Source: Polyangium mundeleinium
GTDB taxonomy: Bacteria > Myxococcota_A > Polyangia > Polyangiales > Polyangiaceae
Direction of reading: 5' to 3'
Length of the DNA stretch: 64,000 bases
Assembly (NCBI RefSeq): GCF_028369105.1
Contig: NZ_JAQNDO010000001.1
Span: 10,882,501-10,946,500, forward strand
The translations under genes were made by a program, and so were the position numbers. Below are positions 1 through 64,000 of the stretch, in pieces; the stretch's first letter is position 1; the number at the start of each line of letters is the position of its first letter. Below the pieces are notes generated by a model. That model did no database searches and was not told the origin of the DNA. It worked only from the letters and a program-made list of their open reading frames with translations.

Positions 1-568
1 AGCGCAGATCGGGCTCGGCGCGCTGGCGGATGTCCGCATCGAGCGTGACGAGCGCCTCCGTGAGTCGCTGCGACGCCGTCTGGAATCGCTCGATATCGGG
101 GTTGTTCCGGAGCGATTGGTTGTCCGAGCGAAGCACACGCACGGCGCTCGTCCGCACCTCGGCCCATAAAGAATCCGTCGCGGCGAGCCGCTCCTTCGTC
201 GCAGGATCGTCCTCGGAGACGAGCGAGACCTCCGCGCCGCCGATATGCGCCTTTCCCCCCTGCCGCAACGCGGCGAAATTCTTCGAGAGTTGCTCCTCAA
301 ATTCCTTCGCCAGCTTTCGCTGCCGGAGCAAAAGTTCCCAGTCGGACGTGGACAGCCCCACGACCGCGAGGTACGTCGTGCTCGCATAACGATCCAGGAG
401 ATCCCGCGTGGCGTCGGAGGCCGAAAGCAAGAGGCGGCTTTGCTCGGTGCGGCGGCCGATCTCGCGCACCGCCATCAGCGAGGCGAGCTGCAAGGCCACG
501 CTCACGGCGACGAGCACCACGAAGGACCGGACGAGGCTGCGCATGCTCGCGCGCGGCGGCGTGCTCAT
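1..568 (-). CDS. Membrane-anchored sensor protein, N-terminal part only
   Basis: The gene starts with ATG at 568 and runs off the left window edge, so only about 189 N-terminal codons are visible. Residues ~10-30 form one hydrophobic segment (SLVRSFVVLVAVSVALQL). A helical, charged, probably periplasmic region follows, rich in Glu, Arg and Gln, as in sensor histidine kinases or chemoreceptors. The catalytic or signalling part lies outside the window, so kinase versus methyl-accepting protein cannot be decided. Its ATG overlaps the stop of the PhnD-like gene by 4 nt (ATGA, 565-568), so the two are almost certainly co-translated. A sensor that reads the PhnD-like binding protein is a reasonable inference. 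Confidence 0.6.
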   Translation of the reverse strand, partial: MSTPPRASMRSLVRSFVVLVAVSVALQLASLMAVREIGRRTEQSRLLLSASDATRDLLDRYASTTYLAVVGLSTSDWELLLRQRKLAKEFEEQLSKNFAALRQGGKAHIGGAEVSLVSEDDPATKERLAATDSLWAEVRTSAVRVLRSDNQSLRNNPDIERFQTASQRLTEALVTLDADIRQRAEPDLR

Positions 569-1533
569 CGGATCGCCACGATCCCCGCCTTCTCGGCGGC
601 GGTCTTCATGGAGCGGTGGTCATCGTAATCGGCGTCCTCGACCTTCACGAACCGCGCAATGAACGCCGCGTCGAGCAGCCGCTTCCCCTCCGGCTCCTGG
701 TGCATGCCGAGGAGCGTCCGCCGGAGCGCGGCGCGGAGTTCCGCCGGTAGATCCGGCGAAACCACGACCGGGCTCACGGTCATGGGACCAAGGCTTTCGA
801 GGACCCGCACCTCGCCCGCGCGGCCGATACGCCTTTCGCGATCGTAATCGAGCACCAGGCTATCCACCCAGCTCGCGTCCGCCTCGCCCGCGGCCACCAT
901 GCGGATCGACTCCTCATGCGAGCCGGAGCGCACAATCTTGCCGAAAAAGCCGCTCGCGAAGCCGCGCTCCATCAAGCGGTGGCGGGGCGCGTTGTACCCG
1001 GTGTGCGATCGCTCGTCATTGTACACCAAGGTGCGTCCCCGGAGATCGTCCAGCGAATGGTAAGGGCTCCCGTTCCGGACCACGAGATCCGCGAAGTACA
1101 CGGCCCGCCCCCCATAACGAGGGTACGTCATGATGGGCGCGCCGAGGAGCTCGGCGCGCGGGGTGGGCTCGTCGCGCAGCACGGTATAGGGCAATCCGCA
1201 GATGAAGCCGAGCTCCACGGCGCCCGTCTGCAGCATGCTGTTGATGGTGCTGTAGGCGAGGCCCGTCGTGACCTCGATCGTGATTCCATTTTTCCGTGCC
1301 AGATAATGCGCGATCTCCTCGTAGAGGTTCACGCCGGACTCCGACACGAACGCCCCGCTCATCACCATGCGCATCGGGCGCGCGTCCTTCGCGGGCGCCT
1401 CTCCCGTCACGAGGCCCGAGCGCTCGGGTGTACGCGCGTCCGTGGGCCCGATCAAAAAGACGCCGATGGCCGTGGCCCCGACGAGCGCCCCCAGAAAGCC
1501 CCATACGCCGAGCGATTTCAGGTACGCTTGCAT
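565..1533 (-). CDS. PhnD-family phosphate/phosphonate-type periplasmic binding protein
   Basis: This 322-aa protein has an N-terminal hydrophobic anchor (residues ~10-30). A substrate-binding fold of the PhnD/phosphate-phosphonate type follows, with the family pattern VELGFICGLPY near residue 105, a DLRGRTLVYND segment, and DASWVDSLVLDY in the second lobe. Family members bind oxyanions or small ligands for ABC importers, but no permease or ATPase gene is adjacent. It sits between a receiver/STAS regulator (16-nt overlap upstream) and a membrane sensor (4-nt overlap downstream). I therefore infer a ligand-sensing rather than a transport role. The uncleaved-looking N terminus fits an inner-membrane tether. 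Confidence 0.8.
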   Translation of the reverse strand: MQAYLKSLGVWGFLGALVGATAIGVFLIGPTDARTPERSGLVTGEAPAKDARPMRMVMSGAFVSESGVNLYEEIAHYLARKNGITIEVTTGLAYSTINSMLQTGAVELGFICGLPYTVLRDEPTPRAELLGAPIMTYPRYGGRAVYFADLVVRNGSPYHSLDDLRGRTLVYNDERSHTGYNAPRHRLMERGFASGFFGKIVRSGSHEESIRMVAAGEADASWVDSLVLDYDRERRIGRAGEVRVLESLGPMTVSPVVVSPDLPAELRAALRRTLLGMHQEPEGKRLLDAAFIARFVKVEDADYDDHRSMKTAAEKAGIVAIR

Positions 1534-2837
1534 GACGCGCCCCTCCCGCCCGGGCGGCGCCCCATGGCGAATGCAATGCCGCTCTGCAGCGTCCGTTGCG
1601 TCGATAACCCGGAAAAACCCTCCCCCAAGGCCACCAGCGTCTGCGCCACCTCGGGCCGGATTCCCGTGAGCATGACCTCCGCGCCGAGCAGGCGCACGCC
1701 CTGCGCCATACGCACGATCTCATCGGCGACCACCGGCGTGACGCGCGGCACGCCGGTCATGTCGAGGATGGCCACACGCGCCCCGCGCGCCACGATCCCC
1801 TGAAGGAGCGTCTCCTGCGCGTGTTGCAACCGCAAAGCCTCGAGCTCGCCGACGAGGGGCATGACCACGATATCGTCGGTGATGGGGATGAGCGGCGTGG
1901 AGATCGAGAGCAGCGTCTCGTTCTGCGCGCGCATGGCGTCCTCCCGCGCGCGCTGCTGCTCGATGGCCTCGTCGCGCTGCCGCTCCTCCGTGACGTCGCG
2001 CAGGAGCACGAGCGCCTCGTCGGCGTCGATGCCCGCGACGCGCGCCTCGAAATGGCGTGCCCCGCCCTTTTCCTCTAGCCGAAGTTCGAAGCTCTGCGCG
2101 TTCCCGGTGTCGATGGCGAGTTCCACATACGTTCCCATCTGCGCGCCGAGCGCGTCCCCGAGCGCGGCGGAGATCGGCTCGCCCGGCCGGAACACGAGGG
2201 TGAGCGCGTCGGCGCCGCGGGCCGGGTTGAAATCGCGGCACACGCCGTCCCGCGCCACGACGAGCAGCGCGTCGGGCAGGGCCGTGAGGATTCCGCGGTT
2301 CTTCGCCTCGCTCCGCCGGAGATCGGCTTCGGCGCGAGAAGAACGCTCGGCCTGGTTCCATTTCTCGGTGAGCGCGCAGGCGATCTGACGAACCTCCACT
2401 GGATCGAAGGGCTTTTTCAAGATCAAGAAGCGATCGGTCACGCCGAGCTTTTCCGTGATCTCGGCCCAGGAATGGTCCGAATACGCCGAGCAAATGACGG
2501 CCTGCAAGGTCGGATCCGCGGCCCATAGGTGCGTCAGCGTCTCCAGCCCGTCCCACCCCGGGGGCATACGCATATCGACGAAGGCGAGCGCATAGGGGGC
2601 CGCGACGCCGCGCGCTTGTCGCACCTTCTCCAGCGCCTCGGCGCCCTGCGAAGCAAAGGCGAGCTCGAAGTCCAGCACGGGCGGCGCGGCGGCGCGCACG
2701 CCGAAGATCGATGCCTCCATGGCATCGAGATCAAATGAGCTCCTACGAGGCTTCAAAATTTCCAGGAAGTCGCGGTGAATGGCGTCGCTGTCATCCACAA
2801 CGAGGATGCGGCGATTGTTCGTGAGCATCGCGTCCAT
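1518..2837 (-). CDS. Response regulator with PAS-like and STAS (RsbR-type) domains
   Basis: The 439-aa product has three parts. An N-terminal receiver (ILVVDDSD near residue 11, phospho-acceptor region FVDMRMPPG, conserved Lys in LILKKPF) is extended by an insertion after helix 1. A PAS-like middle follows (TALPDALLVVARDG). The C-terminal STAS domain begins PLIPITDDIVVMPLVG and contains AILDMTGVP, as in RsbR-type stressosome proteins. No histidine kinase or DNA-binding output is visible. ATG at 2837 is chosen because AGGGGG lies just upstream; ATG at 2828 is an alternative. The gene heads a three-gene operon with the PhnD-like and sensor genes, which suggests phospho-controlled, stressosome-like partner switching (inference). 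Confidence 0.8.
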   Translation of the reverse strand: MDAMLTNNRRILVVDDSDAIHRDFLEILKPRRSSFDLDAMEASIFGVRAAAPPVLDFELAFASQGAEALEKVRQARGVAAPYALAFVDMRMPPGWDGLETLTHLWAADPTLQAVICSAYSDHSWAEITEKLGVTDRFLILKKPFDPVEVRQIACALTEKWNQAERSSRAEADLRRSEAKNRGILTALPDALLVVARDGVCRDFNPARGADALTLVFRPGEPISAALGDALGAQMGTYVELAIDTGNAQSFELRLEEKGGARHFEARVAGIDADEALVLLRDVTEERQRDEAIEQQRAREDAMRAQNETLLSISTPLIPITDDIVVMPLVGELEALRLQHAQETLLQGIVARGARVAILDMTGVPRVTPVVADEIVRMAQGVRLLGAEVMLTGIRPEVAQTLVALGEGFSGLSTQRTLQSGIAFAMGRRPGGRGASCKRT

Positions 2838-3211
2838 GCTTGCCCCCTGGACACAACGTCTCACGGAAATCCGCCCGCGTCCATCGGGCCATGCGTAGAA
2901 AACCTGCGCATGGACGGCGAGAATCAGCCGTTCCCCGATCCATGGAGGACGTACCCACGCGCTTTGGGAGCGCGCCGGGCTCGCGCCCCGTACGACGATC
3001 CACATCGAAATGCGCCTTTCTCTCAATCGAGAGGACCGATTCCTTTGACCCCCCACCGTTCGCCTCTCGTTCGCTGCGCTCCGTCACGGCGCGGGTCCGG
3101 AGGGAGAGATGGCTCGCGTTCGAACGGGGCGGTTGTCGGGCCTGGGGGCTTGCTTGGCACGACGGTCCGTCGCATGCTCCCCGCCCTCAACAGGACATGC
3201 ACGGAGAAAAC
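2838..3211. other. Divergent intergenic region, no gene seen
   Basis: These 374 nt separate the minus-strand regulator operon from the plus-strand thiolase operon and must hold both promoters. I see a short hairpin (CTCTC-AATC-GAGAG around 3020-3033) but no convincing -35/-10 pair, no sigma-54 site and no coding sequence supported by homology. Confidence 0.5.
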
Positions 3212-4411
3212 ATGGCCAAGCTCAGCAAGGACATCGTCATCGTGGGCGCGAAGCGCACCGCGTTCGGGACGATGAATGGCGCGCTCAAGGGTGTCTCGGC
3301 GAACGATCTCGCGGCCCACGCCGCGAAGGCAGCCCTCGCGCAGGCCGGCGCGGCGCCGGGCGACGTCGGGCACGTCGTCGTCGGCAACGTCATGCAGACG
3401 AGCGCCGACGCGATCTACTGCGCGCGGCACGTCGGCCTCAAGGCGGGCGTGCCCATCGAGGTCCCGGCGCTCACGGTGAACCGGCTTTGCGGCTCGGGCT
3501 TCGAGGCGGTCGTGCAGGCGGCCCAGCTCCTCCTGCTCGACGAGGCCGACGTGGTGCTCGCGGGCGGGACCGAGAACATGTCGCAAGCGCCGCACGTCCT
3601 GCGCGGCGGGCGTGAGGGCTTCGCGTTCGGCAAGGCCCCGGCGCTCGAAGATTCGCTCTGGAGCGCGCTTACCGATAGCTACGTGAATTCGCCGATGGCC
3701 ATCACGGCCGAGAACCTGGCCACGAAGTACGGTATCTCGCGCGCCGAATGCGACGAATACGCGCTGCGCAGCCAGAAGCTTTGGGCTGCGGCGAATGAGG
3801 CGGGCGCGTTCAAGGACGAGATTGCGCCCATCGAGCTCCCGGGCAAGCGCGGAGCGCCGCCGGTCTCGTTCGCGGTGGACGAGCACGCGAGGCCGCAATC
3901 GACGCCCGAGGCGCTCGCCAAGCTTTCGCCGGTGTTCAAGAAGGACGGCACGGTCACGGCCGGCAACGCGAGCGGCATCTGCGACGGCGCGGCCATGCTC
4001 GTCGTGACCACGGCCGAGAAGGCGCGCGAAAAGGGCTGGACGCCGCTCGCGCGGCTCCTGCAATGGGCGTCGGCGGGCGTCGACCCCTCGATCATGGGCA
4101 TCGGCCCGGCCGCCGCCATTCCCAAGGCCCTCGAGCGCGCGGGCGTCTCGTTCGACGCGGTCGACCTCTTCGACGTGAACGAGGCGTTCGCGCCGCAATG
4201 GCTCGCCGTGCAGAAGGAGCTCAAGATCCCGCTCGACAAGGCGAACCTCAATGGCGGGGCCATCGCACTCGGTCACCCGCTCGGCGCCTCGGGCGCGCGC
4301 ATCACGGCGCACCTCGTCCACACGCTGCGCCGCACGGGCAAGCAGATCGCCGTGGGCAGCGCCTGCATCGGCGGCGGGCAGGGAATCGCGGTCGTCCTCG
4401 AACGAATCTGA
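3212..4411 (+). CDS. Acetyl-CoA acetyltransferase / thiolase
   Basis: This 399-aa thiolase catalyses condensation or thiolysis of acyl-CoA (acetoacetyl-CoA formation or fatty-acid beta-oxidation). The catalytic residues are all present: nucleophile Cys93 in NRLCGSGFEA, His355 in GHPLGASG and Cys385 in SACIGGGQG. The length is normal for the family. ATG at 3212 is chosen because the protein then begins just before the conserved DIVIVGAKRTAFG and GGAG lies upstream (ACGGAGAAAAC); the open frame further upstream has no homology. A flavin amine oxidase follows after 20 nt, probably in the same operon. Whether it is biosynthetic or degradative cannot be read from the sequence. Confidence 0.93.
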   Translation: MAKLSKDIVIVGAKRTAFGTMNGALKGVSANDLAAHAAKAALAQAGAAPGDVGHVVVGNVMQTSADAIYCARHVGLKAGVPIEVPALTVNRLCGSGFEAVVQAAQLLLLDEADVVLAGGTENMSQAPHVLRGGREGFAFGKAPALEDSLWSALTDSYVNSPMAITAENLATKYGISRAECDEYALRSQKLWAAANEAGAFKDEIAPIELPGKRGAPPVSFAVDEHARPQSTPEALAKLSPVFKKDGTVTAGNASGICDGAAMLVVTTAEKAREKGWTPLARLLQWASAGVDPSIMGIGPAAAIPKALERAGVSFDAVDLFDVNEAFAPQWLAVQKELKIPLDKANLNGGAIALGHPLGASGARITAHLVHTLRRTGKQIAVGSACIGGGQGIAVVLERI

Positions 4412-4431
4412 TCGAAAGGAGCTGCGAGGCC

Positions 4432-5817
4432 ATGGCCCCTTTCCACCAAGAACGCGAGGCCGACGTCGTCATCGTCGGCGCCGGCCTCGCGGGCCTCTCG
4501 GCGGCGGACGCGCTGACCCGCATGGGAAAACGCGTCGTGGTGCTCGAAGCGCGGGATCGCGTTGGCGGGCGCACGCTGGGCCGGGAGATCGGGGGCCGTG
4601 TCCTCGACCTCGGGGGGCAATGGCTCGGCGCGGGGCAACGTCGCCTCGGGCGCCTCGCCGCCGAGCTCGGCGTCGCGACGTTTCCCACGTACCATTCTGG
4701 ACAAAAAGTCCTGGTGCGGGACGGGCGTGTCTCGACGTATGCGGGGACCATTCCCTCGCTCCCCGTCCCGGGGCTCGTCGCGCTGCACCTCGCGCTGCGC
4801 AAGCTCGACGCGCTCGCGGCGCGGCTGCCCGAAGGAAGGTCGCTCGCCGCGGCCGAGGCTTCGTCGTGGGACGAAGAAACGCTCGAAACCGCCGCCCGCG
4901 AGCTCCTCCTGCGTACCGACGTGCGCGAGCTCTTCGACGCGGCGGTGCGGGTGGTCTTCGGCGCCGAGCCGCGCGAGATATCGATGCTGTATTTCCTCGC
5001 GTACCTGCGCGCGGGCGGTGGCCTCATGCGGCTCGTCGAAATCGAGGGCGGGGCGCAGGAGCGGCGCTTCGTGGGCAGCGCGCAGGAGCTCTCGATCCGC
5101 CTCGCCGCGCGGCTCGGGGACGCCGTCGTGCTCTCCGCACCGGCACGGCGCATCGAGCAGGACGGGCGCGGCGTGGTCGTGACCTCGGACGAGATCGTGG
5201 TGCGGGCGCAGTATGTGATTGTCGCCGTCCCTCCAGCGCTCGCGGGCCGCATCGACTATCGCCCGCTCCTGCCCGTCGTGCGGGACCAGCTCACGCAACG
5301 GATGCCGATGGGCTCCACGGTGAAATGCATTGCGGTCTACGATCGGCCTTTCTGGCGCGAGGCGGGGCTCTCGGGGGAGGCCGTGACGAGCACGGGGCCG
5401 ATGTCGGTCGTGTTCGACAATGGTTCGCACGACGGCGCGGTGCATTCGCTCCTCGGGTTCGTCGTGGGGCAAAAGGCGCGCGTCTTCTCGGAGAGGCCCT
5501 TGGACGAGCGGCGCGCGGTGGTGCTCGGGAGCCTCGGCCGCATGTTCGGCGAGCGGGCGCTCCGGCCGAGCGAATACGTCGAGTTCGACTGGTCGACGGA
5601 AGAATGGACGCGCGGCTGTCCCGTCGGCGTCCTGGGGCCCGGGGCGATGACCGGCGTGGGGCGCGCGCTGCGCGAGCCGGTGGGACGAATCCACTGGGCG
5701 GGCACCGAGACGGCGACGGAATGGACGGGCTACATGGAGGGGGCGCTCGAATCGGGCGAGCGGGCGGCTGGTGAGGTGGGAGCGCGGTTCGAGGGCGGGG
5801 CCCAGGGCCGTTCCTGA
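4432..5817 (+). CDS. Flavin-containing monoamine oxidase family protein
   Basis: The 461-aa protein starts with the dinucleotide-binding fold (VVIVGAGLAGLSAADAL, about residues 11-27). EARDRVGGRT follows, and the C-terminal FAD-contact motif HWAGTETATEWTGYMEGA lies near residue 425, all typical of FAD-dependent amine oxidases. It should oxidise a primary or secondary amine to an imine with release of H2O2; the substrate is unknown. No signal peptide is seen, so it is likely cytoplasmic. ATG at 4432 follows AAAGGAG and lies 20 nt after the thiolase stop, which suggests co-transcription. The downstream neighbour is convergent. Confidence 0.88.
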   Translation: MAPFHQEREADVVIVGAGLAGLSAADALTRMGKRVVVLEARDRVGGRTLGREIGGRVLDLGGQWLGAGQRRLGRLAAELGVATFPTYHSGQKVLVRDGRVSTYAGTIPSLPVPGLVALHLALRKLDALAARLPEGRSLAAAEASSWDEETLETAARELLLRTDVRELFDAAVRVVFGAEPREISMLYFLAYLRAGGGLMRLVEIEGGAQERRFVGSAQELSIRLAARLGDAVVLSAPARRIEQDGRGVVVTSDEIVVRAQYVIVAVPPALAGRIDYRPLLPVVRDQLTQRMPMGSTVKCIAVYDRPFWREAGLSGEAVTSTGPMSVVFDNGSHDGAVHSLLGFVVGQKARVFSERPLDERRAVVLGSLGRMFGERALRPSEYVEFDWSTEEWTRGCPVGVLGPGAMTGVGRALREPVGRIHWAGTETATEWTGYMEGALESGERAAGEVGARFEGGAQGRS

Positions 5818-5848
5818 GCCAGCGCGGCGCGCTCCACCGGCGAGCGCA

Positions 5849-6310
5849 TCAAAGGGCGCTCAATCGATCCAGATCGGCCGGCTTGAAATCGTCCCATACG
5901 TCGTCCTCCGTGTCCGGCTTTCGATCGTTGCCGCAGGAGATGACGTTGAGCTCTTTCCCTGCGCACAGAATTCTGTACGGGATGCCCCAGGGATCGTCCG
6001 TTTTTTTTCCGTCGATCTTCCCGGCGACCACGAGCTCCTCGATGGTCGGGCAATCTTCGGTGGCGCCTTGCAAATCGAGCTCGACGTACGTCTGAGCCGC
6101 CGTCTTGATCACGGACGCGCCGATGAGCGCGCTCCGGATGCGCGCCTTCTTGTACTCGGGAAACACGAGGTACGTCGCGCCCGACGAGATGATCGCCATG
6201 ATCGCGATGACGAGGAGCACCTCGACCAGCGTCACGCCGCGGGATGCCCGGCTCCAGCGCCGCCGCGTGCCCCCGAGCCTGCTGCCAACGAAGGAATTCT
6301 GGTTCTTCAT
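5849..6310 (-). CDS. Type II secretion/type IV pilin-like pseudopilin (GspG-like)
   Basis: This 153-aa protein has a long basic leader followed by a classic prepilin peptidase site: SRG then VTLVEVLLVIAIMAII, with Glu at +5 of the mature N terminus. The C-terminal half contains DPWGIPYRILC and a DTEDDVWDDF stretch reminiscent of GspG pseudopilins. Family members form the pseudopilus in type II secretion or minor pilins. It stands alone here with no other gsp or pil genes. ATG at 6310 is chosen to begin just ahead of the leader; longer in-frame extensions lack homology. The leader of about 30 residues is longer than usual. Confidence 0.75.
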   Translation of the reverse strand: MKNQNSFVGSRLGGTRRRWSRASRGVTLVEVLLVIAIMAIISSGATYLVFPEYKKARIRSALIGASVIKTAAQTYVELDLQGATEDCPTIEELVVAGKIDGKKTDDPWGIPYRILCAGKELNVISCGNDRKPDTEDDVWDDFKPADLDRLSAL

Positions 6311-6464
6311 GGCAAACGCGGATGCTACCGCGTGCCTCGTAAGACTGTCCAGTCTTACGTACGCCTGGAGAAGCAACACAGCGACCAGCGCTCCCAACCC
6401 GTTCCGTTCGCGTAGAACGTGAGCCAAACTGGACGCCACACCCGCGTTCGTGCACGCTCGCCCC

Positions 6465-6869
6465 ATGAGCGTCGAGGAGACGTGGGTGGGCCTACACTAC
6501 ATTCGATTCGAGCCTGACGATCTCCTCCTGATGGAGTTCCACGGGCCCATCCTACCCGGCGAGATGGCGGCGCTCGCACGTTTGACGGACGAACGATTGC
6601 TCGCGCGGGGTCGGCTCTTCGTCCTGTGCGACATCTCCGACGCGGGCGGGTTCAGCCACGGATCACGGCACGAGCTGCGGGATCGGCCCCGGAAGCTCCC
6701 TCCGCATTTCGTCGCGTACGTGGGCGCGCCTGCCCCCGTTCGTGTGGTGCTCGATCTCGTCATTCGCGCCACGAGCTCCCTCACGGGCGCGAAAATCGCC
6801 CACCGCTTCTTCGAGACGCAGGCCAAGGCACGCGCTTGGCTCGAAGAGATGCACACGAAGGCCGCGTGA
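6465..6869 (+). CDS. SpoIIAA/STAS-like small protein
   Basis: The 134-aa protein has the alternating pattern of the SpoIIAA-like family: an N-terminal beta hairpin (IRFEPDDLLLMEFHG), a helix, LFVLCDISDAGGF, and a C-terminal strand-helix ending in HRFFETQAKARAWLEE. I see no signal peptide or membrane segment. The convergent neighbour is a Ser/Thr kinase whose C-terminal ~110 residues have the same pattern (VLANISNFP...FFTTEDDALRWLR). The pair may be a kinase and its partner, or a domain duplication. ATG at 6465 begins MSVEETW; the Shine-Dalgarno sequence is weak. Confidence 0.6.
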   Translation: MSVEETWVGLHYIRFEPDDLLLMEFHGPILPGEMAALARLTDERLLARGRLFVLCDISDAGGFSHGSRHELRDRPRKLPPHFVAYVGAPAPVRVVLDLVIRATSSLTGAKIAHRFFETQAKARAWLEEMHTKAA

Positions 6870-6899
6870 GGCCTACACGGGATGGTCAGGGCCTGGCGC

Positions 6900-8303
6900 T
6901 CATTTCCCCGTGCGCAGCCACCGCAACGCGTCGTCCTCCGTCGTGAAAAACGAATACAGCGGCAACCCCGTCTCGACCGAGAGCCTCTGAATCTGCATAC
7001 GCCCGAGCGCGCTGCTGACGAGGTTCGCCGCGCGCACGAGGCCATTCTCCCGCGCGTAGGTCATCGTCTTCTCGACGAACGCGCTCACGTCGGGCTTCTG
7101 CGGCGGGAAATTCGAGATGTTCGCCAGGACGTACCAGGGGTTGCCGCGGAGCGGCTTCGTCTTGCGCTCGAACTCTTCCCAGTAGGCCTTGCCATCCCCG
7201 ACGTCCCAAAACCCCCACACGTCGACCCGGACCACGTTCGTCGCGCCATCGACCGTGACCAAAAACCCTTTTTTCGCGACTTCCCGTGCCGGGGGCGGAG
7301 TCGGCTGCGGGCGCGAAGCCGGCTGCGGGCGCGAAGCCGGCTGCGGAACGGAAGCCGGCGCCTTGGGTTTGGCGGATGGAACCTGCTCCTGCGACGAACG
7401 CACGCTCTCGCGCACGAGGTCCGTGAGGGCCGCGATGGCCACGGTCGCCCGCGGAAAACGAGCCGCCACCGATTTCGCGGTCACGCCGGCGAACCAGACA
7501 TCGAATCCGGCAGGGAGATCCACGCCCTTGCGGCGCTTGGCCCGCGTCTCCGGCGACTCGCGCGGGCCGTCGGAGATGTCAGCCGCGAGCAGGATCGGCG
7601 AGCCGTCGCGCTCGAGCTCCACGGCCCAGTAAGGCTCGCCGACGAGCAATTCATAGGCGAGCTGGCCGAGCGCATAAATGTCGGCGGCCGGGCCGACGTC
7701 CTGCGAGGCCTCGACCTGCTCGGGCGCCATGTAGAGCGGCGTGCCGAGGATGCCGCGGGTCGTGATGCCGGTGACGACCGGCTCGACCGTCTTCACGACG
7801 CCGAAATCGAGGACCTTGATGCAAGGCGTACCGTCGTCGCGCCACGAGAGGAAAATGTTCTCGGGCTTGAGATCACGGTGGACGACGCCCGCGGCGTGGA
7901 GCCTGTCGAGGGCGATCGCGGTCTGGGCGAGATAACGGAGGACGTCCTCGATGGCGATTCGAATGCCCTGATCGAGGACCGCACCGAGGTCGCGGCCGCG
8001 GAGCAGCTCCATCACGAGGAAAGGCAGCTCGGAGCCGGGATCGATGCCGACGTCGAGGATCCGGACGATGTGATCACTCTCGATCGCACCCGTCGCCCGT
8101 GCTTCGAGCTCGAAGCGCTTGCGGCCCTGCTCGCTCGTCACGAGATTCGGGAGCATGACTTTGAGGGCGCGCCGGCTCGAGGTCCTCTCGTCGGCGACCT
8201 CGTAGACCGTGCCCATGCCGCCGGACTTGATCGCCCGGATCACCCGATAACGGCCGTGGAAAAGCGTATCCGGGGGGAGGAGCGCGGGGCGGGGCAGCAG
8301 CAT
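6900..8303 (-). CDS. Hanks-type Ser/Thr kinase with C-terminal SpoIIAA-like domain
   Basis: The 467-aa protein carries a complete kinase domain (about residues 17-285): glycine loop KSGGMGTVYE, catalytic HRDLKPENIF near residue 141, DFGVVK, and GTPLYMAPEQ. A low-complexity Pro/Ser/Arg/Gln linker (ASRPQP repeats, around residue 320) leads to a C-terminal alpha/beta domain (~residues 345-467) resembling SpoIIAA-like/STAS-fold proteins. No transmembrane helix is present, so it is a soluble kinase, unlike the two TM kinases in this window. A convergent free-standing SpoIIAA-like gene lies 30 nt away. argG lies 58 nt upstream on the same strand. Confidence 0.88.
   Translation of the reverse strand: MLLPRPALLPPDTLFHGRYRVIRAIKSGGMGTVYEVADERTSSRRALKVMLPNLVTSEQGRKRFELEARATGAIESDHIVRILDVGIDPGSELPFLVMELLRGRDLGAVLDQGIRIAIEDVLRYLAQTAIALDRLHAAGVVHRDLKPENIFLSWRDDGTPCIKVLDFGVVKTVEPVVTGITTRGILGTPLYMAPEQVEASQDVGPAADIYALGQLAYELLVGEPYWAVELERDGSPILLAADISDGPRESPETRAKRRKGVDLPAGFDVWFAGVTAKSVAARFPRATVAIAALTDLVRESVRSSQEQVPSAKPKAPASVPQPASRPQPASRPQPTPPPAREVAKKGFLVTVDGATNVVRVDVWGFWDVGDGKAYWEEFERKTKPLRGNPWYVLANISNFPPQKPDVSAFVEKTMTYARENGLVRAANLVSSALGRMQIQRLSVETGLPLYSFFTTEDDALRWLRTGK
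7303..7356 (-). repeat. 18-bp tandem repeat encoding ASRPQP
   Basis: Two identical 18-bp units (7303-7320, 7321-7338) and a diverged third (7339-7356) encode the Ala-Ser-Arg-Pro-Gln-Pro linker of the kinase. The unit keeps the frame, so copy-number change would only lengthen or shorten the linker between the kinase and the SpoIIAA-like domain. Confidence 0.85.
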
Positions 8304-8361
8304 GGCGGAAAGGTGAAGCTACCAACGCCCCCGCGCGGCGACAAGCGCTCGCCGTGGCCTC

Positions 8362-9729
8362 TCAGGAGAGGCGCTTCGGCCCGCCCTCGCCCTCGCCCTC
8401 GCCGAGGACGTCGCCGAAGGACGACGCCGACGGGCCCGTGAGGCGGCCGAGGCGCTCGGCATAATGGAGCAGCAGCGTGCGGTTGTCCGACACGGCGAGG
8501 TTCTGGATCTCCAGGGCGCCGATGCGATCCTCGGGGGAGAACGCGGCCTCGGTCTTCTCCATGGAGAGTTTTTCGGGCGCATACGCGCTCTTCTCGGCGC
8601 GGGTCTCGAGGATCGTGTAATCGTCGCCGCGGCGGAGCGAGAGGCGCACGATGCCGCTGATCGGCGTCGCGACCCAGCGGGCGAGCGACTCCTTCAGCAT
8701 CATCGCCTCGGGGTCGTACCACTTGCCCTCGTAAAGGAGACGGCCAAGGCGGCGGCCGAGCGTGCAGTAGAGGTCGGTCGTGTCCTCGTTGTGCGTGGCC
8801 GAGAGCAGGCGCTCGTAGGCGATGTGGAGCAGCGCCATGCCGGGCGCCTCGTAAATGCCGCGGCTCTTCGCGCCGATGACGCGATTCTCGATCTGATCAC
8901 TCATCCCGAGCCCGTGCCGGCCGCCGATCTCGTTCGCCGCGACGATGAGCGCGAACAACGACGAGAATCGAGCGCCGTTCAGCGCGACGGGCACGCCCTC
9001 GGCGTATTCGATCGTGAGCTCTTCCTCGGCGATGGCCACGTCCGAGCGCCAGAAAGGCACGCCCATGATCGGGTTCACGATCGTCATGCCCTTGTCGAGG
9101 AATTCGAGATCCTTTGCCTCGTGCGTCGCGCCGAGGACGTTCGCGTCGGTGCTGTACGCCTTCTCGGTGCCCATGGGGTACGGCATGCCGATCGAATCGA
9201 GGTACTGCGCCATCTCGGTGCGTCCGCCGAAGGCGTCGACGAACTTCTGGTCGAGCCAGGGCTTGTAGATTTTGAGCTCGGGATCGACGAGCACACCATA
9301 ACGGTAAAACCGCTGGATGTCGTTGCCCTTGTGCGTGCTGCCATCGCCGAAGACGTGCACGCCCTCCTCGCGCATGGCCCGGACGATGGCCGTCGAGGTG
9401 ACGGCACGGCCGAGGGGCGTCGTATTGTAGTATTTGCGGCCGGCGGTCGAGAGGTGGAACGCGCCGCACTGGATGGCGATGATGCCCTCGCGCGCCATGG
9501 CCTCGCGGCAATCGACGAGCCGAGCCTGGACGGCGCCGTGCGTGAGCGCGACGGGCGGGATGTCCGCCGGGGTCTTCTCGTCCGGTTGGCCGAGATCGGC
9601 GGTATAACAATGTACGCGGAGGCCCTGGCGCGAGAGCCAGGCCACGGCCGTGCGCGTGTCGAGGCCCCCGGAGAATGCAATGCCGAGCGCGGTGCCCGGC
9701 GGAGGAAGGGTGCGGTAGATGCGGCTCAT
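8362..9729 (-). CDS. argG: Argininosuccinate synthase
   Basis: The 455-aa enzyme ligates citrulline and aspartate using ATP, the penultimate step of arginine synthesis. It has the N-type ATP pyrophosphatase loop AFSGGLDT near residue 17, [10 protein letters not shown], and the long form typical of the E. coli-like class (about 445 aa). The C terminus ends in an acidic Gly-Glu repeat (GEGEGEGG), a small lineage-specific tail. No other arg gene is nearby. The Ser/Thr kinase gene follows 58 nt downstream on the same strand and could be co-transcribed. Confidence 0.95.
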
Positions 9730-9779
9730 CTCGCCGCGTGCGATAGCAGGCCACGACGCGCCGCGAAAGATGTTTCTTG

Positions 9780-10412
9780 CTAGGACTCGTCCCCGACGAG
9801 CCCCTCGCGCCGCCCCATCTCGTAGAGCTTTTCCTTGAGGTGCTGGAAGCGCTTGCGCAGGCGCGCGGCCGCTCGTTTCCGCTCGTCCGCCCCGAGCGGC
9901 GGCGCGTCCTCGCCGTGGAGCACGACCGCGAGGTCATCCCATGAGAGCTGCCGATCGACGCGAAGCATGAGGAGCTCTTGCTCCTCGGGCGGCAAGCGCG
10001 CCCGGAGCTCGGCGAAACGATCGCGGCGTTCGGTGCGGAGGTAGGAGCGCGTGACGGTGCGGACCTCGGCCTCGATCGCAGAGAGCGCGGAGCCCTCCGG
10101 CAAGGGCACGACCCGCGCGGCGCGGCGCTTCTCCGCGCGCCGAAAATCGAGGGAGGACGTGCGCGCCACGGCATACGCCCAGGTGCGGAAGGAGGCGTCC
10201 CAGCGAAAGCTCGGCAGGCTCTTCCAGAGCTTCTCGGCGAAAAGGGAGAATACCTCGGAGGCATCGGTCTCGTTGCGGTGGAGCGCCGCGACGAACTCGA
10301 AGATCTCGGGGCCGTAGGCGCGCAGGGCGACGGACGTGGCCGCGCCGATGTCCCCGCCCTCGGCGAGGCGGCGGATGTCTGCGTCGATCGTGCGCCTTTT
10401 TTCCGCGTCCAT
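9780..10412 (-). CDS. RNA polymerase sigma-70 family (ECF-like) sigma factor
   Basis: The 210-aa protein has a sigma region 2-like part ([16 protein letters not shown]...[11 protein letters not shown]...[13 protein letters not shown]) and a region 4-like helix-turn-helix ([26 protein letters not shown], then [13 protein letters not shown]). Region 3 is absent, as in ECF factors. ATG at 10412 is the first Met ahead of homology; the open frame continues upstream but would run through the divergent kinase promoter. The neighbour across 121 nt is a kinase-TPR gene. Divergent sigma/kinase pairs are common in myxobacteria and the two may share regulation. Confidence 0.8.
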
Positions 10413-10533
10413 GCGAGAGGAGGCGCGAGCCCGAGGGCTCTGCGCGGGCGATCCATCTTGCCCGTCGGGCCGTCGCTTGGGAAGTGCTCTCCCGCGCGAA
10501 ACGGCGCTGCCGGATGGTATGCTCGCAGGGTCC

Positions 10534-13296
10534 ATGCCAGGCGAGCCCTTGTCCGGACGCACGGACGAAGTGCGACGGGACGTCGACGACGACGACGACG
10601 CGTCCCTGTCGTCCTCGTCCGAGGACAGCGAAGGGCCGATCACGCCCGATCCCTTCCTGGCGAAGATCGCGCGAATCCCCTCACGCGAAGCCCCCCGCAC
10701 GCCGGCGACGTTGCCGCGCCCCGGCGAGCGCGTGGGGCGCTTCGTGGTGCGCGAAGAGATCGGTCGCGGCGGGATGGGCGTGGTGTTCGCGGCGACGGAT
10801 CCCACGCTCGGCCGCGAGGTCGCGCTGAAGGTGCTCTTGTCGGAGGACGAGGAGCGCAAGCGGCGGCTCTTGCGAGAGGCGCGAGCGGCCGCGGCGCTGG
10901 GGCACGCGGGGGTCGTGGCGATCTACGACGTCGGCGAGGATTGCGGCCGCGCGTTCATCGCGATGGAGCGGCTGCGCGGATCGACGCTGCGCGAGCGGCT
11001 CGACGCGAGGCCGAAGGACACGCCAGCGCTGCCGCCCGACGAGGCGCGTCGCGTCGCGAAAGACCTCGCCCGCGCGCTCGCGAAGGCGCACGGCCGCGGC
11101 CTCGTACACCGCGACCTCAAGCCCGAGAACGTGATGATCGAGGGCGACGGGCGGTTGATCCTGCTCGATTTCGGGCTGGCGAAGGCGACACACGTCGAGA
11201 TCGATCCGGTCTCGGTGGCCACCGCCGACGGCGCGATCATCGGCACGCCGAGCTACATGTCGCCCGAGCAAGCGCAGGGAAAGCCGGTCGACGCGCGGAG
11301 CGACGTCTTCTCGTTCGGCGTGATGGTCTACGAGATGCTGACGGGGAAGCGGCCCTTCGTCGGAAAAAACGCGGCCGCCGTGCTCGCGTCGATCGAGGGG
11401 TCGGTGCCGACGCCGCCGTCGACGATCCGCGCAGGCGTCGATCCCGATCTCGAGCGCGTGGCGCTGCGGTGCCTGCAAAAGGAGCCGCACGCGCGGTACG
11501 AGAACGCCGGGGCGATCGCGCGGGAGCTCGATCACGAGGCGCAAGGGAAGCCGGGAAGGAAGCGCTTTCTGGCCCCGGCGGCGCTCGGGGTGCTGCTCTT
11601 GATGCTCGTGGCCGCGATCGGGGCGTCGAGGCTCCGCGGCGCCGAGCGAGCCGCGGAGCCTTCAGCGCAGGCCCCGGCGAACACGTCTCTCGCCGCGACG
11701 AACGCGCGTACGCCCGTGGTCGCGACGGATCTGCCGAGCTCGTCGTCACGGAGCGAGGAGGCGCGCGCGGCATACCGCGCGGGGCTCGAAGCGTTCCGGG
11801 CCGGCGGCTCGTGGGGTCCCGAATTTCAGCGTGCGATCACGCTCGATCCGGGGCTCGCCTCAGCGCACGTGCAGTACGCGGCGATCGGGATGGCGCAGCA
11901 CCTCGACGGCGTACGCGAGAGCTTCCGGCAAGCGCGGGCGAAGAGCGACGCGCTCTCGCCGCGGGACCGCGCGCTGCTCGACGCGATCGAGCCGGTCGTG
12001 CAGCGCGAGCCCGCCGACTGGGCCGAGGCGAGCCGCAGGCTCGGGGCAATGATCAAGGACCACCCGGGCGACGCGCAGCTCTGGTACTTCCTCGCGCTCG
12101 GCCGCGGCAACTTCGACGACTTCCAGGCCGCCATCCAGCACCTCCAGCGCGCGATCGAGCTCGATCCGCAGTTCGCCCGAGCGCTCAGCTCGCTGGCCGT
12201 CTTCGAGGCGTACCGCGGCCGGTTCGACGAGGCGCAGAAGGCCATCGATCGATGCCTGCAGGTCGCGCCGGACGCGATGGCGTGCCTGTCGTACCGCGCG
12301 CGGCTCGAAGGGTACGCGGGCCGATGCGCCGCGATGGAGTCGACAGCGCGGCAGATGATCGCCCGCGGCGCACAGGCGCACCTCTCGTACCCGCTGCTCG
12401 CCGACGCACTCGCGTCGCGGGGCGAGCCGAGCGCGACGGTGGAGGAAGCGCTGCGGCACGCGGGCAAGCAAGTGGACGAGCTGCCGAAGGGCACGGCGGA
12501 GCTCGTGCGGAGTCGCGTGCTCATCGTGGGCGCGATGCGCAAGGCCGCACTCTACGGCGACTTCGAGGAGGCGCTCGAACATGCGCGGGCCCTCGGGCAG
12601 AAGGCGGAAGCAAGCGCGCGGCGCAACGATCACGGGATCGCGGCGCGCGCGGTCGCGGAGCTCTTGCTCGAGTCGGGGCAACACGCGGAGGCCGGGGCGG
12701 TCGCACTCGGGTATCTCGATCGGCAAGGCGCGTGGGAGCCCGATCCGAACGCGGAGGACTCGGCCCTTTCGAACGACGCGACGCCCGCATTGCTCGTGAC
12801 GGCGCGGCGCGCCGGGGCGATCACGCGCGAGGGCCTCGCGTCGCGCCGGCGCGCGTGGCTCGCGGAGTGGTCGTCCCGCGTGACGCCGGCGGCGCGCAGC
12901 TATCTGTGGCTGCACGGCTGGGCGGCGACGACGATCCTGGCAGAGGACGCGCGCGACGCACTCGCGGCGCTCGCGGAGCACGGGCCGCTGCCGCCGTATG
13001 TACCGGGCACGTTGGTGGGCGCGTCGGCGGGCGTCACGTTTCTGCTCGGCGGTCGGCTCGACGAAGCGAAGCGCTGGCTCATGCAGGCGGCCGGGAGCTG
13101 CGCCGCGCTGAGTTTTCCGATGGCGCACACGCGGGCGCATCTGTGGCTGGGGCAAGCGCTCGAAACGTCGGGGGACACACGCAGCGCGTGTGCGTCGTAC
13201 CGGACGGTGCTCGATCGATGGGGGCGCGCGCGACCGCGGAGCGTCACGGCGGACGAGGCGCGCGAGCGGTCGACACGGCTCGGCTGTACACGCTGA
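10534..13296 (+). CDS. Membrane Ser/Thr kinase with TPR-like extracytoplasmic region
   Basis: The 920-aa protein begins with an acidic Asp/Ser stretch (DVDDDDDASLSSSSED). The kinase domain (~residues 65-335) has GRGGMGVVFA, HRDLKPENVM (His192), DFGLAK and GTPSYMSPEQ. A single transmembrane helix (~residues 346-366) follows, and then about 550 residues of TPR-like helical repeats (for example LWYFLALGRGNFDDFQAAIQHLQRAIELDP). This is the common myxobacterial STPK-TPR layout, in which the repeats probably sense or recruit partners outside the membrane. ATG at 10534 is preceded by AGGG; 10519 is an alternative. It is divergent from an ECF sigma gene. Confidence 0.9.
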   Translation: MPGEPLSGRTDEVRRDVDDDDDASLSSSSEDSEGPITPDPFLAKIARIPSREAPRTPATLPRPGERVGRFVVREEIGRGGMGVVFAATDPTLGREVALKVLLSEDEERKRRLLREARAAAALGHAGVVAIYDVGEDCGRAFIAMERLRGSTLRERLDARPKDTPALPPDEARRVAKDLARALAKAHGRGLVHRDLKPENVMIEGDGRLILLDFGLAKATHVEIDPVSVATADGAIIGTPSYMSPEQAQGKPVDARSDVFSFGVMVYEMLTGKRPFVGKNAAAVLASIEGSVPTPPSTIRAGVDPDLERVALRCLQKEPHARYENAGAIARELDHEAQGKPGRKRFLAPAALGVLLLMLVAAIGASRLRGAERAAEPSAQAPANTSLAATNARTPVVATDLPSSSSRSEEARAAYRAGLEAFRAGGSWGPEFQRAITLDPGLASAHVQYAAIGMAQHLDGVRESFRQARAKSDALSPRDRALLDAIEPVVQREPADWAEASRRLGAMIKDHPGDAQLWYFLALGRGNFDDFQAAIQHLQRAIELDPQFARALSSLAVFEAYRGRFDEAQKAIDRCLQVAPDAMACLSYRARLEGYAGRCAAMESTARQMIARGAQAHLSYPLLADALASRGEPSATVEEALRHAGKQVDELPKGTAELVRSRVLIVGAMRKAALYGDFEEALEHARALGQKAEASARRNDHGIAARAVAELLLESGQHAEAGAVALGYLDRQGAWEPDPNAEDSALSNDATPALLVTARRAGAITREGLASRRRAWLAEWSSRVTPAARSYLWLHGWAATTILAEDARDALAALAEHGPLPPYVPGTLVGASAGVTFLLGGRLDEAKRWLMQAAGSCAALSFPMAHTRAHLWLGQALETSGDTRSACASYRTVLDRWGRARPRSVTADEARERSTRLGCTR

Positions 13297-13365
13297 ACTT
13301 TTTTCGTCACGCGCGCCGAGGCTCTACGTCGATCCCCATGAACGGACCGACGGAGGGCCTTCCTG

Positions 13366-14076
13366 ATGCGCATTTCGCAGACGTTGTTTGCCGCCGTATC
13401 GATCGTCGTCTCGGCTTCGCTCCTCACGACCGCATGCGACGCACCCGCGGGCGCGGGGGACACGAAGGGACCCTCCCGAGAAGCCTCGGAGGCGACGTTC
13501 GTCTTCGCGGGCAAGCGCGGTTCGACGGGCCAAGCGTGGCGTTCAGTCGGGCCGGACGGCAGCGAGAAGCTGCACGGCGAGACGCGCCTCATGCTGGCGA
13601 GCGGGGCCGAACGGCAGGTGATCGAGGACGTGACGCTCGACGCGCGTGGCCGCATCGTGGCCGCGGAGATCACGGCGACGAGCAGCACGCCAAACGAGCC
13701 GCCGGTGCGGCTGCGGCTCGCGCCTTCGGAGGGACTCGTGCGGATCGTTTCGGGCTCCACCGAGACGAGCTTCCGCGTGCCGGCGGACGCGCCGTGGGTC
13801 TACACGGCCCTGCCGGCGGATCTTCCCGCGACGCCGATCGCTGCGTGGATCGCGAAGCGCGGGGCGGATACGGCACCCTGGCTGCGCGTGGTCTCGGCGA
13901 GCGAGGCGCGGAGCTTCCTCGCGCCGCTCGATCAGGTCGTCGTGCGAACGGAGACGGGCACCACGGTGGTGCTCGGGCAGGACGCGGCGGACACGGACAC
14001 GGTGTTCGTGCGGGACCTGCGCCTCTCCAGCGGCGAGTCGATCACGCGGACGAACGGGCCTGCGCTCGTGTTGTGA
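13366..14076 (+). CDS. Hypothetical lipoprotein
   Basis: This 236-aa protein has a lipoprotein signal with lipobox LTTAC at about residue 24. I do not recognise the mature domain. It is a beta-strand-rich sequence with alternating hydrophobic residues and contains FVFAGKRGSTGQAW and VTLDARGRIVAAEI. CGGAGGG lies 8 nt upstream of the ATG and fixes the start. It follows the kinase-TPR gene by 69 nt in the same direction and may be co-transcribed. Confidence 0.7.
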   Translation: MRISQTLFAAVSIVVSASLLTTACDAPAGAGDTKGPSREASEATFVFAGKRGSTGQAWRSVGPDGSEKLHGETRLMLASGAERQVIEDVTLDARGRIVAAEITATSSTPNEPPVRLRLAPSEGLVRIVSGSTETSFRVPADAPWVYTALPADLPATPIAAWIAKRGADTAPWLRVVSASEARSFLAPLDQVVVRTETGTTVVLGQDAADTDTVFVRDLRLSSGESITRTNGPALVL

Positions 14077-14519
14077 AGCGCTTCCACGCGCGATCGATCC
14101 AGCGAGCAGCAGCACGCGGAAGACGTCGTCACGCCCGCGGACGCGAAAACCTTCGTCCTCCAAGCAAACGCATCGACATGCGCTCGGGTTCGTGGGGCTG
14201 GCGGTTCCAGCAGGACAACCCCGACCCCACGACGAGGCCTTGATGGGCTCGCCCGTACGGTGAGCGCAGCGCGTCTCGCCCCTCCTCATGCGCTCGTGGG
14301 TGCGCGGGCGCGCACGGCCCTCCGCTGACCTCGCTTCCCCGCGACAGGCGTAATCCAAACCACGCCAACTACGTCAAAAAACTTCGATCATGCCCCCGTG
14401 GAGGCAGGCTCGTCACGAGGTTCCAAGGGCTCGGGGGCCCTTTCGCGCGCGCTCGACACGTTCGGGCAAATTTTTGGCGGAAAGGTCGCCGGTCTGCATG
14501 TAGACTCCGTCCCCTCAAC
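14077..14519. other. Intergenic region, no gene seen
   Basis: These 443 nt lie between the lipoprotein and the wHTH gene. Open frames cross it on both strands, as everywhere in this GC-rich DNA, but none has recognisable protein character. The last 150 nt before 14520 are less GC-biased (runs such as TCAAAAAACTT and CAAATTTTTGG) and probably hold the promoter of the following gene. Confidence 0.5.
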
Positions 14520-15059
14520 ATGCCGACCGCTCGTCGTCGCCTCGAAAGCAAAGACATTCCGCAAGCAGACAGCCTCGAAAACGTCCGCCGCATCATCGAT
14601 GCGGTCGCCGATGGCTCGAAAACGAAGGCTGACGTCTCCGACCGCACCGGGATCAACCCCCGCCACGTGCTCTACGGACTCCACACCGCTCGGGTGCTCG
14701 GGTTCCTCGCGGAGGAAGAGGGCAGCGGGTTCGGGACCACCGAGCTCGGCAAGGCGCTCGGCAATGCCGCGGCCGGGAGCGCCGAGGAGCGCGAGGCGTT
14801 CCGCAAGTCGATCCAAGACAGCGAAATCATCGGCGCGATCGCCCCCGGGATCCTCTCCGACAAGCCGCCCACGCAGGACGCGATCACGAAGCAGATCGTG
14901 AAGCTCAGCGGGCTCTCGGATTCGACCGCGGGTCGCCGCGCGCAGACGTTGATCTCGTGGCGCACGCAGATCATGTCGCAGCTCGGGACGGGCGTCGTGC
15001 CGAGCGCGGATGACGCCGCCGACGAGAGCGACGAAGACGAGACGGTGGCCCAGGCCTGA
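14520..15059 (+). CDS. Small winged-helix-like protein of unknown function
   Basis: The 179-aa protein has a helix-turn-helix pattern in its first half (SLENVRRIIDAVADG, then TKADVSDRTGINPRHVLYGL). A second helical segment ends in DSTAGRRAQTLISWR, resembling a second wHTH or recognition module. The C terminus is acidic. Such wHTH pairs occur as DNA-binding or ATPase-associated modules in restriction and regulatory proteins, but no partner is adjacent. A strong hairpin lies just after the stop. Confidence 0.55.
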   Translation: MPTARRRLESKDIPQADSLENVRRIIDAVADGSKTKADVSDRTGINPRHVLYGLHTARVLGFLAEEEGSGFGTTELGKALGNAAAGSAEEREAFRKSIQDSEIIGAIAPGILSDKPPTQDAITKQIVKLSGLSDSTAGRRAQTLISWRTQIMSQLGTGVVPSADDAADESDEDETVAQA

Positions 15060-15070
15060 TCGGACCTCCC

Positions 15071-15103
15071 ACGCGCCCATCTCCGGTCACGGGGTGGGCG
15101 CGT
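15071..15103 (+). terminator. Hairpin after the wHTH gene, possible terminator
   Basis: A perfect 9-bp stem (ACGCGCCCA / TGGGCGCGT) with a 15-nt loop begins 11 nt after the stop at 15059. Only two T residues follow the stem, so it is at best a weak intrinsic terminator or a Rho-assisted stop. Confidence 0.4.
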
Positions 15104-15172
15104 TTGCCATCCATGGTCCGACGACACGCGCCCCCGGGTCGTCCTCCTATCGACGCAAGATGTGCGCTCCTT

Positions 15173-15190
15173 TTGACGTGAAAACGTCAA
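15173..15190. promoter_or_regulatory. Perfect palindrome upstream of the kinase-ODP gene
   Basis: TTGACGT-GAAA-ACGTCAA is a perfect 7-bp inverted repeat with a 4-nt centre. It lies 130 nt upstream of the ATG at 15320, in the only region that can hold that gene's promoter. It looks like an operator for a dimeric regulator. The GAAA centre would also make a stable tetraloop if transcribed. Confidence 0.45.
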
Positions 15191-15319
15191 TGGTGTGACG
15201 CGCCATTGCGAACGCTATCGTTTCGCCCGGTGCGTATGCCCGTGCTACCCTAGCTTTCACTGGACTCCGGTGCTTTCCGCAATGCCGGTCGCGGAGGGTC
15301 CCTTGGTGGAAACGAGCGC

Positions 15320-17608
<2,289 letters not shown>

Positions 17609-17611
17609 GGT

Positions 17612-18682
17612 TCAGCCCTCGCTCGGCGGGCTCGCGGGGATCGAGGGCCTCGCGCTCGGTCGTGGCGCCAGCAACTCGCTCGCTTCCGGGTGGAAACACG
17701 CCACGCGATGGTGGCTGCCGGGCACGATCTCCGTGAGGTCCGGCGCCTCGACGTCGCAGCGCCCGTTCTCGGCTTTCTGGCAACGCGACTGGAACACGCA
17801 CCCGCGCGGCGGTTCGAGCGGGCCGGGCGGCTCGCCCCAGAGCACGCGCCGAGGCCGCGGATCGCCGTCCTCGCGCGGCAGCGCTCCGAAGAGCGCCCGC
17901 GTGTACGGGTGCAGCCGCCGCTCGGCGACCTCGCGCGCCGGCCCCATCTCCACGATGCGGCCGAGGTACATGACCGCGATGCGATGGCTCATGTAGCCGA
18001 CCACGCGCAGGTCATGCGAGATGAACAGGTAACTCACGGACAGCTCGTCCTGCAGCCGCTCGAGCAGGTTCAGGATCTGCGCCTGCACCGACACGTCGAG
18101 CGCGCTCGTGGGCTCGTCGCAGACCACGAAGTCGGGCCGCACCGCGAGAGCCCGCGCGATCGCGATGCGTTGCCGCTGCCCGCCCGAGAACTCGTTCGGG
18201 TAACGATCGAGCGCCTCGGGGCCGAGCCCCACCTTCGCGACCATCTCCTCCACGGTCTCGTTGGCCTCGCGCGTGGTCTTCGCGAGCCGGAGCGCCGCGA
18301 TCCCTTCGCCCACGATCTCGCGCACCGTCATGCGCGGGTTGAGCGACGAGTACGGGTCTTGAAAGACGATCTGCATGCGCCGGCGCAACGGCCGGATCGC
18401 TCGCTCGGAGAGGCGCGTGATGTCTTGCCCGTCGAACACGATGCGCCCGAGCGTGGGATCGACGAGGCGCAGCACCGTGCGCCCGAGCGTGCTCTTGCCG
18501 CAGCCCGACTCACCCACGAGCCCCAGCGTCTCGCCCGGCCGGATGTAGAAGCTCACGCTGTCGACCGCGTGCAGGAACTTCGGCGCGCGAAAAAACCCCT
18601 GCCGCACGGGGTAGAGCACCGAGAGCTTCTCGACCTGGAGCAGCGGTTTGCTCGAGCGAGGTTTGTCCGGTCCGCCGCTCAT
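17612..18682 (-). CDS. Oligopeptide/dipeptide ABC transporter ATPase, OppF/DppF type
   Basis: The 356-aa ATPase has Walker [13 protein letters not shown] near residue 52, signature [15 protein letters not shown], Walker [12 protein letters not shown], and the C-terminal oligopeptide-transporter extension with clustered cysteines (GCVFQSRCQ...GRCD...ACFHPE). That tail binds an Fe-S cluster in some relatives. It powers peptide or nickel uptake with an OppD partner. ATG at 18682 overlaps the OppD stop by 4 nt (ATGA). The permeases and binding protein are not in the window. The gene ends 3 nt from the convergent kinase-ODP gene. Confidence 0.9.
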
Positions 18683-19686
18683 GCCGCGCCTCCTTGCAGG
18701 AAACACCGGACCACGTCGCGTCCGCCCTCGGCCTTGAAGAGCGGCGGCGCCTCCTCGCGGCACCGATCCATCACCTCGGGGCAACGCGGCGCGAACGCGC
18801 ATCCGCCCGGCGAACGCCGCGGATCTGGCAACGATCCTTCGATCGTCGGCAGCGCCTTTCGTTTCTCTCCGCGCGTCCGGAACGAGCCCGCGGGCGGCAC
18901 GCTGCGCACGAGCGCCTGCGTGTACGGGTGCCGCGGCGACGCGAGCACCCGCGAAGGTGGCCCCGTCTCCACCACCTTCCCCGCGTAGAGCACCACGAGC
19001 TCGTGCGCGATCTCCGCGACGAACGGCAGATCGTGGGTGATCACGAGCAAGCTCATCCCGAGCTCGCGCGCTTGATCGGCGAGCAGCGCCATGATCTGCG
19101 CGCGGAGCGCCATGTCGAGCGCGCTCGTGGGTTCGTCCGCGACGAGCAGGCGCGGCGGCGCGGCGAGCGCCATCGCGAGCAGCACGCGCTGCCGCATGCC
19201 TCCGCTGAGCTCGTGCGGGTAGCTGTCGAAGCGCTCGTCGGGCCGGGGAAACCCCACGCGGTGGAGCAGCGCGAGCGCGCGGGCCCGCGCCTCCTTGCGG
19301 GACATGCGCTCGTGCAGGCGGAGCGCCTCCATGATCTGCGCGCCCACCGAGTAGACCGGTGTGAGCGCCGTCAGCGGCTCCTGGAAGACCATCCCGATCT
19401 TGCCGCCGCGCACCTGTCGCATCGCGCGCTCCGGCAGCGTGAGCAGATCCTCGCCCTGAAACACGATCGCGCCGTGGTCGATCCGCGCGCTCGGCGTCGG
19501 CAAGAGTCGCAGGATCGACAGCGCCGTCACGGTCTTCCCGCAGCCCGACTCGCCCACGAGCCCCACGGTCTTGCCTTGCGGCACGTCGAACGAGACGCCG
19601 TCGAGCGCCTTCACGCGGGTGCCCTCGGCGGTCGCGAACGAGACGGCGAGGTCGCGGACCGAGAGCAACGGCTCCTGAGCCGTCAC
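18679..19686 (-). CDS. Oligopeptide/dipeptide ABC transporter ATPase, OppD/DppD type
   Basis: The 335-aa ATPase has Walker [13 protein letters not shown], signature LSGGMRQRVLLAMAL, Walker [13 protein letters not shown], and the C-terminal extension with GCAFAPRCPE...RC...VRC. GTG at 19686 is the start; it overlaps the stop of the DNRLRE lipoprotein gene (GTGA, 19683-19686), and there is no Met nearer the conserved LLSVRDLAVSF. The downstream OppF gene overlaps in the same way. Permease and solute-binding genes are missing from the neighbourhood, which is unusual for this family. Confidence 0.9.
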   Translation of the reverse strand: MTAQEPLLSVRDLAVSFATAEGTRVKALDGVSFDVPQGKTVGLVGESGCGKTVTALSILRLLPTPSARIDHGAIVFQGEDLLTLPERAMRQVRGGKIGMVFQEPLTALTPVYSVGAQIMEALRLHERMSRKEARARALALLHRVGFPRPDERFDSYPHELSGGMRQRVLLAMALAAPPRLLVADEPTSALDMALRAQIMALLADQARELGMSLLVITHDLPFVAEIAHELVVLYAGKVVETGPPSRVLASPRHPYTQALVRSVPPAGSFRTRGEKRKALPTIEGSLPDPRRSPGGCAFAPRCPEVMDRCREEAPPLFKAEGGRDVVRCFLQGGAA

Positions 19687-20369
19687 CGGACGTAGACCTC
19701 GAGGCGCGGGCCCCGCTTCTCCACCACGCCGAGGGAAAACGTGATCCCGCGCGGATCGTTCGGGTCGGCCATCACCGCGAGCCCGTGCTCCGCATCGGTC
19801 CGCTTCGCCCATCGCTGCACCACGTGCGTCACGTCGAAGCGCACCGGGCTCGGGGACGTCACGCCCACCGTGCCCGCCGTCTCGGCCACGTCGAGGCGCG
19901 GGCTCCGCCCCCACGACACGAAATCGGCGCGCCAGGGGTCGAGGATCCGCGCGATCGAGAGCGACACCGGCTGGGTCGGCGGCTCGGATGCGGTCGCCGT
20001 CTCCAGCACGAGGAACGCCGACGACACCTCGCCGACCTCGGCGACGGGCACCTCGAAGTGGAGCAGGAGCGACGTATCCCCCGCCGCGCTTCGCCCGAGC
20101 GAGACGGCCTCCGGCAGCGCGCCCCCGCCGCCGCTCGGCCCCTTCGACGAGACGACCGCGACGGCGTCCGGGAAGAGCACGAGGCGCCGCGCGTCCAGCG
20201 CGGCCACGACCAAGTCTTTTTTGGGCCGACAGCGGCCGACCACGCAGGCGTCTCCCTCGGCCGCGCAGGGCACGTCCGCGGCGCAGAGCGGCGGGCCGGG
20301 AGGGCGCTGCACGCAGCCGAGCAACGAAACGGCGAGGAGCACGGCGAAAGGCGGGCGAGCGATCCACAC
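19683..20369 (-). CDS. DNRLRE-domain lipoprotein
   Basis: The 228-aa lipoprotein has lipobox SLLGC at about residue 19 and a short cysteine cluster (LCAADVPCAAEGDACVVGRC). The mature domain is of the DNRLRE type, with TSLLLHFEVP, DPWRADFVSW, VRFDVTHVVQRWA and a GITFSL ending. These beta-sandwich domains occur in surface proteins. It is the first gene of a coupled trio with OppD and OppF ATPases. Whether it contributes to transport is unknown; it does not resemble an OppA-type binding protein. Confidence 0.7.
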   Translation of the reverse strand: MWIARPPFAVLLAVSLLGCVQRPPGPPLCAADVPCAAEGDACVVGRCRPKKDLVVAALDARRLVLFPDAVAVVSSKGPSGGGGALPEAVSLGRSAAGDTSLLLHFEVPVAEVGEVSSAFLVLETATASEPPTQPVSLSIARILDPWRADFVSWGRSPRLDVAETAGTVGVTSPSPVRFDVTHVVQRWAKRTDAEHGLAVMADPNDPRGITFSLGVVEKRGPRLEVYVR

Positions 20370-20429
20370 GGCGGCCCCGGGACCCTAGCAAAAGTGCCCG
20401 CCCGCTCCCACCACGGAAGGAAAAAGACG

Positions 20430-21677
20430 TCAGCCCTCGGGCGAAGGCGGCAGGGCGGGCAGCGGGGACCAGCGGGTAATACGGTAAATCTTGTCCTTGT
20501 CGCGAGGGCAATCGCCGCGGCCGTCGCAATTGCTCGTCGTCACGTAGAGCGCGCCCTCGGGCCCCGTCACCACGTCCCGGAGCCGCCCGAGCCCCGTCGG
20601 CCCCTCGCCCTGAAAATACACCTCGTGGTGCTCGACGCGCTTCGGGTCGTCCCTGTCGAACGTCACGCGGTGCAGGTGCTGCGAGCCGAGCGTCGCCACG
20701 AGCAGGCTCCCTCTCCACTCGCGAATCGCGTCCCCCTGGTAAAGCACGGCCCCGCCCGGCGGCGTCGCTTGCTCGAACACCAAGGACGGCGCCGTCACCC
20801 CGAGCGCCACCTCGCATCCGTAATACGTGGGCCACCCGAGATCGTCGCCGGCCCGTGCCCGCGTGATCTCGTCGTGCCCCTCCCGGCCCATCTCCCCGCT
20901 CGGCCCGTGATCCGCCACGATCACCTCGCCGCCGGGCGCGAACGCGAAGGCCTGCACGTTGCGCACGCCACTCAGGTACACGAGGCTCTTGCGGAATGGA
21001 TTGTCCCCGGGCACCTCCCCGTCGGGCGTCATTCGCAAGAGCTTCCCGCCGAGGCTCCGCGGGTCCCGCGCGAGATCCGGGTGCTGCGCGTCCCCCGTCC
21101 CTGCATACAACATCCCGTCGGGCCCGAAACGCAGCCGCCCGCCATTGTGGAAACGACCGGCCGGGATCCCCGCGACGAGCACCTTGTCGCGCGTCGCGCT
21201 CGCGCTATCGTCGGCGAGCCGATATCGTTCGATTTGATTCTCGGGCCCATCCGGCCCGCGCACCGTCACGTAAATGTAAAAATACCGATTTTGCGCGAAT
21301 TTCGGATCGACGGCGACGCCGAGAAGCCCGCCTTCCCCTTCCTGCACCGCGGGGAGCACGAGGATGGGCGGCGTGAGCCCACCTTGATGCACGAGCCGGA
21401 CGCGGCCGGGCCGCTCGGTCACGAGCATGTCGTCGTTCGGCAGGAAGGCGATTCCCCACGGCACTTCGAGCCCGTCCGCCACGGTCTCCGCTTTCAGGGC
21501 GGCGCCGCCGGCGGGCCCCGCGTTTCCTCCGGGGACGAGCGTGCATCGGGTATCGACGCGCGGCGCGCCGTTCGTCGAGCATCCGAGCCCGAGCGCGCCG
21601 AGGACCCCCCCGAGCACCACCCCGACGAGACCGTACCGGCTTCTGAGGAGGGGTCCTTGCGGGCAGGCGCGCGCCAT
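20430..21677 (-). CDS. PQQ-dependent sugar dehydrogenase family lipoprotein
   Basis: The 415-aa protein has a hydrophobic signal with lipobox LGLGC and then a six-bladed beta-propeller of the soluble glucose/sorbosone dehydrogenase type. Visible motifs are VPWGIAFLPNDDMLVTERPG, EGGLLGVAVDP, GGRLRFGPDGMLYAGTGD and GGKLLRMTPDG. Relatives oxidise sugars or sugar alcohols with PQQ in the periplasm. ATG at 21677 is chosen to give a normal lipoprotein signal; the frame is open to an ATG at 21785, which would overlap the next gene by 58 nt. Confidence 0.85.
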   Translation of the reverse strand: MARACPQGPLLRSRYGLVGVVLGGVLGALGLGCSTNGAPRVDTRCTLVPGGNAGPAGGAALKAETVADGLEVPWGIAFLPNDDMLVTERPGRVRLVHQGGLTPPILVLPAVQEGEGGLLGVAVDPKFAQNRYFYIYVTVRGPDGPENQIERYRLADDSASATRDKVLVAGIPAGRFHNGGRLRFGPDGMLYAGTGDAQHPDLARDPRSLGGKLLRMTPDGEVPGDNPFRKSLVYLSGVRNVQAFAFAPGGEVIVADHGPSGEMGREGHDEITRARAGDDLGWPTYYGCEVALGVTAPSLVFEQATPPGGAVLYQGDAIREWRGSLLVATLGSQHLHRVTFDRDDPKRVEHHEVYFQGEGPTGLGRLRDVVTGPEGALYVTTSNCDGRGDCPRDKDKIYRITRWSPLPALPPSPEG

Positions 21678-21727
21678 GAGGGCAACGCTTGCAAGCGGGA
21701 GGCCCGCGACGAGCGTTCCGCGTCGTA

Positions 21728-22633
21728 TCAGGGCGACGGGGTCGGGGGACTCCCGTTCCCTGTGGGAAGTAGAATCGGGAGCCACCGACCGAGCGTCAAG
21801 CCCACCATCGCGTCGTGTGGCATGGGCTCACGCGGCTGCACGTGCTCGAGCTCCCGCAGAAACCCGGACGCGGCGGGGTTCTCGGCCACGCCTTTCGTGA
21901 ACACCGCGCGAAAATCGCCGAACGGACGTTTCGCCCACGAGAGCGTCTGCCACGAGACGATCACGTGCATGTCGGATCGGCCGCTCGCCAGCACCTTCGC
22001 CATATCGGGGAGCATGCACGTGTCGATCGACAGCGCCGCGTGCACCTTCGTTTTCCCTCGGATCGCAGTCGCGATGCCGCCGCGCACGTTGCACCCGCCG
22101 CCCGAGTGCGCGGCGACGAGGATGCGACTCGAATCGATGCTGGCCGTGCCGCCCAGCGCTTTCCCGGTCTCGTCGACGAACCGATCGAGATCAAAAGCGG
22201 GCCAGCTCGTCACGGCGTTCGTCACGGCCGAGGGGACGATCGAGCTCGGCGCGGCCACGATCACCGGCGGGATCTTCCCGGCCTCGACGAGCCCGGCCAC
22301 GATGCGCCGCACGTCGCCCTCGTTTCCGCCGCCCATCCACCGATACTTGATGCGCTCGGTGTTCAGGCCGTGGATGAAGACCAGGAGCGGACGCTTGGCG
22401 TTCGCGTCCGCGAGGGCCGTTTGATGCACGAACGCCCGACCCAGCCAGGCGCGCTCCGGGTGTCCGACGTCCTTGCCGTCCCACGCGTAATCGATCGTCT
22501 TGCCGTCGAGCGGCGGCGGAGGCGGAGGCTTCTTGCCCTTGGCCCACGCGGGGGACGCGGCGAGGAGAAGGACGAACGTGAGCACGATCGTCGCGATCGA
22601 GGACGGGGCGCGGCGCTTCATGGGCGAACCCAT
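21728..22633 (-). CDS. Secreted alpha/beta-hydrolase-like protein
   Basis: The 301-aa protein has a signal peptide (SSIATIVLTFVLLLAASPAWAKG) and then a proline run. The hydrolase-like core has RPLLVFIHGLN as the strand before the oxyanion hole and VAAHSGGG as a nucleophile elbow with Ser. A family-specific pattern of acid and His residues follows (DTCMLPD, MPHDAMVGL). The substrate is unknown; esterase or peptidase are possible. Two in-frame ATGs (22633, 22621) give nearly the same signal peptide. Confidence 0.65.
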   Translation of the reverse strand: MGSPMKRRAPSSIATIVLTFVLLLAASPAWAKGKKPPPPPPLDGKTIDYAWDGKDVGHPERAWLGRAFVHQTALADANAKRPLLVFIHGLNTERIKYRWMGGGNEGDVRRIVAGLVEAGKIPPVIVAAPSSIVPSAVTNAVTSWPAFDLDRFVDETGKALGGTASIDSSRILVAAHSGGGCNVRGGIATAIRGKTKVHAALSIDTCMLPDMAKVLASGRSDMHVIVSWQTLSWAKRPFGDFRAVFTKGVAENPAASGFLRELEHVQPREPMPHDAMVGLTLGRWLPILLPTGNGSPPTPSP

Positions 22634-22692
22634 GATAGCGTAGGCGGGCAGGAAATCGCGGAAAAATCAGGCCGGCATGCCGGCGCATGCGC

Positions 22693-24456
22693 TCAGAAGA
22701 GCTCGCCGTCGCCTTCGCCTTCGCCTCGCCCGTGCGGGTTGCCTTTGCCGGGCAGGCTTTGCAGGTAATCGACCAGGTAGTCCCGCCGGAACGGCAGGAA
22801 GGCGGTGGCCAAGGCCGGCGAGACGGCCCACGCGCACTGGCAGGAGTCGGGTTCTGCGGTGCACGCCTTATTGCAGGTGACCCCGGTGGCCGTCGGCACG
22901 AGGACCGAATCGGAGACCTGCGTGAACGCGAGGGGCCGCACGCCCGGCGCGGACTCGGGCCCCGGCGCCACGTTGGGCCATACGATGCCGCCGCCGAGCC
23001 TCTCTGCGTTGGCCACGCCGCCGAAGATCGGCGCCGTCGACGTGGCGAGCTCGTGGCACCCTCCGCAGGCCTGGGACTGGGCTCGGCGCACGATCTCGGC
23101 GGGCGTGAGCGAGCTCCCGATCGCATTGAGCTTGGCCTGGATCTTCGCGGCGAAGGCCCCGTTGGGATTGAACACGAAGTTGTAGTTCGTGTCGTTGACC
23201 ACCGGCGTTCCGCCCGGGAGGAGTGCTGGTTGCGACGTGCTCTGCCCGCCGTTGAACTCCTTGCCCAATCGATTCATGTTGAAGAGGTTCGGGTCGCTCA
23301 GCGCGAGCGCGGGCACCTGGCTGATGAACCCCGTGGCGTTGTTCGGGTTGCGGAACGAGATCGCCCGCGGGCTCGTGTTGTTGTCGCTGAACAGACTTGC
23401 CTCGGGGTTCACCTGGGTCGGGACCATCCGGACCTCGGCCTTGCAATTCTGCTTTTTGGCCTTGCCATTGCAGGAACGCCGCAGGTGGTACTCGCGGAGC
23501 TGCCACGGCTGCCCGAGCCCGCCGACGGCGGCGTCGTTCAAGAACTGGTTGCTACGAATCTGGCCGCTCAGCGCCTCGCCCGTTTGGGGATCCCACTCGC
23601 CCGTGAAATGCTCCCACCGCAGGGCCGCCGGGAAGCCCGAGGCGCCTTTGAAGAAGAAGCGCTCGAGCTCCTCGGCCCGCTCCGACGGTTTATGCATGTT
23701 CGTGAGCCCGGCCCAGAGCTCGGCCACCTTCGCGCACCCCTTGAGGCCGAACGCAGGCTTCGGGTTCGGCAGGATCGCCTCGAAAATGAGGAGGTTGCGG
23801 TTGAGCAGAAGCTGGTTGCCGGCCGTCTTCAGGGGAGATTCCTGAGACCCCTTGGCGAAGATGATGCGGAACTGGCCGCAGTTTTGCCCATTGCCCGGGG
23901 CCAGATCGAATCGGTTGGCGATGGCGATCGGCGTGTAGGGATCGCAGCCCGGGCCGCTACAGTATGGGTTGTGCTTCGACAGATCCGCCAGCGCGCCCTC
24001 CTGCCGTGGGCACTCGATCGGGAAGCCGTTCAGCACCGGCCTGCCATTGGCGTCTTTCTCGTCGTCGCAGTGTTGCCCGTCGGAGAGGAAGCCCCCAGCC
24101 TTCGTGTTGTTCGTATCGAAGATGCTCTGGTAGAGCTTGACGGCGTCGAGGCCGCCCGGGTTCGACCCGCTGGTCGCCGCGAGTTGACCGAGCACTCGTT
24201 CCAGCGAGAAGAGAAAGTTTCCCTTCGAATCTTTGGCTTCGAGTGTCGGCAGATCCGTGATCATCAATGAGCGGTCGATGTTGATCACCAGCGGCTGTTC
24301 AGCCGGCTTCCCTCCGATTGCCTCCGCGTTCTCGTGTACGGGCTCCTCCGAAGGCCCGCAGGCGCCCACGCCGAGCAGCAAGAGGATCGAGAGACGCGCG
24401 GGAATCGCGCCGTGAAATGATCGTAAGCGGTCCGTCGGAGCACCGATGGCCCTCAT
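22693..24456 (-). CDS. Mono-haem cytochrome-like lipoprotein
   Basis: The 587-aa lipoprotein (lipobox VGAC) has one c-type haem site, CGGCH, at about residue 500, followed by a cysteine cluster (CNKACTAEPDSCQC). The N-terminal ~450 residues are a large domain with SIFDTNN, IANRFDLAPGNGQNCGQFRI and EHFTGEWDPQTG. I recognise it as a recurrent myxobacterial secreted family but know no function. The C terminus ends in an acidic Gly-Glu repeat. ATG at 24456 is fixed by a strong GGGAGGGG 9 nt upstream. Confidence 0.75.
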   Translation of the reverse strand: MRAIGAPTDRLRSFHGAIPARLSILLLLGVGACGPSEEPVHENAEAIGGKPAEQPLVINIDRSLMITDLPTLEAKDSKGNFLFSLERVLGQLAATSGSNPGGLDAVKLYQSIFDTNNTKAGGFLSDGQHCDDEKDANGRPVLNGFPIECPRQEGALADLSKHNPYCSGPGCDPYTPIAIANRFDLAPGNGQNCGQFRIIFAKGSQESPLKTAGNQLLLNRNLLIFEAILPNPKPAFGLKGCAKVAELWAGLTNMHKPSERAEELERFFFKGASGFPAALRWEHFTGEWDPQTGEALSGQIRSNQFLNDAAVGGLGQPWQLREYHLRRSCNGKAKKQNCKAEVRMVPTQVNPEASLFSDNNTSPRAISFRNPNNATGFISQVPALALSDPNLFNMNRLGKEFNGGQSTSQPALLPGGTPVVNDTNYNFVFNPNGAFAAKIQAKLNAIGSSLTPAEIVRRAQSQACGGCHELATSTAPIFGGVANAERLGGGIVWPNVAPGPESAPGVRPLAFTQVSDSVLVPTATGVTCNKACTAEPDSCQCAWAVSPALATAFLPFRRDYLVDYLQSLPGKGNPHGRGEGEGDGELF

Positions 24457-24794
24457 GTAGCCCCTCCCTGAATCGCGAGGCTTGAAGCACCCGCGAGCCA
24501 AGCAATCGCCGGAGCTTTCGCCCCGGCGACACGCCAGGGCCACGCACGCGGCTTATCAGGAGGATAGCGGGGAGAACTCGCGTGACCACCAAAAAGTGAG
24601 ACAGCTCACACGTGTATTGCGCCCGAAGCTACGACATCGCGTCCCGGCTGATGGCAATGGTGGCGGTGTCAGACGCGCCGCGCCCGGGGCATCGGAGGGG
24701 GACGGCGTGGGCGATCCGGCTGCGCTTCCGTGACGAAGAGGGCACGCGGCGTGGACATCGCGCCGAGCCATGCATGCACGAAAACGCGGGAAAG
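24457..24794. other. Intergenic region, no gene seen
   Basis: These 338 nt hold the promoter of the haem lipoprotein gene on the minus strand and the 3' flank of the phosphatidyltransferase gene. A small inverted repeat (GTGAG-ACAG-CTCAC, near 24596-24614) is visible. No convincing gene or intrinsic terminator is seen. Confidence 0.45.
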
Positions 24795-25601
24795 TCAGGC
24801 GAGGCGCTCGGTGGTGGCGGGCTCGGGGGCCGACTCGGGCTCGGCGTCGAGGCCGGCGCTCGGGTTCATCAGGCAATACACGACCCCGCCCACGGTGTAG
24901 ATCAGGGCGATGCCGAACAGGTACTCGGGCAGGATCCGCAGCGGGCCGCACAGGTACGCCCCGACGACGTTGCACACCGTGAACGCCTTGAGGACCTTGT
25001 TCTTGCCGAGCTTCAGCTTCGGCAGACGGACCGTGCTGACCATGAGCCCTGCGGCGATCACCAGCACGGCGGGGCTCGCGATGAGCGAGCGCTCGGGCAA
25101 ACCGTACTTGTCCCAGGTGAGGTACGCCGAGGCGATCATTGCGCCCATCAACGTGCCTGGCAGGCCGTAGAAGATGCCCTCGCCGCCCGTCGTCACGTTG
25201 AAGCGCGCGAGGCGCACGGCGAGCGCGAGCGCGTAGAGGCCCGAGGTCGCGAGGAGCGCGTGTTTCTCCCAGCCGAGCATCGGCCCGATCGGAAGCAGCC
25301 GGTAGTACACGAGCGCCGCCGGGGCGATGCCGAAGACCACGAAGTCGGCGAAGCTGTCGAACTCGACGCCGAACTTGCTCGTCGCGTTGAGCAAGCGCGC
25401 GGCGCTGCCGTCGAGCTTGTCGAGCAGGACGCCCCAGAGGATCATCCACGCTGCGAGGCGGAAATTGCCTTCTGCGCTCATCACGACGGAGCCGAGGCCG
25501 AGGAGAAGCGAAAGCCCGGTGAACCCATTGGGTACGAAGTAACGAAGCGGCGGCACGGCGCGGGATGGTACATCCGTCCGGGGCGCCGCGTCAAAACCCA
25601 T
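24795..25601 (-). CDS. pssA: CDP-diacylglycerol--serine O-phosphatidyltransferase-like enzyme
   Basis: The 268-aa membrane enzyme carries the CDP-alcohol phosphotransferase motif D-x2-DG-x2-AR-x8-G-x3-D-x3-D (LLDKLDGSAARLL...FGVEFDSFAD, ~residues 58-87) and about six to seven hydrophobic helices. This motif binds the CDP-lipid and metal. The family makes phosphatidylserine in the inner membrane; the closely related phosphatidylglycerophosphate and phosphatidylcholine synthases share the motif, so the acceptor is inferred from overall pattern only. The C terminus is acidic and Pro/Ala-rich. Confidence 0.8.
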   Translation of the reverse strand: MGFDAAPRTDVPSRAVPPLRYFVPNGFTGLSLLLGLGSVVMSAEGNFRLAAWMILWGVLLDKLDGSAARLLNATSKFGVEFDSFADFVVFGIAPAALVYYRLLPIGPMLGWEKHALLATSGLYALALAVRLARFNVTTGGEGIFYGLPGTLMGAMIASAYLTWDKYGLPERSLIASPAVLVIAAGLMVSTVRLPKLKLGKNKVLKAFTVCNVVGAYLCGPLRILPEYLFGIALIYTVGGVVYCLMNPSAGLDAEPESAPEPATTERLA

Positions 25602-25655
25602 TACGCGATCCTGTAGCGGAGGGCCCGGTGCGCAAAATGCTTCGCAGCGGCCCCT

Positions 25656-26501
25656 TCACGGAAACCAGGGCGGCGCTGCGGACTGGGCGCCGATCATGGA
25701 GCCGAGGCCGAGGGCGAGCGCTGCGAGAGAAAAGATACCCCAGCCGCGCGGGGTCTCTCGGAGGTGGAGCACGGCGGCCACGGAAGCGAGGTCTCCTTCA
25801 CGGACCGTGAAGAAGGGCGCCTTGCCGCGCACGAGCCGAGCGCCGCGGGCGCGGACGCGGTACGGGCCCCCGCCCGGCTCATCACGCCGGACCTCGCCGA
25901 CAGCCACGACGCGATGCCCCACGCGGACCATACCATAAGGGGCCGCGTTCACGTCGGCTGGCGTATCCGCGCCGTCCGAGCGCTCGACATGTAGCATGTC
26001 GCTGGCCGCATCCTGAAGGACGAGGGGATAGGTGACCCATACGTCGGCCGCGGCGGAGGCCGGCTGGCGGTCCTGGGCCGGGCGACCTCCCACGACCATG
26101 GCGTCGATCGCCACGCACTCATGGGGCAGAGCCTCGGCCACGCGGACCTGGTGCAAACGCGCGACGCGCTCAGAGAGGTGCCGGCCGAACGTGCCAGACA
26201 GGATGGAAATGGGGAACAGGTACACCCCGAGGAAGAGGCCTCCGAAGGCCGTCGGGTACCACGCCAAACCCCCAGAGACGGAGAGGACCCACTGCGTGCA
26301 AGCGTAAATGACGCCGATCCCCGGCCCGACCAGGACCGCCAGGAGGGTGGGGGTCAGGATGACGACGAGGGTGGCATGGAACATCCACTCGAGGCCCCCC
26401 AGCGACACCTGGACGGCGCGCGCCAGCAACTCTTCGATTTTTTTCACGCGGGAGAAACGGGCCCGCGGGTGCGCGATTCCCGCGCCTCCGTCGATTGTCA
26501 C
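25656..26501 (-). CDS. Hypothetical membrane protein
   Basis: The 281-aa protein has two hydrophobic segments in its first half (ATLVVILTPTLLAVLVGPGI and FGGLFLGVYLFPISILSG). A soluble middle part follows, with a beta-strand-rich section (MVRVGHRVVAVGEVRRDE...ARGARLVRGKAPFF), and a final hydrophobic helix (FSLAALALGLGSMIGA). This layout resembles E3-ligase/GIDE-like membrane proteins without a RING domain, but I cannot name a family. The GTG start at 26501 is uncertain. Confidence 0.55.
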   Translation of the reverse strand: MTIDGGAGIAHPRARFSRVKKIEELLARAVQVSLGGLEWMFHATLVVILTPTLLAVLVGPGIGVIYACTQWVLSVSGGLAWYPTAFGGLFLGVYLFPISILSGTFGRHLSERVARLHQVRVAEALPHECVAIDAMVVGGRPAQDRQPASAAADVWVTYPLVLQDAASDMLHVERSDGADTPADVNAAPYGMVRVGHRVVAVGEVRRDEPGGGPYRVRARGARLVRGKAPFFTVREGDLASVAAVLHLRETPRGWGIFSLAALALGLGSMIGAQSAAPPWFP

Positions 26502-26641
26502 GTTGTCCCGGCGCTCGTCGTCGGGACGGCGCGTCCGGAAAAAGTGGCAATCCGCGGGGCTTCGGCCAGGACGCCTCCCGCGCCCGGGCGCTCTGCGCCT
26601 CCGCCATTGATTCGCCGGAGCGCCCCTGCTACGCGGGCTTC

Positions 26642-27712
26642 ATGTCGACGCGCCTCGGGCTCCCCTTCGCCGTCCTTCTCGTGGCCCCCCTCGTCCTTCC
26701 GGCCTGCGGCGGCGCCGCTCCACGCGAGCCGGCCCGCGCCGTCGCGCCCGCGCCCGCAGCGCCCGCAGACGCTTCGCAGGGCGTGGCGCGCATCCGCGCC
26801 GACGCCGAAAAACTCGCCCCGCTCGTCCGTTCCGAGCTCGCCCGCCGATTCCTCTCGGCGGCGCCGTCGCTCCCGGCCGTCGCGCCCCGCACGTTGTACC
26901 GGGACGCGGAAAAGAAGCGCGTCGTCGACGCGGACGGTTGGTCGCGGATCCCGGACCGCGACGCATTCAAGCCGCTGCCCGTCGACGAGGAGTTTTATTA
27001 CAACACGCGGTACAGCTCTCCGCTCGCGTATACACGCGCGCTCGAGGTGCTCGGCGACGCGGGGGCCACGCTGTCGCCGGGATCCCGATTCTTCGATTTC
27101 GGGTATGGCGGCGCCGGGCACCTCCGGATGCTCGCGAGCCTCGGCGTGCATGCGGTCGGCGTGGACGTCGACCCGCTCCTCCCCGTGCTGTACGGCGCGC
27201 CCGGCGATCAAGGCGTGATCCCCGGCCTCTCGGGCGCAGCAGGCTCGCTGCGCCTCCTCCACGGGAGTTTCCCCGGCGATCCCACGGTCCGCGCGGCCTC
27301 GGCCGGGCCGTTCGACGTGATTGTCTCGAAAAACGTCCTCAAGAAGGGATACATCCACCCGGACCGGCCCGCGGACGAGAGCAAGCTCATCCGGCTCGGC
27401 GTGGACGACGCGACGTTCCTCGGCGCTGTCTTCGAGCGCTTGCGCCCCGGAGGGTTTTTCCTCATCTAAAACATCTGCCCGGCCCCGACGCCCCCGGACA
27501 AACCCTTCGTGCCCTGGTCCGACGGCCGCTCCCCGTTCCCGCGCGAGGCCTTCACGGCGGCGGGATTCGAGGTGCGTGTCATCGATCGGGACGACACCGA
27601 GGCGATCCGGACGATCGGACGCGTCCTCGGCTGGGATCAGGGGGAGGACGCGATGGACCTCCAGAACGACCTATCCGTGCTCTATACCCTCGTGACGCGG
27701 CCGCCCGGGTAA
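26642..27712 (+). pseudogene. Lipoprotein with methyltransferase-like fold, interrupted by in-frame TAA
   Basis: The reading frame starts at ATG 26642 with a lipoprotein signal (lipobox LPAC). It continues as a class-I methyltransferase-like fold: SRFFDFGYGGAGHLRML resembles motif I, and GVDVDP ends the second strand. It stops at TAA 27467-27469 after PGGFFLI. The same frame continues without another stop to 27712 with NICPAPTPPDKPFVPW and FEVRVIDRDD, the expected C-terminal strands. One base change (TAC to TAA) in a normal Tyr codon explains this. The truncated 275-aa product would lack the last two strands. A methyltransferase fold with an export signal is itself odd, since SAM is cytoplasmic. 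VgrG begins 21 nt downstream. Confidence 0.7.
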
Positions 27713-27733
27713 TATCGTCAACGCGACCCGCCC

Positions 27734-29952
27734 ATGGCCCACTCCGTCGACCCCAGGACCCACTTCGAACTCCGCATCGGGCAGCTCGACTTCGGCCGCC
27801 TCACGATCGTCAACCTCGCCGGCGAGGAGCGCATCTCGCGGCCGTTTGTCTTCGACGTGGTCGTGTTTGCGCCGGCGCAGGGACTCGACGAAGGCAGCTT
27901 CGAGCGCGACACGATTGGCCAGGACGCCGTCTTGCGGATCGCGGTCCCCGACCAGGCTCCGCGCATCGTGCGCGGCGTGATCACGCGCGTGCGCGCCGAG
28001 GGCACCGTCGAACCGGGCCGGATCGCCTTCCGCCTGCGCATCGCGCCGCGGCTCGCGCTCTGCCGGCTGAACCAGCGGAGCCGCATCTTTCAGGACCGTA
28101 CGTTTCCCGAAATCATCGCCGCCGTGCTTGCGGGGCACGGCATCCCCTGCCGCTTCGACCTGCTCGGCCCTCACCCGCGCCGCGCGTATTGCGTGCAGCA
28201 CCGCGAGAGCGACCTCGCCTTCGTGCAGCGCCTTGCCGCGGAGGCCGGCGTCTTCTACCACTTCGAATGTCCCGGCGACGGGACCGACGACGGGAGGTCG
28301 TGGTTTTCGGCGACGCCCCCACCCTTTATCCGCGCATCCCCGGCTCCGAGATCCTCGTGTTCCGCAGGGCCGACGGCGCGACCACGCTCACGATCCGCGA
28401 GGACCAGGTCACGCGTTTTACACGCCAATCGAACGCGGCGACGGAAGGCACGCTCGTCCGAGATCACGATTTCCGCAAGCCCACGGCCGAGCTCCGGGCG
28501 AGCGCGGGCAAGGCGGAGAGCCTCGTCGTGTACGAGCACCACGGCGAGGACGAGGAGCCGGAGATCGAACCGGCGCGGGCGATCACGATGCTCGAACAGC
28601 GGAGGGCGCGCGCCGCGCTCGCCGAGGGGACGACGTATTGCCGCAGGCTCTCGCCGGGCCACCGCTTCACGCTCGAAGATCATGACGTCCCCGCGCTGAA
28701 CGGCGATTACGTCGTGGTCCGCGCCGTCCACGAAGGCCACGACCCGCAGCAGGCCGGGACGAACGATCCGGTCTTCACCACGACGTTCCGCGCGGCGCCC
28801 GCCGCGGTCGCCGTCCGCCCGAAGAAGCCGCGCCACACGATGCGCCAGGTGATGGAGACGGCGACGGTCGTGGGGCCCTCGGGGCAGGAGCAAGCACGTC
28901 CTGCGCGTGCAGGGCGACCGCGACGATCACGTGGCCGGCGCGCTCGTGCAAACGATCGAGGGCAGCGCGACCGTGAGCGTCTCGGGCGGCATGGCACAGA
29001 CCACGGGCGGTGACGTGGCGAGCGAGGTCCGGGGAAGCCGCACGGAGGTCGTGCACGGATCGGAGCAGCACACGGTGCACGGCGATCACATGACGGTGGT
29101 GATGGGCCAGAGCGTACTCCGCGTGGAGGCGGAGCACGCGGTGGTCGTGGGCGAGGGGCGCGACGACGGGATCGTCGAGACGAACGTCTCCGGCAAGTGG
29201 ATCGTATCGGCCGGAAAAACCGCCCGAATCCAGGCGGATCAGGGCATTTCGCTGGTGGTGGGGACAGCGTGGTGGAGATCCTCTCGGATCGGATCGTCCT
29301 GCGCGCGCGCCGCGTGGAGATCGAGGGGCAGGAGAGCGCGGCCATGATGGGCAAGGGCCCCGCCGTGCGCCTCGGCGAGGAGGCGGAGATCGTCTCCAAG
29401 GTGCTCAAGCTGTACGGCGAGAAATCGTCGATCGAGCTCGATCGGGACGCGAGCGTGAAGGGGACGCGCGTCCTTTTGAACTGCAAGGACAGCCGCCCCA
29501 AGGACCCGACGCGCGACGGGAAGGAGCCGGAGACCGTACAACTCCGCCTCCAGCTCACGGACGAGAACTTCGAACCTTACGCGGGCAAGCTCTACGACCT
29601 CGTCTGCGAGGGTTTCAAATGCGACGACACGACGGGGCCGGACGGGCGCGTCGAGCAAGACGTCCCGAAGGACGCGCAAACGGCGCGGAGCACGTTGTGG
29701 CTCGGCGAGGATCGCACGGGGCCGAAACGGGAGTATTCGGTGAAGATCGGCGCATTGCCCGACATCGCCTCGGTCGCGGGCGCGCAGGTGCGGCTGAAGA
29801 ACCTCGGGTATTACGTGGGCGCGGGTCAGGGCGAGATCGACGACGAGACGCGCGCGGCGCTCGCCTGGTTCCAGCGGGATCACGAGCTCGAAGCGTCGGG
29901 GGCGCTCGACGAGGCGACACAACGAACGCTGCTCGACGTGCACGGGAATTGA
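27734..29952 (+). pseudogene. vgrG: VgrG (TssI) type VI secretion spike, frameshifted and missing its OB-fold
   Basis: The first frame (27734-~28290) encodes the gp27-like VgrG N-terminal half, with RRAYCVQHRESDLAFVQRLA and FYHFEC. The remainder is spread over alternating frames: a -1 change at the GGG near 28292, a +1 change near 28891, and a -1 change at GGGG 29260-29263. Between GPSGQE and QGDRDDHVAG the whole gp5 OB-fold (normally well over 100 residues) is absent, so there is also an internal deletion at ~28891. The beta-prism repeats and a C-terminal extension remain. The extension ends in a peptidoglycan-binding-like module (QVRLKNLGYYVG...TRAALAWFQ), so the intact form was probably a specialised VgrG with a cell-wall-binding tail. 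Confidence 0.85.
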
Positions 29953-29959
29953 GGGTTTC

Positions 29960-30045
29960 ATGGCGATCCCCGAGGCGGAAAAGCAATTCATCCAGGCGGC
30001 GTACGAATCCATCGCGAAGGTCTCGAACCCTGCGGCGCACCCGGG
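29960..30045 (+). pseudogene. 5' fragment of the VgrG-linked gene cut by the IS element
   Basis: ATG at 29960, 7 nt after the VgrG stop, opens a frame that reads MAIPEAEKQFIQAAYESIAK and then about nine more codons before the left inverted repeat at 30046. Inside the element the frame stops at 30083-30085. The continuation is the frame entering at 31723. Tight coupling to VgrG suggests the intact gene encoded its cargo effector or an adaptor. Confidence 0.6.
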
Positions 30046-30070
30046 TGTACTGGTTCCCCGTGAACAGGAC
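30046..30070. repeat. Left terminal inverted repeat of the IS3 element
   Basis: The sequence begins TGTACTGGTTCCCC. Its 25 nt match the reverse complement of 31698-31722 at 18 positions, and the TG dinucleotide at the tip is typical of IS3 elements. Confidence 0.7.
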
Positions 30071-30316
30071 GCGGTCCCGGTATAGTAAAGTAAAACCTCT
30101 CCAAGGCAAGTCACAAGCGGCCTGAATTCGCGAGGCCCACGCGCCACCGAGAGTGCCACCGTGCTCGCGTTGGGCAACTCGCGTCCTCGCCATCCTCGCC
30201 GGGTTTGGCTTCCAGGCGGCCGCGGTTGCTGCCCGGCGCAGCCCCGAGCATCTCGCCGCGGCTGCGGGTGGCTCCGGGCGCGAGATTGCCCTTTGCTGCG
30301 CGCGGCGGCTCCGCGA

Positions 30317-31279
30317 TTATGCGGGCGATGGGCAGACGGAGCCTCCGGCGGGGGCTCGGAGCTCCGGATGCGCAGCCGCCCTCGCTGCCAGGCGACGCTG
30401 CCGCCGCGCCTCACGAGCTGCCTCGAGCTTCGTGTCACGTGCGGCCCAGATGATATCGGCTCGGCCCGCGAGCGCGTCGTTCGGTGTGATGTACCCGATG
30501 GCGCTGTGCAAGCGCACGCCGTTGTAATGGTCGACGAAGCGCCCGACGATACGGCGGGCATCCGCGAGCGATAACGGCGGCGTCACCCGAATCGCGTCGC
30601 TCTTCAGCGTCCTGTGCCAGCGCTCGATCTTGCCATTCGACTGGGGGTAGTTGACCGAGATGCGCACGTGCGTCATGCCCGCGATTCGGATGAACTCCTT
30701 GAAGTCCTTCGCGATGAACTGCGGGCCGTTGTCCGAGATGATGCGTGGCCTTTCGTCAGGGTACTTCTCGCGCGCACGCTGTGCGATGCACTCGACATCC
30801 AACTCGGTCATCGCTTCGCGAATCTCCCAATGGACGATCGCGCGGCTGGCGCCGTCGAGCAGCGAGCACAGGTAATAGAACGTGCCAGCTACGTTCAGGT
30901 AGGCGATATCGATGTGCCAGTGCTCGTGCGGCCTGAGCGGCTGCACGAAGCCGGTGCCCTTCTTCGACGCGCCCCGCTTCCAACGGTCGAGGCGGCCTGC
31001 CGCCGACAGCACCCGATAGGTGGTCGAAGGACTGACGGCGACGACGTCCTGGTCCAGCATCATGAACGTCAATCGGCGATAGCCCTCGAGCGGGTTCTTT
31101 GCGTGGAAGTCGAGCACCTTCTGCCGCTCCTCGGGCCCGATCCAGAAGTCGCGTGGCACATCTGCATTGTGCTCGTTCGCCTTACCGTAGCGCTTCTTCC
31201 AGTCGAAGAACTTGCTGCGCGCGACGCCGAGCCAGCGAATGAAGCTCTCCCCGATGATATTCGTCTTGTCGGCCCACAC
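30317..31279 (-). CDS. IS3-family transposase OrfB (DDE integrase core)
   Basis: The 320-aa frame contains the rve/DDE catalytic core: HWHIDIAYLNVAG (first Asp), RPRIISDNGPQF (second Asp) and QSNGKIERWHRTLK (Glu), followed by the IS3 C-terminal motif FVDHYNGVRLHSAIGYITP. It cuts and joins the ends of its element. The GTG at 31279 may not be used: the frame is open upstream to ~31351, and a -1 ribosomal slip on the A6 run in orfA would make the OrfAB fusion typical of IS3. The C-terminal ~40 residues are Arg/Ala-rich. Confidence 0.9.
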   Translation of the reverse strand: MWADKTNIIGESFIRWLGVARSKFFDWKKRYGKANEHNADVPRDFWIGPEERQKVLDFHAKNPLEGYRRLTFMMLDQDVVAVSPSTTYRVLSAAGRLDRWKRGASKKGTGFVQPLRPHEHWHIDIAYLNVAGTFYYLCSLLDGASRAIVHWEIREAMTELDVECIAQRAREKYPDERPRIISDNGPQFIAKDFKEFIRIAGMTHVRISVNYPQSNGKIERWHRTLKSDAIRVTPPLSLADARRIVGRFVDHYNGVRLHSAIGYITPNDALAGRADIIWAARDTKLEAAREARRQRRLAARAAAHPELRAPAGGSVCPSPA

Positions 31280-31332
31280 GCGGACGAAGTCGACGACCTC
31301 GTCACGCGTGTCGTGGGGAACCCACCGGCCGG

Positions 31333-31656
31333 TCAGGGCTCCCCAAGTTCTTTTTTCAGCTTGACGTATTCCTCGGAGATCTCCGCGATCACCGCGTCCT
31401 TCTTCGAGAGCTTGGCCTCCAGCTGCGCGACGCGCGCTTCGAGCTCACGCTCGCGTGCCGAGGGCTTGTCCTTCGGCGGCCCATCGAACACGACGGCCGC
31501 GTTCTCGAACAGCTGCCGCTGCCAGGTGTAGAAGAGGCTCGGCTGCAGCTTCGTCTCGTCGCAAAGGCTCGAAACGGGCACCTTCTCCACGTGGTGGCGC
31601 TTCAGCAGCGCGGCCTTCTGCTCGCTCGTGTGGTTTCTTCGGATTCGCTTCGGCAT
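31333..31656 (-). CDS. IS3-family transposase OrfA (HTH)
   Basis: The 107-aa protein has an HTH domain of the IS3/IS911 OrfA type (HTSEQKAALLKRHHVEKVPVS and LCDETKLQPSLFYTWQRQLF) followed by a leucine-zipper-like coiled coil (ELEARVAQLEAKLSKKDAVI). It binds the inverted repeats and supplies the N terminus of OrfAB after frameshifting. It starts 66 nt inside the right inverted repeat, as expected for the first gene of the element. Confidence 0.9.
   Translation of the reverse strand: MPKRIRRNHTSEQKAALLKRHHVEKVPVSSLCDETKLQPSLFYTWQRQLFENAAVVFDGPPKDKPSARERELEARVAQLEAKLSKKDAVIAEISEEYVKLKKELGEP
31350..31356 (-). other. Probable programmed -1 frameshift site in the IS3 element
   Basis: On the minus strand the orfA codons CTG-AAA-AAA-GAA contain the slippery run AAAAAAG, six codons before the orfA stop at 31333-31335. 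The orfB frame is in the -1 register and is open from this point. This is the standard arrangement by which IS3 elements make the OrfAB transposase. Confidence 0.7.
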
Positions 31657-31697
31657 GAACGGTTTGTCCTCGACCGTGTAGCACGGCAGTCAGGTTT

Positions 31698-31722
31698 GTC
31701 CCGTTCCGAGGGAGGCAGAACA
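31698..31722. repeat. Right terminal inverted repeat of the IS3 element
   Basis: This is the partner of the left repeat at 30046-30070. Read on the minus strand it begins TGTTCTGCCTCCC and shares 18 of 25 positions with the left end. Confidence 0.7.
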
Positions 31723-33215
31723 CGAACCTGGCGGCGAGCCAGAACAAGGGCAAACCCATTTTCGACCCCCAAAAAGGCGGGATGTGGTACCCGACGAACC
31801 TCGCGCACCTGCGGGTGCCGATCGCGACGGGGATCGAGCCGGTGCCGCCGAAAAAGGGAGCGCCCGCGAACAGCACGGAGGCAATGCCGGTGCCACTGCG
31901 GCCGGGCTCGGCGTATTGTTACAATCCGTTCGGGGATGCGAAGTACACGACAGCGTGGGTTCCCCCGCACTGGATCGAGGTCGACAAGAATGGTGCTCCG
32001 CAGCTCAAGAAGGAGCATCGTGAGCATGCCCTGAATGATTTGCCCGAGGTGAAAAGCAAGTTCAGGGACCAGCAGGTCGTGTACCAGGACAACGAGAAGA
32101 ACCTCACAATACAAGAGACCATCCTGTCGAGCAATCCCACGTATCTCGACATCCCTGCGGAACATTTTACCGTGCAGGTCGACGTGCCGGTCTCCGGACA
32201 ACGCAAAGGCTCGCACATCAACGTCGTTCTCCGCATCAGCAAGGACAAGAAGAAGGTTCAGCTCCTCGACACGACGAACGGGCATCCGCTCGACGAGCAC
32301 GTGGCCCACACGCTCATGGATCCCACGGGCAAGGAGGGCATTTACGACGGGAACTTCGTGTCGCAGGTCTACCAGGGCACCACGTTCTGCGGCCTCGGCG
32401 TGCCGCCCGAGCCACCCGAGAACCTCCTCGAAATGGCGAAGTTCATCCGCCGCGCTCGTCCGATTGGCCTCCTGCGCCTCGTCATCACCGAACGCGTGCC
32501 GCCCGCGAAGATGACGGACGATCACATTCTCTACGTGAGCAAGATGGTGCGGATGTATGGCGAGACCGAGGACGACAACTTCCACATCTCGCGTTGCGTG
32601 TGGGCGCTCCGGAACATGCCTGGATTCACCAAGCTCCAGGGCTGGTTCATCATCTACACGCCGCAGGGCGAGCTCGCGCGGATGATGTGGGAGCACGGCG
32701 CTCGCCATCGGAGGCTCACGGAGATGGAGCCCGTCGTGTACGAGGCCAAGAAGAAGAAAAAATACGAGATCAAAAAGGCGAACCCGAGGCGCGACAAGAA
32801 AAAGGACCCGCTCGTCGAGCCGACGCCCGGGCTCCAGTACATCCACGACTACCGCGACACGATCGTCTTGACGAACGCGTCGAACGGCACTTGCCTCTAC
32901 TGGCATCGCAAGCGCTCGGAGCTGAATTTCGGCTCGACGAGCGAGAACTTCCAGGGCAACGCCATCCCGGACGCCATCCGGGCTCGTGTCGCCCCCAACC
33001 CGAAGCAGGACCCGGTCTTACAGATGTCTTACGACGCCGAGCACGTGCACAACCGGTTCTGCGATCCGTATACGAACGACCACACGATCGAAATTCCGGA
33101 TCTCTTCCGCGACGGCAAACCCGCGGCCGAGCCGCCGCCTCCCCCGGAGCTTCTCATCGATACGGCCATCGTGCACGACCACGACCAGTCGGCGCAGGAA
33201 GTCGCGCTCGTATGA
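31723..33215 (+). pseudogene. Putative T6SS cargo (effector) gene, 3' portion after the IS insertion
   Basis: The frame is open from the IS edge through NLAASQNKGKPIFDPQKGG to the stop at 33215. An internal ATG at 31782 preceded by AAGGCGGG would give a 477-aa product. The sequence matches no family I can name. It has a mixed alpha/beta body (TPLRPGSAY-like aromatic segments, WVPPHWIEVDKNG, HINVVLRISKDKKKVQLLDTTNGH), a Lys-rich stretch near residue 330 and an acidic, Pro-rich C terminus. It has no signal peptide or TM segment. Position right after vgrG and before a Sel1-repeat protein that overlaps it by 4 nt suggests effector and immunity genes (inference from context only). Confidence 0.55.
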
Positions 33216-34749
33216 GTTTGACCATGCGGGAACGCCCGTTCCTGCTGTCGTTGTCGCTCCTCGCCGCCGCATGTGCCTTGGCTGCCCCGGAGCCGACAAA
33301 GCCCTCCCCCGCGCCCCCACAGGTCGCGGCAAAGACCGCCCCGACGACCCCTCCGGCGGCTCCGACGGAAAACGCGCCGCCGCCCCCACGACGCCTCCGC
33401 CTCCGTGCACGCGCGCGGGCGGGGCCGATCTATGCAAGGCTGCGTGCGACGCGGGCGACGCCCCAAGCTGCCGGAACCTCGGATTGCTCATGCAGCAGGG
33501 AAAGGCAGGCCGGCGGAACAAGGTCCGCCTCGTCGAGCTGTTCCAAAGAGCTTGTGACGCGAGCGACCTGGAGGCCTGCGACGAGCTGGGTTCCCTGCTC
33601 GACGAGGATGCTTCGTCCGTGGCGCTGTACCGCAAGTCCTGCGATGCCGGGTACATGCCCGCGTGTGGGCATCTCGCGAGCGTCCTGCTCGTCAACGGCG
33701 ACATGGAAGTGCTTGCGGACAAGGAGCCCGATATCAAGGCTGCCATCGCTCTCGCCAAGAAGAGTTGCGAGGCTGGGCATGCGAATTCCTGTACGATCCT
33801 CGGCGGCGTGTACCGCCAAGGGAAACCAGTCAAGAAGGACCATCCACTGGCCAAGCAATACCTCGAACACGCCTGCGAGCTGGGGGACTACCGGGGCTGT
33901 ACCATCAATGGCACCATGTACGAGCTCGGGTGGGATGGCGAGAAGCCGGACGAGGTACACGCGCTGGTGCTCCGTCAGAATGCGTTCAAGCTCCTGCAAG
34001 CGTCATGTGACGAGAAGCTCGAACCCTGCGACACCTTGGCCGAGTACCACGCAGATGGGGTCGGTACGAAGCAGGATCCAGTCAAGGAAATCGAGGTGCT
34101 TCGAACGGCCTGCGATCGTGGCCATCCACGAACATGTGTGCTTTTCGGTATCAAGATGGAGGACGGTCGAGGCGTTCCCAAGAACCTTCAAGGTGCAGGC
34201 GCTTTGTATCAACGAGCGTGTGAGGACGGTGACGGCAGCGGTTGCTACAGGCTCGCGCACCTCTACGCGAAGGGCAATGGTTTTCCCCAAGACGAGAGGC
34301 GCGCCACGGAGCTCGAAGAGAAGGCATGTCATCTCGGCTTCGGCCCCAGTTGCACGCGGTTCGCGGTCACGCTGGAGAAGCAGGATGCGACGCGGGCACT
34401 GGGGCTCTACAGGCGAGCATGCCGCCGTGGCGATTCCGGTGGTTGCCGGAGCGTCGCAGCCTTCTTGCTTGGGACCCAAGGACACGGAGTGCCGCCGAAG
34501 GACGCATACCCCGAGGCGCTGCGCTCGTACCTGTTCGCTTGCGATCAAAAGGACGGCCTCGGATGCTTCGGCGCGGCCTGGATTCACGAGCTCGGCCTGG
34601 GTGTATCGAAGAGCCGCACGAAGGCCAAGGAGCTCGCGCAAAAAGCTTGCGAGCTCGGCGCGCGTCCAGGCTGCGAATGGGTGAAGGACCCCGCTCATGG
34701 GCCGCGCCAAGGCTGGGTCGATTTCGTGCAGCAGCAACCCAAGAGATGA
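33212..34749 (+). pseudogene. Sel1-repeat exported protein, frameshifted near the N terminus; candidate immunity protein
   Basis: ATG at 33212 overlaps the upstream stop (ATGA) and begins a signal peptide (RPFLLSLSLLAAACALA) and a Pro/Ala/Thr-rich linker. The body, 33388-34749, lies in the -1 frame and consists of about ten Sel1-like repeats with regular cysteines (for example ACDAGDAPSCRNLG, ACELGDYRGC, ACEDGDGSGCYRLAHLY). Restoring one C to the CCCCC run at 33383-33387 would join the frames as APPPPTTPPPP. Periplasmic Sel1 proteins serve as immunity factors in some T6SS pairs. That role here is inferred from the overlap with the putative effector. Confidence 0.7.
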
Positions 34750-34767
34750 TCCCACCGGGAGCCAATC

Positions 34768-35558
34768 ATGACCACGAAGCCCGGTTCTGCGTCCCATGAG
34801 GCCCCTATCGAGGAGCGCCGCGAGGGCCTCACGCTCGAGCGGTTCGTGGAGGTGATGGCGTATCGGAAGTTTTCCCGCCGCACTTCGCCGAGGAGGTCCT
34901 CCTGCGCTGCGGCATTCGCCCAGCGCGCTGGGCGCGGGCCGCGACTGCGTCGGGCGAGGCGCTCGCCGAGGCGGCTGCCGAGGAAACACCCGACATCGTG
35001 CTTCGCTTCGCCCGCGCCTTTGGCAGCACCTCGCGCAAGCTCCGCGAATGGCCTCCTCGCCTGGAATCGCTCGGCGAGCCTATCGATCCGGACGCGCCCG
35101 ATCCCGAGGAGCGCGCGCCCGAGCGGCCTTCGTTCATGCGCGACGAACCGCCCTCGCGCGCGCCTCAAAGCGCCGGCTCCGTGTGGACACAATACGTGAA
35201 ACCTTCCGCGCCCGCGCCTGCCCCCGCGCCTGCAGCGCCCCCCATTCCCGCCCGCGTCCCCTCCCCTTTCCAGTCCGACCTCGGCGCGACACGCCCCGCA
35301 TTCCGGCCCCAAACCAGGATGCCGACAATGCCCTTCCAGATGCCGCCGGACGCTGCGGCCCCCGAAATGCCCCCGGCGCCGCCCGCGCCGCCTCCTCCTC
35401 CGCGCGCGCCCGGGCTCGGGGATACGGCCGATCTCAGCTCGTCCGTTCCTCGCAAACCCTTGCCGTTTCAGGGGGCGCCCGAGGACGACGCGCTGGCCCA
35501 ATCCGTGATCATCGCTCCCGACGATCCTCAAAAAGGGCCAGGTCGACGCGGCCGCTGA
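34768..35558 (+). pseudogene. Unknown T6SS-neighbour protein, frameshifted
   Basis: The first 35 codons (MTTKPGSASHEAP...FVEVMAYRKF) are in one frame. From 34872 the -1 frame continues as FPPHFAEEVLLRCG, then ARAATASGEALAEAAAE, IVLRFARAFG, and a Pro-rich tail to 35558. One missing T in the TTTT run at 34870-34873 explains the shift. The helical first part plus a disordered Pro-rich tail gives no family assignment. It is the last gene of the vgrG block and probably belongs to the same operon. The convergent deoD stop is 9 nt away. Confidence 0.55.
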
Positions 35559-35567
35559 CGGCGAATC

Positions 35568-36302
35568 CTATCGCGGCGCGATGGCAGCGGCCTCGGCGGC
35601 CGCGAGCTCCAGCGCGAGCCCAATCATCGCGTCGAAGCTCGTCTCGCGCTCCGCGGAGGAGAGCGCGCTGCCGATCGGCAGGTTGTCCGCGACCGAGAGG
35701 AGCGCGAGCGCCCTCGCGCCCTGCTCGGCGGCCACGCCATAAAGGCCCGCCACCTCCATTTCGATCGCGAGCATGCCCATGCGCACGAGCGTCGCATGAA
35801 GCAGCGCGGCATCCTGCGTATAAAAAAGGTCGGAGCTGAACACGGAGCCAGCCCGAACCGGCTGGCCCCGGCGCACGGCGAGCTCCATCGCCTTCCGCGC
35901 CAGCTCGAAATCCGCGACTGCCGGGAAGTCGTGGTCGAGGAAGCGATGGCGATTGACTCGGGAATCCGTGCCCGCGGCGAGGGCGACGATCACCTCCTTC
36001 AGATCGACCTCCGGCCGGAGCGCACCGCAGCTTCCGACCCGAATGAGGACACGCGCGCCGTAATGACGAATGAGCTCGGTCGCGTAAATGGAGATCGACG
36101 GGATGCCCATCCCGTGCCCCATGACCGAGACACGTTGCCCCTGATACTGGCCGGTGAACCCGAGCATGTTGCGCACGGCCGTCACCTCGCGCGACTGCTC
36201 CAGGAAACGCTCGGCGATGTAGCGGGCGCGGAGGGGATCCCCTGGCATCAGGACCACGTCGGCGAAATCGCCGGGTGCGGCGGAGATGTGAATGGTGGAC
36301 AT
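35568..36302 (-). CDS. deoD: Purine-nucleoside phosphorylase
   Basis: The 244-aa enzyme has the DeoD-family features MPGDPLRARYIAE near the N terminus, MLGFTGQYQGQRVSVMGHGMG, VLIRVGSCGAL, and the active-site MLAIEMEVAGLYGVA. It splits purine (deoxy)nucleosides with phosphate in salvage. ATG at 36302 follows CTGGAGTG; the longer open frame upstream lacks homology. It lies 7 nt downstream of the beta-helix lipoprotein gene on the same strand. Confidence 0.93.
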   Translation of the reverse strand: MSTIHISAAPGDFADVVLMPGDPLRARYIAERFLEQSREVTAVRNMLGFTGQYQGQRVSVMGHGMGIPSISIYATELIRHYGARVLIRVGSCGALRPEVDLKEVIVALAAGTDSRVNRHRFLDHDFPAVADFELARKAMELAVRRGQPVRAGSVFSSDLFYTQDAALLHATLVRMGMLAIEMEVAGLYGVAAEQGARALALLSVADNLPIGSALSSAERETSFDAMIGLALELAAAEAAAIAPR

Positions 36303-36309
36303 GGTTCGG

Positions 36310-37413
<1,104 letters not shown>

Positions 37414-37510
37414 CGCTTGCCCTCGCTCGACCCAGGCTACGCGCATGCGGCGCCGTTCACAAGGGCTTGACGTCGCGACCGCGGGCGCGGATCCTCGGGC
37501 CGAGGGCGTC

Positions 37511-39130
37511 ATGAAGTTTTGCCCAAACGTCGCATGTTCGCATCGACAGCACACCGGCATGCCGGCCGAATACGACGTGGATCGACCGGACTGCGCCGAT
37601 TGCGGCGCGGAGCTCGCGGACGGGCCGGCTTACTACGCCGCTCCCGCGACGGAGCCCGCGGCGCGCCCGCTTCCGCCCGGATTCGTGTCGCGCATCGTGG
37701 TGACGGTCGTCGCGCTCGCCATCGCGATCGCGGGTCCGAGGCTCGTCCCCCTGCCCGGCGTCGATACGAACGTCCTGCCGCCCGGCACATCGCTGGTCAA
37801 CATGAGCGTGTTTGCGCTCGGCCTGCGGCCGATCCTCGCCGCGGCGCTGCTCGTCGAGTTCGTCGCCTGGCTCGTCCCGTCCCTGCGCCGGCTCCGGCAC
37901 GCGGGGCCTGCGGGCCGCGAAAAACTCGGGCGCGCGATGATCTTCGTCGCCATGGGCCTCGCGCTCGCACAGGCCTACGGCATTTCGACATGGATGTACT
38001 TTGCGGAGATCGGCGTGTATCATAGCGCCGTCGTGATAGGCAGCCTGCTCGCGGGGATGAGCTTGCTCGTGCTGCTCGCGGCGTGGGTGACGAGGCGCGG
38101 TCTCGGCAGCGGATATGCCTTGCTCTTTTTGGTCCCGGAGCTCGTCGGTGAGGGCGAGCGCCTCTATGGGATCCTCTCGGGCACGAACACGCGCGAGCCG
38201 CCCACGGTCGCCGAAATCGCCCGCATCCTCGCCATTCCGGTGCTGCTCGTGGCCACGACGATCGCGTGCTCGCGCTGGCCTGCTTGGCGGGACGAACGCG
38301 TGCGCACGAGAGCCGCCGGCGCGGAGCCCTATCGCCGAGGCGCCGGCGCGGAGGGGGCGGATCCGCCTCCGCTCCGGCTGCCGGCCTCGGGCATCGCGCC
38401 GGCGCTCGTGGGCGCGACGGTGGGCGCGCTGCTGATGACGTTGTCGAATGTCGGCCTGATCCCCTCCGAAGACATTGCATGGTATTTCCGCCGTGAGGGC
38501 GGGCCGATCGCCGTCCACCTCGTCCTCACGGCGGCGCTCGTCCTCGTTTTCGGATGGCAATTCCAGACGCCGACCGCGCGCGAGGCCCTCTGGCGCCGCG
38601 TGCGCGAATTCTCGCCCGCGAGCCGCCCGCTCGACGAGGGGGACGCCGAGGTCCTCGCGGCGCTCCGCATGAGCATCCTGCCACTCTGCGTCTTCGTGAT
38701 CTTGCCGCTGCTCGTCGACGTGGGCCCGGGGTCGAGCTCCTATTTCCTGCCGCTCGTGACCGTGCTCGCCCTCGACCTCGTCGCCGAGATCCGCACGCGC
38801 TTGCAAATCGAAGGCGAGCTCGTCTCGGTTTGGCCGGAGCAACGCGTCTTCGCCGCGGACATGGTCGCTGCCGTCCTTCGCAGCGAGGGGATCCCGGTCC
38901 TCCTGCGCGGCATCCTGTACCGGACGATGGCGCGTTTCCTCCACCCGTTCGTCCCCATCGAGGTGATGGTCCCCGAATCCCGCGCCACGGAGGCGACGCG
39001 CATCGTGCGTCAAATCCTGAGCGGCGAGGCCCCGCCTCCCGAGGTTCCCCCGGACGAACCCGAGAAGCCCACGGCGCCGAAAACGAAGAAACGCGCGACG
39101 AAGCCGGCCGAGGGCGAGGCGACGGTCTGA
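37511..39130 (+). CDS. SecY-like translocase paralogue with zinc ribbon and DUF2007-like tail
   Basis: The 539-aa protein opens with a Cys4 zinc-ribbon-like motif (CPNVAC...CADCG, residues 4-35). A SecY-type channel with about ten hydrophobic segments follows: FALGLRPILAAALLVEF matches SecY TM2 (FALGIMPYISASI), and REKLGRAMIF matches GRRKI. RGLGSGYALLFLVPELV sits where SecY has GIGNGISL. The C-terminal ~100 residues (VWPEQRVFAADMVAAVLRSEGIPVLLRG) look like a DUF2007 signal-transducing domain, followed by a Lys/Pro tail. Channel-gate residues are poorly conserved. It is a second, specialised SecY homologue rather than the housekeeping one, which lies in ribosomal operons. ATG follows GAGGG. 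Confidence 0.75.
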   Translation: MKFCPNVACSHRQHTGMPAEYDVDRPDCADCGAELADGPAYYAAPATEPAARPLPPGFVSRIVVTVVALAIAIAGPRLVPLPGVDTNVLPPGTSLVNMSVFALGLRPILAAALLVEFVAWLVPSLRRLRHAGPAGREKLGRAMIFVAMGLALAQAYGISTWMYFAEIGVYHSAVVIGSLLAGMSLLVLLAAWVTRRGLGSGYALLFLVPELVGEGERLYGILSGTNTREPPTVAEIARILAIPVLLVATTIACSRWPAWRDERVRTRAAGAEPYRRGAGAEGADPPPLRLPASGIAPALVGATVGALLMTLSNVGLIPSEDIAWYFRREGGPIAVHLVLTAALVLVFGWQFQTPTAREALWRRVREFSPASRPLDEGDAEVLAALRMSILPLCVFVILPLLVDVGPGSSSYFLPLVTVLALDLVAEIRTRLQIEGELVSVWPEQRVFAADMVAAVLRSEGIPVLLRGILYRTMARFLHPFVPIEVMVPESRATEATRIVRQILSGEAPPPEVPPDEPEKPTAPKTKKRATKPAEGEATV

Positions 39131-39133
39131 CCG

Positions 39134-39949
39134 TCACTTCGGACAGATGTCGAACTCGGCGATCGTCGTCTCCAGATAAAAATTCGAGCCCGACGTGTGC
39201 CGCTCGGCAAAAAAGAGCGCGAAGGGGAACACCTCGCCTTTCGTGATCCCGAGGGTCTCGGCCGCGTCGTCGAGGAGGATCGTTCGGCTCTCGGTCGCGT
39301 GCACGCCCCCAAGGTCAATGGCGAGCCGGTCGTTGATGAAGACCCATAGGTCATCGTCGCCACGGAACGTGAGCGACTCGCCGCCGACGTACCGAAACGG
39401 AATCTGCATCTCCAGCGTGAAATGAAAATTGTGCGGATTCCCCTCGTTGCCGAGGAGCTGCCCGTCGATCGGAAAGAAGTCAGGCGCGTGGAAGCGATAC
39501 ACGTCCGGCGTGTCCGGGCTCGACGCGAGGTCGAGGACGAACGGCGTCGAGGCATTGACCCCGGGGACGTCGCGGTACCATTCGTCGAAGCTCGCCTTGC
39601 CGCTCGTCGTGGGGGTCGTGGGGCTGCCCGCGTAGACGGGTTTGCCGTCGCTGCCGAGGTTCGTCTGGACGATCCCGAGATCGAGGCCGATCGAGACCTC
39701 CTCGAAGTCAGGGTGCGCGGAGCTGAAATCGCGGATCGTGACGCCGAGGGGGAGCGTGGAGGACGGCTGGGGCGCCGTGCAGCCCTCCCATCGCCCGAAG
39801 ACGCACGTCTCCACGCCCTTGCCGCAGATGGTCTCGCATTCCCGTGTTTGCCCCTCCACCTGGCAGACGGGGAGTTCGGTGCGCGCGCCGCAGCCTGAAA
39901 CGAGGCCGAGGAGGAGGAGCCCTCGAACGATCGTCGCCATGACGATCAT
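39134..39949 (-). CDS. Fibro-slime domain lipoprotein
   Basis: The ~271-aa lipoprotein has lipobox VSGC and a short cysteine cluster (CQVEGQTRECETICGKG...CVFGRWEGC). A fibro-slime/PA14-like domain follows: VTIRDF at its start, then FHFTLEMQIPFRYVGGESLTFRGDDDLWVFINDRLAIDLGG and the ending FAERHTSGSNFYLET. Such domains occur in surface and slime-associated proteins. ATG at 39949 has GAGGAG close upstream; 39940 is equally plausible and 39976 less so. Its stop is 3 nt from the convergent SecY-like gene. Confidence 0.8.
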   Translation of the reverse strand: MIVMATIVRGLLLLGLVSGCGARTELPVCQVEGQTRECETICGKGVETCVFGRWEGCTAPQPSSTLPLGVTIRDFSSAHPDFEEVSIGLDLGIVQTNLGSDGKPVYAGSPTTPTTSGKASFDEWYRDVPGVNASTPFVLDLASSPDTPDVYRFHAPDFFPIDGQLLGNEGNPHNFHFTLEMQIPFRYVGGESLTFRGDDDLWVFINDRLAIDLGGVHATESRTILLDDAAETLGITKGEVFPFALFFAERHTSGSNFYLETTIAEFDICPK

Positions 39950-39982
39950 CGTCTCCTCGGCCTTAGGCAAAATCAATGCATT

Positions 39983-41986
39983 TTACTGGAGGAAGCCAGC
40001 CGCGCAGCCGTTCGCCACGAGCCGCGCCCAGTCGCCGGTGCCCTGCATCCCCGGGTGCCCCGTGCCGTTCGAGTAAACGACCTTGAAGTCGGGACGGTAC
40101 GCATGCGCGATCTCGCCGTCGGCGTACGTGCCGTCGACGATCCCGGCGCCCTGCAGGATGAGGTAATCGCGGTAGGTGGAGGCATACGCCGAGACGCCGC
40201 TGTGCAGGAACGTCGTGCCATTGCCCGAATAACTCGACGAGGTGTAGAGGTTTTCCCCGGTCGGCGACACCACGGGCGAATACGCCGCGGTCATGATCTT
40301 GCCCGCGAGCGAGATGTTGCTCGTGTACGTCGAGAAAACGCCGAGGACGACATTGCCGCCCGCGTCCACGAAATCGCCGAGGTTGTTGCCGAACGTGGTC
40401 GCGTTGGCGTACCCCTCGTTGACCCAGGTGTGCACGCAGTCATAGGTGTTCAAGGTCGCGAGCGAGGGCGTGGACATGCGGGGATCGACATACGTCACCG
40501 TGCCGCCGGTGATCGCCGCAATGGCGGTGCGATACGAAGCGGCGTCGGCGATCGACGGGGCATACGCGATCCGGATGCGCGCGCAGGTGCTCGGGGTGCC
40601 CTTGCACCGGAAATACGGCTCGACCTTGCAGATCGCCGAGCAACCGTCGCCGCCCATGGCGTCCCCGTCGTCGCATTTCTCGCCGGGCAAGAGGAGCCCG
40701 TCGCCGCAGAGGGGCGTGCACACGCTCGGCATACCCGTGCAGGTGTAGCCGCCCTCGACCTGGCAGGTCGCCGAGCAACCGTCGCCCGATGTCGTGCCCG
40801 CGTCGTCGCACGGCTCGCCCGCGACCACGAGGCCGTCGCCGCAGACCGACGTGCACGTCTTGCCATTGCCGGTGAAACCCTGATTGCAAGCGCAGGAGAA
40901 CGAGCCGGGCTGGTTCGTGCACGCCGCGTTCGGATCACAATCGTCCGTGTTGGCGGCACACTCGTTCACATCCGTGCACTGGACACCATTGCCCGTGTAT
41001 CCCATGTTGCACGTGCAGGAGAACGAGCCGGGCTGGTTCGTACACGCCGCATTCGCGTGGCAGTTGTCTGTATTCAGCGCGCACTCGTCCACGTCCATGC
41101 ACTGGATGCCGTCGCCGGTGTATCCCATGTTGCACGCGCAGGAGAACGTGCCGGGCAGGTTCGTGCACGCCGCATTCGCGTGGCAGTTGTCCGTATTCAG
41201 CGCGCACTCGTCCACGTCCATGCACAGGACGCCGTCGCCCGCGTAGCCCATGTTGCACGTGCAGGCGAACGAGCCGGGCGTGTTGGTGCAGGACGCGTTC
41301 GCGTCGCAGTTATCGGTATTCAGCGCGCACTCGTCCACTTCCATGCACGTGACGCCGTCGCCCGCATATCCCATGTTGCAGGCGCAGGCGAACGAACCCG
41401 GCGTGTTGGTGCAGCTCGCATTCGCGTCGCAGTTGTCCGTATTCAGCGCGCACTCGTCCACGTCCGTGCACACCGTCGGCTCCCCCGCGCACTCCCAGCC
41501 GGATTCGAACGTGCACGCCGCCGAGCAGCCGTCTGCATCGGCCTTATTGCCGTCGTCGCACGCCTCCATGCCGGCGATCAGCCCGTCGCCACAGCCCGTC
41601 GTGCACGTGCTCGGCTCCCCGGCGCAGCTCCATCCTTCTTCGATGGCGCACGCCGCCGAGCAGCCGTCCGCATCGGCCGTATTGCCGTCGTCACACCCCT
41701 CGCTGCCCTCGACCGAGCCGTCGCCACAGACGGCGCTACTGCCGCCCGTGCCGCCTTGACCGCCCACCCCACCCTGGCCGCCTTGGCCGCCCTGGCCTGC
41801 GTCACCGCCTTGGCCCGCGTCGCCGCCCTGGCCGCCTTGACCGCCCGCCCCGCCCTGGCCCGCGCTACCGCCCTGGCCCGCCCCCCCCGTCGTGGGGATC
41901 GATGGGTCATCGCTGCAGCCCGCGGCTGCCACCAATATCGCCCCGAGGAGCAAGATCCCGCTGATCGCCCGAATCCCACCACGCAT
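39983..41986 (-). CDS. EGF-like/DUF4215 cysteine-rich lipoprotein
   Basis: The 667-aa lipoprotein (lipobox AAGC) has a GQGG-rich spacer (~residues 35-82) and then two DUF4215-type repeats (CGDGSVEGSEGCDDGN...DGCSAAC). Five calcium-binding EGF-like repeats of 41 residues follow (DVDECALNTDNC...GSFACACNMGYAGDG). Two more DUF4215 repeats lead to a C-terminal domain of ~200 residues with IRIAYAPSIADAASYRTAI and GGNVVLGVFSTYTSNISLAG. It is a surface or matrix protein, with adhesion a likely role. The EGF repeats have the Asp-x-Asp-Glu pattern for Ca2+ binding. Confidence 0.85.
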   Translation of the reverse strand: MRGGIRAISGILLLGAILVAAAGCSDDPSIPTTGGAGQGGSAGQGGAGGQGGQGGDAGQGGDAGQGGQGGQGGVGGQGGTGGSSAVCGDGSVEGSEGCDDGNTADADGCSAACAIEEGWSCAGEPSTCTTGCGDGLIAGMEACDDGNKADADGCSAACTFESGWECAGEPTVCTDVDECALNTDNCDANASCTNTPGSFACACNMGYAGDGVTCMEVDECALNTDNCDANASCTNTPGSFACTCNMGYAGDGVLCMDVDECALNTDNCHANAACTNLPGTFSCACNMGYTGDGIQCMDVDECALNTDNCHANAACTNQPGSFSCTCNMGYTGNGVQCTDVNECAANTDDCDPNAACTNQPGSFSCACNQGFTGNGKTCTSVCGDGLVVAGEPCDDAGTTSGDGCSATCQVEGGYTCTGMPSVCTPLCGDGLLLPGEKCDDGDAMGGDGCSAICKVEPYFRCKGTPSTCARIRIAYAPSIADAASYRTAIAAITGGTVTYVDPRMSTPSLATLNTYDCVHTWVNEGYANATTFGNNLGDFVDAGGNVVLGVFSTYTSNISLAGKIMTAAYSPVVSPTGENLYTSSSYSGNGTTFLHSGVSAYASTYRDYLILQGAGIVDGTYADGEIAHAYRPDFKVVYSNGTGHPGMQGTGDWARLVANGCAAGFLQ
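40860..41480 (-). repeat. Five tandem 123-bp EGF-encoding repeats
   Basis: Five in-frame 123-bp units encode the 41-residue EGF-like modules. Neighbouring units are nearly identical (DECALNTDNC is kept exactly in four of five), which indicates recent duplication or gene conversion. Unit number is therefore likely to vary between strains. Confidence 0.85.
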
Positions 41987-42110
41987 GCTCCGACCTCCTC
42001 ACGGGCTGCCTCGTGCAGCGCGCAAACGTCGGGCATCGGAACCTGGACAGCCCTCGCTTGTCCAGAAATTTTCGTGAAGGATCACGCGAGATTCGGGCTG
42101 CAGCGCTGCG

Positions 42111-42341
42111 TCAAGCTCTTGGCCGTTGCACGAGCCGCGTCGAGAGGAAAATCAAATACAGACCTGCCAGGCCCACGAGCACGTACACGATGCGCGTGAG
42201 CGCCGAGTCCACGCCGAAAAGGGCCGTCACGAGGTTCCACTGGAAGAGGCCCACGAGCGCCCAGTTGAGGGCGCCGACGATCACGAGGATCATCGCCACC
42301 CACGCCAACCCCGACATCCCATCCGTGCGTGTATCTACCAT
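42111..42341 (-). CDS. DUF378 family small membrane protein
   Basis: The 76-aa protein has two transmembrane helices (WVAMILVIVGALNWALVGLF and IVYVLVGLAGLYLIFLS) with the NWALVGLF signature typical of DUF378. Its function is unknown. ATG at 42341 gives the usual family length; an upstream in-frame ATG at 42359 would add six residues. Confidence 0.8.
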   Translation of the reverse strand: MVDTRTDGMSGLAWVAMILVIVGALNWALVGLFQWNLVTALFGVDSALTRIVYVLVGLAGLYLIFLSTRLVQRPRA

Positions 42342-42398
42342 GCGAGGCCGTCGATGCATGGGACGGACCAGCGATCCGCCCAGCCGAGCCGAGCCACG

Positions 42399-43211
42399 TC
42401 AGGCAAGAAAATCGAGCAGCGCCCCGTAGGTCTCGAGCGGCGCCTCCAGCGGGACGAGGTGCCCCACGCCGGGCAGCGTGCGAAGCCGCGCGCCCGGAAT
42501 CCGCCGCGCGAGGAGCTCGCCATTTTCGTGCGGAATCAGCGGATCGGCATCGCCATGCAGGACGAGCGTCGGCGCGCGGACATCGCCGAGGCGATCCCAA
42601 ACGGAGAACCTGCTGATCGCCTGGATTTGCCGCAGGAGCCCGTCGACCTCGGGCGCGCCTTCGAGCGTGGAGGTGATGGCCATGTCGAGCAACTCAGGGT
42701 ACTTCTGCACGAACGCGGGCCCCGTGATGGCGCGATAAAACGAGGCGAGACGCGCCTCGGCCGCCGCGTGATCCCCGCCGCGGGCGAGCGCCGTGAGCTC
42801 GGAGAGGATCGCACCTTCGGGCTTCCGCGCGAGGTCGCCGCCCGCCGAGGTCGCGAGGAGCACGAGGCGCGAGAGCCGCTCGGGGTAACGCACGGCGATC
42901 TCCTGCGCGATCATGCCGCCCATCGAAATGCCGACGAGCCGCGCCTCGGGGATCCCGAGGTGATCGAGGAGCCCCACGGCATCTGCGGCCATGTCCGCGA
43001 TCTCGTAACTCCCGCCGGAGACACGCGAAGAACGGCCGACGTCGCGGTTGTCGAACTGGATCGCGCGGAAGCCACGTCCGGCGAGGGCCCGCGAAATCGG
43101 CGTCCAGTTGTCCCCCCGCGAGCCGAGGCCCATCACGAGCAGCACGGCCGGGCCGCTCTCGCCGAAGGTGTCGTAATGGATGTCGACGTCGCCGAGCCGC
43201 GCGATGCCCAT
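42399..43211 (-). CDS. Alpha/beta-hydrolase
   Basis: The 270-aa hydrolase has the oxyanion-hole strand VLLVMGLGSRGDNW, nucleophile elbow VGISMGGMIAQ (Ser), acid in LVLHGDADPLIP and His in GVGHLVPLEAP. The layout is that of small esterases and of 3-oxoadipate enol-lactonase-like enzymes; the substrate is unknown. No signal peptide is seen. ATG at 43211 begins MGIARLGDVDIHYD; the frame is open upstream into the divergent promoter region. It is divergent from the DUF350 gene. Confidence 0.85.
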   Translation of the reverse strand: MGIARLGDVDIHYDTFGESGPAVLLVMGLGSRGDNWTPISRALAGRGFRAIQFDNRDVGRSSRVSGGSYEIADMAADAVGLLDHLGIPEARLVGISMGGMIAQEIAVRYPERLSRLVLLATSAGGDLARKPEGAILSELTALARGGDHAAAEARLASFYRAITGPAFVQKYPELLDMAITSTLEGAPEVDGLLRQIQAISRFSVWDRLGDVRAPTLVLHGDADPLIPHENGELLARRIPGARLRTLPGVGHLVPLEAPLETYGALLDFLA

Positions 43212-43321
43212 GGTGGCCCGAGGACGTAGCCGCTTCCGCCCGTGACGTCGAGGCTTCCCAGCCGGGCCCATCTTCCCGTACCCTGCCGGCACGGCCCCTC
43301 CGGGCCCTCGGGAGAGCATCG

Positions 43322-43543
43322 ATGCTCGACATTTCGCAGTTGCTCAAGGCCGCCATCGCCACGCTGATCTTCGTCGCGATCGGGCTCGTCGTCTTCGCCG
43401 TGGCGTTCATCATCATCACGAAGGTGACGCCGTTCTCGATCCGCAAGGAGATCGAGGAGGACCAGAACACCGCGCTGGCGATCGTGATCGGCTCGGTGAT
43501 CCTGGGCCTGTCCTGGATCATCGCCGCGGCGATCCACGGCTAG
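43322..43543 (+). CDS. DUF350 family small membrane protein
   Basis: The 73-aa protein is a single DUF350 unit: two TM helices flank a conserved TPFSIRKEIEEDQNTALAIVIG segment, ending in AAAIHG. The family is membrane-bound and of unknown function; most members have two or more units. GGGAGAG lies 6 nt upstream of the ATG. A membrane protein gene follows 31 nt later. Confidence 0.8.
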   Translation: MLDISQLLKAAIATLIFVAIGLVVFAVAFIIITKVTPFSIRKEIEEDQNTALAIVIGSVILGLSWIIAAAIHG

Positions 43544-43574
43544 CAGGAGGAACGGGAGAGGTCCCGAGCGCCTC

Positions 43575-44666
43575 GTGAACGGGCCCTGGATCTGGGGCGC
43601 GCGCGTCGACGTGGCCGTCTTCGGAGGGTCCGCGGCGCTCGCGCTCGTGCTCGCCGCGCTCGCGCCCGCGCTGAGCGACGAGGGCGCACTGCCGCTCTGG
43701 GGGTGGATCACGTTCGTGCTCGCGGTCGACGTCGCGCACGTCCACACGACGTTCTTCCGGACGTACTTCGATCGCGAGGAGCTCCGGAAGCGCCGCGCGC
43801 TCTACATCGCCACGCCGCTCACGTGCTGGGCCGCGGGCGCGTGCCTCCACGCCACGTCCGAGCGGCTCTTCTGGCGCGTGCTCGCATACGTGGCGGTGCT
43901 GCACTTCGTGCGGCAACAAGCGGGCTGGGTGGCGATCTACCGGGCGCGCGCGGGCGAACGTTCGCAGCTCGGACGCGTGCTCGACGACGCCACGATCTAC
44001 GCGTCGACCTGCTTCCCGCTGCTCTACTGGCACGCGCACCTGCCCCGCGCGTTCCGGTGGTTCGTCGAGAACGACTTCGTGACCCTGCCGTGGCTCGCGG
44101 CGCTCGTCGTGCCCGCGGGGATCGTATGGGCCGCGCTGCTCGTCGCGTACGCCGCGCGCGCCGCGTTCGTGGCGTGGCGCGGCGGGCCGCGGAACCCGGG
44201 CAAACACCTCGTCGTGGCGACGACGGCGCTCACGTGGTTCTCCGGGATCGTCGCGACGAATTCGGACTTCCAGTTCACCGTGACGAACGTGCTCGTACAC
44301 GGGATCCCGTACATGGCGCTGCTCTGGGCCTACATGCGGGAGAGGGCGCGGGAAGCGCCCGCGGGGCTCGTCGCGCGGATCGCTACGGGCGGCGTGCTCG
44401 CGTTCGCCGCGGCGGCGCTCGCGCTCGCGTTCGTCGAGGAGGCGCTCTGGGATCGGCTGGTCTGGCACGACAGACCCTCGCTCTTCGGCGGGATGCGCGA
44501 GGCGCCGCTGCTCGGCCCCTCGGCGCGGGCGCTCGTGGTGCCGCTGCTCGCGCTGCCGCAGGCCACGCATTACGTGCTCGACGCGGTGCTCTGGCGCCGC
44601 AAGGACACGGGCCCGGCGCAGGCGCGAGCGCTCGGGTTCCGGGGCGCGCCGGAGCCTGCCGCTTGA
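43575..44666 (+). CDS. Hypothetical polytopic membrane protein
   Basis: The 363-aa protein has about eight hydrophobic segments and a conserved-looking histidine motif in TM regions (VAVDVAHVHTTFFRTYFDRE; FVRQQAGWVAIYRAR; FQFTVTNVLVHGIPYMALLW; LLALPQATHYVLDAVLWRR). I recognise this as a family found in myxobacteria but know no function. The histidines could bind metal or haem. GTG at 43575 is the likely start. It lies between DUF350 and an M1 aminopeptidase on the same strand. Confidence 0.65.
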   Translation: MNGPWIWGARVDVAVFGGSAALALVLAALAPALSDEGALPLWGWITFVLAVDVAHVHTTFFRTYFDREELRKRRALYIATPLTCWAAGACLHATSERLFWRVLAYVAVLHFVRQQAGWVAIYRARAGERSQLGRVLDDATIYASTCFPLLYWHAHLPRAFRWFVENDFVTLPWLAALVVPAGIVWAALLVAYAARAAFVAWRGGPRNPGKHLVVATTALTWFSGIVATNSDFQFTVTNVLVHGIPYMALLWAYMRERAREAPAGLVARIATGGVLAFAAAALALAFVEEALWDRLVWHDRPSLFGGMREAPLLGPSARALVVPLLALPQATHYVLDAVLWRRKDTGPAQARALGFRGAPEPAA

Positions 44667-44698
44667 CCGGGCCACGCCGCGCGGCGAACGTTCGATCG

Positions 44699-47431
44699 AT
44701 GCTTGCTTGGTCGCGCGGAGCGAGGCTCGTTCTGCCCTTCGTCGTGGTCGCCCTCGCGGGCTGCATCCCGAACGTGCCCGTGCTCCGCGTCGATCCGACC
44801 CGCGAGCCCACCGCGGAGGCGCCCAAGGCCCCGGCGCCGCTCGCGAACGGCCGCCTGCCGGACACGGCGCGACCGCTCCGGTACGCGCTCTCGTTGTGGG
44901 TGAATCCGAAGGAGCCGCGCTTCACGGGCGAGGTGACGATCGACGTGGAGATCCCGCGACCGACGTCGCACGTGGTGCTGCACGCGGCGGAGATCGATCT
45001 GCGGCGGGCGCAGGGGCTCGTCCGAGGCGAGCGGCACCCGGCGCGGATCTCGACGCGGCCGAGCACGGGGCACAAGGCGCCGGACGAGCTCGTACTTTCG
45101 TTCGATCGGCCGCTGCCCGCGGGACGCGCGTCGATCGAGATCACCTACGTCGCGCCCTTCGGCGAGGGCACGGCGGGCCTGTTCCGCGTCGAGGACGCGG
45201 GCGCGTCGTACGCCTTCACGCAGCTCGAACCCGTCGACGCGCGGCGGGTCTTCCCGTGCTTCGACGAGCCCGGCTTCAAGGTGCCGTTCGACGTGAAGGT
45301 GACGGTGCCGAAGGGCCAGCTCGCGCTGTCGAACGCGCCGGAGACCGGCCGAACGGCCTCGCCGGACGCCGCGCACGAGACGTTCACGTTCGCCACGACG
45401 GAGCCGCTCCCGACGTACCTCGTCGCGCTCGCGGTAGGGCCGTTCGAGATCCGCGAGGCGAAGACGACCGTTGGGGGTCCAAAGGATCCGATCAAGCTGC
45501 GGATCGTCACGACGCGCGGCAAGTCGAAGCTCGGCGAGCTCGTGCTCGACACGGCGGCGCGTGAGCTCGCCGTGCTCGCGGGCTTCTTCGGTCGGGAGTA
45601 TCCGTACAAGAAGCTCGATCTCGTGGCCGTGCCGGACCTCATGGCCGCGGCGATGGAGCACCCGGGGCTCGTGACGTTCCGCGAGGATCTGGCGCTGCTC
45701 GATCCGGACGTGGCCTCGGCGCAAGGGAAGCAGGAGATGGCGTCGATCGTGGCGCACGAGCTTGCGCACCAGTGGTTCGGCAACCTCGTGGGGCCGCCGT
45801 GGTGGGACGATCTCTGGCTCAACGAGGGCCTCGCGACGTGGATGACGGCGAAGGTCGTGGACACGATCACGAAGGACACAGGCGCCGCCGCGTTCGGCGT
45901 TCGCGACAAACACCTCGCGATGAAGCTCGACGAGCTGCCCTCGTCGCGGGCCGTGCGCGCGCCCGTGGTGAGCACAGAGGACGCCGAGGAGATCTTCGAC
46001 GCGATCACCTACGAGAAGGGCGCGAGCCTCGTCCGGATGCTCGAAGGCTGGCTCGGAGAAGACGTGATGCGGAAGGGCCTCGCGGCGCACACGTCCGCGC
46101 ACGCGCACGGCACGGCCTCGACGGACGTCCTGCTCGCGGCGCTCGCCGATGCGTCGGGCAAGGACGTCGCGGCCGTGGCGCGCCCGTTCCTCGAACGCAC
46201 GGGCGTGCCCTTCGTGCGTGCCGAGCTCGCCTGCGATGCAGACAAACCGCCCCGCGTCTCGCTCGCGCTCACGTCGCCGGCCTCGCGGGCGGGCGCAGGT
46301 GGCGAGCAGGCGCAGGCGTTCGTCGTGCCCGCGTGCGTCGCGTACGAGGGCGGGACGGCGCCCGTGTGCGGGCTGCTCTCCGATCGCCTGGTGCTGGAGC
46401 TCCCGCGGCGTGGCTGCCCGGCGTGGATTCATCCGAACGCGGACGAACGCGGCTACTACCGGTTCACGCTGCCGCGCGCCTCGTGGGACGCGCTCGTGAA
46501 GGTCGCGAAGAAGCTCTCGCCGACGGAACGCGTGGGCCTCGTGGCGAACGCACTCGCGCTCGTGCGCAGCGGGGAGCTCGGTGCGGATGCGCTGCTCGAG
46601 CTTCTCTCGTCGCTCCGTGGCGAGCGGAACCCCGCGGTGCTCGCCGAGATGACGGAGAGCCTGCGCTGGATCCGCGTGGTGCTGCCGGACTCGGGGGCTC
46701 GCGAGGCGCTCGGGCGTTTCGTCGGCGCGCTGTTCCTGCCACTCGGCAAGGAGCTCGGGTGGGCGACGCGCAAGCAGGACGACGACGCGACGCGCCTCGC
46801 GCGTGTGGCCGTGCTCGAAGCGCTCGGCGTGCTCGCGGAGGACCCGTGGACGCTGCGGCAAGCGGCCTCGCGCGCGACGGCGTACCTCGACGATCCACGC
46901 GCGATCGACGCGGACACGACGGCCGTCGCGTTGCTCGTGGCCGCACGGACCGGGGGCGACGAGCGGCTGCAAGCGCTGCGGGACGCGGTGCGCCTGGCGG
47001 CGACGCCGGAGGAGCGGGTCATCGCGGCGCGGGCGATCGGGAGGATCGGCGATCCAGCGGAGCTCGGTCGGGGCCTCGACATCGCGCGGGCCGGAGAGCT
47101 CCGGGCGCACGAGTTTGCCCGTGCGTTCCATGAATCGGCGCGCGCGCCGGAGACGTTGTCCACGTCGCTCGGGTGGATCCGCGCGCGCGGCCCCGATCTC
47201 GCCCCGCGGTTCGGCGGAGGGCTCTTGCTCGAACTCTCGAGCGCCGTGGGCGAGGCGTGTGATCCGGTGACGCGAGACGACGCGCTGAAGGTCTTCAAGG
47301 CGATCTTCGAGACGGCTTCCGTGAACCCGCGGAAGCTCCAGGCGCTCGAAGAGCAGGCGAATCAGTGTATTGCCGTGCGGGAGCGCGAGACGCCGCGGCT
47401 GCGCAAGAAGCTCGGGCTCGGGCCCCGGTGA
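44699..47431 (+). CDS. M1-family aminopeptidase lipoprotein
   Basis: The 910-aa protein has lipobox LAGC (~residue 22), then an M1 metallopeptidase N-terminal beta domain. The zinc site HELAH (353-357) and Glu376 (LWLNEGLATW) fit the HExxHx18E pattern. The substrate-binding exopeptidase motif GxMEN is altered to AAMEHPG (Met319-Glu320-His321), so the N-terminal amine-binding Glu is kept but Asn is replaced. A helical ERAP1-like C-terminal domain (~residues 560-900) follows. It is anchored outside the cytoplasm. ATG at 44699 lies 32 nt after the previous stop, consistent with one operon. Confidence 0.9.
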   Translation: MLAWSRGARLVLPFVVVALAGCIPNVPVLRVDPTREPTAEAPKAPAPLANGRLPDTARPLRYALSLWVNPKEPRFTGEVTIDVEIPRPTSHVVLHAAEIDLRRAQGLVRGERHPARISTRPSTGHKAPDELVLSFDRPLPAGRASIEITYVAPFGEGTAGLFRVEDAGASYAFTQLEPVDARRVFPCFDEPGFKVPFDVKVTVPKGQLALSNAPETGRTASPDAAHETFTFATTEPLPTYLVALAVGPFEIREAKTTVGGPKDPIKLRIVTTRGKSKLGELVLDTAARELAVLAGFFGREYPYKKLDLVAVPDLMAAAMEHPGLVTFREDLALLDPDVASAQGKQEMASIVAHELAHQWFGNLVGPPWWDDLWLNEGLATWMTAKVVDTITKDTGAAAFGVRDKHLAMKLDELPSSRAVRAPVVSTEDAEEIFDAITYEKGASLVRMLEGWLGEDVMRKGLAAHTSAHAHGTASTDVLLAALADASGKDVAAVARPFLERTGVPFVRAELACDADKPPRVSLALTSPASRAGAGGEQAQAFVVPACVAYEGGTAPVCGLLSDRLVLELPRRGCPAWIHPNADERGYYRFTLPRASWDALVKVAKKLSPTERVGLVANALALVRSGELGADALLELLSSLRGERNPAVLAEMTESLRWIRVVLPDSGAREALGRFVGALFLPLGKELGWATRKQDDDATRLARVAVLEALGVLAEDPWTLRQAASRATAYLDDPRAIDADTTAVALLVAARTGGDERLQALRDAVRLAATPEERVIAARAIGRIGDPAELGRGLDIARAGELRAHEFARAFHESARAPETLSTSLGWIRARGPDLAPRFGGGLLLELSSAVGEACDPVTRDDALKVFKAIFETASVNPRKLQALEEQANQCIAVRERETPRLRKKLGLGPR

Positions 47432-47434
47432 GCG

Positions 47435-47872
47435 CTACACGCGCCCCGGACGCGAACGAACGCCGACCCAGTACGCCCAGGCGATGAAAACGAGCTGAAA
47501 CGGGAGCCGCGCCCATAACGCCCATGCGGGCACGGGGTCGTCGCCGACCTGGATCTCGTGGATCGCCATGTTGATGTTCGCGGGGAACACCGCGACGTAA
47601 AGCGCGATGAGTCCGATGCCCGCCGCGCGCCGGAGCCGCGGGACGAGCAGGCCCACGCCGCCCGCGATCTCGGCGACTCCGCTCACGTACACGAGCGCGA
47701 GCGGCGCGGGCAGGGCCGCGGGGACGATTTGCACGAACGGCGCGGGGGACACGAAATGCAGGATGCCCACGCCCGTCATGGCCAGGGCGAGCACGACGCG
47801 GAGAACGACCTTCACGCGGCTCTCCGGCGGCGCGGGCGCGGCGGGTTCGGCGGGGCGATCGGCGGGAGCCAT
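47435..47872 (-). CDS. DoxX-like membrane protein
   Basis: The 145-aa protein has four TM helices with the DoxX-family pattern LALAMTGVGILHFVSP, LVYVSGVAEIAGGVGLLVP and the end segment LPFQLVFIAWAYWVG. Members associate with redox or oxidative-stress systems. ATG at 47872 is chosen because GAGGG lies 4 nt upstream. The ferritin-like lipoprotein gene ends 32 nt upstream on the same strand, so the two are probably co-transcribed. Confidence 0.8.
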   Translation of the reverse strand: MAPADRPAEPAAPAPPESRVKVVLRVVLALAMTGVGILHFVSPAPFVQIVPAALPAPLALVYVSGVAEIAGGVGLLVPRLRRAAGIGLIALYVAVFPANINMAIHEIQVGDDPVPAWALWARLPFQLVFIAWAYWVGVRSRPGRV

Positions 47873-47904
47873 TCGCCCTCTTTTCGAGCGATCGGCGCGC
47901 TCCG

Positions 47905-49083
47905 TCAAGCCTCCGCGCGAATCTCACCGCCCCCGAGCCGCTCCAGGAAGAGACGCGCCGCGGGCAAAACGATCTCGACCGTCGCGCGCCGAGCGGCCTC
48001 CTTCGCTTCGGCCTCGCCGAGCCGTCCGTGTGCCGCGAGGCGCGGATCGCTGGGCGTTCGCTCCCCGGCCGCGCCTTGTCCGAGCGCCGCGAAGACCTCG
48101 ACGACGGCCGCGCGCACGGCCTCGCCGCCCACGCGAACGGCCCAGGCCACCGTGCGCCACGCGAGCTCGGCGTGACGCGCCTCGTCCTCGACGATGAGCC
48201 TGAGGACCGCGTGCACGGCCGGATCCGTGGCGGACGCGAGCTGCTCGGCGCCGACGGCCGCGGCGATTGTCTCTCCAATACAACCTTCCCGCGCGGCGCG
48301 GGCGGCGACCGAGGCGAGATCGGCGCTGATTTCGATACGCCCCTCGAAGGGAAAGGGCCCCGGGGCCGTAACCTCGCTCGCGTAATTCGAGGCGAGCGCA
48401 AAACACAGCTCCGCATGGCGCACCTCGTCCTGCGCGGCCTGATGCGCCCGCGCCACGAGGTCCGCCGGGGCGCCCACGGCGAGCAGTTCCAGGGCAAACC
48501 GCCCGAACGAGGCCACGGAGGCGTGCTCGAAGAGCCCGTCCCGCGTCCACGCAGCCGCGAGCAGCGCGCGCTCGTCGGCGGAGAGATCGTCGATGTTCGG
48601 AGCCATCGCCTCCGGGCTGCGAGCGCCGGAAGCGAAGGCGCCGCGGACGGGTGCGGCTGTGCGGGGAACCTCATTCACGAGGAAGGGACGACCGCCGAGG
48701 CACCGGGGCTGGAACACCGTATCGTAGCAACACTGGCCATTCTCGAATGTGCCATCCGATTTCATGGTGTACATGCCGAAGGAATCATCAAGGGTGGCCT
48801 TGGCCTCGGCCTGCGAAGGACACATCACGGGGGCGGCTCCACCCGCGCCGCCAGCGCCGCCAGCGCCTCCGCTTCCGCCAGCGCCTCCGCTTCCGCCGGT
48901 TCCCTGGGATGCCTCGGGCCAAGCAAAACACGCCCGCTTCTCGGCCGGCTGTCCGCAAGGACCGCCGCTGGATTCTTGGACGACGCAGCCCGAGAGCACG
49001 CCCACCGTGGCGGGGAGCGCGGCGGCGACGAGCGCGACCAGCCGGCGCGCGAGGTTCCGGCGGAAGTCCTGCGGAGCATTCAT
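47905..49083 (-). CDS. Exported ferritin-like di-iron lipoprotein
   Basis: The 392-aa protein has lipobox LSGC (~residue 33) and a Gly/Ser/Ala-repeat spacer (GGSGGAGG-type). A four-helix ferritin-like domain (~residues 165-350) follows, with di-iron ligand patterns FEHASVASF, AAQDEVRHAEL, REGCIGETIAA and IVEDEARHAELAW. Two E-x2-H pairs are intact, so iron binding is expected. Relatives are annotated as ferritin-like or rubrerythrin-like oxidases. A location outside the inner membrane is unusual for that fold. A DoxX gene follows it. Confidence 0.8.
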   Translation of the reverse strand: MNAPQDFRRNLARRLVALVAAALPATVGVLSGCVVQESSGGPCGQPAEKRACFAWPEASQGTGGSGGAGGSGGAGGAGGAGGAAPVMCPSQAEAKATLDDSFGMYTMKSDGTFENGQCCYDTVFQPRCLGGRPFLVNEVPRTAAPVRGAFASGARSPEAMAPNIDDLSADERALLAAAWTRDGLFEHASVASFGRFALELLAVGAPADLVARAHQAAQDEVRHAELCFALASNYASEVTAPGPFPFEGRIEISADLASVAARAAREGCIGETIAAAVGAEQLASATDPAVHAVLRLIVEDEARHAELAWRTVAWAVRVGGEAVRAAVVEVFAALGQGAAGERTPSDPRLAAHGRLGEAEAKEAARRATVEIVLPAARLFLERLGGGEIRAEA

Positions 49084-49584
49084 GAATGACCTCGTGGTTA
49101 AGAAAGTTTCTGCGTGATGCAGTGCGCGCGCATCGTACGGCGATTCCCTTCGAAAGGCGAGGTCGACCTGGGAGAAGATGGTTCGAACGTGCGCGCCCGT
49201 GCTCACGACGCTTCCCATATCGGAAGATATGGGAAGAGGCTTGATATATCGGTCATTTTCTGGTGGCGATGGATTCGTCGGCTTCGTCTTCGAGAAGGTC
49301 CTGCGAAATGAATGCTTGGCGTCCGCGCCAGGGTGGGAAGCCCATGGTCGGCCCCTTTTGTCCCGCGGCAGTCGCGGACGAGGTGCAGCACACGCTGGGC
49401 CCGTCCTCACCGATCGAATCAACTCGCTCGCCCGGGACCGCGATCGGCGGGTCGGGCGAATCCTGACGCAAGTTACGTAGCCATCGGAAAAACCCACCAC
49501 GATCGTTTGATGTCGCACGATCCGAGCATCGAGTCTCCGCTTTTGCCCGGCGGACTCTTCGGATAGCCTCGGTCGTCGGACGAC
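49084..49584. other. Divergent intergenic region with a strong hairpin
   Basis: These 501 nt lie between the ferritin-like lipoprotein gene (-) and the zinc-ribbon gene (+). Open frames cross it, but none shows protein family features. It is richer in A/T than its surroundings near 49205-49265 and contains the inverted repeat at 49211-49236. It probably holds both promoters and may carry a small transcript. Confidence 0.5.
49211..49236. promoter_or_regulatory. Perfect inverted repeat with GGAA centre
   Basis: CTTCCCATATC-GGAA-GATATGGGAAG is an 11-bp perfect inverted repeat around a 4-nt centre, in AT-richer DNA. It sits 128 nt from the minus-strand start and 349 nt from the plus-strand start, so it could be an operator shared by both genes. 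If transcribed it forms a stable hairpin with a GNRA-type loop, but no T run follows. Confidence 0.55.
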
Positions 49585-51555
49585 ATGGCAGCGATCCAAC
49601 TGTACTGCCCCTTCTGCGGTCAGAAGTTATCCATCGAGACTGAAGCATTACGCGTGCAGACGACGTGCCCGCGTTGCGCAAAGAGCTTCGTGCCGATCGA
49701 CGCGATTCCGCGCGACCAGACCTTGCCAGCGATCAAGGTCTCCGGCGTGGTCGACGCCGAAGCGCCGCCGCCGCCCGCCGAGGCGAAAGCGCCCGCGAAG
49801 AAGCCCAGTTCGCTGGCCGGGCAAGTGGATACCATCCTGCTGCCGCCGAATGGAGGCCCGCTGCCGATCGTCACCGGCGCGCAGCGGCCCGCCGCGCCGG
49901 AGCCGGCCCCCAAGGAGTTCGCGCAGGAGCCCGCGCCGACCACAGCGACGAACGCTTTGCCGGCCCCCACAGCGCCGCCGGTCCTCGACGGGCCGACGTT
50001 GATCCGCACCGCGCCGCCGGAGCCCACCGCGAATGCACCGGAAAAGGCCGACGCGCTCGCGGCGACCGTCCCCGTTGATCCTCCGGCTCCCGAGCCCCCG
50101 GCCGTCGCGCCCAAAACCCTCGAAGTGACCGTGCCCGCGGCTCCGTCGGTCGAAACTACGGCGCCCGCCGCGTCCGAGGATCTTCCGCAAGTGGCCTCCG
50201 ACGGATTGGCTGCAACGGTGACCGCCGAGCCCGAGGCCCCGGCCGTCATTCCGCCACCGCCCCCGAAGCCGGCGCCTACAGAAAGCGCGATCCCCGCGGA
50301 GCTCGCCGCGTGCGCGTCGACGCTCCTCGGCTCCGTGAGAGTGAGCGGCTCGAAGGCGCTCGGATTCGAGCACGTAGCCCTCGTCGCGGCCCTCGCCGCC
50401 GTCCTCTCGATCGTGCTGCTCGTGGTCACGAACGTCGGCGCGTTGCGGGTGCTCGGCGCGTTTTTCGGGACAATCACGCTCGCGGCGGTGCTGCTCGCGG
50501 GCGCGGCATTCTGGCTCGTCCGATCGCGGAGGGACGCCTCCGCGCCGCCCGCCCTTTCGCAACGAGCGCGCCTCGCGCTGATCGGAGGCGTGGTCGGCTC
50601 GCTCGCGCTCGGGTCCGCGATCACGGGTATCCTCGCGGCGACGACCGGGGGTCCCGGCGAGTTGCTCCACGCCAACCACCTGCCGCCGCCGAAGCTCCCG
50701 CCCAAGCCGGAGCTGCCGCCCGAGCAGCGCGCCGATTTCAAGCTGAAGCGCGAGGGCCACGTCTTCGTGAACGGCGGGCTCCTGCACGTCCCGCCGAAAT
50801 TCCGCTCGGACGACGGCGCGTTCGACCTGTACATGCATTTCCACGGCAATACGAACCTCGTCGAGGAGAGCGCCACCTCGGCCGGGCTGAACGCGCTCGT
50901 GTACACCGTGAACCTGGGCAATGGCTCGGGGCCGTACGAGGACAAGTACTCGGTCGTGGGCGTACTCGACCAGACGATCGAGAAGATCCAGGACACAGCG
51001 AAAAAACAAGGCCTGCGCGACGCCAGGGTGCGGCGCGTGGCGCTTGGCTCGTGGAGCGCGGGGTATGGGGCGCTCGCGAAGCTGCTCGACATCACGAAGA
51101 ACGTCGAGCGAATCGATTCGGTACTGGTGCTCGACGGGATCCACGCCGCGTACCTCGACCCGAAAGCGAAGACGGTCGACCCCGTCCGGCTCTCGCCGTT
51201 CTTGCGATTCGCGAAGCTCGCGTCCGAGGGAAAGCGGCTCTTCACAATCACGCACTCGAACATCGGCGGCACGGAGTACGCGAGTTCGGCGGAGAGCGCG
51301 GACGCGCTCCTGCGCGAGGTGGGCGCCGAGCGAGCCCCGGCGCAGGCGACGCCGCCGCGCGTGACCACGAAGACGGCGCTCGCCGCGTTCAACAAAGGGG
51401 CGCAGGAGACGAGGCTCGAGCAGACGACGGAAGGCAAAAAAGGCGGGTTGCACGTGCGTGGTTATTCGGGACAAACACCCGATCAGCACATGGCGCACCT
51501 CGTGCAAATGTCCGTGACCGTGCTGCCGGAGCTCGCCGAGCGCTGGAAGGAATGA
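49585..51555 (+). CDS. Zinc-ribbon membrane protein with alpha/beta-hydrolase-like domain
   Basis: The 656-aa protein begins with a Cys4 zinc ribbon (CPFCGQ...TTCPRCAKSF, residues 8-34). A Pro/Ala-rich disordered stretch (~residues 50-240) and three hydrophobic segments (~residues 265-360) follow. The C-terminal ~280 residues contain FDLYMHFHGN and the nucleophile-elbow-like ALGSWSAGYGAL, with later DGIHAAY and FTITHSNIGG, suggesting a serine-hydrolase fold. The MJ0042-type zinc ribbon and TM set are common in myxobacterial membrane proteins; the attached hydrolase domain is not one I know. The metallophosphoesterase gene follows 24 nt downstream. Confidence 0.7.
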   Translation: MAAIQLYCPFCGQKLSIETEALRVQTTCPRCAKSFVPIDAIPRDQTLPAIKVSGVVDAEAPPPPAEAKAPAKKPSSLAGQVDTILLPPNGGPLPIVTGAQRPAAPEPAPKEFAQEPAPTTATNALPAPTAPPVLDGPTLIRTAPPEPTANAPEKADALAATVPVDPPAPEPPAVAPKTLEVTVPAAPSVETTAPAASEDLPQVASDGLAATVTAEPEAPAVIPPPPPKPAPTESAIPAELAACASTLLGSVRVSGSKALGFEHVALVAALAAVLSIVLLVVTNVGALRVLGAFFGTITLAAVLLAGAAFWLVRSRRDASAPPALSQRARLALIGGVVGSLALGSAITGILAATTGGPGELLHANHLPPPKLPPKPELPPEQRADFKLKREGHVFVNGGLLHVPPKFRSDDGAFDLYMHFHGNTNLVEESATSAGLNALVYTVNLGNGSGPYEDKYSVVGVLDQTIEKIQDTAKKQGLRDARVRRVALGSWSAGYGALAKLLDITKNVERIDSVLVLDGIHAAYLDPKAKTVDPVRLSPFLRFAKLASEGKRLFTITHSNIGGTEYASSAESADALLREVGAERAPAQATPPRVTTKTALAAFNKGAQETRLEQTTEGKKGGLHVRGYSGQTPDQHMAHLVQMSVTVLPELAERWKE

Positions 51556-51579
51556 GGGTCCGCGGGAGCACGTGAGCGA

Positions 51580-52554
51580 ATGAATGGGAGCGCTTCGGTT
51601 CGTGCCCTCAGCGCGCTTGCCCTCGCGGCGGTTTGCCTTTCCACGTGCACGCGCCCCCGAGAGCTCCCGCCGTGCGACGAATCCCCCGCTCTCCCCGTGA
51701 TGTTGAAGGATCCCGCCGCCGCCGTGATCGTCGCGGCGGGTGATATCGCCGAGTGTCCCGGGGGGCGGCAGGAGGAGACAGCGGCGCTCGTCGAGCAAAT
51801 CGGGCCGGACGCGGTGTTCACGCTCGGCGACACCACGTATCCGAACGGCGCGCTCGACGAGTTTCTCGATTGTTATCACCCGAGCTGGGGCAAGTTTCGC
51901 CCAATCACGCGCGCGGTCGTGGGCAACCACGAGTACCACGCGCCGCGTGCCGGGCCGTTCTTCGCTTATTTCTGCGGCGGCGCGGGGGCGCCTTTCGAGG
52001 GGCGCGCGAGCTTCGACATCGGAGCCTGGCACGTCGTGATGCTGAACTCCAATTGCGGCGGCGACCTCGACGTCCCTTCCTCGGTCCCCGATGATTTCGG
52101 CGGTTGCGGGCCGGACTCCCCGCAGATGCGCTGGCTCAAAGAAGACCTCGCGGCGCACCCGTCGCGCTGCACACTCGCGATGTGGCACCACGCGCGGTTC
52201 ACCTCCGGCGAGCACGGGAGCGCCGATTCCATGCGGGATTCGTGGCGTATTTTGCAGGATGCCGGCGTCGACGTCGTCCTCGCCGGCCACGCGCACCTTT
52301 ACGAGCGTTTCGCGCCCATGGACGCCGACGGCCAGGTCGACGTCGTGCGGGGAATGCGCGGGTTCGTTGTCGGCACCGGTGGCAAGGTGCCGCTGCACGC
52401 CGCCTTCGAGGTTCACGCGGGGAGCGAGATACGGAATACCGATACGCTCGGCGTGCTTCGGCTCGAGCTCCGGTCGGAAGGATACGCCTGGCGATTCGTA
52501 CCGGTCTCGGGCGGCTCGTTTACCGACGAGGGCGCGGCGCCGTGTCACGATTGA
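51580..52554 (+). CDS. Exported metallophosphoesterase
   Basis: The 324-aa protein has a signal sequence with a possible lipobox (CLSTC) and the calcineurin-like metal-site motifs in order: AAGDIAEC, TLGDTTYP, VVGNHEY, LAMWHHARF and LAGHAHLYER. It is probably a periplasmic or outer-membrane phosphatase of the purple acid phosphatase/PhoD-like type. It lies between the zinc-ribbon gene (24 nt) and an outer-membrane-like gene that overlaps its end by 13 nt, so the three likely share a transcript. Confidence 0.88.
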   Translation: MNGSASVRALSALALAAVCLSTCTRPRELPPCDESPALPVMLKDPAAAVIVAAGDIAECPGGRQEETAALVEQIGPDAVFTLGDTTYPNGALDEFLDCYHPSWGKFRPITRAVVGNHEYHAPRAGPFFAYFCGGAGAPFEGRASFDIGAWHVVMLNSNCGGDLDVPSSVPDDFGGCGPDSPQMRWLKEDLAAHPSRCTLAMWHHARFTSGEHGSADSMRDSWRILQDAGVDVVLAGHAHLYERFAPMDADGQVDVVRGMRGFVVGTGGKVPLHAAFEVHAGSEIRNTDTLGVLRLELRSEGYAWRFVPVSGGSFTDEGAAPCHD

Positions 52555-53114
52555 GGTGCGCCCTTCTGGTCTCGCTCGTGACCACCCTGGTCGCGCCGGC
52601 CGCGCGCGGGGAGGCGCCGCCGGCGCGGCTTCGGTGGAGCATCGATGCCCGCCTCGGGTATGCCACGGCGTGGACCACCGGGCAGTCGTACCTCGGGCCG
52701 GCGACCGGGCTCATCGGAGGCCTGACGTTCCGCGTGCCGATTCACGTCGAGGTCGGCGCGGCGTATCACGTCGGCAGCATCGAATCGGCCGCGAACGATA
52801 CGCTCGTCTACTGGTCGCGCCGACGGTCCGTGTTCGTCCACGCCGCAACCGGTTACGATCGAACGATGCTCGCCGGACGACTGCTCGTAAGGCCGAGGTT
52901 CATCCTCGGTTCTCTCTTCATTGTGGACGAAGCGCAGCTCGGCGGGGTGATGCGCCAGGGGATCGAGCCGAGGTTCACGTTCGGCCCCGGCGTCGATATC
53001 CTCTTTCATTTCGGGGCTCTTCACGCGGGGATCGACGCACGCGCGCTCTTCGTTCCGTCCCATGTGGCCGCGCCGATCGGCGGACTCTTTGGTGTGTTTG
53101 GCGTCGAAAAGTAA
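52542..53114 (+). CDS. Outer-membrane beta-barrel-like protein
   Basis: The ~190-aa protein begins at GTG 52542 (GAGGG upstream), overlapping the phosphoesterase gene by 13 nt. It has a signal peptide (CALLVSLVTTLVAPAARGEA). The mature part alternates hydrophobic and polar residues with aromatic strand ends (ARLGYATAW, VEVGAAYHVGS, FILGSLFIVDE, GVDILFHFGALHAGIDARALF), as in small eight-stranded barrels. No enzymatic residues are evident. TTG at 52551 is an alternative start. Confidence 0.6.
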   Translation: MSRLRCALLVSLVTTLVAPAARGEAPPARLRWSIDARLGYATAWTTGQSYLGPATGLIGGLTFRVPIHVEVGAAYHVGSIESAANDTLVYWSRRRSVFVHAATGYDRTMLAGRLLVRPRFILGSLFIVDEAQLGGVMRQGIEPRFTFGPGVDILFHFGALHAGIDARALFVPSHVAAPIGGLFGVFGVEK

Positions 53115-53245
53115 GCCGGCCGAGATGTCGCGCCATTGGCGCAACGCGCAATCGCGGCGGACCGCGCCATCGTACTGCCGTATCATTGCTTTGCATTGAT
53201 GATGCAACGCCACCTGTGATAATAGCTCGAAGGATGATGGCCTCG

Positions 53246-54622
53246 ATGCGCCGCTCCTTTCCCGTCGCCCCGTTGCTCCTCACGATGTGTTTCGCCGCCG
53301 GCCCGCTGGGCTGCGGATCGACCACGGAAAATTGTCGCCCCGCGATCTCCGGAGACGTCGCGGCCGAGGCGCCCCGCGTGGATGCGGGTGTCAGCGGTAT
53401 GGCGGGCGCGCGCATGGATGCGGCGGCCGACGCGAGGGCAAATGCGAACGCGAATGTCGAGCCGCCACGGCCTGAGGCGCAGCTGCGCGACGCCGCCGAG
53501 CTGCGCGCCCGCGCCAAGGTGAATATCGATGCGGGTCGTTGGCGGGAAGCCTTGCCGGATCTGGAGCGCGCTTTCGAGCTCTCGGGGGATGTGACGATCC
53601 TCGGGGACCTCGGCCTCGCACTGCAAGCGGCCGGGCGGCTCGACGAGGCGTGGCTCGCGTTGCATCGATTCCGCGTGGAGGCGCGCACGGCGTACGAGCC
53701 GATCCGCGCGAAGATTGATGGGGCGCTCGGCGAGCTTTCGGGGAAGCTCGGCGGACTCGTGGTGGAAGGCGGCGTGCCAGGCGCCCTCGTGCTCGTCCGG
53801 GGACAAATTGCCGCCAAATTGCCAATGACCTCACCGATTTACCTCGCGCCGGGGGACGTCTCGGTCGTGGTCCGCCCGCCTGGAAAACCCGACTTGACGG
53901 TCCGCGCGCGTCTCGCGGTGGGCGCCGTTGCCCGCGCGAGCGCGAACCTGGATACGCCTGGCATTGGCGTGGCGGCAGGAGGTCTCACCGGGACGGTCGG
54001 TGGGCTCGCGGGTGGGCTTACCGGTGGGCTCGGCAAACCCACGGGACAACTCACGGGGGCGGTCGGCGGACTCACGGCGCCCATTGGGGGACTCACGGCG
54101 CCGGTGGGAGGACTCACGGCCCCGAACCCTGGAATCGAGGCGCCGAATCCTGGACTCACGGCGCCGAATCCCAATATCGGGGCCCCGAATCTCTCGGCAC
54201 CCGTCGGCGCAGTGACAGCGCCCGTCGGCGCGATCGCGGCGCCCGTTGCCGCGGCGACGGCGCCCGTTTGGCCCATCGTGGTGGGCGTCGGCGGGCTCGC
54301 GGTGATGGGCGGCGCGATTGCGGCCTCGGTCGTGCATTCGGGCAGGCTCGACAATTTCGACGCGAACCTCTGCGGCGGGTCGGGCGCAAGCCTGGAATGC
54401 CCCTCCATCGAATCCGGAATCAAGGTGACGACCGGGCTCCAGGTCGTGGGGTACATCCTCGGAACTGCCGCGCTCACCACGGGGATCGTGGTCTTCGCCG
54501 TGACGCGATCGGCGCCCGATCTCGAATGCCCGAAGGTGGGCCGCGCGCCGGCCTTGACCCTCCAGTGTGGCCCCCACGTGGGCGGCAAAGGCGGCGGCGT
54601 GGGTTGCGTCGGCACGTTCTGA
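53246..54622 (+). CDS. Lipoprotein with TPR-like and PEGA-like segments and GGLTAP repeats
   Basis: The 458-aa lipoprotein (lipobox GPLGC) has a TPR-like helical segment (AKVNIDAGRWREALPDLERA, then LGDLGLALQAAGRLDEAW). A PEGA-like beta segment follows (GGLVVEGGVPGALVLVRGQ...LAPGDVSVVVRPPG). Next is a low-complexity Gly/Leu/Thr/Ala/Pro repeat region (GGLTAPVGGLTAPNPG; DNA 53980-54240). Two C-terminal hydrophobic helices close the protein. Its layout parallels the TPR-PEGA protein at 57750. Alternative ATGs at 53234 and 53237 exist; 53246 gives the most normal signal. Confidence 0.65.
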   Translation: MRRSFPVAPLLLTMCFAAGPLGCGSTTENCRPAISGDVAAEAPRVDAGVSGMAGARMDAAADARANANANVEPPRPEAQLRDAAELRARAKVNIDAGRWREALPDLERAFELSGDVTILGDLGLALQAAGRLDEAWLALHRFRVEARTAYEPIRAKIDGALGELSGKLGGLVVEGGVPGALVLVRGQIAAKLPMTSPIYLAPGDVSVVVRPPGKPDLTVRARLAVGAVARASANLDTPGIGVAAGGLTGTVGGLAGGLTGGLGKPTGQLTGAVGGLTAPIGGLTAPVGGLTAPNPGIEAPNPGLTAPNPNIGAPNLSAPVGAVTAPVGAIAAPVAAATAPVWPIVVGVGGLAVMGGAIAASVVHSGRLDNFDANLCGGSGASLECPSIESGIKVTTGLQVVGYILGTAALTTGIVVFAVTRSAPDLECPKVGRAPALTLQCGPHVGGKGGGVGCVGTF

Positions 54623-54647
54623 ATTGGTCTTTCCAGAAAAACACATC

Positions 54648-55508
54648 ATGATCGAAGCCACGAGCAAGCGGATTCGCGTGGATGACGTCGAGCTCCACGT
54701 TCTCACGGAGGGCTCGGGCCCGCCGATCCTCGTCCCCACTGGCTGCGGGATCGAGTTCTACCGGCGTACCTTTTCCCGGCGGCTCCTCGATGCCCATACG
54801 TTCGTCTACGTCGAGATGCGAGGCACGGGGGCATCAACCGGCAGCCCCGAGGGGGCCACGTATGCGACGCTCGCCGATGATCTGGATGCCGCGCGTGAGA
54901 AGCTCGGGATCGATCGCGCCGTGGTCATGGGCCATTCGAACCACGGAGGCATCGCGCTCGAATTCGGGCTCCGTCACCGGGAGCACGCGGCCGCAGTCGT
55001 CTCCGTGGCGAGCGTGCCCGATTTCAGCCGCGCCATGAGCGTGGGAATCGCGCGGTGGGAGGCGGAGGCGAGCGCGCCACGGAAGGAGCTCCTCGCTCGC
55101 AACCAAGCCGAGCTCGGCGCCCTCGATACGAGCACGATGGATCCCGACGAGCTCACCCTCCGTCGATACCTCGCATTGCATCCACTCGTGTGGAACGATC
55201 CGGCGCTCGACGCCGGTGCCCTTTGGGGAGGCGTCCCGAAGGGATTTGCCCTTTACATGCAATCGGTCATCCGCCCCGAAGCGGAGCGCTGGAGCCTCGT
55301 GCCGTCCCTCGGCGAGATGGCTTGCCCCGTCCTCGCCCTCTGTGGCCGATACGATTACGTCTGCCCTGTGGAGTTATGGGCGGAGGCGATCGACGCGGTG
55401 CCGCGGGGCGTTCTCGACATCTTCGAGAGGAGCGGGCACAATCCTCAATACGAGGAGTCGGCGCGATTCGACGCCGTCTTGCTCGCATTCTTGCGCGCCC
55501 TTGCCTGA
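54648..55508 (+). CDS. Alpha/beta-hydrolase (proline iminopeptidase-like)
   Basis: The 286-aa protein lacks a signal peptide. It shows VLTEGSGPPILVPTGCG, a MRGTGAST turn as in the prolyl aminopeptidase/epoxide hydrolase clade, nucleophile elbow VMGHSNHGGIALEF (Ser), acid in LCGRYDYVCP and His in RSGHNPQYEE. All three catalytic residues are in place. The substrate cannot be predicted. An OsmC gene follows 31 nt downstream. Confidence 0.85.
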   Translation: MIEATSKRIRVDDVELHVLTEGSGPPILVPTGCGIEFYRRTFSRRLLDAHTFVYVEMRGTGASTGSPEGATYATLADDLDAAREKLGIDRAVVMGHSNHGGIALEFGLRHREHAAAVVSVASVPDFSRAMSVGIARWEAEASAPRKELLARNQAELGALDTSTMDPDELTLRRYLALHPLVWNDPALDAGALWGGVPKGFALYMQSVIRPEAERWSLVPSLGEMACPVLALCGRYDYVCPVELWAEAIDAVPRGVLDIFERSGHNPQYEESARFDAVLLAFLRALA

Positions 55509-55539
55509 GGGTGCGCGCCGGCCGATGGAGGTCATGACC

Positions 55540-56076
55540 ATGGAATCGCTTGGTGGTTGCTGCACCCTCGACATCGATAGGTTCCGGAACACGCGCGACG
55601 CGGTGGAGAAAGCGCCCGAAGCAGGGAAAGGGAGCTTCGAGACCGTGACCGAGTGGCGGGACGGCGCGCAAGCCGTGACGCGGGCGAGGTCCTTCAAGAT
55701 CGAGACGGACGAGCCCACGCCGCTCGGCGGAAAAGACCAGCACGTCGATCCAATGGAGCTCTTGCTCGCGGCCCTCGGATCGTGCCTCACAATTGGATGG
55801 GTCACGCAGGCGCGGCTGCGCGGGATCGAGTATCGCAACCTCGTGATCAAGGTGCAGGCGCCGTTCGACCTGCGCGGATATCTCGCGCTGGATCCTTCTG
55901 TCCGGCCCGGGTTCGGGCAGCTTCGTTATACCGTGGACGTGGACACCGACGCGGACGCGGCGCTGCTCGAAGAGATTCGAATCGCCGTGGAACGGACGAG
56001 CCCCATGCTCGACAATGTCTTGCGTCCGACGCCGGTCGAAGGGATCGTCCAGCAGCGCCCGAGCGTCTCGGCCTGA
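55540..56076 (+). CDS. OsmC family protein
   Basis: The 178-aa protein has the OsmC/Ohr-like fold with HVDPMELLLAALGSCLTIG, containing the first conserved Cys near residue 81, and a ligand Glu nearby. OsmC-family proteins reduce organic hydroperoxides using two cysteines. The second resolving Cys of Ohr is not evident, so it may be an OsmC-like non-peroxidase relative. ATG at 55540 is chosen because GGAGG lies 8 nt upstream; two earlier in-frame ATGs exist. Confidence 0.85.
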   Translation: MESLGGCCTLDIDRFRNTRDAVEKAPEAGKGSFETVTEWRDGAQAVTRARSFKIETDEPTPLGGKDQHVDPMELLLAALGSCLTIGWVTQARLRGIEYRNLVIKVQAPFDLRGYLALDPSVRPGFGQLRYTVDVDTDADAALLEEIRIAVERTSPMLDNVLRPTPVEGIVQQRPSVSA

Positions 56077-56265
56077 TCCCAAAACCGGCATCGTTCCCTC
56101 CGCTCCGCACACCATTCACGCGTCGTCCGACGCCGCGGACGTTCGAGCCCTCTAAAAAGCACCGTACGGGAGAATACCAGCGCTCAGGCACGGGCGAGAG
56201 AAGTGCGCTGCGCTATGGTGTGCGAGGTCGCAGTCGCACGGGGGATCGTCGGGCGGGGGGGACGA

Positions 56266-57753
56266 ATGCAGGTCGAGCGCAGGTCGGATTCGTCGTGGGA
56301 AGACGAGCCTTCGGGTCTGCCCGTGGCCATCGGCGACGTCCTCGATGGCAAGTATCGCGTCCTGCGCGTCCTCGGCAAAGGCGGCATGGGCGTGATCGTG
56401 GCCGCGGTGCACGTGGAGCTCGGGCACCGGGTCGCGCTCAAATTCCTATTGAAATCAGCGATGCAGAACGAGGAGGTCGTTGCCCGATTCGCCCGCGAAG
56501 CGAGGGCCGCGGCCATGATCCAGAACGAGCACGCGACGCGCGTGCTCGATATCGGGCGATTGCCGAGCGGACAGCCCTACATGGTGCTCGAGCTGCTCGA
56601 AGGCTCGGATCTCGGCGCGCATGTCGCCCGAAACGGCCCCCTCCCCATCGAGGACGCCGTCACGTACGTACTCGAGGCGTGCGAGGCGATCGCCGAGGCC
56701 CATTCCCTCGGAATCGTCCATCGTGATCTCAAGCCCGACAACCTTTTCCTCGCCCGGCGTCCGGACGGATCCCGCATCGTGAAGGTGCTCGATTTCGGAA
56801 TTTCCAAGCTGTCGGTCGATAATGGAACTTCGCCGGAGCGCGGCGCTCCGCTCACGACGACCTCCGCCGTGATCGGCTCACCAATGTACATGTCGCCCGA
56901 GCAGCTCCGCGCCACGCGCGACGCCGATCCCCGCTCGGACATCTGGTCCATCGGCGTGACGCTGTACGAGCTGATCGCGGGGGAAGGCCCCTTCCCCTGG
57001 CAAAGCCTGCCCGAGCTCTGCGCGGCCATTCTGAAGGACCCACCGACGCCGCTCCGCGCGCGTCTTCCCGACGCGCCGCCGGAGCTCGACGCGGCGCTCC
57101 TGCGTTGTCTGCAGAAAACCCCGGGCGATAGGTACACGAACATCGCCGAACTCGCGGTCGCGCTCGCGCCGTTCGGCAAGCCCGGAGCCATTGCGTCGAG
57201 CGAGCGCGCGGTGCGCCTGCTCGCGCGTGGTACGTCCGCGGAGCGCTCCCCCAGCGCGCGCGGCCCGCTGAGCACGAGCCCGACCTTGACCGATCCGCGC
57301 GTGCTCCTCCCGCCGTTGCATTCGACGCCGCCGGTCTCGGCGACCTCGCTGCTCGAGCGTGATCCCGCGGGGGCGAAGTGGCAACGAATGCTGCGGCCCG
57401 TGCCGCTGCTCGCGCTCGTGGCGGCGCTCATCCTCGCAGGAGGCGCAGGGATCCGGCTGCAGCGCGCGTACGGATCGCCGAACGTCGTCGCAGACCTTGC
57501 GCATGGCGGAATCGAGGCGACGCTCGGCCCGGCGTTCACGAAGGTGAAACCGCTGCCGGCATCCGTCGAGGCCGCCGAGACGAAAGCGCATCCGCCCGTC
57601 ATGGTAGAGGCGCGACCCGCACCGCGGCCGATGAGTAAGACGCCGCAGGGGGGCTTTTCAAAGCCGCGGCCGCAAAGCACGATCACGGACAAGATCTCGG
57701 AGAAACCCCCGTCGTCCGTGAAGCGCCCCAATCCTTTCGACGGGCGCGAATGA
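56266..57753 (+). CDS. Membrane Ser/Thr kinase
   Basis: The 495-aa kinase has GKGGMGVIVAAV, HRDLKPDNLF (His152), DFGISKL and GSPMYMSPEQ (kinase domain ~residues 30-290). A Ser/Pro-rich juxtamembrane stretch, one TM helix (~residues 380-400) and a basic Pro-rich extracytoplasmic tail follow. ATG at 56266 follows a G-rich Shine-Dalgarno-like run. The next gene overlaps the stop by 4 nt (ATGA, 57750-57753). A TPR-PEGA and a lectin gene follow in coupled order, suggesting one signalling/surface module. Confidence 0.88.
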   Translation: MQVERRSDSSWEDEPSGLPVAIGDVLDGKYRVLRVLGKGGMGVIVAAVHVELGHRVALKFLLKSAMQNEEVVARFAREARAAAMIQNEHATRVLDIGRLPSGQPYMVLELLEGSDLGAHVARNGPLPIEDAVTYVLEACEAIAEAHSLGIVHRDLKPDNLFLARRPDGSRIVKVLDFGISKLSVDNGTSPERGAPLTTTSAVIGSPMYMSPEQLRATRDADPRSDIWSIGVTLYELIAGEGPFPWQSLPELCAAILKDPPTPLRARLPDAPPELDAALLRCLQKTPGDRYTNIAELAVALAPFGKPGAIASSERAVRLLARGTSAERSPSARGPLSTSPTLTDPRVLLPPLHSTPPVSATSLLERDPAGAKWQRMLRPVPLLALVAALILAGGAGIRLQRAYGSPNVVADLAHGGIEATLGPAFTKVKPLPASVEAAETKAHPPVMVEARPAPRPMSKTPQGGFSKPRPQSTITDKISEKPPSSVKRPNPFDGRE

Positions 57754-58778
57754 CACCCATGACGAATACCTTCCGCGTCGCTCATCGTGATCCGAGGAGA
57801 AGCGCCGTCGCGCCCGCGGCCGCCCTCGCCGTCGTGCTGCTCTCCGGCCAAGCCGCCGCAATTCCGCCCGACACGATGGAGGACCGCGCCGCCCGGAGGG
57901 CCGCAGCAGAGGTACTCTTCGACGAGGGCAAATGGCTGATGGACGAGGGGCGTTATCCAGAGGCATGCCCCAAGTTCGCCGAGAGCCAGAGGCTCGACGC
58001 GGGCGTCGGGACGCTCTTGAACCTCGCCGATTGTCTGGAAAGAATCGGGCGCACCGCGAGCGCCTGGGCCGAGTTCCGGGCCGCCATTTATGCCGCACGC
58101 GAAAAGGGGCAGCTCGAGCGCGAGACGGTCGCGCGCGAGCGGGCGGCGGCGCTCGAGCCAAAGCTCACGCGGCTCGTGATCACCGCGCCGTGGGCCGAGA
58201 AGGTGCAGAACGTGGAGATCCGCAAAGACGGGCAGGTCCTCGGGCGCGCGTTATGGGGGACCGCCGTGCCCGTGGACCCGGGCAAACACGTGGTCGAGGC
58301 CCAGGCCGAGGGCAAACGCCCGTACCGCGTGGAGGTGGAGGTGCCCGGGGGCGAGGCCACGCGGGTGACGGCAGCCATTCCGGAGCTGATGGACGCCCCG
58401 CAACCACCGCCCCCGCCGCCCGAGATGCCCCTTCCGAATCCGAGGGCCTCGGTGCACAAGATCGCGGGAATCGCGCTGGGAGGCGCAGGCGTCGTGTCCG
58501 TCGTCGCGGGCTCGATCCTCGGGATGCAGGCCATTGCGCGGAACGACGCCTCGGCCGGCCATTGCATCGAGGGCAACCTCTGCGACGCGACCGGCGTCGC
58601 CTTGCGCAACGAGGCGCGCACGCGCGGCGACGCGGCGACGGGGGCAATCATCGCGGGCGTGCTCGCGGCGACGGGAGGGCTCGTCCTGTACCTGACGGCG
58701 CCGGAGGGCACGCCCGCGCGTGCCGGCGTGGGAACGGTGGGATCGGGCGCGGGGATCGTTGTCGGAGGTGTGTTTTGA
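57750..58778 (+). CDS. Exported TPR/PEGA-like protein
   Basis: The 342-aa protein has a signal peptide (AAALAVVLLSGQAAA) and a TPR-like helical segment (AAEVLFDEGKWLMDEGRYPEA, then LLNLADCLERIGRTASAW). A PEGA-like beta domain follows (LVITAPWAEKVQNVEIRKDGQ...VDPGKHVVEAQAEGK). Two C-terminal hydrophobic helices are separated by a cysteine pair (GHCIEGNLCD). This type commonly accompanies myxobacterial kinases. ATG at 57750 overlaps the kinase stop; ATG at 57759 is an alternative. Confidence 0.75.
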   Translation: MTPMTNTFRVAHRDPRRSAVAPAAALAVVLLSGQAAAIPPDTMEDRAARRAAAEVLFDEGKWLMDEGRYPEACPKFAESQRLDAGVGTLLNLADCLERIGRTASAWAEFRAAIYAAREKGQLERETVARERAAALEPKLTRLVITAPWAEKVQNVEIRKDGQVLGRALWGTAVPVDPGKHVVEAQAEGKRPYRVEVEVPGGEATRVTAAIPELMDAPQPPPPPPEMPLPNPRASVHKIAGIALGGAGVVSVVAGSILGMQAIARNDASAGHCIEGNLCDATGVALRNEARTRGDAATGAIIAGVLAATGGLVLYLTAPEGTPARAGVGTVGSGAGIVVGGVF

Positions 58779-59416
58779 GTATCAAACGACAAACGGGGAG
58801 CCCGCGCGGACGTCCCTTTTGGTGGCTCGGACTTTTCGTGCTCGGCCAGGCTCTCGGCTGCAACGCACTCGCCGGAATCGAGGAGGGGGTGCTCGCGCTT
58901 TGCCAGGACGGCACGCGTATCGATCAAACCGGCTGCCAGGGCACAGTGGGCGGCAGCAGCAGCAGCGGCGGGACGGGTGGGGCGCCGCCCTGCCAGAGCT
59001 GTCCCGACCCCGACGATGCATGTCCTCTGCCGTGGCAATGGAAGTCGCCGACGACGGGCTCGTGTTATCTGCACCATGGCAACGAGCGCGACTGGAACAC
59101 CGCGCGCGAGCATTGCCTGGAGCTCGGCGGCGACCTGGCGGCGCTGAGTTCGGCCGAGGAGTTCTGGTTCGTAGGGAGCGTGGTGTCGGGCGACGTATGG
59201 ATCGGCGGGACGGACGCGCAGCAAGAGGGCGCGTTCTCGTGGTCGAACGGGGAGCCGTGGGGGTTCACGGCGTGGAAGGACGCGCTGCCCGGGGATCAAG
59301 GCAACAAGCAGGACTGCGTGATGCTGTCGGCGTCGCCCGGGACCGCGGCGTCGTTCGACGACCGGAACTGCGGCGAAAAACGAGGGTTTCTCTGCGAAAT
59401 GTCGCCACCGCCGTAA
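58775..59416 (+). CDS. C-type lectin-domain lipoprotein
   Basis: The 213-aa protein likely begins at TTG 58775 (GGAGGTG 5 nt upstream), overlapping the previous stop by 4 nt. It has lipobox QALGC and a Ser/Gly spacer. A C-type lectin-like domain (~residues 85-210) follows with the hallmarks WNTAREHCLELGGDLA, VWIGGTD, WSNGEP, FDDRNCG and FLCEM and the conserved cysteines. Carbohydrate or protein binding is likely; the EPN/WND calcium motif is not clearly present. Bacterial C-type lectins are uncommon. It is the third gene of the coupled kinase-PEGA-lectin set. Confidence 0.8.
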   Translation: MSIKRQTGSPRGRPFWWLGLFVLGQALGCNALAGIEEGVLALCQDGTRIDQTGCQGTVGGSSSSGGTGGAPPCQSCPDPDDACPLPWQWKSPTTGSCYLHHGNERDWNTAREHCLELGGDLAALSSAEEFWFVGSVVSGDVWIGGTDAQQEGAFSWSNGEPWGFTAWKDALPGDQGNKQDCVMLSASPGTAASFDDRNCGEKRGFLCEMSPPP

Positions 59417-59460
59417 CTTTTCTTGTCGCCTCCCCGTCGGGGGTGCGATTCTGAAGGGGT

Positions 59461-60078
59461 ATGCGGAAGGCTCCTCTTTCCCTTTCGGCCCTCCTCGCGC
59501 TCGCGCTTTTGAGCGGCTGCGGCGGCGAACAGAGCTCGCCGGCGAACTCCGGCTGGTCCCAGGATCTCGGTGATCCCACGGGCCAGCCGCTCCGCCGCAC
59601 GGAGACGCTGAGCGAGCCCGAGCAGGCGCCCGCGCCGCTCAGCGGGACGACCACGACGCCCCCCACCGAAAAACGAGTGCGTCACGACGTGATGATCGCG
59701 AAGGACACGCCCCATGAGGCGACGTGCTCGTGCCTCGCCGTTGTGGTCGGGGAGCCGGGGGATCCGCGCCTCCTGTGGCAAGCCGAGGTGCCGAAGCTCG
59801 GCGGGGACGTGGCCGTGGTCGCGGTGAGCGGCAAGGGCGTGCCATGTCCCGGGGTGGCCGAGGACGCGCCGCGACGGCCCAGCATCGCAGCGGTGGAGCA
59901 GGAAGGGGCCGACGTGGTGCTGACGATCGAGGAGCTGCCATCGGGCCGTCCGCAGGCCTCGGGGGCGGTCGTGCCGCGGCCCGGGCCAGGCGGCGCTGTG
60001 TACGTCAAGCCGAAGGGGCCGAAGGTCCCGTATGGGCGGCCCGCAGCGGGGGCGGGGGCGCGCTGCAAGGTGAAGTGA
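59461..60078 (+). CDS. Hypothetical lipoprotein
   Basis: The 205-aa protein has lipobox LLSGC (~residue 20), a disordered Pro/Thr-rich region and a small beta domain with a CSC pair (EATCSCLAVVVGEPGDPRLLWQ). The ending is Gly/Pro-rich. I do not recognise the family. Its stop (60076-60078) abuts the stop of the convergent receptor gene in the hexamer TGATCA. Confidence 0.65.
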   Translation: MRKAPLSLSALLALALLSGCGGEQSSPANSGWSQDLGDPTGQPLRRTETLSEPEQAPAPLSGTTTTPPTEKRVRHDVMIAKDTPHEATCSCLAVVVGEPGDPRLLWQAEVPKLGGDVAVVAVSGKGVPCPGVAEDAPRRPSIAAVEQEGADVVLTIEELPSGRPQASGAVVPRPGPGGAVYVKPKGPKVPYGRPAAGAGARCKVK

Positions 60079-62481
60079 TCAGAGGCCGCCTTCGACGCCA
60101 ATGCTCGGCACGGTGACGGGGCCGATTTCCTGGGCCTCGCATTCGGTCGGGCCGCAGCTTACGCCCGTTTGCTCGGTGCTGAGCGTCGCATTCAGCATTT
60201 CGATCACGAACGAGACCCAGCCGCGCTTCTTCAGGTTCCAGCGCTTTTCGATACGCGCGTCGATGCGAAAGAACGGATCGGTGCGGCTCTTGCCCCATAT
60301 CGCGGCATCCGCGGCCGCGATGGGCAAACCCGTGTAGAACACGACACGCGAGCCGAGGCGCCATCCCTTGCCAGCTTCCCAGGAGACCGCGCCATTCAGG
60401 ACGTGGGTTCGATCGAATTGCGCTGGGCCCGAGGAAAAACCAATGCTCCTCGACGAGCGGGAGAGCGTATATGAAATGTATCCGCCGAGCCGCTCCGTGA
60501 GCTTGCGGCGGATGTAGATCTCGAGCCCCACCGCGGTGCCGAGCGATCGGTCGCTGATCACGTTCGATCCGTCGTCGTCGTTCTCCTGGGGCACCGGACC
60601 GCCCGGGCCACCCGGACCGCCGGGGCCTCCGCCCGGACCGCCGCCGCCGCCGTTGACCGCGCGGCCGACCGAATCGAGCGCGTCGGCCATGTTGAAGAAG
60701 CCATTGAGGAAAAACGTGCCCGTGGCCTCGAAGCCGAACGGCAATTTGACGTCGAGGCCGGTGCTCGTCTGGACGCTGCGCTGAAGGCCACCCGCGAGCT
60801 TGCCGATGGAGAGGCCGGGGATGGGCAAGACAAATCCGGGCGGCTGGTGGGCGAGGCCCATGGCGGAGACGAGCTTCAGCCGGGGCACGATGGGGACCTT
60901 CATGGCGAGCCGGACGTCGGCGCTGATCGCGGTGACGCCGCCCGAGCCCCATAGGTCGACGCGCGCGCCGGGAGTGAATTCGACGCCGCGGCCCGCGTCG
61001 AGGACGGCGTCCGCGTAAAACCCGACCGCGATGTCCTGACGCGGCGGGAAAAACTGGTCGAGGAAGGACTGCTGGTTCTGGGCATCTTCTTCGTCCGTGT
61101 CGCCCCCCACGACGAGGTCGTAATAATCGAAATTCGCGTCGACGCCGGCCCGGAAGAGCATGGATTCATTCCGGCGGTGGAGGATCTGGCTCCGGGCTGA
61201 AAGGAGGAAATCGCGCGCAAAAATGCCCTCCTGGCCGCCGATGGCCGTCCGGTCGTAGCCAAACGAGACGGCCTGGCGCAGGCGCGTGCGTGGGCTGACG
61301 TCCTTGTCGTAGCGGAAGTCGATCCTGTGGAACTGCACGTCGAAGAGGCCCTGCTCCACGCCATCGGCCTTGGCGCCGAGGTAATCGTGCGCGCCAAAGG
61401 CGAAGAGGGTGAGCCGATCCGTGGGCGTGACGTCGAAGGTCGCGCGGGCCTGATAGTCCCAATAATTGAGCGTGGTGTCGGGCGCGAGCAGGGAGAGCGC
61501 GGCCGCGGTGTACGAGAATCGGCCGCCCGCCATGACGGTGGCGCGGTCGCCGATCGGGGCCTCGACCATGGCGCCAGCGTCGAAGACACGGATGTTCGCC
61601 TCGCCGTGGAGCTCGCCCTTCGGCTTGGTCGTCTCGCCGGAGACGATGCCGCCGGCAAAACGACCGAACTGCGCAGGGTAACCACCGGGATAGAGGTCGA
61701 CCCGGTCCACGATCGCCGGATTGACGACCGAGGGGCCGAGGGCGAGGTGATACAGATAAGGGACGCGGACGTTGTCGAGGAAATACCCGACGTTGCCGGG
61801 AGGCGCGCCGCGAATGTAAAAGAAGGGCAAACCCGAGAAGATAGGCGTGACGCCGGGGAGGGATTCGATCGCACGGAAAGGATCCCCGAACGCGCCCGGC
61901 AAGACGCGGACCTCGGCGCGGCCGAGCGAGGAGGTCCCGACGGCGCGGCGCTCGCCGAGGGCAAGGACCTCGATGGGCGCAGGGCCCGCCGGCTTCGGCG
62001 TCGCAGTCGGCTTTTTGCCGGGGGTGCCGTCCTTCGGCGTGGCGCCCTCCTCGGCCGCGGGAGGGGTCTCCTCCTCGGCCGGCGGCGTTGGGGGCGTGAA
62101 ATGGACGAGGACGCGGATGCGCGCGGGGATGGGCTTGCCGTTGCGGGTGGCGGGCTCGAAGCGCCAGCCGGGCGCGGCGCGAGACGCGGCCTCGGTGAAG
62201 GGAGCGTCCCCGGAGACGATACGCGCCTCTTTGACGCTGCCATCCGCGGCGACGGTGACGTCGAGCATGACGTCCGCCTCGCCCGTGAGGCCCGGTTCGG
62301 TCGGATAAGCGGCCTCGAGCGCGGCGAGCGGACGAGGCGGGACGAGGACAGGCGCCGCAGGGGGAGCTGCGGCAGGCGGAGCGGGCGCTGGCTTCTGGGG
62401 TTCGTCGGCGTGCGCAGGGGAAGCGGCAAAAAGAAGGAGAGCCGAGAAGACAAGGAGGGGCTTCAAAGACGCGCGTTTCAT
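60079..62481 (-). CDS. TonB-dependent receptor with N-terminal TonB C-domain
   Basis: The 800-aa outer-membrane protein has a signal peptide (FSALLLFAASPAHA). A Pro-rich stretch and a TonB-CTD-like domain (~residues 60-120: DVTVAADGSVKEARIVSG...WRFEPATRNGKPI) follow. Next come the receptor plug (IESLPGVTPIFSGLPFFYIRGAPPGNVGYFLDNVRVPY) and a barrel of about 450 residues. The barrel holds a GGP-rich loop (~residue 615) and ends in WVSFVIEMLNA. Myxobacterial receptors fused to a TonB-like domain may bypass a separate TonB. Substrate is unknown. ATG at 62481 fits the signal. Confidence 0.85.
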   Translation of the reverse strand: MKRASLKPLLVFSALLLFAASPAHADEPQKPAPAPPAAAPPAAPVLVPPRPLAALEAAYPTEPGLTGEADVMLDVTVAADGSVKEARIVSGDAPFTEAASRAAPGWRFEPATRNGKPIPARIRVLVHFTPPTPPAEEETPPAAEEGATPKDGTPGKKPTATPKPAGPAPIEVLALGERRAVGTSSLGRAEVRVLPGAFGDPFRAIESLPGVTPIFSGLPFFYIRGAPPGNVGYFLDNVRVPYLYHLALGPSVVNPAIVDRVDLYPGGYPAQFGRFAGGIVSGETTKPKGELHGEANIRVFDAGAMVEAPIGDRATVMAGGRFSYTAAALSLLAPDTTLNYWDYQARATFDVTPTDRLTLFAFGAHDYLGAKADGVEQGLFDVQFHRIDFRYDKDVSPRTRLRQAVSFGYDRTAIGGQEGIFARDFLLSARSQILHRRNESMLFRAGVDANFDYYDLVVGGDTDEEDAQNQQSFLDQFFPPRQDIAVGFYADAVLDAGRGVEFTPGARVDLWGSGGVTAISADVRLAMKVPIVPRLKLVSAMGLAHQPPGFVLPIPGLSIGKLAGGLQRSVQTSTGLDVKLPFGFEATGTFFLNGFFNMADALDSVGRAVNGGGGGPGGGPGGPGGPGGPVPQENDDDGSNVISDRSLGTAVGLEIYIRRKLTERLGGYISYTLSRSSRSIGFSSGPAQFDRTHVLNGAVSWEAGKGWRLGSRVVFYTGLPIAAADAAIWGKSRTDPFFRIDARIEKRWNLKKRGWVSFVIEMLNATLSTEQTGVSCGPTECEAQEIGPVTVPSIGVEGGL

Positions 62482-62539
62482 CGCCAGTCCGCTACATCTC
62501 ACGACTCGAGGGACGATGGGTTAAATAGTGTAAAGTGCA

Positions 62540-62588
62540 CGTTTTCGCCCCAGGGGCGAAGCGTCAGCCAGCCCTCAGGGCGAAAACG
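62540..62588. repeat. Inverted repeats between Uma2 and the receptor gene
   Basis: CGTTTTCGCCC (62540-62550) is exactly inverted at 62578-62588. Inside it lies a second palindrome, TTCGCCCC-A-GGGGCGAA (62543-62559), that competes for the same bases. The structure sits upstream of the receptor ATG (62481) and could be a 5' regulatory hairpin or an operator. Confidence 0.55.
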
Positions 62589-62600
62589 GTGGGTCTTCAG

Positions 62601-62619
62601 CCTCGATTTTGATTCGAGG
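62601..62619 (-). terminator. Hairpin after the Uma2 gene, possible terminator
   Basis: A 6-bp perfect stem CCTCGA / TCGAGG with a 7-nt AT-rich loop lies 4 nt past the Uma2 stop. No U tract follows on the minus strand, so it is a weak candidate. Confidence 0.35.
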
Positions 62620-62623
62620 GACG

Positions 62624-63244
62624 TTATCGCTCGCCGGGGAACCCTTCCACGGGATCGTCGTCGTCGCCGCCGAACAACGCGCCGACCGAGAGCTCGACGG
62701 CCTCGAAAGGCTCGGCCCGCACGCGCACATCACGGCCGGCCGCGATCACGAAGAGGTATCCCTCCCGCGTCCAGCGAAAGACGCTGAGGGATTCCTCCAT
62801 CGGATCCACGATCCAGTAATGGGGCACGCCGAACTGGTGGTAATGGTTCAGCTTCTTCACGCGGTCCGTGCCGGGATTCGAGGGCGAAAGGACCTCGCAG
62901 ACCCAGTCCGGCCGGATGCGAATCGGCGTGCCCTTGGGCCTCTCCGGGACATGCTCGCGGCGCCAACCGACGACGTCGGGGCGGTAGACCTGCGTCGGGG
63001 CGAACTCCACTTCGACTTCGGTGTAGATCCACCATCCGCCAGGAAACGCGCCGCCGGAAGGACGGCGCTGGAACGGTCCTTTGAGACGCGCGACGACCGC
63101 AGATTGCGCATCGCCGTGCTCGCCCGTGGGAGCCGCCTTGCGGACGAGCTCGCCGTCGATGATCTCGTGAACACGCTCCTCAGGCGGGATCGCGAGCAGG
63201 TCGGCGACGGTTGCATGCTGGCGACGTTTGAAGGTGGAGGACAT
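62624..63244 (-). CDS. Uma2-family (DUF820) PD-(D/E)XK-like protein
   Basis: The 206-aa protein has the Uma2 signature: the opening [45 protein letters not shown] and [19 protein letters not shown]. The fold is restriction-endonuclease-like and the family is frequent in cyanobacteria and myxobacteria with unknown role. The Asp, Glu and Lys expected at the active site are present. ATG at 63244 gives the normal family start; an in-frame ATG at 63280 exists. Confidence 0.85.
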
Positions 63245-63368
63245 GGGAGCGTCCGAGCCTACCTCTGGCTGGTTTTCCATGCACGTACATCTGCGTGGAG
63301 CCGCCTGCGGTTGCGTGTTTCGAAAACTTTTCTTGCGCCCGTCACCCCAAACATGGAAGGAAGCCGCC

Positions 63369-64000
63369 ATGGCGAAGCGCATCTATTTCTTCGGCGGCGG
63401 TCAGGCCGACGGCGACGGAACCCAGAAGCCGCTCCTCGGCGGCAAGGGCGCAGGGCTCCACGAAATGACCCGGCTCGGCATCCCCGTGCCGCCGGGCTTC
63501 ACGATCACCACCGAGGTCTGTACGGCCTTCTTCGCCTCCAGGGAGCAGATCCCGGAAGGCCTCCTCGACGAGGCTCGCGCGGCCATCCGTCGGGTGGAGG
63601 AGATCGTCGGCACCCGCTTCGGCGACCCGGAGAACCCGCTGCTCGTGAGCGTCCGCTCCGGCGCCCGCGCCTCGATGCCCGGCATGATGGACACGATCCT
63701 GAACCTCGGCCTGAACGAGACGATCGTGGCCGGGCTCGGCGCACGCACCCAAAACCCCCGCTTCGCCCTCGACGCCTACCGCCGGTTCATCGTGACATAC
63801 GCAGACGTCGTGCTCGGGCTGCATCGGAAGCGCTTCGACGACGCGCTGGAGATCGCCCGGCGCAAGGCCGCCGCCGCGCGCGGGATGGTCGAGGCCCAAA
63901 GGCTCACGGTGGCCGAGCTCCAGCGAAAGCTGCCCGACTCGATGTTCGACGAGGAGACGCTGCGCTCGCTCGTGAAGGAGCAGCGCCGCATCGTGAAGGA
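63369..64000 (+). CDS. ppdK: Pyruvate phosphate dikinase, N-terminal part
   Basis: The gene runs off the right edge after about 210 codons. The N terminus has [24 protein letters not shown] and [22 protein letters not shown], the ATP-grasp region of PPDK, which interconverts pyruvate and phosphoenolpyruvate. GGAAGG 6 nt upstream of ATG 63369 supports the start. The phospho-His and PEP-binding domains are beyond the window. Confidence 0.93.

Follow-up and report, generated by a model that had tools for sequence, protein, structure and literature searches.

A Hanks-type kinase family with a SpoIIAA-like tail in Polyangium and two further genera, and a small protein encoded beside one member

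The window analysed here, a stretch of 64,000 nucleotides from the 13.25-Mb genome of Polyangium mundeleinium, encodes a Hanks-type Ser/Thr kinase with a SpoIIAA-like domain as its C-terminal tail, and next to it a small free-standing SpoIIAA-like protein. The architecture of the kinase is more interesting than the neighbouring small protein. The reading that is tentatively favoured is that the kinase is soluble, that its regulatory tail would respond to a lipid or a membrane in place of a hydrophobic segment, and that the small protein would be an ordinary member of its family whose nearness to the kinase is incidental. The novelty is real but modest, namely a kinase family with a SpoIIAA-like domain where related kinases seem to be membrane-anchored, and it is to be set apart from a tempting story of partner switching or duplication, for which the evidence falls short.

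The two genes are convergent, and the coordinates (Table 1) confirm the spacing of 30 nt between stop codons given in the initial annotation. An alternative GTG start for the small-protein ORF is possible at 6450. The kinase matches PF00069 (Pkinase) with 131.6 bits against a curated cut-off of 31.7, and the HRD, DFG and APE motifs are all present in its translation, which places it among the Hanks-type kinases. It has no strongly hydrophobic stretch, the best 19-residue hydropathy mean being 1.2. Upstream of the small gene, a stretch of about 0.6 kb (approximately 5797-6421) that includes the prepilin-like gene is without a match at the equivalent position of P. fumosum and of Polyangium sp. 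6x1. About 4 kb from the pair, at 1518-2837 on the minus strand, the window also encodes a response-regulator/PAS/STAS protein (PF00072, PF08448, PF01740), which is a true STAS protein.

Table 1. Features of the kinase locus, in window coordinates
Feature	Position	Strand	Basis or remark
FAD amine oxidase	4432..5817	+	ends 647 nt before the small gene, in the same orientation
Prepilin-like gene	5849..6313	-	intervenes between amine oxidase and small gene in the window
SpoIIAA-like protein, 134 aa	6465..6869	+	ORF call; ATG start at 6465
Gap between convergent stop codons	6870..6899		30 nt
Hanks-type Ser/Thr kinase with C-terminal SpoIIAA-like domain, 467 aa	6900..8303	-	Pkinase match, translation
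SpoIIAA-like tail domain of the kinase, residues ~348-467	6900..7262	-	profiles, model
Pro/Ala-rich linker, kinase domain to tail	7263..7400	-	limits approximate, by eye

Matches to the tail occur in 26 of the 183 genomes of the order. Kinases that carry it were found in at least 13 of the 183, a lower bound given that loci were examined for the best matches among the 26. These kinases amount to 19 copies in three genera (two in every Polyangium genome, six in a second genus with one per genome, and one in a third genus), and a kinase domain was found in all 19. The 19 kinase domains form a clade of 21 rows (100/100) together with two further kinases of Polyangium, which score best among the other kinases at the examined loci (closer ones may exist outside those loci). 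These two have a hydrophobic stretch, as judged by eye, followed by a Pro/Ser/Thr-rich end, and neither of these comparison kinases has a SpoIIAA-like match. The tree does not separate the internal order of the 21-row clade, which has four branches, so that the tail may have been lost just as well as gained; an exchange between membrane anchor and SpoIIAA-like tail would therefore be read in either direction. A literature search, thin on subscription papers, found no paper on a fusion of a Hanks kinase with a SpoIIAA-like domain. The fusion is new within the scope of that search, both kinds of domain being already known.

The widely kept convergent neighbour of this kinase family is the gene for a protein of about 450 residues, not that for the small protein. 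For tail kinases other than those of the window type, a homologue of the ~450-aa protein is convergent with the kinase in all 12 loci compared (13 in all), across three genera, including L022 3695-5905, L119 97-1464 and L138 1854-3176. At L140, a called 123-aa ORF lies between the kinase gene and that for the ~450-aa protein. A cyclic-nucleotide-binding domain is present in all three of the ~450-aa proteins that were scanned. For the six kinase copies of the window type, no homologue of the protein turned up at a distance of up to 1.5 kb.

That the kinase tail and the free-standing protein share a domain, as the initial annotation had proposed, is borne out as distant homology by the comparison of profiles. 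Family profiles are needed for this, since the two sequences alone are insufficient to demonstrate the likeness: direct BLASTP of the small protein against the tail gives a 14-residue match with an E value of 0.082, and MAFFT misaligned small proteins and tails. With hhalign, 25 small-family proteins aligned to 16 tail-family proteins at 96.7% (E 4.3e-10) over 110 columns, which covers most of the domain. When the comparison was made to nine kinase tails only, the result was 91.1% (E 1e-6) with a score of 41.6, against which the best of 30 column shuffles reached 19.6 and a reversed profile 14.7. A profile of three sequences from the small subfamily left the tails undetected (20.2%, 21 off-register columns). 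An HMM seeded with the tail and run for three iterations recruited the small protein of the window with an E value of 7.6e-8, among 39 matches. Judged by these profiles, the small protein and the kinase tail are distant homologues.

Against PF11964, the small protein scores 18.7 bits (E 0.003), under the cut-off of 25, and the L024 gene, from the same clade, scores 31.4 bits. Given that such clade-mates pass, the small protein is a relative that lies under the curated threshold. The kinase tail has no PF11964 match at E<=10; L023, a free-standing protein from the tail clade, scores 34.3 bits with the same cut-off of 25. There was no match to PF01740 (STAS) at E<=10 for the small protein, the kinase or the tail, and an NCBIfam scan of the small protein returned nothing.

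The common C-terminal helix motif that was noted at the outset can be written F..(T/D)E..A..WL, and it matches core residues of beta5 and alpha4 throughout the family. As described for SpoIIAA-like proteins, a conserved cluster of Ala88 and Gly91 in beta4, Phe114 in beta5 and Ala120, Trp123 and Leu124 in alpha4 helps alpha4 to pack on the sheet (PMC2954212). The beta5 Phe and the alpha4 Ala, Trp and Leu occur in both the small family and the tails. They are invariant across 18 kinase tails, and among the 37 free-standing members of the P. mundeleinium genome, the window's included, there is Ala at position 122 in 34, Trp at 125 in 26 and Leu at 126 in 24. As for the beta4 Gly, Gly87 is invariant in 25 small-family rows, and the strand taken as beta4 in the tails has no Gly. 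The C-terminal motif indicates a fold family, not a partnership.

Both domains probably belong, as far as models and profiles suggest, to the SpoIIAA-like (STAS/CRAL-TRIO) fold group. AlphaFold2 was given the window sequence with two relatives for the small protein and with four for the tail; a joint alignment of eight small proteins and tails was misaligned and was therefore left out of folding. The tail model is of low confidence (pLDDT 53.9), with the order strand-strand-helix-strand-helix-strand-strand-strand-helix. Its top 14 rows in VIA-align are all STAS or SpoIIAA-like and span the domain, with Z from 7.6 to 5.8 (2q3l 6.2, 2ook 6.1, and stressosome STAS domains among the top matches), where Z below 8 is suggestive and may mean a common arrangement alone. 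Unrelated S41 proteases come right after in the ranking, with Z of 5.8-5.6. Foldseek alone found nothing for the tail model at E<=0.001 and placed SpoIIAA 1h4y at rank 18. The small-protein model is weak (pLDDT 49.9) and gave no usable structural match. The small-family profile did give matches to solved structures, all of them weak (3bl4, E 0.0079; 2q3l, 0.019; a stressosome protein, 0.024). The STAS-type fold suggested by the initial annotation is thus weakly supported by the top rows of the tail model and by the small-family profile, and finds no such support in the model of the small protein itself. By sequence, the tail profile had no credible match among solved structures, and none was found with L023. 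Designed helical repeats that the tail profile matched (E 0.00024-0.0048) were judged false, given that no stretch passed on its own.

The SpoIIAA-like tail appears to take the place of a hydrophobic, probably transmembrane, segment found in the closest other kinases examined. For 2q3l and 2ook, a nonpolar cavity is described that opens or closes as helices alpha2 and alpha3 move, and insertion of these helices in membranes is proposed (PMC2954212). By analogy, alpha2 and alpha3 of the tail could form a lid that covers a nonpolar cavity and is able to dip into the membrane, and a lipid-like ligand or contact with the membrane might recruit the kinase or alter its activity. Such a lipid- or membrane-responsive tail is preferred on account of this analogy together with the lack of a hydrophobic segment in the kinase. 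Across 18 of the 19 tails (the copy in G036, which has an insertion, was omitted), 40 of 124 positions are invariant. With segment limits set by the author, the invariant positions number 9 of 21 in the loop and alpha2, 5 of 11 in alpha3, 4 of 8 in beta4, 3 of 8 in beta3 and 4 of 11 in alpha4; given that beta4 and alpha4 are also conserved, conservation does not single out the lid. The tail-kinase family offers a tractable test of lipid or membrane sensing by bacterial SpoIIAA-like domains.

The main rival, which is possible if on the unlikely side, also proceeds by analogy and takes the tail as a dimerisation module, such that contacts between SpoIIAA-like domains would pair the kinase domains for activation without a ligand. 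Stressosome STAS domains, which do assemble, are among the best matches to the tail model. The protein of 2ook is described as a dimer through its beta-sheets, but the crystal contacts of 2q3l are given as weak and possibly artefactual (PMC2954212).

The kinase is present in all six Polyangium genomes, and the small gene adjoins it in three of them (G000, G003 and G002, with gaps of 30, 30 and 236 nt). In a fourth (G001), about 2 kb and three ORFs part the small gene from the kinase; the ORFs encode 239, 76 and 99 aa, and the 99-aa product is of ParE type. Within that interval, at L060 950-1476, the 76-aa ORF and the ParE-type toxin gene overlap by 4 nt. In the remaining two (G004 and G005), the small gene was not found at the kinase locus, where the kinase gene is intact. 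These two genomes carry elsewhere a sister subfamily with 52-58% identity, which is also present in G002 and G003 and for which no kinase was seen within 1.5 kb.

The small protein is also linked by position to the upstream amine oxidase, whose gene has the same orientation; the distance from its end to the small gene is 47 nt in G003, 84 nt in G001 and 176 nt in G002. The small protein may work with this enzyme rather than with the kinase, for example by carrying a nonpolar substrate, although this is unlikely. In two species (G001 and G002) the small gene is closer to the oxidase than to the kinase, and in G001 the small gene is parted from the kinase by the 2 kb and three ORFs described above. 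Against this, the kinase is nearer in the other two (G000 and G003, 30 nt in both), the prepilin-like gene intervenes on the opposite strand in the window, and G004 retains the oxidase in the absence of the small gene.

Partner switching between the kinase and the small protein, one of the readings suggested by the initial annotation, is doubtful. In a version with a Hanks-type kinase, the tail would bind the small protein, the kinase would phosphorylate it on Ser64 at the start of alpha2, and its choice of a third partner would change. Adjacency in three of six species and a distance of about 2 kb in a fourth speak for such a mechanism. Against it, the small gene was not found at the locus in two species with an intact kinase gene, which leaves it there in 4 of 6. 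The phospho-serine of SpoIIAA at the start of alpha2 is reported to correspond to Ser66 of 2q3l (PMC2954212), which aligns with Ser64 of the small protein in a mapping that is uncertain by one or two residues. That column is Ser or Thr in 22 of the 37 members from the P. mundeleinium genome, where columns average 0.10, which favours a phospho-switch; however, column 58 is equally rich in Ser or Thr (22/37), and Ser and Thr are common helix caps. Where the window protein has Ser64, one of four orthologues (that in G001) has Asn. All 13 kinase tails that were counted, out of 19, have Lys there, and the tails are therefore unlikely to be phospho-switches at this site. As far as the sequences go, the free-standing SpoIIAA-like proteins might be.

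The surroundings of other family genes also bear on partner switching. Of 62 neighbours of such genes, two have kinase domains, four have response-regulator domains and two have histidine-kinase domains, and no dominant neighbour family was found among the 25 of 82 neighbour families covered. Family genes lie beside a kinase in 3 of 38 cases (L037, L042 and the window), with 1.0-2.2 expected and a P of 0.08-0.38 for three or more, where the expectation took 150-329 kinases in the genome (150 of 329 candidates were scored). A general link of free-standing family members to kinases, which was considered, thus has no support. By chance, only about 0.013 family genes would be expected next to either of the two tail kinases, a figure that, though computed after the fact, somewhat favours a link between the kinase and the small gene. 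On balance, we infer that the kinase and the small protein are probably not partners and that their nearness is most likely incidental. It is more doubtful still that the tail recruits free-standing SpoIIAA-like proteins in general, its neighbour being the first among at least 37, and phosphorylates Ser or Thr at the start of alpha2; if so, the expanded family would serve as a reservoir of phospho-switches or of lipid carriers.

In the P. mundeleinium genome, the family to which the small protein belongs has at least 37 members. A search of this genome with the small protein gave 47 matches at E<=10, self included, and 37 at E<0.01. The gene caller, which is a simple composition model, called no family gene in L033, L038 and L053, which had matches in the genome search (E 6.9e-8, 6.3e-7 and 0.006). 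Six tandem pairs of small SpoIIAA-like genes occur in the genome (L029, L036, L042, L044, L046 and L048). No role assigned to this large family of free-standing SpoIIAA-like proteins came up in a literature search.

In a tree of 89 domains, a tail clade of 27 rows (100/100) is separated from a small-family clade of 62 rows (100/100). Six of 95 rows had been dropped, namely WIN_1518 (STAS, PF01740), the two look-alikes L022_11309 and L083_9931, and in addition L062, L037_9041 and L067. The tree is built on 135 columns with long branches and an unsettled bootstrap, and the split between tails and small family is its best-supported feature. The small protein of the window sits within nested groups of 4, 8 and 15 rows inside the small-family clade. 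The nearest kin of the kinase tail are its orthologues and the tail of a second kinase (54-56% identity, in all six Polyangium genomes), followed by free-standing proteins such as L023. In-place duplication, in which the small gene and the kinase tail would have derived one from the other at the locus, could appeal to adjacency and distant homology, but it is out, with barely any probability left to it, on account of these separate and strongly supported clades, the tail grouping with the second kinase and with free-standing proteins elsewhere rather than with the small protein. Around the free-standing tail relatives, that at L023 6971-7399 and those of L078-L082 lie 12-14 nt from a gene of about 334 aa, which in L023 (12 nt away) and L078 encodes a family-2 glycosyltransferase. 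At L064 715-1473, a bacterial protein that matches the GRAS domain (PF03514, E 3.3e-24) is encoded next to a tail relative.

The window domains can be compared with four known systems. They are like the PF11964/DUF3478 proteins (2q3l, 2ook and 3bl4) in length and in the order of strands and helices, and they have the same core of beta5 Phe and alpha4 Ala-x-x-Trp-Leu, but both are under the Pfam cut-off and the tail forms part of a Hanks kinase. The 2009 paper on SpoIIAA-like proteins lists proteins of a single domain and, as the one fusion, a protein with a UspA domain (PMC2954212). The STAS domains (PF01740) of SpoIIAA/RsbV and of the stressosome proteins RsbR and RsbS resemble the window domains in the overall arrangement of the weak tail model and in a weak match of the small-family profile, whereas the window domains lack a PF01740 match and the tails have Lys at the phospho-serine position in 13 of 13. 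The kinase of classical partner switching is of the GHKL type, not the Hanks type.

Rv0516c is a protein of the STAS type. It is described as an anti-anti-sigma substrate of the mycobacterial Hanks-type kinase PknD, with Thr2 as the phosphosite (PMC4601284). The combination of a Hanks-type kinase and an anti-anti-sigma protein is thus similar to that of the window kinase and a SpoIIAA-like protein, but the window kinase itself carries the domain, and the pair described here is known as neighbours, not as kinase and substrate. Finally, close kinase domains occur in Hanks kinases of myxobacteria whose C-terminal part contains a hydrophobic (transmembrane) segment; the window kinase differs from them in having a SpoIIAA-like tail instead.
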